Virus record (IMG/VR): IMGVR_UViG_3300025138_000340
Coordinates: 1-24,455 of that record
Source: a virus
DNA: 24,455 bases
Direction: 5' to 3' (one strand)
Position 1 is the stretch's first letter. Every line of letters begins with the position of its first letter. The notes beneath the pieces are model-generated. The model did no database searches, was not told the DNA's origin, and worked only from the letters and a program-made list of their open reading frames with translations. This document shows positions 1 through 24,455 of this stretch, one piece after another. A program made the translations under genes and the position numbers.

Positions 1-1
1 A

Positions 2-55
2 ATCCCAAGATGGCTTAAACTTGCTATTGTTGTTTATGAAAAATTAAAAGCATAA
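2..55 (+). CDS. C-terminal end of an unidentified protein (partial)
   Basis: The window opens inside a reading frame that gives 17 residues (IPRWLKLAIVVYEKLKA) before TAA at 53-55. The 5' part lies outside the window. The tail is basic and amphipathic and names no family. It is followed at once by a good intrinsic terminator, which supports it as the last gene of the preceding (presumably early or replication) transcription unit. With so few residues, chance cannot be excluded. Confidence 0.4.
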   Translation: MPRWLKLAIVVYEKLKA

Positions 56-81
56 TAAAAGCACACTTTAAAAATAAAATG

Positions 82-112
82 ACCACCAAAAAATAAATTT
101 GGTGGTTTTTTT
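82..112 (+). terminator. Rho-independent terminator before the late region
   Basis: A perfect 9-bp stem, ACCACCAAA (82-90) with TTTGGTGGT (98-106), encloses a 7-nt A/T loop and is followed by T107-T112. It separates the upstream gene remnant from the terminase genes, so late transcription probably begins just after it. Confidence 0.8.
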
Positions 113-121
113 CATTATATA
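110..121 (+). promoter_or_regulatory. Late-gene upstream motif, copy 1 (TTTCATTATATA)
   Basis: An exact copy of the 12-mer TTTCATTATATA, found ahead of seven late genes or gene blocks in this window. It overlaps the T-tract of the terminator and lies 30 nt before the small terminase ATG, the longest spacing of the set. The function is inferred: promoter core or other late control element. Confidence 0.5.
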
Positions 122-151
122 AATAGAGATTATTAATAATTTTTTTTAATT

Positions 152-391
152 ATGGATAGGAGAAAGAATAACGGAGGTCATAAATCAGCTGGGAGAAAGT
201 CTAAAGCAGAAGAAGTGCAAATGATTGAGAGGCTTACTCCATTAGAACCTAAAGCATTTGAAGCATTAAAAAAAGGTATAGACAAAGGAGACTTTAAATA
301 TGTACAGATGTTTTATCATTACTATGCTGGTAAACCAAAAGAAACAAAAGATATAACCATAAGCTCAGAACAACCTTTATTTGATTTGTAG
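152..391 (+). CDS. Probable terminase small subunit
   Basis: This 79-residue basic protein lies directly before the large terminase; its TAG stop (389-391) abuts the next ATG with no gap. Its start, rich in Lys, Arg and Gly (GGHKSAGRKSKAEE), is followed by a predicted helical segment (residues about 28-62), which matches the short small-terminase proteins of Bacteroidota phages. The small subunit binds the packaging site on phage DNA and feeds it to the large subunit. It is shorter than most small terminases (usually above 120 residues), and no clear helix-turn-helix can be read, so the assignment rests mainly on position and general likeness. Confidence 0.65.
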   Translation: MDRRKNNGGHKSAGRKSKAEEVQMIERLTPLEPKAFEALKKGIDKGDFKYVQMFYHYYAGKPKETKDITISSEQPLFDL

Positions 392-1558
392 ATGTTCCAA
401 ACAACTACTGCTATAAGGAAGTTGCATTCTCTAACAAAGAGAAAGAAAGTAATACAAGGAGGTACATCTGCTGGAAAGACTTTTGGTATTTTACCAATTC
501 TTATAGATAGATGTATAAGAACACCTAACTTAGAGACAAGTGTAGTATCTGAATCAATACCACATTTGCGCCGCGGCTGCATACGTGATTTTTTAAAGAT
601 TATGCTTTTAACCAATAGGTTTAGAGATAGTCAATGGAATAGGTCGTCTTTAACTTATACGTTTACCAATGGCTCTTATATTGAGTTCTTCTCAGTAGAG
701 CAACCAGATAAACTAAGAGGAGCAAGAAGAAATGTATTGTATGTAAACGAAGCAAACAATGTACCTTTTGAAGCATACAACCAATTAGCAATAAGAACCT
801 CTGGAGATATATGGATTGACTTTAATCCAACTGCAAATTTTTGGGCACATAAAGAGATAGCTGGAAAAGAAGATGCAGACTTTATAACTCTTACCTACTT
901 AGATAATGAAGCTCTACCTGATACAATAGTACAAGAGATAGAAGCTGCAAAAGAGAAAGCAAAAAACTCTACCTATTGGAGTAATTGGTGGAAGGTGTAC
1001 GGTCTTGGTCAGATAGGTTCTTTAGATGGTGTATGTATTACAGACTGGAAAGAGATGAAAGAACTACCAGAAGAAGCAAGACTACTTTGCTATGGAATGG
1101 ATTTTGGATATAGTAACGATCCAACAACTTTAATAGGCTTATACAAACACAATGATGCATATATCTTTGATGAGGTTATCTATCAGACTAAGTTACTAAA
1201 TGTAGATATCTCAAATCTGTTAAAGCAGCACAATGTAACAGAGGTTGTCTATGCAGATAGTGCAGAACCTAAATCAATAGCTGAACTAAGAACATACAAG
1301 CATAAAGTATTACCATGTACTAAGGGTAAAGATTCAATTGTATATGGTATAAACTTAATCAATCAAAACAAAATCTTTGTAACAAGCAGAAGCAAGAACT
1401 TAATTAAAGAGTTGCAGTCTTATACTTGGATGAAAGACAGAGAGGGTAATACTATTAATAAACCTATTGATGCTTTTAACCATTGTGTAGATGCAGCACG
1501 TTACGCAATATCTTCTCAGCTAAAGAATCCAAACAAGGGTAAATACTTTATAAGGTAA
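392..1558 (+). CDS. Terminase large subunit (packaging ATPase and nuclease)
   Basis: This is the DNA-packaging motor, which cuts concatemeric DNA and pumps it into the prohead through the portal. The N-terminal ATPase has a Walker A loop GGTSAGKT (residues 23-30) and a Walker B strand VLYVNE (115-120), with E120 as the likely catalytic carboxylate. The C-terminal RNase H-like nuclease shows D237 (YGMDFGYSNDP), D289 (VVYADSAEP) and D367 (in IDAFNHCVDAARYA), the usual metal-binding aspartates of the Terminase_3/PBSX-like group. At 388 residues it is compact but complete. It starts directly after the small subunit stop. A GC-rich stretch at 571-585 encodes LRRGC and stands out from the AT-rich surroundings. 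Confidence 0.95.
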   Translation: MFQTTTAIRKLHSLTKRKKVIQGGTSAGKTFGILPILIDRCIRTPNLETSVVSESIPHLRRGCIRDFLKIMLLTNRFRDSQWNRSSLTYTFTNGSYIEFFSVEQPDKLRGARRNVLYVNEANNVPFEAYNQLAIRTSGDIWIDFNPTANFWAHKEIAGKEDADFITLTYLDNEALPDTIVQEIEAAKEKAKNSTYWSNWWKVYGLGQIGSLDGVCITDWKEMKELPEEARLLCYGMDFGYSNDPTTLIGLYKHNDAYIFDEVIYQTKLLNVDISNLLKQHNVTEVVYADSAEPKSIAELRTYKHKVLPCTKGKDSIVYGINLINQNKIFVTSRSKNLIKELQSYTWMKDREGNTINKPIDAFNHCVDAARYAISSQLKNPNKGKYFIR

Positions 1559-1592
1559 AAAACTACTCTTTTAAAATAAAAAAGTAATCATA

Positions 1593-1604
1593 TTTTATTA
1601 TATA
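1593..1604 (+). promoter_or_regulatory. Late-gene upstream motif, copy 2 (one mismatch)
   Basis: TTTTATTATATA differs from the consensus at one base (T for C). It ends 3 nt before the methyltransferase ATG, the same spacing as in three other copies. The 49-nt gap it occupies holds no other recognisable signal. Confidence 0.4.
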
Positions 1605-1607
1605 AGT

Positions 1608-2342
1608 ATGATACAATTATACAAAGGAGATTGCTTAGAAGTAATGAAAGGAATACTAGATGGAAGTATTGATGCAATTATAACTGATCCGCCTTACGGA
1701 ACGACTGCTTGTAAATGGGATAGTGTTATTGATTTTGATTTAATGTGGGAACAGTTGAATAGAATAATTAAACCTAATGGTGCTATTGTTTTATTTGGTA
1801 GCCAACCATTTACAAGTGCTTTAGTAATGAGTAATCCTAAGGGTTTTAAGTACGATTGGATTTGGGATAAAAAGAGATGTACTGGCTTTTTAAACGCAAA
1901 AAAACAACCATTAAGAAACAACGAAACAATAAGCGTGTTTTATAAAAAACAACCTACTTATAACCCACAACCATACAAGAAAAACACTATTGGGAATATG
2001 GGCGATAGAACACATAAGCAATATGATGGATATGGTAAATTTAATAAAGTTGATAATGATAATAGTAATGAGTTTGGGTATCCCAGAACATTACTGACAC
2101 AAATACCTGTTATTAATAATTTAAGCAAAGATAAAAGCGGCTTACACCCAACACAAAAACCAATAGCTTTAATGGAGTACTTAATCAAAACATACACCAA
2201 CGAAAACGAAACTGTATTAGATTTTACTATGGGCTCAGGTAGTACAGGTGTAGCTTGTAAGAATACCAACAGAAAATTCATAGGTATTGAAATGGATGAT
2301 AACTATTTTGATATAGCATCTGAAAGAATTAATAATGGATAA
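1608..2342 (+). CDS. Orphan DNA methyltransferase (beta-class, N6-adenine or N4-cytosine)
   Basis: An S-adenosylmethionine-dependent amino-methyltransferase of 244 residues. Catalytic motif IV, DPPYG (27-31), comes first; the HPTQKP segment is at 180-185 and the AdoMet-binding motif I (DFTMGSGSTG, 205-214) near the C-terminus. This order defines the beta class, shared by M.RsrI-like and CcrM-like enzymes. No restriction endonuclease gene lies beside it, so it probably protects phage DNA from host restriction or affects packaging or gene control. The recognition sequence cannot be read from the protein. It lies between the terminase and the tail genes and has its own upstream motif. The next small gene overlaps its stop. 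Confidence 0.92.
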   Translation: MIQLYKGDCLEVMKGILDGSIDAIITDPPYGTTACKWDSVIDFDLMWEQLNRIIKPNGAIVLFGSQPFTSALVMSNPKGFKYDWIWDKKRCTGFLNAKKQPLRNNETISVFYKKQPTYNPQPYKKNTIGNMGDRTHKQYDGYGKFNKVDNDNSNEFGYPRTLLTQIPVINNLSKDKSGLHPTQKPIALMEYLIKTYTNENETVLDFTMGSGSTGVACKNTNRKFIGIEMDDNYFDIASERINNG

Positions 2343-2484
2343 CAAGCAAATGATAGCAATTGTTGAGTGCTTTATACACCATAGAACAAACAAACAAGTA
2401 AGAATATCTCTACCAAGTAAACCTCAACATTTCTTATTGCTTACAAAGGCTTATGAAAATAGTTTGCCTTATTTCATAAAATAG
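2335..2484 (+). CDS. Small protein of unknown function (49 aa)
   Basis: The ATG lies 8 nt inside the end of the methyltransferase gene, and the frame stays open to TAG at 2482-2484. The product begins MDNKQMIAIVECFIHHRTN and has no recognised domain or membrane segment. The overlap suggests translational coupling with the methyltransferase, and the frame fills the whole space up to the next upstream motif. It is a plausible real mini-gene but rests on frame and context only. Confidence 0.5.
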   Translation: MDNKQMIAIVECFIHHRTNKQVRISLPSKPQHFLLLTKAYENSLPYFIK

Positions 2485-2492
2485 GTCTCTTT

Positions 2493-2504
2493 TTTCATTA
2501 TATA
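2493..2504 (+). promoter_or_regulatory. Late-gene upstream motif, copy 3 (TTTCATTATATA)
   Basis: An exact TTTCATTATATA, 14 nt before the tail chaperone ATG at 2519. The upstream flank AGGTCTCTTTT resembles the flanks of the copies at 12698 and 19832 (AGGCTTCTTA and AGGTTTTTC), so the conserved unit is probably longer than the 12-mer. Confidence 0.5.
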
Positions 2505-2518
2505 TAAAAGACTTTTTA

Positions 2519-3169
2519 ATGAAGATAGAAATAAACGTACCTACATCACTAAGTGAGATTACATTAAGACAATACCAAAAGTTCTTAAAGATAGCAGAAG
2601 ATAATCCAGAGGGTAATTTCTTGGATGCTAAAATGATAGAGATATTCTGTGGAATACCTTTATCAGATAGCTACAAATTAAAGATGTCTAGTGTTACTGC
2701 AATTATAGATATACTTACTGATATGCTAGAAGTAAGACCTAACCACATTGAGAGATTCAAACTCAATGGTGTTGAGTATGGTTTTATTCCAGATTTAGAC
2801 GAAATGTCTTTAGGAGAATACATAGACTTGGATAACAATGCTTCTAAATGGGACAATATGCACATAGCTATGAACGTATTGTACAGACCAGTTGTAACAA
2901 GTAAAGTAGGTAAATACAACATAGAAGAATACACAATAAGCAATCCAGAGAAGATGTTAGATATGCCATTAGATGCTGCATTAGGATCTTTATTTTTTTT
3001 TTATCATCTCGGAATAGAATTATCGAAGCATACGATTCTCTCTTCCAATCTGGAGGAGGTGGAGGAGTTTCAAGAGCAGCTAATTTCTCTGCAAAATGGG
3101 GTTGGTATCAATCAATTTATGGTCTCGCTGGAGGAGATGTTACAAGGTTTGAAGATATCACTAAATTAA
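2519..3169 (+). CDS. Tail assembly chaperone, zero-frame product (gpG-like)
   Basis: A 216-residue product beginning MKIEINVPTSLSEITLRQYQ, the type of start seen in Bacteroidota phage proteins read as tail assembly chaperones. It ends in SLFFF at a run of ten T and then continues in the zero frame for 55 residues (162-216). In siphophages the short chaperone form and a frameshifted long form together hold the tape measure during tail tube assembly. Here the -1 frame after the T run is open and protein-like (see the 2519-3252 entry), so the zero-frame tail overlaps a second coding frame for about 165 nt. The chaperone role is inferred from family resemblance, the frameshift layout and the tail-gene neighbours. 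Confidence 0.7.
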   Translation: MKIEINVPTSLSEITLRQYQKFLKIAEDNPEGNFLDAKMIEIFCGIPLSDSYKLKMSSVTAIIDILTDMLEVRPNHIERFKLNGVEYGFIPDLDEMSLGEYIDLDNNASKWDNMHIAMNVLYRPVVTSKVGKYNIEEYTISNPEKMLDMPLDAALGSLFFFYHLGIELSKHTILSSNLEEVEEFQEQLISLQNGVGINQFMVSLEEMLQGLKISLN

Positions 3170-3252
3170 ATATACATCAATGCTTTACAATGTTATCATT
3201 TATGAAAGAGAAAGCAGAGCTAGAAGCACAACAAATAAAAAGTAAGTTTTAA
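2519..3252 (+). CDS. Tail assembly chaperone, -1 frameshift fusion (gpGT-like)
   Basis: Slipping back one base on the TTT codons of the T run (2993-3002) moves reading to the codon starting at 3001. The new frame is open for 83 codons to TAA at 3250-3252, giving a protein of about 244 residues. The extension contains a Gly-rich linker and the segment FSAKWGWYQSIYGLAGGDV, followed by a Lys/Glu-rich helical end. It reads as a real folded domain, and its stop touches the ATG of the next gene at 3253. Nothing else explains the 83 nt after the zero-frame stop. The layout matches the G/GT pair of lambda. A homopolymer sequencing error (one T missing) would give the same long protein as a single frame. 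Confidence 0.75.
2993..3002 (+). other. Slippery T10 frameshift site
   Basis: Ten consecutive T lie in the zero-frame context TTA TTT TTT TTT TAT and allow re-pairing of two Phe tRNAs in the -1 frame. A hairpin of 8 bp (3040-3047 with 3051-3058, 3-nt loop, one G-U) lies 37 nt downstream. That is further away than a classical stimulator, so its part is uncertain. Confidence 0.65.
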
Positions 3253-3708
3253 ATGAAAGGATTTTATCAAGTAACCGAAACCATAAAGAATCAATTACTA
3301 TCAGATGTAAATGTAAACACAGTAACAACTGGAGACATTACAAAGATTGATTTATCAAAGCAGACAATATTTCCTTTATCACATTTAATAGTAAATAATG
3401 TAAACAACGAGGATAATGTTTTACGTTTTAACCTATCTGTTTTGTCTATGGATATTGTTGATGTATCGAAAGAAGCAGTAGTAGATATTTTTGTAGGTAA
3501 CGACAACGAGCAAGATATACTTAACACACAATTAGCAGTACTTAATAAACTAGCACAAGTTTTAAGAGGAGGGCAGTTACACCAAGACTTATACCAGTTA
3601 GATGGCAATCCTAGTTTAGAACCCTTTTACGATCGGTTTGAGAATGAGATGGCAGGTTGGGCAATGACATTTGATGTACTTGTAAATAATGATATAAGTA
3701 TATGTTAA
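3253..3708 (+). CDS. Putative tail completion or tail terminator protein
   Basis: A soluble 151-residue protein whose start directly follows the stop of the frameshifted chaperone. It is acidic, mixed alpha/beta in appearance, and ends ENEMAGWAMTFDVLVNNDI, an ending I recognise from conserved small structural proteins of Bacteroidota phages. Size and position, just before an HK97 gp10-like gene, fit a tail terminator or head-tail joining protein. That is inference; no catalytic motif is present. The last 7 nt overlap the next gene, pointing to coupled translation. Confidence 0.45.
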   Translation: MKGFYQVTETIKNQLLSDVNVNTVTTGDITKIDLSKQTIFPLSHLIVNNVNNEDNVLRFNLSVLSMDIVDVSKEAVVDIFVGNDNEQDILNTQLAVLNKLAQVLRGGQLHQDLYQLDGNPSLEPFYDRFENEMAGWAMTFDVLVNNDISIC

Positions 3709-4211
3709 AGAACGTACAACAAGAGCTAAACAGATTTGCTAAGTATGTGATACAACAATCAAGAACAAATCTAACAAAGGGTAAAAAGAATGGCTCTAAA
3801 GAACTCTATAATAGTTTAGACCATAAACTAAATGTAAGCCCTAATAGCTTTGGTTTAAAGTTCTTGATGGAGGACTATGGTATATTCCAAGACAAAGGAG
3901 TTAGTGGTAAAAAAGTAAAATACAATACACCTTATGCCTACAAAGATAAAATGCCTCCTCCAAGTAAAATGGACAAGTGGATCGTAAGAAAAGGGTTAAA
4001 AGGTGTAAGAGGTAAGGATGGTAAATTCATATCAAGAAAGTCTTTACAATTTATGATTGCAAGAAGTATCTACAACAAAGGTATTAAACCTAGTTTGTTT
4101 TTTACAAAGCCATTTGAGAAAGCATTTAAGAGATTAGACAAAGACATAATAGAAGCATACAAATTAGATGTTGAAGAACTACTAAAATTTACAACCAATG
4201 GCAATAATTAA
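3702..4211 (+). CDS. HK97 gp10-like tail/neck component (putative)
   Basis: A basic 169-residue protein. It contains a helical N-terminus (LNRFAKYVIQQSRTNL), a central YGIFQDKGVSG segment, a Tyr/Pro-rich loop and a C-terminal ARSIYNKGIKPSLFFTKPF segment. This pattern (helix, 'YG..Q..G' core, 'I...G..P..FF..A') resembles gp10-like minor tail or completion proteins that sit between head and tail. It overlaps the gene before by 7 nt and the gene after by 14 nt, so it belongs to a tightly coupled tail block. The family call is from motif likeness only. Confidence 0.5.
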   Translation: MLKNVQQELNRFAKYVIQQSRTNLTKGKKNGSKELYNSLDHKLNVSPNSFGLKFLMEDYGIFQDKGVSGKKVKYNTPYAYKDKMPPPSKMDKWIVRKGLKGVRGKDGKFISRKSLQFMIARSIYNKGIKPSLFFTKPFEKAFKRLDKDIIEAYKLDVEELLKFTTNGNN

Positions 4212-5262
4212 TACAAGAAGCCCACATTTTTTATCTGTATCAAATGCAAACCTAGCAACTGCTACTTTAAATATTGAGATTTATACTGGAAATGAAACAA
4301 CTGGTTATAGTGGTACACCTCAATACAACCTTAGTAAAAAGATAATACTAAACACAACTAAAATATCTTTTGAAATATCAGAGCTTATAAGAGACTATTT
4401 AGATATAACTTTTGAAGGAGATTATGATGCTTCTGCTGAACAATCTTGTAAATGGGTAAGAACAATACTTACTGCACTTGATGGTAATGGTGTACAATTA
4501 TCACAAACAATAAGCACAGATTTAGCCTTTGATAGTTATGGCTATTTTGAAGATAGTTCAAATTATTCTTTTGAATATGAAGGCTTATTAATGAGTAATA
4601 GTGAAATGTTTATAAAGTCTGGGGTTCCGATAAAGATACCAGTACAAACAGATAGAAATGTAACTGCTAAATTTTATGATTCAGATAATGGTATTTTAGA
4701 TTCTGAGACGTTTACTTTATCAGACCAATCACAAGACAAAGTAGTTTATACATCTTATACAGATGTCCAAGCAGTAAAGGCAACTATTCAATATACTGGA
4801 GATGCTGGTTCTGAAACTTCAACTATAAAAATATCACAATTAAGCGAGTGTAAATTCACACCTTATAAAACAACATTTATAAATAAGTTTGGAGTGTTGC
4901 AAGACTTATACTTCTTTAAAAAGTCAGTAGAGAAAATGACTACTAAAAGAGAAAGCTACAAAGCAAATATTTTATCATCAAGCAATACTTACAATGCCTA
5001 CAATCACACAAAAAGAGATTTCAATATCGTAGCAAACGAATCTGTTTCTTTAAGTAGTGGTTTTGTAAATGAATCTTACAACGAGGTGTTTAAGCAAATG
5101 ATGTTGTCAGAGAAGGTATGGATTACAAACCCAAACAATCAAGTATATCCTATCAATATAAAGACAAGCAACATTACATACAAAACAAGTGTAAATGATA
5201 GGCTAGTAGAATACACAATAGAGTTTGACAATTCATACAATGTTTTAAATGACATAAGGTAA
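4198..5262 (+). CDS. Putative distal-tail/baseplate structural protein
   Basis: A 354-residue protein rich in Thr, Ser, Asn and predicted beta strands, without signal peptide or membrane segment. The segments FINKFGVLQDLYFFKKSVE (mid-protein) and KVWITNPNNQVYPINIKTS (near the C-terminus) are of a kind repeatedly seen next to the large hub protein in Bacteroidota phages. The gene starts inside the previous one (14-nt overlap), and its TAA is followed directly by the ATG of the 776-residue protein. I infer a distal tail or baseplate role from location and fold type; no enzymatic residues are evident. Confidence 0.45.
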   Translation: MAIINTRSPHFLSVSNANLATATLNIEIYTGNETTGYSGTPQYNLSKKIILNTTKISFEISELIRDYLDITFEGDYDASAEQSCKWVRTILTALDGNGVQLSQTISTDLAFDSYGYFEDSSNYSFEYEGLLMSNSEMFIKSGVPIKIPVQTDRNVTAKFYDSDNGILDSETFTLSDQSQDKVVYTSYTDVQAVKATIQYTGDAGSETSTIKISQLSECKFTPYKTTFINKFGVLQDLYFFKKSVEKMTTKRESYKANILSSSNTYNAYNHTKRDFNIVANESVSLSSGFVNESYNEVFKQMMLSEKVWITNPNNQVYPINIKTSNITYKTSVNDRLVEYTIEFDNSYNVLNDIR

Positions 5263-7593
5263 ATGCAAAAAATACAACTATACATAGAAGGTCAGAGAGT
5301 AGATTTATTTGATGATGAAAGTGTTGTACTAACACAAACAATCCAGAACGTAAAAGACGTTCAGAAAGTGTTTACAGACTATTCAAAGACATTCACATTA
5401 CCAGCAACAAAAGAGAATAATAAAATATTTAAACACTATTACAACAATAGTATTACAAATGGTTTTGATGGTAGAAGTAGAGTAAGTGCAACCTTAGAAT
5501 TAAATTATTTAAAGTTTAGAAAAGGAAAAATAAAACTTGAAGGTGTTGATTTAAAAAACAATGTACCATCATCTTACAAAGTAAGATTTACTGGTAACAC
5601 AGTTACGTTAAAAGACTTGCTAGGAGAAGATAAACTAGGAGCTTTAACTAACTTAAATTCAAACACCTTAGTTTACAATGCTGCAAATGTAAAAACAAAG
5701 TTAAAAGCAAACCCAGCAACAAACGATGTTGTAGTTCCTTTAATAACACATACACAAAGGTTAATTTATAATAGCTTAACATCGAATAATGACAAAGGGA
5801 ATTTACATTATGATAGTAGCAATGTACATGGTGTTTCTTGGGATGACTTAAAATATGCAATAAGAGTAGATACTATTATACAAGCAATAGAAACAAACTA
5901 CGGAATAACATTTAGCAATGATTTCTTCAATAGCTCAAATGCACCTTACTACAATTTGTTTATGTGGCTACACAGAAAAAAAGGGTATGTAGAATCTCCA
6001 ACTGCAACAGAGGTAGAATCTTTAGTTAATACTTGGACTGCTACAAGTGTAGGTTCAACCATAACATCAATGTCAAACACATCAACTTTATTTGTTGGTG
6101 GTACTCCAAGCAGATACACTAAGCTAGATTTAAAACTAAGAACAACAAGTAGTTTTTCTTATAGTGCTTCTGTACAATTAAACGGAACAGAGATTTACAA
6201 TAGTGGAAGTGTAACTGGAGACTTAGATATAACAAAAGATGATATAGGAACATCACAAGGTACTTATAATGTTATTATACAATCAGCTCAAAATGTTACA
6301 TTCTCAGAGGTTACTTGGGATATTGGATATCAGCTTTTGGGGGGGATAGAAAGATTTAATACTTATACATCTGCATCTTTTTCTCATACCAATGCGTTTG
6401 ATTTTATTATAACACAACAGATACCAGAGATAAAATGTATTGATTTCTTAACTGGTATTTTTAAAATGTTTAATCTAACATCTTATGTTGATAATGATAC
6501 AGATAATGTTATTGTAAAAACTTTAGATAGCTATTATGCTGGAGGTACTTCTTATGATGTAACTGAATTTGTAGATAGGGATAAAAGCTCTGTTAATGTT
6601 GCGTTACCATTTAAAGAAATAACCTTTGAACACGGAGATACAAAAACACTTTTAGCCAATACACATTCACAACTATTTAATAAAACTTGGGGCAAGACAG
6701 AGTATAAAAATGGAGAAAAATTAGATGGTAAAATATACAAAGTAAAAACACCTTTCTCACAATTAAAAAATGAAAGATTACTTGATTCAAATACTGGTAA
6801 TTCAACATCTATTCAGTATGGGTTTTTTGTAGATGACAATCAAGATCCTTACTATGGTAAACCTTTATTGTTTTATCCAATTTTAAATAGTGGTAATAGC
6901 ATATCTTTTTTAGATACTACAAGCAGTAATTCAGAAATAGCACAATATAATATACCATCAAATAGTGTTGCATTAGCATCATCAACAAGCAAGTATAATA
7001 TCAATTTCAATAATGAGATAAACGAATATACTGCTGACAATACATTTACAAATACTTTATTTCAAGCATACCATAAAGATTACATATCTGATGTATTTGA
7101 TGTAACAAACAGACTAACAAAAGTAACTGCATATTTACCTCTAAGAATCTTGCTTAATTATACACTAGCAGATAGGTTTAATATTAGTGGTTCTACTTAC
7201 AAGATTAATAGCATTAAGACAAATATGCTTACTGGTAAATCTGACTTAGAGTTGTTAAATGATATTTATACACCTCCAGCTCCAGCAATTCCTCCAGATA
7301 CAACTGCACCAACTGCACCAGTTGTTTACACACCAAGTACAATAATAGGTACAACACAAGTTTATTTCTGTTGGGCTGCTTCAAGTGATGGTTCTGGTGT
7401 AGGTGTAAAAAGTTACTCAGTAACACAAGATGGAGTGCTTATACAGAGAGTTACTGCAACACCTTTACAAGACTTTTATTGTGTTACCGTAACTGGATTA
7501 GCAAGTGGTACATCTTATACGTTTGGAATAACTGCAACAGACTTTAATAGTAATGTATCATCAATAACTAATTATCCAATAACAACGTCATGA
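5263..7593 (+). CDS. Large tail/baseplate hub protein with C-terminal fibronectin III domain
   Basis: A 776-residue structural protein. The N-terminus contains FTDYSKTFTLPATKENNKIF (about residues 37-56), a hallmark-like stretch of tail hub proteins in Bacteroidota phages. The middle is beta-rich. A Pro/Ala/Thr linker at about 666-690 leads to one fibronectin type III domain (about 690-776) with the typical end GLASGTSYTFGITATD. Such domains on tail tips often contact host surface glycans. It is the largest gene of the tail block, starts directly after the previous stop and overlaps the next mini-gene by 4 nt (ATGA). The hub role is inferred; no peptidoglycan hydrolase motif was seen. Confidence 0.6.
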   Translation: MQKIQLYIEGQRVDLFDDESVVLTQTIQNVKDVQKVFTDYSKTFTLPATKENNKIFKHYYNNSITNGFDGRSRVSATLELNYLKFRKGKIKLEGVDLKNNVPSSYKVRFTGNTVTLKDLLGEDKLGALTNLNSNTLVYNAANVKTKLKANPATNDVVVPLITHTQRLIYNSLTSNNDKGNLHYDSSNVHGVSWDDLKYAIRVDTIIQAIETNYGITFSNDFFNSSNAPYYNLFMWLHRKKGYVESPTATEVESLVNTWTATSVGSTITSMSNTSTLFVGGTPSRYTKLDLKLRTTSSFSYSASVQLNGTEIYNSGSVTGDLDITKDDIGTSQGTYNVIIQSAQNVTFSEVTWDIGYQLLGGIERFNTYTSASFSHTNAFDFIITQQIPEIKCIDFLTGIFKMFNLTSYVDNDTDNVIVKTLDSYYAGGTSYDVTEFVDRDKSSVNVALPFKEITFEHGDTKTLLANTHSQLFNKTWGKTEYKNGEKLDGKIYKVKTPFSQLKNERLLDSNTGNSTSIQYGFFVDDNQDPYYGKPLLFYPILNSGNSISFLDTTSSNSEIAQYNIPSNSVALASSTSKYNINFNNEINEYTADNTFTNTLFQAYHKDYISDVFDVTNRLTKVTAYLPLRILLNYTLADRFNISGSTYKINSIKTNMLTGKSDLELLNDIYTPPAPAIPPDTTAPTAPVVYTPSTIIGTTQVYFCWAASSDGSGVGVKSYSVTQDGVLIQRVTATPLQDFYCVTVTGLASGTSYTFGITATDFNSNVSSITNYPITTS

Positions 7594-7718
7594 TAAAAGA
7601 GATATTAGAGTTACTAAAAGATACAGACTGCAAGTCTGAGATAGTACAAATAGCAAAAGGAAAAAATAAGTTTCCAGATAGTTTTAAAGAATTAATAAAA
7701 AGAGAATGGAAAAAATAA
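7590..7718 (+). CDS. Small charged protein of unknown function (42 aa)
   Basis: The ATG shares ATGA with the stop of the hub gene, and the frame runs to TAA at 7716-7718, overlapping the tape measure start by 13 nt. The product (MIKEILELLKDTDCKSEIVQ...) is helical and Lys/Glu-rich. It fills exactly the gap between hub and tape measure, and the stop-start overlaps at both ends argue for a real coupled gene. Function unknown. Confidence 0.55.
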   Translation: MIKEILELLKDTDCKSEIVQIAKGKNKFPDSFKELIKREWKK

Positions 7719-9571
7719 TTGTAGAGCTAGAAGCAAAAACAGACAAAGCCTTAAAAGGAATTGATAGTGTTGCAAAGAGTGTTGAAGATTTAAACAAAGC
7801 AACCACAGAATCAAATGAAAATACTGCCAAGTCTTTAAAAGAAGTGGAGAAGTCATCTAAACAAACAGCAATAAGTATAAAGAGTGTTGGTAATGCTATT
7901 AAAGCTGCTGGTATAGGATTACTAATTGCTGCATTTGCTAAAATAAAAGATGTTCTTTCTAAAAATCAGAAGTTTTTAGATGCTTTTAACGTAACAATGG
8001 AAGCTATTTCAATAGTTACAAATGACTTTGTAAAACTAGTTTTAGATAATTTTGACGAGGTAGGAAAGAAAATGAAGTCTGTTTTTGATGATCCTAAAGC
8101 ATCTATGCAATCTTTTGGGCAAAGTTTTAAAGATAATGTTACAGATAAATTTGATAGTCTTATTGGTAGATTTACAAATGCTGGAGATGGTTTTAAAAAG
8201 TTATTTAGCAGAGATTTTGAAGGTGCTATGGAGTCTTTTGGTAAATCATTTAAAGATGTAATACTTTCTCAAATTCCATTCGGAGAATCTATAAAAGAAA
8301 ATGCAAATGCTATAAAAGATTATGCTACTGAAGTTTTAGATACAGCAATTAATATTACTGAATTAGCTAAAAAATCAGCTTTACTTGAAGAAGTAAATAA
8401 AGGTCTTATTGAAAAATATGATATACAAGCTGAAAAACAAAGACAGATAAGAGATGATGAAACTTTAACCTTTGAGGTAAGAAGAAAAGCAAATGAAAAA
8501 CTAGGCGAAATACTTACAGAACAAGGTAGGGTAATGAAAAATAATGCTCAAGTAGCAGTTGATTTAGCAAGAGCTAAAGTGAAACAAAATGATAATGATG
8601 AAAATCAATTAGAATTACAAAGAGCATTAAACGAACAAGCAGCAGTTACTGCAAGAGTTACTGGTCAAATGTCTGAACAAAAAATAAATATAAATTCTCT
8701 TGATAAAGAACAATTAGAAAATAAAAAAGAGTTATTAAAAATTGGTAAAGAAGGTAGAGAGTTAGTAGAGATAGAATCTCAGCAAACACTTGATGCTCAA
8801 ATTTTACTTATTAATAAAACTATTGAAAACGAAGAAGAAAAAAACAGATTATTATTTGAAGCAAGAAAAGCTCACGTTAATAGAATGAAAGAATATGATG
8901 ATGAGCAACAAGTAATCATAGACGAAAAACAAATTGCTGATTCAGAAAAAGCAAGACAATTTGCAGATGAACAAATCGCATTAGAAGAAGAAATTGCAAG
9001 AAGAAAAAGACAAATAAATATGCAATATATTGGTTTTGCTGCTGGTTTAAGTGGATTACTACAACAAATAGCTGGTAAAAATAAAGCTATAGCTACTGCT
9101 GGTTTAATATTAGAAAAGGGTGCTGCTATTGCTAACGTAGTAATAGGTGCAAGTCAATCTATATTTGAAGCTAAAAAAAATGAAGCAGCAGTACCATTTT
9201 TTACATCTGTTGGAGGTTTCACAATACCAAACCCATTAAAACCAGCATCTTTAGCCCTAACTGCAAAATCAATAGCAATGACAAAGATAGGTGCTGGATT
9301 AGCAATTGCTGGAATTGGTGCTACTGCTATTGGTCAAGGTAAAAGTATCTCTGGAGGAGGGGGAGGTCAAATATCTACACCATCTGTACCAACTGGAGCA
9401 TCTACACCTCCAGCATTTAATGTGGTTGGTCAAAGTGATACAAACCAATTAGCATCTGCTATTGGAGGGCAATCTCAACAACCAGTTCAAGCATACGTTG
9501 TAGCAAACGATGTAACAACTGCACAGAGTATGGATAGAAATATTGTAAATGATGCAAGTTTAGGAGATTAA
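7706..9571 (+). CDS. Tail tape measure protein
   Basis: A 621-residue protein of the tape-measure type. It has a Lys/Glu/Thr-rich coiled-coil start, a hydrophobic segment at about 64-80 (AIKAAGIGLLIAAFAKI), a long alpha-helical charged middle, and two Gly/Ala/Ile-rich hydrophobic stretches near 459-483 and 514-545. A Gly/Ser/Pro-rich tail (GGGGGQISTPSVP) follows. Tape measures set siphovirus tail length and enter the host envelope during injection. At the usual rule of about 1.5 angstrom per residue, 621 residues suggest a tail near 90 nm. It closes the tail block; the next gene starts a head block behind its own motif. Confidence 0.85.
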   Translation: MEKIIVELEAKTDKALKGIDSVAKSVEDLNKATTESNENTAKSLKEVEKSSKQTAISIKSVGNAIKAAGIGLLIAAFAKIKDVLSKNQKFLDAFNVTMEAISIVTNDFVKLVLDNFDEVGKKMKSVFDDPKASMQSFGQSFKDNVTDKFDSLIGRFTNAGDGFKKLFSRDFEGAMESFGKSFKDVILSQIPFGESIKENANAIKDYATEVLDTAINITELAKKSALLEEVNKGLIEKYDIQAEKQRQIRDDETLTFEVRRKANEKLGEILTEQGRVMKNNAQVAVDLARAKVKQNDNDENQLELQRALNEQAAVTARVTGQMSEQKININSLDKEQLENKKELLKIGKEGRELVEIESQQTLDAQILLINKTIENEEEKNRLLFEARKAHVNRMKEYDDEQQVIIDEKQIADSEKARQFADEQIALEEEIARRKRQINMQYIGFAAGLSGLLQQIAGKNKAIATAGLILEKGAAIANVVIGASQSIFEAKKNEAAVPFFTSVGGFTIPNPLKPASLALTAKSIAMTKIGAGLAIAGIGATAIGQGKSISGGGGGQISTPSVPTGASTPPAFNVVGQSDTNQLASAIGGQSQQPVQAYVVANDVTTAQSMDRNIVNDASLGD

Positions 9572-9592
9572 AAATACAAAAAACAGCAACTA

Positions 9593-9604
9593 TTTCATTA
9601 TATA
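9593..9604 (+). promoter_or_regulatory. Late-gene upstream motif, copy 4 (TTTCATTATATA)
   Basis: An exact TTTCATTATATA ending 3 nt before the ATG of the protease gene at 9608. If TATATA acts as the promoter core, transcription would begin at or next to the start codon. Confidence 0.55.
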
Positions 9605-9607
9605 TAC

Positions 9608-10315
9608 ATGAGACTGATTGAATTAATTTTAGATGATGACGAAGCAATAGGTGTAGAAGCTATTTCTGTTGTTGAAAACCCAGCAATTGAATCAGATTTT
9701 ATTGCTTTAAACAACCAAGAAATAAAACTTGCTGAGATAAACAAAGAGAAACGTTTATTGATGGGGGCTTTACTTATACCAAAGAAACCTATTTACAGAA
9801 AGTCTGGAGAAGATGAGTACTACATATTCTTTTCTGAAAAGACAATTGCAAAAGCATCTCAATTATATCTACAAAACGGAAACCAATCCGAAGCAACACT
9901 AGAACACAAAGACCAATTAAAAGATTTAACACTTGTAGAATCTTGGATCGTAGAAGATAAACAAAAAGACAAGACTGCTTTATATGGTTTAGATGTACCA
10001 GTAGGTACTTGGATGGGTTCTGTAAAAGTTGAGAACGATGAGATTTGGAATGACTATGTAAAAACTGGAAAAGTAAAAGGTTTCTCAATTGAAGGTTATT
10101 TCGCAGATAAAATGGTAAGACCTAATGAAGAGTTAAAAGAACACTTAATGAAATATCCTCACACTATGTACAATCCTAAAACTGGTGCAAGTGTTAAGAT
10201 AATGACTAAAGCAGAACATGACAAATACACTAAAAAAGGTTGGGTACATAGCAAGCCAAGTAGTTACCAAGAGGAATTAGAGAAACTAGCAGAACTTAAA
10301 AAACTTTTATCCTAA
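9608..10315 (+). CDS. XkdF-like prohead protease
   Basis: A 235-residue protein with the N-terminal pattern EAIGVEAISVVENPAIESDF, typical of XkdF-type (Peptidase S78-related) phage proteases. Candidate catalytic residues are H100 (LEHKD) and S160 (KGFSIEGYF); the His before GFS-Ser layout matches herpes/HK97-type assemblin proteases. It would cleave the scaffold and possibly capsid precursors during head maturation, and it stands upstream of a scaffold-like gene and the major capsid gene as expected. The C-terminal MTKAEHDKYTKKGWVHSKPS segment is common in this protein type. Its stop overlaps the next mini-gene (TAATG). Confidence 0.8.
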   Translation: MRLIELILDDDEAIGVEAISVVENPAIESDFIALNNQEIKLAEINKEKRLLMGALLIPKKPIYRKSGEDEYYIFFSEKTIAKASQLYLQNGNQSEATLEHKDQLKDLTLVESWIVEDKQKDKTALYGLDVPVGTWMGSVKVENDEIWNDYVKTGKVKGFSIEGYFADKMVRPNEELKEHLMKYPHTMYNPKTGASVKIMTKAEHDKYTKKGWVHSKPSSYQEELEKLAELKKLLS

Positions 10316-10440
10316 TGAAAGCCAAATATTGCTATTGCAAAAACACCTACACCTTAAAAGAATGTGATTGTAAGAAGTGTAAAAACAGAGAGCATTGGAG
10401 GCAGGGCATCGGTAAAATAAGAAAAACAGAAGAAAGTTAA
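10315..10440 (+). CDS. Cysteine-rich mini-protein, possible zinc-binding (41 aa)
   Basis: The ATG overlaps the protease stop (TAATG), and the frame ends with TAA at 10438-10440. The product has five cysteines (C6, C8, C17, C19, C22) and H27 in the pattern CYC...CDCKKC, within a strongly basic chain. The spacing suggests one small metal-binding knuckle. Nothing identifies a family. The overlap and the lack of any other content between protease and scaffold genes support it as a real gene. Confidence 0.55.
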   Translation: MKAKYCYCKNTYTLKECDCKKCKNREHWRQGIGKIRKTEES

Positions 10441-10467
10441 AAACGAAAATACAAAATTAACAAGTAA

Positions 10468-10479
10468 ATTAATTATATA
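10468..10479 (+). promoter_or_regulatory. Late-gene upstream motif, copy 5 (degenerate)
   Basis: ATTAATTATATA differs from the consensus at two or three bases but keeps ATTATATA, and it ends 3 nt before the ATG at 10483. It heads the scaffold and major capsid pair. Confidence 0.35.
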
Positions 10480-10482
10480 TAC

Positions 10483-11064
10483 ATGAACACAGACAGAACA
10501 TTACTAAACAAAGCAAGAGTTTTACTCGGTATAGAAGTAAAGCTAGAGCAAATGAAACTAGACAATGGTGCAGTCTTAGAAGCTGAAGTATTTGAAGCTG
10601 GTGCAGAAATTTTCGTTGTTGCAGACGAGGATCGTGTACCAGTACCAGTTGGAGAATACGAAGCAGAAGGCAAAACTATTGTAGTATCAGAAGAAGGTGT
10701 GATTGGAGAAATCAAAGAAGCAAGTGCAGAAGAAGAAGCACCAGCAGAAGAAGCTCCAGTTGCAGAAGAAGAGTTAGCAACAGAAGAAGCTACTCCTAAA
10801 AAAATAGTTAAATCAATATCAGAAGAAATGTTCTTCTCAGAAATTGAAAAACTAAGAACCGAGATCAACGAACTAAAACTTTCTAAAACAGAAGTTGTTG
10901 CAGAAGAGGTAGTAGTTGAAGAAGAAAAAGTAGAGTTATCAGAAGTAGAAGGTATAACACACACACCAGAAAATACATCTGATAAAAAAGAAACAAATCT
11001 TTATTCTCAAAAAGGGAATAAAAACACAACAATAAATAGAATTTTTAACGCAATAAATAAATAA
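10483..11064 (+). CDS. Scaffold-like acidic protein preceding the major capsid gene
   Basis: 193 residues in three parts. First is a short ordered region with two beta-like segments (to about residue 75, including VPVPVGEYEAEGKTIVVSEE). Next is a very acidic Glu/Ala/Pro-rich linker with repeats such as EEAPAEEAP (about 80-108). Last is a coiled-coil helix (MFFSEIEKLRTEINELKLS) with an Asn/Thr/Lys-rich end. Charge, coiled coil and position between protease and capsid fit a scaffolding protein that the protease would degrade. The ordered start could instead be a decoration-type domain. Only 3 nt separate it from the capsid gene. Confidence 0.6.
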   Translation: MNTDRTLLNKARVLLGIEVKLEQMKLDNGAVLEAEVFEAGAEIFVVADEDRVPVPVGEYEAEGKTIVVSEEGVIGEIKEASAEEEAPAEEAPVAEEELATEEATPKKIVKSISEEMFFSEIEKLRTEINELKLSKTEVVAEEVVVEEEKVELSEVEGITHTPENTSDKKETNLYSQKGNKNTTINRIFNAINK

Positions 11065-11067
11065 ATA

Positions 11068-12006
11068 ATGGCTACAACAACAAGTATTACTTCCACTTAT
11101 GCTGGAGAATTTGCTGGAAAATACGTTTCAGCAGCTCTATTAAGTGGTAACACAATCGCAAATGGTTTAATCGAAGTAAAACCAAATGTAAAATTTAAAG
11201 AAGTATTAAAAGTGGTATCAATTGATGGTATAACTGCTAATGCTACTTGTGATTTCTCTGATACATCAACTGTAACGTTGACTGAGAGAATAATTCAACC
11301 CAAGCAGTTACAAGTAAATTTGGAATTGTGCGTAAACAATTTCCGTTCTGATTGGGAAGCTGAATCACAGGGGTTCAGCAGTCACGATAACCTACCTAAA
11401 AATTTCTCTGATTACTTTATCGGAAGAATCTCTCAGAAGGTAGCACAAAAAACAGAGCAAGATATCTGGAGTGGAACTGATGGAGCTGGTGCTTTTGATG
11501 GTTTTACAACTTTATTAGCTGCTGACTCTGCACATACTGGAGCTAAAAAGATTACTGGACAAGCAGTAACTGCTGCAAATGTAGTAGCTGAGCTAGGAAG
11601 TATTGTAGATGCTATTCCAAGTTCTTTATATGGTAACGATGATTTATTCGTTTATGTTTCTCAGAACATCTTCAGAGCATACAAAAGAGCTTTAGGTGGT
11701 TTCCAAGCTGGAGGTCAAGGAGCTAATGGATATATGGCACAAGGTAACAACCAAGACATCGACATCCAATATTTTGATGGTGTAAAAATTGTTGCTTGTA
11801 ACGGATTAGCTGACAACAAAGCAATCGCTACTTTGAAATCAAACTTATACTTTGGAACATCGGTATTAAGTGATTTTAATGAATGTAAGGTCTTGGACAT
11901 GAGTGATTTAGACGGAAGTTCAAATGTAAGATTTATCATGAAATATGCAGCAGCAGTACAATATGCTATTGTTGGAGATATCGTTTCTTACGGATTAGGA
12001 TTGTAA
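11068..12006 (+). CDS. Major capsid protein (HK97-fold, inferred)
   Basis: 312 residues beginning MATTTSITSTYAGEFAGKYV, the usual form of flavobacterial phage capsid proteins. It has FRSDWEAESQGFSSHDNLP in the middle region and an Ala-rich C-terminal core (MKYAAAVQYAIVGDIVSYGL). Codons ending in C (for example GAC ATC GAC ATC) are more frequent than in neighbours, which fits very high expression. It follows protease and scaffold, and a strong terminator lies 23 nt after its stop. HK97 fold membership is inferred from gene context and length. Confidence 0.85.
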   Translation: MATTTSITSTYAGEFAGKYVSAALLSGNTIANGLIEVKPNVKFKEVLKVVSIDGITANATCDFSDTSTVTLTERIIQPKQLQVNLELCVNNFRSDWEAESQGFSSHDNLPKNFSDYFIGRISQKVAQKTEQDIWSGTDGAGAFDGFTTLLAADSAHTGAKKITGQAVTAANVVAELGSIVDAIPSSLYGNDDLFVYVSQNIFRAYKRALGGFQAGGQGANGYMAQGNNQDIDIQYFDGVKIVACNGLADNKAIATLKSNLYFGTSVLSDFNECKVLDMSDLDGSSNVRFIMKYAAAVQYAIVGDIVSYGLGL

Positions 12007-12029
12007 GATAATCTAATAAATAATTATAA

Positions 12030-12062
12030 AGGGTAGGTAGTTCATCTACTTACCCTTTTTTT
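12030..12062 (+). terminator. Rho-independent terminator after the capsid gene
   Basis: An 11-bp stem with one G-U (12030-12040 with 12046-12056) and a 5-nt loop TTCAT is followed by T12056-T12062. It would end or reduce transcripts from the capsid gene before the next gene. Confidence 0.85.
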
Positions 12063-12085
12063 AATAACTAAAAAAATATAACACA

Positions 12086-12613
12086 ATGGCTTGTTTACTT
12101 ACATCTGGTAGAGCTTTACCTTGTAAAAGTAGTGTTGGTGGCTTAAAGGCAGTATATTTCGCAGACTATGGTACTTTGGGTGCTACAACAATAGCATCTG
12201 GAGAAATTACTGCATTAGCTGGTACACCTACCTTCTTTAAATTTGATATCAAGGGTAATTCTTCACTAGAAACCAATATTAATAGTTCAACAGAAAACGG
12301 AACTACATTTTACACACAAACTTTAAATTTAACATTACCAGTTTTAGATAAAGCTACACAAGAAGAAATAAAATTATTAGCTACTGCAAGACCTCACGTT
12401 GCAATAGAAGATTATAATGGTAATTTCTTTTTAGTAGGTTTAGAACACGGAGCAGAGGTAACTGGAGGTACAATTGTATCTGGTGCTGCTATGGGAGATT
12501 TAAGTGGATTTACTTTGACCTTAGAAGGTCAAGAAACCGACGCAGCATATTTTGTAACACCAGCTGTAATAACTGCTGATACAAGTGCAACGCAAATAGA
12601 TCCAAACGCATAG
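12086..12613 (+). CDS. Probable major tail (tube) protein
   Basis: A beta-rich 175-residue protein beginning MACLLTSGRALPCKSSVGG, with FFKFDIKGNSSLETNINSS and FTLTLEGQETDAAYFV further on. The 'ACxxTSGRxxPCK..VGG' start recurs in small structural proteins located beside the capsid gene of Bacteroidota phages. Its size and its own transcription unit, bracketed by two terminators as for a very abundant protein, suggest the tail tube subunit. A capsid decoration protein is the main alternative. It lies far from the other tail genes, which is unusual. Confidence 0.55.
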   Translation: MACLLTSGRALPCKSSVGGLKAVYFADYGTLGATTIASGEITALAGTPTFFKFDIKGNSSLETNINSSTENGTTFYTQTLNLTLPVLDKATQEEIKLLATARPHVAIEDYNGNFFLVGLEHGAEVTGGTIVSGAAMGDLSGFTLTLEGQETDAAYFVTPAVITADTSATQIDPNA

Positions 12614-12639
12614 TTTTTTTGATTTTTGATTTGATTTTA

Positions 12640-12670
12640 GGGCATTCTTTCGAGGATGCTCTTTTTTTTT
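12640..12670 (+). terminator. Rho-independent terminator with UUCG loop
   Basis: A 9-bp stem with two G-U pairs (12640-12648 with 12653-12661) is closed by a UUCG tetraloop (12649-12652) and followed by nine T (12662-12670). It ends the unit holding the probable major tail gene. Confidence 0.85.
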
Positions 12671-12697
12671 ATACAAATTAATAAAAAAGGCTTCTTA

Positions 12698-12709
12698 TTT
12701 CATTATATA
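12698..12709 (+). promoter_or_regulatory. Late-gene upstream motif, copy 6 (TTTCATTATATA)
   Basis: An exact TTTCATTATATA, 28 nt after the preceding terminator and ending 4 nt before the ATG at 12714. As it is the only signal between a terminator and a new gene block, it is the best argument that the motif marks a transcription start. Confidence 0.6.
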
Positions 12710-12713
12710 TAAG

Positions 12714-13061
12714 ATGAAACACTTAACACCATCTACAAACTCACAAACGATAAAAATTATACCAAGAGTATATGATACATCTGTAACAATTAAGTTAAGA
12801 GATGATAGCACTAACTCAGAGGTAGAGATAACACCTACTGCAATTGTAAACAAAAACTACTTAGAGCTTTCTAGTGTGTTTGCATTAATAGAGGGTAGAT
12901 TTTATGATTTAAAAGTATATAACGGACAAGACATCATTTATAGAGACAAGATTTTTTGTACTAGCCAATCAACTAACCAATCAAACAACGAACATTACTC
13001 GGTAAATAAAAACGAGTATGTACAAGAAGATGGTGGTAATAATGATTTTATAATATTATGA
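12714..13061 (+). CDS. Conserved-looking phage protein upstream of the portal gene
   Basis: 115 residues, beta-rich start (SQTIKIIPRVYDTSVTIKLR), a segment RFYDLKVYNGQDIIYRDKIF, then an Asn/Gln/Ser-rich stretch and the end GNNDFIIL. I recognise this type from Bacteroidota phages but know no function. It may be a small head or neck protein. The last 4 nt (ATGA) overlap the portal start, so the two are probably co-translated. Confidence 0.6.
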   Translation: MKHLTPSTNSQTIKIIPRVYDTSVTIKLRDDSTNSEVEITPTAIVNKNYLELSSVFALIEGRFYDLKVYNGQDIIYRDKIFCTSQSTNQSNNEHYSVNKNEYVQEDGGNNDFIIL

Positions 13062-14878
13062 GAAAAAACATAAGAAAAACAAAACCAACCATAAATAACA
13101 AAAGCAAATCATCTGTTTCTTTTGTTAATTTATCTTCTTACACCTCTCCAGAGATTGTAGAGAATAAAAACAAAGAATGGATAGAGTTTGGTGCAGACAA
13201 TGACTATTTTAAATTCTTAATTGATAGATACAACGGAAGTCCTACAAACAATGCTTGTATAAACTCTATCTCTCAGCTAATATTTGGTAAAGGCTTAGAT
13301 GCTACTGATAGTGCAAGGAGACCAGAGCAATATGCAAGAATGATATCTCTATTTAAGAAAGACGATGTTAGAAGGTTTGCTTATGATTTAAAACTTACTG
13401 GTCAATGTGCTATGCAAGTAATTTACTCAAAAAATAGAAAGACTATTGAGAAAGTAGAGCATTTACCTATTGAGACTTTAAGAGCTGAGAAATGTGGAGA
13501 AAAAGACAAACAAGTACAAGCATATTACTATCATGCAGACTGGGTAAATATAAAGCCAAGTGATAAACCCTTAAGAATACCTGCTTTTGGTGTTTCAGAT
13601 ACACCTAAACCTATTGAGATACTATATGTTAAACCCTATGTAGCTGGAATGTATTATTATTCAACTCCAGACTATCAAGGAGGGTTGCAATATTCAGAGT
13701 TAGAAGAAGAAATAAGTAACTACCATATTAATAATGTACAAAATGGTCTTGCTCCTAGTATGTTAATCTCAATGAATAATGGAGTACCTGATGAAGAACA
13801 ACAAAGGTTAGTTGAAAACAAGATAAAACAAAAATTTGGTGGATCGTCTAATGCTGGTAAATTTATACTTGCTTTTAACGATGATAAAGAGAGTGCTGCA
13901 ACAATTGAAGCAGTACAATTATCAGATGCACACAACCAATACCAATTTTTAAGTGATGAGGCACAGAAAAAAATAATGGTGGCTCATAGGATTGTATCTC
14001 CTATGCTTTTAGGTATTAAAGATTCAACTGGATTTGGTAATAATGCAGAAGAATTAGAGACTGCTTCTATACTGATGAACAATACAGTTATCACACCATT
14101 TCAAGAGCTTTTAACAGATGCTTTTGATAAAATACTTGCTTTCAATAATATTAGCTTAAACCTTTATTTCAAGACCTTACAACCTCTACAATTTATTGAT
14201 TTAGAGAATGTAAAAGATGAAGAAACAAGAGAAGAAGAGACTGGTGTAAAGATGTCAAAAGTATTCTCTGATTTAGAACAACTAGGGGAGGATGAAGATT
14301 TAGAGAATTGGGAATTGATTGACGAAAGAAAGGTAGACTATGATGCAGAAGATGAATTAAATGAGGAACTAAATAAGTTAAACAATCCTAAACAATCTAC
14401 ATTGTCAAAGATGTACAATTTTGTTACTACTGGAACTGCTAGACCAAATGCAAAGAGTAAGCAAGACGGAGAAAATGAAGAAGGTGTACAATTTAGGGTA
14501 CGATATCAATACGCACCATTAAGTTATAGTGCAAATAGTAGAGATTTTTGCAAGAAAATGGTAAATGCTGCTAAGATATACAGAAAAGAAGATATAGACA
14601 GAATGAGTACAATGCCAGTTAATGCTGGTTGGGGATTAAACGGAGCTGATACTTACGATATATGGTTGTATAAAGGTGGTGGAGATTGCCATCATTTTTG
14701 GATGAGAAAGACTTACAAAGCAAAGAAGAAAGGAATTAAACCAAGTGTTGGTAACCCTAATGCTGAGGTTAGTGTAAATAAGGCTAAAAAAGAAGGGTTT
14801 AAACCAGAGGTAAATGCAAAAGAAGTAGCAAAAAGACCTACTGATATGCCAAATAACGGATTTGTAAATAAAAAATAA
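13058..14878 (+). CDS. Portal protein with C-terminal extension
   Basis: 606 residues. The first 400 form a portal-type protein: YNGSPTNNACINSISQLIFG (about 53-72), a central helical region with VSPMLLGIKDSTGFGNNAEE, and the long helix MNNTVITPFQELLTDAFDKI. Portals form the dodecameric DNA channel at one capsid vertex. A very acidic linker (about 408-445) leads to a separate C-terminal part (about 475-560) with R480-V-R-Y, SANSRDFCKKMV and GGGDCHHFW (540-548). That part resembles MuF/minor-head-like tails fused to portals in Bacteroidota phages. The portal lies downstream of capsid and tape measure genes rather than next to terminase. Confidence 0.85.
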   Translation: MRKNIRKTKPTINNKSKSSVSFVNLSSYTSPEIVENKNKEWIEFGADNDYFKFLIDRYNGSPTNNACINSISQLIFGKGLDATDSARRPEQYARMISLFKKDDVRRFAYDLKLTGQCAMQVIYSKNRKTIEKVEHLPIETLRAEKCGEKDKQVQAYYYHADWVNIKPSDKPLRIPAFGVSDTPKPIEILYVKPYVAGMYYYSTPDYQGGLQYSELEEEISNYHINNVQNGLAPSMLISMNNGVPDEEQQRLVENKIKQKFGGSSNAGKFILAFNDDKESAATIEAVQLSDAHNQYQFLSDEAQKKIMVAHRIVSPMLLGIKDSTGFGNNAEELETASILMNNTVITPFQELLTDAFDKILAFNNISLNLYFKTLQPLQFIDLENVKDEETREEETGVKMSKVFSDLEQLGEDEDLENWELIDERKVDYDAEDELNEELNKLNNPKQSTLSKMYNFVTTGTARPNAKSKQDGENEEGVQFRVRYQYAPLSYSANSRDFCKKMVNAAKIYRKEDIDRMSTMPVNAGWGLNGADTYDIWLYKGGGDCHHFWMRKTYKAKKKGIKPSVGNPNAEVSVNKAKKEGFKPEVNAKEVAKRPTDMPNNGFVNKK

Positions 14879-14880
14879 CT

Positions 14881-15381
14881 ATGGCAACTGCATTATTTAT
14901 AAGTAGAACGGATTTAGTAAAGAATAGCATTATAGATGGTAATGTAGATACTGATAAATTTATACAATTTATTAAGATATCACAAGAGATACACATCCAA
15001 AACTATTTAGGAGGTAAATTATATGATAAAATCTCTGATGAAATAGTAGCTGGAACTTTATCTGGTAACTATTTAACATTGGTAACTGAGTATGTACAAC
15101 CGATGTTGATTCATTATGCAATGGTTGATTATTTACCATTTGCTGCATATCAAGTAAAAAATGGTGGTGTATTTAAGCATAACTCAGAGAACGCACAAAC
15201 TGCTTCAAAAGACGAGGTAGATTTTCTAGTAAGTAAGCAGAGAGACTTTGCTGAATATTACACTAGAAGGTTTGTAGATTATATGTGCTATCATGGTAAT
15301 TTATATCCAGAGTACACAAATAATTCAGAGGATGATGTATATCCATCAAAAAATACTAACCCTTCAAATTGGGTGCTATGA
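14881..15381 (+). CDS. Head-tail connector-like protein (DUF6712-type)
   Basis: 166 residues beginning MATALFISRTDLVKNSIIDG, with FIKISQEIHIQNYLGGKLYD and MLIHYAMVDYLPFAAYQV. The helical composition and position right after the portal fit the adaptor proteins that dock under the portal ring. I associate the pattern with DUF6712 of Bacteroidota phages. The gap to the portal stop is 2 nt and the stop overlaps the next mini-gene (ATGA). Confidence 0.65.
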   Translation: MATALFISRTDLVKNSIIDGNVDTDKFIQFIKISQEIHIQNYLGGKLYDKISDEIVAGTLSGNYLTLVTEYVQPMLIHYAMVDYLPFAAYQVKNGGVFKHNSENAQTASKDEVDFLVSKQRDFAEYYTRRFVDYMCYHGNLYPEYTNNSEDDVYPSKNTNPSNWVL

Positions 15382-15479
15382 TTAAAGGAATGTACAAACC
15401 AAAAAAAACAAATGTTGTTAAATTAAAAAAGTATCTAACTAAAAAAGAAAAAGATGGCAAACGAGGCATACGAGAATAG
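15378..15479 (+). CDS. Very small basic protein (33 aa), tentative
   Basis: The ATG shares ATGA with the connector stop, and the frame ends at TAG 15477-15479, 26 nt inside the next gene. The product is Lys-rich (MIKGMYKPKKTNVVKLKKYL...) with no recognisable domain. The stop-start overlap fits the coupling style of this phage, but the length is near the noise level. Confidence 0.35.
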   Translation: MIKGMYKPKKTNVVKLKKYLTKKEKDGKRGIRE

Positions 15480-15645
15480 TTGGTGGGGTAGTCCAGTTCA
15501 GAATGGTTGGGGTGGTATTTATTATGATTTATCAGTAACAAGTGCAATACCTAATTTATTATCAACATTACAAGCAAGAGCTTCTTATTATGAGAATGTA
15601 ACTTGTACAACTGCAACATTAACCGAATTAGAAAACATAGAATAA
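15454..15645 (+). CDS. Small structural-region protein of unknown function (63 aa)
   Basis: The product begins MANEAYENSWWGSPVQNGWG and ends in a helix with CTTATLTELENIE. The Trp/Gly/Asn-rich start recalls small proteins found before tail-fibre genes in flavobacterial phages. It ends 1 nt before the ATG of the large fibre gene, so co-translation is likely. No function can be assigned. Confidence 0.6.
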   Translation: MANEAYENSWWGSPVQNGWGGIYYDLSVTSAIPNLLSTLQARASYYENVTCTTATLTELENIE

Positions 15646-15646
15646 G

Positions 15647-17929
15647 ATGGCAGATAATTTATTAGATAAAGCATCAATATTACTTACACCAACTGCGTAC
15701 GACAATGGTAGTATGTTGAGTATAAAGCCAGAGAACGGAGATGGAGATTTTACATTCAGTAGAAATTCTGCTGCAACTAGAGTTAATGCACAAGGTTTAG
15801 TAGAAAATGTACAGATAATTAGTTCAGAGTTAGTTTCAAATGGTAACTTTTCACAGATAGGTACAGAAGAAGTTTCAAACGGAAACTTTTCACAAGAAGG
15901 AAGTGAGTTAGTTACTAATGGCTCGTTTGATACTGATAGTGATTGGACTAAACAGAGCAGTTGGTCTATTGGTGGTGGTGCTGCTAATTATGATTTTTTG
16001 TCAGACTCAAAATACATAAGACAAACTTTATTAAATGGAGGTTTTGTAGCTGGTAAAACTTATAAAATTAATTTTGAAATAACGTCTGGTACTGCCTATA
16101 TGAACGTTAACTCAAATGGTGGTGGACTTATTAGCCTTAACTCTTATAGTGTAGGTAGTTATTCAATATATGTAACTCCCTCCATTAGTGCAAGTGATTT
16201 ATTATTCTACGGAAGAAACACAAGTGGTACTGCTTTCTCAATAGACAACGTTTCAGTAAAAGAAGTCGGACAAAATTGGACTTTAGGAACTGGCTGGAGT
16301 ATTGGAGAAGATAAGGCTATTAGTGATGGATTGAGTAATTTTGAAAATATTTATCAAACAATTAGCCCTAATTTAGTTATCGGTAATTCTTATTTAATAT
16401 CTTTTGATTTAATAGTTACAAGTGGTGCTTTAAGAATAAGAACGGATTCAGGGACATATTATTCTAATGTATTTAACACAAGTGGAAATCAAAGCGTTAC
16501 ACTAACACTTGAAAGTGGAAGCGATTTTTGGTTTAATTCTTACTCGGGATTTGAAGGCTCTATAACAAACATCTCAGTTAAAGAGGTGGCGCAAAATTGG
16601 ACAAGTCCAGATTACAATTCAGCATTATCTATTGTAGGTGGACAGCTAAAAATTGAAAGCACCGTTTCACTAGGGAGGGTAGTACAAGCAATAACAACTG
16701 TTGTTGGTAAAACATATTTAGCAAGTGCTAATATTACAAATATAGATAGCAGTACTGGTATTCAATTAAAGTTATCAAATGGATCGAATTTAGATGGTGC
16801 TTTTTTTGATTCATCATTTAACACAACAACAAATATTGTAACAATTAAACATAATTTTGTAGCAACTGCAACAACAACTTATATAGGAACTTCACAAGGC
16901 TCTAGTGCTGGGCAATCGGGTCTTTTAGGCAATGTTTCAATTAAAGAAATTACAGACAGTACAAACATACCAAGAATAGACTACACAGATGGCTGTGGAA
17001 GTTGGTTGCTAGAACCACAGAGTACTAATTTAGTAACTTATAGTGAAAATTTTAGTGATAGTAGTTGGGCTAATATAAACTCTAGTGAAACTAGTGGCTT
17101 TTTAGCACCTAATGGTCAAAACGATGCTTTTAGGTTTTTGACTACAAGTGGTGGTAGTTCTTACCTATTTGCAAGTAATATTTCAGTATCTAACTTAACA
17201 GAGTACACTATATCTTGCTATGCTAAAAGCAATGATAATGGTTTAGATGATTTTAAATTTTATACTAGTGCTGGTTTTTCACCAGTAATCACTACCTCAA
17301 ACAAATGGCAAAGATTTGAGTTTACTGTAACAACAAATTCAACGAATATAGACGTAGGTTTTAATGGTCAAGGTACAAATACAGATATTTTAATTTGGGG
17401 TTTTCAAGTAGAACAACAATCACAAGCAACATCTTATATCCCTAGCTCTGGAGCTGCAAGCACTAGGCTACAAGATATTGCAAACAATAGTGGGAACTCT
17501 ACTTTAATAAATAGTACAGAGGGTGTATTGTATGTAGAGGTAGCTGCTTTGGCAAATAGTGGAACTTTTAGATACATAAGTTTAATAAATGATGCAAGTA
17601 ATCTTGTTCAAATATATTATAAAGATTCTTCAAATAGAATAAGTGTAGTAGTTAAGTCAAGTGGAGTCACACAATTTTTCGCTAATCACGTATTGTCAGA
17701 TGCAACAGATTTTATAAAAGTAGGTGTTAAATACAAACAAAATGATTTTGCTTTATGGGTTGATGGAGTTGAAGTAGCAACAGATACAAGTGGCAATGTA
17801 CCAATAGGTTTGTCTAAATTAGATTTTGATTTTCTTGGTGGAAACAAATTCAATGGAAAAGCAAAAGCACTAGCAGTTTACAAAGAAGCATTAACAGATG
17901 CAGAATTACAATCTTTAACAACAATATAA
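15647..17929 (+). CDS. Modular tail fibre / receptor-binding candidate with carbohydrate-binding and LamG-like domains
   Basis: 760 residues. The N-terminus carries FTFSRNSAATRVNAQGLVE, an anchor-like signature common in Bacteroidota phage fibres. After a 13-residue tandem repeat (60-85) come three beta-sandwich modules of 105-120 residues, each closing with N-[VI]-S-[VI]-K-E (201-206, 308-313, 429-434), like CBM4/9-type jelly rolls. A segment IPRIDYTDGCGSWLLEPQST opens a fourth beta region (to about 600). The C-terminal 130 residues (about 625-755) form a laminin G/concanavalin-like domain (FALWVDGVEVATDTSG). The whole points to glycan binding on the host surface. It is the first gene after head completion and before lysis. 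Confidence 0.8.
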   Translation: MADNLLDKASILLTPTAYDNGSMLSIKPENGDGDFTFSRNSAATRVNAQGLVENVQIISSELVSNGNFSQIGTEEVSNGNFSQEGSELVTNGSFDTDSDWTKQSSWSIGGGAANYDFLSDSKYIRQTLLNGGFVAGKTYKINFEITSGTAYMNVNSNGGGLISLNSYSVGSYSIYVTPSISASDLLFYGRNTSGTAFSIDNVSVKEVGQNWTLGTGWSIGEDKAISDGLSNFENIYQTISPNLVIGNSYLISFDLIVTSGALRIRTDSGTYYSNVFNTSGNQSVTLTLESGSDFWFNSYSGFEGSITNISVKEVAQNWTSPDYNSALSIVGGQLKIESTVSLGRVVQAITTVVGKTYLASANITNIDSSTGIQLKLSNGSNLDGAFFDSSFNTTTNIVTIKHNFVATATTTYIGTSQGSSAGQSGLLGNVSIKEITDSTNIPRIDYTDGCGSWLLEPQSTNLVTYSENFSDSSWANINSSETSGFLAPNGQNDAFRFLTTSGGSSYLFASNISVSNLTEYTISCYAKSNDNGLDDFKFYTSAGFSPVITTSNKWQRFEFTVTTNSTNIDVGFNGQGTNTDILIWGFQVEQQSQATSYIPSSGAASTRLQDIANNSGNSTLINSTEGVLYVEVAALANSGTFRYISLINDASNLVQIYYKDSSNRISVVVKSSGVTQFFANHVLSDATDFIKVGVKYKQNDFALWVDGVEVATDTSGNVPIGLSKLDFDFLGGNKFNGKAKALAVYKEALTDAELQSLTTI
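15824..15901 (+). repeat. 13-residue (39-nt) tandem repeat in the fibre gene
   Basis: Residues 60-72 (SELVSNGNFSQIG) and 73-85 (TEEVSNGNFSQEG) are near-identical tandem units. The following SELVTNGSFDTDS (86-98) is a diverged third unit that continues into the first complete beta-sandwich module. The pattern looks like repeated module starts whose bodies were lost. Confidence 0.8.
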
Positions 17930-17930
17930 A

Positions 17931-18269
17931 ATGCACATATACAAATTAGTTTTTGATACAGAACAACAAGGCAAACAAGTCTTAATAGATAACAACGTTT
18001 GGCAAGAAGTAACAGAAGAAGGTGTTACATCTATGCAGTATATCAACGGAACAAAAGCAGTTGTTTACATTGGTAAAGTTGTAGAAATACCTGGTACTTA
18101 TGATCCAGATGGTCACGAGATAACACCTCCTATTTATTATGATGGTGTTGCTTATGATATAATGAGTACTGATGACTTAGACTTTGGGAATAATGAAGTT
18201 TATCCAGCTGACAACGCAGCGCATCAATTTTACGGATTCCCTAGAAACGCAGAAGTGCCAAAACCTTAA
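17931..18269 (+). CDS. Conserved-looking phage protein after the fibre gene
   Basis: 112 residues, acidic, beginning MHIYKLVFDTEQQGKQVLID, with KVVEIPGTYDPDGHEITPP in the middle and a C-terminal DNAAHQFYGF. I recognise the type as a frequent neighbour of fibre genes in Bacteroidota phages, but no function is known to me. A fibre accessory or attachment role is conceivable. It starts 1 nt after the fibre stop. Confidence 0.6.
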   Translation: MHIYKLVFDTEQQGKQVLIDNNVWQEVTEEGVTSMQYINGTKAVVYIGKVVEIPGTYDPDGHEITPPIYYDGVAYDIMSTDDLDFGNNEVYPADNAAHQFYGFPRNAEVPKP

Positions 18270-18272
18270 AAG

Positions 18273-18434
18273 ATGGATATGCAAGATATTAAATTAGGAG
18301 CTTTAAATCTTATAACCTTTATGGTTAGTTTTTCTAATATAGAACAATGGCTAAAATTAACTTTACTTTTAGTATCTATTGTCTACACAATTATGAAGAT
18401 TATTAATATGAGTAAACAAAATAAAAATGGCTAA
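18273..18434 (+). CDS. Small membrane protein, holin-like (53 aa)
   Basis: ATG at 18273, TAA at 18432-18434, overlapping the next gene by 8 nt. The chain has a hydrophobic N-terminal half (LGALNLITFMVSF, about 8-20) and a clear transmembrane helix (LKLTLLLVSIVYTIMKIINM, about 27-46), with a short Lys/Asn tail. Size, membrane nature and position at the head of the lysis cassette suggest a holin or lysis regulator. Such short membrane proteins are common in this position in Bacteroidota phages. Confidence 0.6.
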   Translation: MDMQDIKLGALNLITFMVSFSNIEQWLKLTLLLVSIVYTIMKIINMSKQNKNG

Positions 18435-18708
18435 TAAAATATCAGAAGATACACAAGTACAACTAGACTTAAAAACTATTGGTATTATTGTTACTGGTGC
18501 AGTTTCAATAGCATCTGTTTATTTCGCTTTACAATCAGATATAGAATTAGCAAAGCAATTACCAGAGCCAGAGATAAAGAAATCAGAGTATGAATTAAAA
18601 GATGAATTAGTTCGTACAACGATAATAAATATCAATGAAAAGGTAAATAAGAATAGTGATAAGTTAGACAAGATAGACGAGAAACTATTCCAAATTATAA
18701 AAAGATAA
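18427..18708 (+). CDS. Single-pass membrane protein with coiled-coil tail
   Basis: 93 residues with one transmembrane helix at about 17-36 (TIGIIVTGAVSIASVYFALQ) and then a charged, Lys/Asp/Asn-rich helical region ending KVNKNSDKLDKIDEKLFQII, a probable coiled coil. The layout (N-terminal anchor and periplasmic or cytoplasmic coiled coil) could fit an i-spanin or a holin partner, but neither is proven. It overlaps the 53-residue membrane gene and is 2 nt from the next gene, within the lysis cassette. Confidence 0.6.
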   Translation: MANKISEDTQVQLDLKTIGIIVTGAVSIASVYFALQSDIELAKQLPEPEIKKSEYELKDELVRTTIININEKVNKNSDKLDKIDEKLFQIIKR

Positions 18709-18710
18709 TT

Positions 18711-19034
18711 ATGAAAACCTTTTTACTTGTAATATCACTTTTGTTTTCTGTAAGTCTATACTCTCAAGATGTAACCTTATTGTATGTTAATTCAATTTGG
18801 AATAAAGCTAACGATTACAAACATTTAAGTAAACTTAAAAATGTAAGGGTTTTAAAAGTTAATTATGATGACCAACCAAAAAAGTTTAAGGAACAAGTAA
18901 AATCTGTACCAGCTATTATATTGTTTGATGAAAGTAATAAGCTAAAGAGAGTATGGCAAGGTGGTTTATCAATGAGTTTAGATGTAGACCCAAAGGAGAT
19001 ACAAGCAATGATAAATAAAATAAGCAATGACTAA
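18711..19034 (+). CDS. Exported thioredoxin-fold protein lacking cysteines
   Basis: 107 residues. A signal peptide (MKTFLLVISLLFSVSLYS, likely cut before Q19) is followed by a thioredoxin-like chain: strand VTLLYVNSIW (21-30), strand NVRVLKVNYDD (44-54), and the cis-proline motif SVPAIILFD (65-73) with P67. The position that usually holds CxxC reads SIWNKAND, and the protein has no cysteine at all, so it cannot act as a dithiol oxidoreductase. It sits inside the lysis cassette and overlaps the endolysin gene by 8 nt. A role in the periplasm during lysis or superinfection control is speculation. Confidence 0.65.
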   Translation: MKTFLLVISLLFSVSLYSQDVTLLYVNSIWNKANDYKHLSKLKNVRVLKVNYDDQPKKFKEQVKSVPAIILFDESNKLKRVWQGGLSMSLDVDPKEIQAMINKISND

Positions 19035-19350
19035 ATACTTTAAAGAAGTAGAATATAAAATGGATACAGACTTTCTTGCTAAACTAGACAAGGCAAGAGA
19101 GTTTGCTAAAGTGCCATTTGTAATTAATTCTGCTTATAGAAGTCCAGAACACGCAGAGTCTATAAAAAACCCTACCTCAAGTCATATTAAAGGTTTGGCA
19201 GTAGATATAAAAGCAACTGATAGCAGAACAAGATACAAGGTCTTAAATTCACTTATGCACGTTGGTTTTAATCGTATTGGTATTGCAGATACATTTATTC
19301 ACGTTGATGACGATAAAGACAAATCACAACAAGTAATTTGGACATACTAA
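19027..19350 (+). CDS. Endolysin, peptidase M15-type (D-Ala-D-Ala / L-Ala-D-Glu carboxypeptidase-like)
   Basis: A 107-residue zinc peptidase domain, close to the minimal length of the M15_3 family. Zinc ligands fit SSHIKGLAVDI (H53, D60) and FIHVDDD (H92). The preceding INSAYRSPEHAESI (33-46) holds the conserved SxYRSPxHN-like region with R38. It would cut peptide bonds of peptidoglycan at lysis. There is no signal peptide, so release needs the neighbouring holin. It overlaps the thioredoxin-like gene by 8 nt and lies 1 nt before the holin gene. Confidence 0.9.
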   Translation: MTKYFKEVEYKMDTDFLAKLDKAREFAKVPFVINSAYRSPEHAESIKNPTSSHIKGLAVDIKATDSRTRYKVLNSLMHVGFNRIGIADTFIHVDDDKDKSQQVIWTY

Positions 19351-19351
19351 T

Positions 19352-19813
19352 ATGAGTGATACTAAACTAAGAAAAAACGGAGGTAAAGGTACTTTCTTTG
19401 GTAACCTTTGGAGAGGTGTTGTAAAAAACAATATACCAATGGGAGAAACAATAGTTGCTGCTATTGACGGAGGTAATCCAATAGATGTTATAAAAGCAAT
19501 ATCAAAAGATAAAGATATACCAGCAAAAGATAAAGAAATGATGTTGGCAGACTTGCAGCAAGATGTTATTGAGATGCAGGAGGTAACTAAACGTTGGCAA
19601 TCTGATATGTCTTCTAGTAGTTGGTTAAGTAAAAACATAAGACCTTTAAGCATTGCTTTTTTAACCTTGTCTCTTTTTATTTATGTGATTTTAGATAGCT
19701 CTTTGCAATCTTTTAATATAGACCAACAATGGATTTCTTTACTTGGAAATCTACTTATGCTTGTTTATGGTGGTTATTTTGGTGCAAGAACACTAGAAAA
19801 AATAAGAAAATAA
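19352..19813 (+). CDS. Holin (Holin_3TMs-type)
   Basis: 153 residues with an N-terminal soluble part containing an amphipathic/hydrophobic stretch at about 30-50, then two strong transmembrane helices at about 98-115 (RPLSIAFLTLSLFIYVIL) and 127-144 (WISLLGNLLMLVYGGYFG), and a basic end ARTLEKIRK. This matches the 3TM holin type found beside M15 endolysins in Bacteroidota phages. It forms the inner membrane lesion that lets the endolysin out. Confidence 0.85.
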   Translation: MSDTKLRKNGGKGTFFGNLWRGVVKNNIPMGETIVAAIDGGNPIDVIKAISKDKDIPAKDKEMMLADLQQDVIEMQEVTKRWQSDMSSSSWLSKNIRPLSIAFLTLSLFIYVILDSSLQSFNIDQQWISLLGNLLMLVYGGYFGARTLEKIRK

Positions 19814-19831
19814 AATAAATTTCAAGGTTTT

Positions 19832-19843
19832 TCTCATTATATA
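19832..19843 (+). promoter_or_regulatory. Late-gene upstream motif, copy 7 (one mismatch)
   Basis: TCTCATTATATA has one mismatch to the consensus and ends 3 nt before the ATG at 19847. It lies in the 33-nt gap between the holin and phosphoesterase genes, so the latter may be transcribed separately. Confidence 0.45.
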
Positions 19844-19846
19844 TAT

Positions 19847-20563
19847 ATGGGAAAAGAAGAAAGACCAAGACTTAAAGGTAAAATATTAAAAGCCTACAAG
19901 AATTTAATACAAGACCAACAACGCATCTTAGTTATTGGAGACCTACACGAGCCATTTTGTTTAGAGGGTTATTTAAAACATTGCAAAGATGTTTATGCAA
20001 AACACAATTGTAACAAGGTAATATTTATAGGAGATGTTATCGATAATCATTATTCTTCTTTTCACGATCCTGACCCAGATGGAATGGGTGGAGGAGATGA
20101 ACTTGATTTAGCTATTTATAAATTATCAAGATGGTATAATGCTTTTCCAGTAGCTGACGTTTGTATCGGTAATCACGATAGAATTATTTCTCGTAAAGCA
20201 TTTGCATCTGGAGTACCTAAAAGATGGGTTAAGACATTTGGAGAAGTATTAGAAACTCCTAATTGGAATTTTAATACTCGTTTTGTTTATGATAATGTAC
20301 AATACATTCATGGAGAATCTGGTAGAGCTACAAAGAAAGCAAAAGATGATATGCAGTCTACTGTTCAAGGGCATAGGCATACAGAAATGTTTACTGAGTT
20401 TGCAGTTGGTGCTAATTTTAAAGTCTTTGGTTGTGCAGTTGGTTGTGGTATAGACAATACATCTTATGCTATGGCTTATGGTAAGAACTTTAAGAAACCA
20501 GCTATTGGTTGTGCAGTTGTGTTTGGGGGTAGTTACGCAATTAACGAGCCTATGCACTTATAA
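19847..20563 (+). CDS. Calcineurin-like metallophosphoesterase
   Basis: 238 residues with the full motif set of the family: GDLH (D32, H34), GDVID (D63), GNHD (108-111), YIHGE (H155) and GHRH (175-178). These bind two metal ions for hydrolysis of a phosphoester; substrate unknown (nucleic acid, nucleotide or phosphoprotein). Related genes occur in Bacteroidota phages, where the role is unclear. Standing last in the late region next to the integrase and with its own upstream motif, it may be an accessory (moron-like) gene. Its stop TAA shares TTATAA with the integrase stop on the opposite strand. Confidence 0.9.
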   Translation: MGKEERPRLKGKILKAYKNLIQDQQRILVIGDLHEPFCLEGYLKHCKDVYAKHNCNKVIFIGDVIDNHYSSFHDPDPDGMGGGDELDLAIYKLSRWYNAFPVADVCIGNHDRIISRKAFASGVPKRWVKTFGEVLETPNWNFNTRFVYDNVQYIHGESGRATKKAKDDMQSTVQGHRHTEMFTEFAVGANFKVFGCAVGCGIDNTSYAMAYGKNFKKPAIGCAVVFGGSYAINEPMHL

Positions 20564-21838
20564 TATAAAGTCTATTTTTTCAGACCAATCCTCTGGAATG
20601 TCTGCATCTATTTTATGGATATACATCTCAAGAGCTTGTTGCGTTTCATGACCAGTAATTGGTTGTAGTTCTTTTATTGCTTCTGAGTAGCTTTTGTTCT
20701 CAGTACTTCTTAAATACCTAAAAAGATTTGTAATAAAAGAATGACGGAAAGAATACAAACCATATTCTTTGCCTAAGTTGAATTTATTTTTTACTTTTTT
20801 AAATCGTTTACTAAATGCGTCTCTTCTTGTATTATCGTCTGTATTCCATTCTGCTGGTTTATTTTTTAATGTAAATAAAAAGTACTCCTTATTATATAGG
20901 TGTAAATTCATTGCTTTTACATCCTCTATAAATATACTTGGAATGCGTTTTGTTTTTTGAGGTTTGTTTTTTGCTTTAAAATATAAAAGATTTTCTTCTA
21001 GGTTTACATCTTTTACTTTTAATCTGTTTACCTCAACTGGACGTAGAAAGCAATACGAGACAAAACGGATATACATTAATAGGTACGGATCGTTATTTTT
21101 TAAATAGTCTACAATATCTTTAAGTTCTTTTCTAGTAAAGGTTCTATCTGTTTTTGGTTTTGTCTTTTCGTTACCTATGTCTTTAATAAAGTTTCTATCT
21201 ATTAAATTAAGTTTGTTTTCCATTATAGTAAACAGAGCTGATAGAGATGCTTTTGAGTTGTTGCGAGTTCTTGCAGATGTTTCTTTTAGTTTTTGATTTA
21301 AGAATTTAAGAACAACAGACTTTGTTAAATCATTTATGTCTTTGTTTTGATTATATTTAAGAAAGTCTAAAAATTGGTTCTTTGTATGGAGGTAGTCTTT
21401 AGATGTTATTTTAGAAACAGATAGAGTACAATGTTCATAAGCTAACTCTAATGCTTCTTTTATAGTATGTACTTTTTTTTCATCTTCAAAGTTGTTTAAA
21501 TTAAAAGGGGAGTAGCCATTTCTAATTGCAGTTTCTAATCCAAACTTTAAATTCTTTAAATGCCTTACTCTATCCTCAAATTTTTTTAATTTATTAACTC
21601 CTCCTTTTAAATGGCTTTGCCTTTCTAGTTTGTTTGTATTTGGATTTCTAAAAGACCATCTTAAATACCAAGACTTTTTTAGTGCTTTTGTTTTTTCACT
21701 TTTGCTTAAATATTTCCATTCATTGACGTTTATTCCTCCAGTATAAAAAGAAATAGTGTATTTTTTTTGCATTTTTTTTAAAACATCTAGTGCGTACTCT
21801 ACAACGTATTTTTGAAGTATTTTTTTATTTTTCTTCAT
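20558..21838 (-). CDS. int: Tyrosine recombinase (phage integrase)
   Basis: 426 residues. A Bacteroidota-type N-terminal region (WYLRWSFRNPNTNKLERQ at about 57-74) is followed by a SAM-like core-binding domain (about 125-215) and a catalytic domain with R266 (FLRPVEV), lysines K288/K290 in the beta hairpin, YSFRH (Y362, R365, H366), GH (396-397) and nucleophile Y406 (MYIHK). The first His of the usual HxxRH box is Tyr, a variant I know from Bacteroidota recombinases. It lies immediately beside the tRNA-derived attachment core and should integrate the phage there. A second Met at residue 23 is possible but would cut the N-terminal domain. Confidence 0.95.
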   Translation of the reverse strand: MKKNKKILQKYVVEYALDVLKKMQKKYTISFYTGGINVNEWKYLSKSEKTKALKKSWYLRWSFRNPNTNKLERQSHLKGGVNKLKKFEDRVRHLKNLKFGLETAIRNGYSPFNLNNFEDEKKVHTIKEALELAYEHCTLSVSKITSKDYLHTKNQFLDFLKYNQNKDINDLTKSVVLKFLNQKLKETSARTRNNSKASLSALFTIMENKLNLIDRNFIKDIGNEKTKPKTDRTFTRKELKDIVDYLKNNDPYLLMYIRFVSYCFLRPVEVNRLKVKDVNLEENLLYFKAKNKPQKTKRIPSIFIEDVKAMNLHLYNKEYFLFTLKNKPAEWNTDDNTRRDAFSKRFKKVKNKFNLGKEYGLYSFRHSFITNLFRYLRSTENKSYSEAIKELQPITGHETQQALEMYIHKIDADIPEDWSEKIDFIL

Positions 21839-21905
21839 ACAAAAACGACTTAAATTTTGAACCTAAATCGTTTATTTACAAAGAGTTGTGTTTACTTTAA
21901 ATTTG

Positions 21906-21947
21906 TAGCGAAGACGGGATTTGAACCCGTGACCTCAGGGTTATGAA
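21906..21947 (-). other. attP core: 3' part of a CAU-anticodon tRNA (tRNA-Met type)
   Basis: On the minus strand this reads from the anticodon loop TTCATAA (anticodon CAT at 21943-21945) through the variable region, the T arm (ACGGG TTCAAAT CCCGT) and the acceptor 3' strand CTTCGCT to discriminator A at 21906; CCA is not encoded. The 5' half is absent: no AGCGAAG-type acceptor strand or D arm lies upstream, and the 27-31 side of the anticodon stem mispairs at its closing position. Phage genes flank both sides, so this is attP rather than a functional tRNA. Integration would complete a host tRNA. TTTACAAA occurs on each side (21875-21882 and 21960-21967), possibly integrase arm sites. Confidence 0.8.
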
Positions 21948-22326
21948 TCCTAAGGTAGATTTACAAACCCTTATAAACACTGACTTTATGCATTGTCGAT
22001 TTATGATTAATGACAACCAAATAACGTACTTTTTTTTATGCAACTACTTGCTTTTTTGTACTTAATTTTTTATATTTATTGTTTAACAATAATAAAAAAA
22101 TAATAAACAATAACCTCTAACTCTCTAACTATAAAAATTGCTATAAAAGATATTATTTATTTAAAAATATTATTTATCTCTTATTATAAAATTTAGTATG
22201 TTGGAATAAAATTTAAGTTTTTGAAAAAAAATAAACCCTCTATAGATTACTACAAAAAACAAGTAATAAAAAATAATAAGATTATTGAAAAATTAAAAAA
22301 TAATATAGGAAGAAAACAACTAAATA
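21948..22326. other. AT-rich non-coding stretch of the attachment region
   Basis: About 380 nt between attP core and repressor gene, with no convincing gene. It holds a TTTACAAA box near the core, a palindrome at 22076-22092, an extra AACAATAA at 22106-22113, and two ATATTATTTAT boxes 17 bp apart (22150-22160, 22167-22177). Such short repeats are what one expects of arm-type, excisionase or host-factor sites, but low complexity makes chance copies likely. Confidence 0.4.
22076..22092. repeat. Perfect 17-bp palindrome TTATTGTT-T-AACAATAA
   Basis: Two 8-bp arms with one central base, and a further copy of one arm (AACAATAA) 14 bp downstream at 22106-22113. It lies about 130 bp from the attP core. 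It may bind an integration or excision factor; being A/T only except for one G and one C, it may also be chance. Confidence 0.35.
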
Positions 22327-22662
22327 TTATTCTTTTAAAATTTGAATAGCTCTCTTTTGGCTTTCAACTTCAAACCATAAACTATAAATTTCTACTTGTA
22401 GGAGTTTATGGTGGTTTTTTATTACATCAGATGCTAAATCTTTTAGGGATTCTAGTTCTTCAATACCTATATCAGCATTTGATCCTACACCATGTTTTTC
22501 CTTTAAATAATTATTTAAAAGAATTTTAACACTTTCATTCATAATTCTCTCACCAGATTCCCACATTTGAACGGTTCTTAAACCTAAACCAAACAATTTA
22601 CCAAATTCGGTCTGTGTTAGGTTTAATTTTTTGCGCATTTTTTTTATTTCTAAAGGGCTCAT
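22327..22662 (-). CDS. HTH repressor-like regulator (lysogeny control candidate)
   Basis: 111 residues. An N-terminal Cro/C1-type (HTH_3) domain includes TQTEFGKLFGLGLRTVQMWE (16-35). A short helical C-terminal part (about 68-111) may serve dimer formation. There is no LexA-type S24 autocleavage domain, so RecA-driven self-cleavage is not expected and induction must work otherwise (for example by an antirepressor). It is divergent from the early operon with two 20-bp operator-like repeats between, the usual layout of a phage switch. Confidence 0.8.
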   Translation of the reverse strand: MSPLEIKKMRKKLNLTQTEFGKLFGLGLRTVQMWESGERIMNESVKILLNNYLKEKHGVGSNADIGIEELESLKDLASDVIKNHHKLLQVEIYSLWFEVESQKRAIQILKE

Positions 22663-22696
22663 TATAAAGGCTTTACAAATTAATTAAAAATTTGTT

Positions 22697-22737
22697 ACGC
22701 ATTGTGTGCATATTTATACGCATTTTGTGTATATTTG
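22697..22737. promoter_or_regulatory. Two tandem operator-like repeats (20 bp, 21-bp period)
   Basis: TACGCATTGTGTGCATATTT (22697-22716) and TACGCATTTTGTGTATATTT (22718-22737) match at 18 of 20 bases and repeat with a 21-bp period, two helical turns, so a protein would bind both on one face. The second copy sits in an imperfect palindrome TATACGCA-TTT-TGTGTATA (22716-22734). Their place between divergent repressor and early genes marks them as likely repressor operators. Confidence 0.75.
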
Positions 22738-22738
22738 G
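22731..22738 (+). promoter_or_regulatory. Early promoter -7 element (TATATTTG)
   Basis: TATATTTG fits the Bacteroidota -7 consensus TAnnTTTG exactly and overlaps the second operator, so repressor binding would block it. The best -33 candidate is TTG at 22703-22705, though 25 bp away, slightly long. Transcription would lead into the early genes from 22778 with a leader of roughly 30-40 nt. Confidence 0.65.
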
Positions 22739-22777
22739 TGAAAGAATGTTAGTAAATATACAATTTTAAAACCCAAA

Positions 22778-23092
22778 ATGCTACAAAAAAACACTTTAAT
22801 CTCTGAAAACACACAACTACAAATTCTACAAAACTGCTTTATAAGATTAGACCGAGCAACCTATCAAGGTAGCACTTATGATTCAGTTCCATTTCGTACA
22901 CAATTTGATACAGACCAATTCTTATTTGAGCTATTTGGAGAGGTTAATATTGTTTGGTTAAACAAAGAGAATTACCAGTATCAAGAAGTCAGCTCTATCT
23001 ATATAACAATGTATGATGATGTTGGAGAGGTCTTTCCAGATGAAAACATTTACGATACAATAATAAAAAACCTTGAATTTTCAATTATATAA
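22778..23092 (+). CDS. Early protein of unknown function (104 aa)
   Basis: First gene of the rightward early operon, behind the operator-controlled promoter. The acidic 104-residue product is rich in aromatic residues (RTQFDTDQFLFELFGEVNIV; YQYQEVSSIYITMYDDVGE), without Cys pair, signal peptide or known domain. Its position resembles that of cro, antirepressor or replication-priming genes, but no helix-turn-helix is visible. Two nucleotides separate it from the next gene. Confidence 0.65.
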   Translation: MLQKNTLISENTQLQILQNCFIRLDRATYQGSTYDSVPFRTQFDTDQFLFELFGEVNIVWLNKENYQYQEVSSIYITMYDDVGEVFPDENIYDTIIKNLEFSII

Positions 23093-23094
23093 TT

Positions 23095-23310
23095 ATGTCA
23101 AATATTATCAATCAACTCAAAAGTACAAGTCTATCAAAAGATAGTAAGTCAAATCAAACCCTAAACAATATTGTTTATAACGCATTTCATAATGCTAAAA
23201 CAGACCAAGAAGAAATAGCAATTGCTGCTATTGCATACAAATATGATTTGGGTTGCTTGGATGAGTTAATCGGAGTTTTAGAAGTTCAGGGATCTAAACT
23301 TCCTTTTTAA
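23095..23310 (+). CDS. Small early protein of unknown function (71 aa)
   Basis: 71 residues, mostly helical, with a Ser/Lys/Asn-rich start (MSNIINQLKSTSLSKDSKSN) and a helical core EEIAIAAIAYKYDLGCLDEL. No family recognised. It is tightly spaced after the 104-residue gene and 4 nt before the next small gene, so it belongs to the same early transcript. Confidence 0.6.
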   Translation: MSNIINQLKSTSLSKDSKSNQTLNNIVYNAFHNAKTDQEEIAIAAIAYKYDLGCLDELIGVLEVQGSKLPF

Positions 23311-23314
23311 CTCT

Positions 23315-23491
23315 ATGTCTCCTCTGGAACAAAATATAATCAATCTTTTACCTACTCTTTCTGATGAAGCTAAGAGCAAGGCAAGATTAATTCTAGGGGA
23401 GAATCCAAGTTTTAGCAAGAAAAAAAAGAATAGCAATCACTTAACAAAACAAGAAGCAGTAGTGTTAGTTAGAAAAATGTTAAAAATATAA
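23315..23491 (+). CDS. Small basic early protein (58 aa)
   Basis: ATG at 23315-23317, TAA at 23489-23491. The product has an acidic-helical start (MSPLEQNIINLLPTLSDEAK), a basic stretch SKKKKNSN and a final helix TKQEAVVLVRKML. It is a plausible small DNA- or RNA-associated protein; no family recognised. The gene fills the space between two other small early genes with normal short spacing. Confidence 0.55.
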   Translation: MSPLEQNIINLLPTLSDEAKSKARLILGENPSFSKKKKNSNHLTKQEAVVLVRKMLKI

Positions 23492-23493
23492 AA

Positions 23494-23622
23494 ATGCAAA
23501 ACCCTCAAAAAAAATTAGCTGAATACATAATTCAAAACAAAGAAAAGTTTACAAAACTAGAAATACAGAAAGCACAACAACTTATTGATGAGGAAGCGAT
23601 TGCCTCAGCAAATCAATCGTAA
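23494..23622 (+). CDS. Small early protein (42 aa)
   Basis: ATG two nucleotides after the previous stop, TAA at 23620-23622. The product MQNPQKKLAEYIIQNKEKFT... is a charged helical peptide with no Cys, no membrane segment and no recognised family. Support is the tight spacing in a run of small early genes. Confidence 0.5.
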   Translation: MQNPQKKLAEYIIQNKEKFTKLEIQKAQQLIDEEAIASANQS

Positions 23623-23640
23623 TTTAAAACAATAATTATT

Positions 23641-24315
23641 ATGGGATTTCTTAAAAGAGAAGTAACAAAAACTACCAATCCAACTTCTAAATTCTTAGAG
23701 TGGAAAAGTAACAACAAGAGCTTTAGCTTTTTTAATAAAGAGTTAAAGCAAAATGTAGAAGTAAAACTACCTCTTACATTTATTGTATTAGAAGAGTATC
23801 ATTGTATCAAAGGGTTCTCTGATTCTGACCAGACTGGAATATACTCTAATGAGGTTTTGCAAATTGGTACAGAAGAACTAGAAGTGAGAACTCACAAAGG
23901 CAGAATCATTGCTAGTGGTATTTACAAAAATATCAAAGGAGCAGTAAATGCTGCTGGTGGTAACTATCACAAATCTATTTATGCAGTAACCAAAGAAGGA
24001 GAGTTAATCAACATTTCTTTAAAAGGTGCAGCAGTTAGTAAATGGAGTAAGCTAGTTGAGAAAGGAGCTTGGAAAAGATTAAGTGATGAGTGGATATCTA
24101 TTGAATCTGCTGAGGATCACAAAAAAGGAATGGTTAAATACTCTACACCAAACTTTGTATTTAACACATCTTTATCAGATGCAGAGTTAAAAATGGTACA
24201 AGCTAAAGCAACAGAGCTTGAAAACTACTTAACTACATATTTTGCAAAAGATGTAGTAGTTGAGGATGTAGCTGAGTTAGATGGAGTTGAAGCATTAGAA
24301 TCTTTAGATTTTTAA
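23641..24315 (+). CDS. Early DNA-metabolism protein, possible ssDNA-binding protein
   Basis: 224 residues. The order is a Phe/Trp/Lys-rich start (FLEWKSNNKSFSFFNKELK), a beta-rich core with LPLTFIVLEEYHCIKGF, YSNEV and GGNYHKSIYAV, and a strongly acidic end closing with ESLDF. I recognise the core as a widespread early protein of Bacteroidota phages. A basic/aromatic beta domain with an acidic tail ending in Phe is the design of phage and bacterial single-strand DNA-binding proteins, where the tail recruits partners. That role is inferred; no characterised homologue can be named from memory. The next gene starts 1 nt after its stop. Confidence 0.6.
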   Translation: MGFLKREVTKTTNPTSKFLEWKSNNKSFSFFNKELKQNVEVKLPLTFIVLEEYHCIKGFSDSDQTGIYSNEVLQIGTEELEVRTHKGRIIASGIYKNIKGAVNAAGGNYHKSIYAVTKEGELINISLKGAAVSKWSKLVEKGAWKRLSDEWISIESAEDHKKGMVKYSTPNFVFNTSLSDAELKMVQAKATELENYLTTYFAKDVVVEDVAELDGVEALESLDF

Positions 24316-24316
24316 T

Positions 24317-24455
24317 ATGTCTAAAGATTTATTCTTCCAGATGCGTGAGCAAGAAGTAGCTCATTTATTAACAGAAGTAGAAGAGGGCAATATTGCTGCC
24401 CTCTCTACTTATGGAAACCTAAAGAAATGCCAAGCACTTTACTCTGAAGCTATAA
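24317..24455 (+). CDS. Early protein, N-terminal part (cut by window end)
   Basis: The ATG follows the previous stop by 1 nt and the frame is open to the window edge (46 codons visible). The start MSKDLFFQMREQEVAHLLTE and the following helix LKKCQALYSEAI are charged and helical; no family can be named from this fragment. It contains a perfect 7-bp inverted repeat (GAGGGCA 24383-24389 / TGCCCTC 24397-24403). Confidence 0.6.
   Translation, partial: MSKDLFFQMREQEVAHLLTEVEEGNIAALSTYGNLKKCQALYSEAI

Follow-up and report, generated by a model that had tools for sequence, protein, structure and literature searches.

The window analysed here is a stretch of 24,455 bases, the whole of an IMG/VR virus record from a marine Bacteroidota phage, and carries at positions 2519–3252 of the plus strand a gene that appears to be expressed through two reading frames. 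The zero-frame open reading frame (2519–3169, +) encodes a protein of 216 amino acids, hereafter G, delimited by its reading frame and by a match to phrog_32199 (E = 1.7e-20). The frame passes through ten consecutive T at 2993–3002 (+), read as TTT TTT TTT T, and this T10 run is the candidate slip site, holding an in-frame U_UUU_UUU heptamer at 2995–3001. From 3001 onwards, the −1 frame stays open for 83 codons, with its stop at 3250–3252 abutting the ATG of the next gene (3253–3708, +; phrog_30964, unknown function). The zero frame extends 55 codons (165 nt) beyond the run, such that the two frames overlap, zero-frame stop included, over 3002–3169 (+). The initial annotation had placed the T10 run, both of its reading frames and the abutting ATG at these positions, all of which were found to be correct. 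Joining the 161-residue G part to the 83 codons of the −1 frame, the T domain (3001–3252, +), gives a predicted G–T fusion of 244 residues. In AlphaFold2 models of G and T, built as separate chains and not as a fusion, the G domain is confident to about residue 170–175 and followed by a low-confidence zero-frame tail, with pLDDT mostly >85 up to residue 160 and <50 beyond ~184, and the −1-frame T segment is modelled as helical.

The surroundings of the gene show several further features. A DNA methyltransferase-like gene (1608–2342) lies between the terminase gene and that of G, the terminase of Nonlabens phage P12024S standing directly before the equivalent gene. The order across 2519–14878 is unusual, with the putative chaperone and tail genes first, followed by capsid and portal, placing the tail block before the head block. 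An integrase/recombinase-like gene, recognised by eye (20558–21838, −), and a nearby helix-turn-helix-like gene (22327–22662, −) suggest a temperate phage.

The −1 relation between G and T extends well beyond the window. Viral contigs were scanned twice independently, using the zero-frame protein and the −1 segment as queries, and the 80 best of the hundreds of relatives given by each scan were retained; tblastn E-values from the scans apply to candidate stretches only. In every one of these relatives that was examined, the −1 segment is read in the −1 frame relative to the upstream domain, and the switch falls at a T run. Profile searches gave 365 loci with both parts, spanning the Nonlabens phages P12024S and P12024L, Flavobacteriaceae prophages, freshwater contigs and very divergent Bacteroidota prophages (L363, L364), and in all 365 the C-terminal domain follows the N-terminal one with a −1 shift, at a pure run of 9, 10 or 12 T. 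Peptide patterns containing FF, a possible bias towards T-rich sites, were used in two of the scans but not in the first two. These relatives share descent and are not independent observations, a kinship that the cluster counts given below lessen but do not remove. The view that the −1 product is a real domain is borne out, with both tails having hundreds of homologues in the same −1 relation, far beyond chance. The cultured phage P12024S carries a T9 run with a −1-frame T segment at the same place. Its two halves belong to the same gene family as the gene in the window (PHROG 32199), but are annotated as two hypothetical proteins, P12024S_38 and P12024S_39, the latter beginning at an ATG inside the −1 frame, with the fusion missing from the annotation. 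In Flavobacterium phage 6H, a weak BFVD match, no comparable T-run frame switch was seen in the two regions read.

Homopolymers are error-prone and some distant relatives are single ORFs, as would be seen if a sequencing or assembly error in the T run were hiding one ordinary gene. However, the same −1 relation recurs in independent metagenomes, in cellular genomes and in the finished P12024S/L genomes, and this explanation is ruled out by the comparative data. Near-identical contigs from other metagenomes (L082/L002 and L083/L003, n = 2) also carry T10, and no eleven-T versions occur among the relatives.

The overlap itself was examined by comparing differences at four-fold degenerate sites over 92 non-redundant relatives. 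Zero-frame four-fold differences stand at 0.51 upstream of the overlap and drop to 0.34 and 0.14 within its two halves, and −1-frame differences are 0.18 and 0.21 within the overlap, compared with 0.43 past the zero-frame stop. By this measure, selection acts on both frames of the overlap, confirming the earlier suggestion of ~165 nt of dual coding. Conservation of the zero-frame tail as a mere shadow of the T frame was considered and rejected, with the codon-position test showing two-frame constraint within the main clade. The zero-frame tail nevertheless seems to matter less than the T segment, since in one locus (L030) of the 112 distinct ones an early TAA interrupts the zero frame with the −1 frame still open, and distant relatives such as P12024S have a zero-frame tail of other length and sequence. 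The early stop in L030 is either an error or a sign that the tail is dispensable.

Natural fusions of the two parts provide further evidence on the nature of the T segment. Foldseek comparison with predicted viral proteins (BFVD) returned several single proteins of 226–267 amino acids that match both the G and T models. Among cellular genomes, L384 is a single ORF of 244 amino acids with a T-like segment in frame and no T run, and L386 is a single ORF of 273 amino acids with an in-frame T-like segment at a T7 run. Given these single-ORF fusions and the BFVD proteins matching both models, the T segment qualifies as a genuine C-terminal extension of G. The G parts of L384, L386 and L387 are only marginally similar to those of the window's family by profile comparison, and the homology of these loci therefore rests mainly on the T segment and the architecture. 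L385, like L384, is an in-frame G–T-like single ORF without a T run at the junction. L386 and L387 have G parts that are 76% identical, with L387 carrying T9 and a −1 switch where L386 is fused at T7, and near locus position 1500 they form a natural pair for comparing frameshift with fusion.

The L386/L387 pair represents an evolutionary switch in run length, and homopolymers this long mutate readily, both of which might suggest replication slippage or phase variation, with the genomic run varying in length to yield a mixture of fused and short genes. We consider this highly improbable, as the frame relation is always −1 in hundreds of genomes, register changes come with matching substitutions, and the window's family yielded no in-frame variant. 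Furthermore, two-frame selection in the overlap requires that both products are made routinely.

A cousin family of Bacteroidia prophages (L365–L370 and L378–L423) shows the same G-to-T −1 architecture at runs of T7, T8 or T9 (zero frame ...RVTEALPIAKHFF), with T7 in 30 of 40 distinct sites, T8 in six and T9 in four. Since exactly seven T are used in 30 of the 40 sites, nine T's are not necessary for the G–T architecture. The cousin T7 sites keep the classical U_UUU_UUU phase, A CAT TTT TTT ATG, and their third frame is open for up to 32 codons.

Sequence and fold searches gave no Pfam, NCBIfam or PDB match for G or T, and profile comparison detected no similarity between lambda G and T and those of the window. 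The tail assembly chaperone assignment made in the initial annotation is all the same well supported by architecture and synteny. In locus L424, a 636-residue protein (L424:4393–6300) that matches tape-measure PHROGs (E = 7e-11) is immediately preceded by the G homologue (32% identical, E = 2e-37) and T. The window encodes a probable tape measure protein of 621 amino acids (7706–9571, +), recognised by its similarity to that of L424 (25% identity, E = 4e-22) and by a weak match to phrog_1272, ~4.5 kb downstream of the chaperone gene in the same tail block, with four genes between. The in-frame G–T fusions of distant relatives and the L424 pair directly upstream of the tape measure strongly suggest a G/GT tail assembly chaperone as the best identification. 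As with lambda gpG/gpGT, two products would share a common N-terminal domain, with a −1 transition near the end of G, and the lambda order upstream of the tape measure is matched in L424. The gene in the window differs from lambda gpG/gpGT, which uses a mixed heptamer, in its pure run of at least nine T and its 165-nt overlap selected in both frames. It is unlikely, though conceivable, that the frameshift is real but serves some other tail or head-tail factor and not a chaperone of the tape measure. The distance of ~4.5 kb from the tape measure gene, the position beside terminase and methylase genes and the fact that curated families never name this protein a chaperone would fit such a role, whereas the position of the L424 homologue immediately before the tape measure gene, one weakly matching BFVD neighbour (E = 0.015) annotated as a tail assembly chaperone, and the G/GT architecture, which is characteristic of chaperones, argue against it.

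The form of the T run bears on how the two frames are joined. In the window's family the run is pure, with at least nine T at the slip site in 220 distinct relatives (lengths 9, 10 or 12) and in all 66 clusters formed at 80% T-domain identity; clustering at 60% identity leaves 17 clusters, with fourteen runs of nine, three of ten and none shorter. The run is never 7–8 T long, though it starts in all three codon registers, namely GTT TTT TTT TAT, TTT TTT TTT CTG, and GCT, ACT or AGT followed by TTT TTT TTx. When the preceding codon is GCT, ACT or AGT, which costs the run a T on its left, a TTC or TTG on the other side makes up the count to exactly nine. Elsewhere on the same contigs such runs are avoided: over 417 non-redundant genes (105,661 codons), with members of the chaperone family left out, T≥9 was observed once compared with 11.6 expected from synonymous shuffling, and in-frame T7 was observed 36 times compared with 49 expected. 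Runs of A≥9 are also depleted in these other genes (14 observed, 38 expected), as would be expected if long homopolymers harm these genomes. In 63 of the 66 clusters a stop appears in the third frame within four codons, partly on account of the dual-coded TTTAGG/TTTAAG. The absence of a close downstream hairpin, remarked upon in the initial annotation, was reproduced, with a single-sequence folding z of −0.5 for the window, a mean per-sequence z of 0.02 in relatives, and zero consensus pairs downstream over 41 relatives using RNAalifold, whose model does not cover pseudoknots. The same program gave zero consensus pairs downstream over 38 sequences of the cousin family.

A run that is always at least nine T in any register, the rarity of T≥9 elsewhere, the lack of conserved structure and the early third-frame stops together favour transcriptional slippage, which, judging by these patterns, is probably the mechanism in the window's family. 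In many genomes, nine A/T is the length at which selection against slippage shows (PMC1088944), Tn tracts (n>8) have been reported for transcriptional slippage (PMC3711429), and poly-T is preferred for slippage by the E. coli RNA polymerase (PMC6260861). The site also resembles established transcriptional realignment sites, such as those of the Shigella mxiE/spa genes, Thermus dnaX and IS1447, in having an A/T homopolymer of at least nine at a conserved frame transition, in that a conserved stimulator was not found, and in the avoidance of such runs elsewhere. Unlike these sites, the run in the window serves a phage tail chaperone and also holds an in-frame slippery heptamer, and slippage here is a candidate.

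Run length alone is not decisive, since the in-frame U_UUU_UUU is found within every run of T≥9 and neighbouring Phe, Val, Leu, Tyr or Trp codons account for part of the T beyond seven. Programmed −1 ribosomal frameshifting, in which tandem tRNA-Phe would slip on U_UUU_UUU (2995–3001) as in lambda G/GT, here with no obvious stimulator, is accordingly a serious possibility, albeit one to which we give less than an even chance. The ever-present heptamer, the retention of exactly A CAT TTT TTT ATG in most cousin sites and the classically ribosomal nature of chaperone frameshifting (PMC5009743) are all consistent with it. However, neither family shows conserved downstream structure, U_UUU_UUU shifts E. 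coli ribosomes only weakly when stimulators are lacking (PMC4066793, PMC5009743), and ribosomal slippage leaves unexplained why no run of 7 or 8 T is seen across registers in the 17 clusters, and why other slippery heptamers never appear. Nor is the T7 of the cousins proof of a ribosomal slip, polymerase slippage on seven residues having been reported in places (PMC6211511, PMC6260861). As one extra U in the mRNA equals a −1 slip of the ribosome, both mechanisms yield the same protein, and peptides cannot discriminate between them. Of the programmed −1 frameshift proposed in the initial annotation, the frame transition at T10 stands as real, conserved and programmed, giving G and the G–T fusion with strong support from comparative sequence data; the ribosomal nature of the slip is not established.

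Taken together, we consider it somewhat probable that 2519–3252 is a two-product G/GT tail assembly chaperone gene in which slippage occurs mainly by RNA polymerase on T≥9. Most mRNAs would yield the 216-residue G, ending at the zero-frame stop, and in a minority reading would switch to the −1 frame at the T run and give the 244-residue fusion. RNA polymerase slipping on T≥9 would bring the T frame into phase through an extra U in the mRNA, and the G:GT ratio may thereby be set at transcription. By analogy with lambda (PMC5009743), G would coat the tape measure protein, and tail tube subunits would be recruited by the T domain of the less abundant fusion. The conserved −1 relation, the two-frame selection and the natural in-frame fusions, on which this model builds, are demonstrated at the level of sequence.

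The G/GT kind of gene is already known, the pure T≥9 signal being new. No described case of transcriptional slippage involving a tail chaperone, tape measure or phage tail was found in the open-access subset of the literature, which is weak evidence of novelty. Frameshifting in tail chaperones is a textbook case of ribosomal recoding. Here, a bare T≥9 tract is kept across very diverse Bacteroidota phages, together with an overlap of 165 nt in which both frames are under selection, and current annotation misses or splits the C-terminal half of the chaperone. The chances seem about even that a large, unannotated group of Bacteroidota phages sets its G:GT ratio by polymerase slippage on T≥9, with cousins using a T7 ribosomal heptamer and a third lineage having fused the two parts, as three interchangeable solutions to the same task. 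The existence of T7, T9 and fused relatives makes transcriptional slippage testable within one gene family and, if the slip is transcriptional, the stoichiometry of tail assembly in these phages would be set by RNA polymerase.
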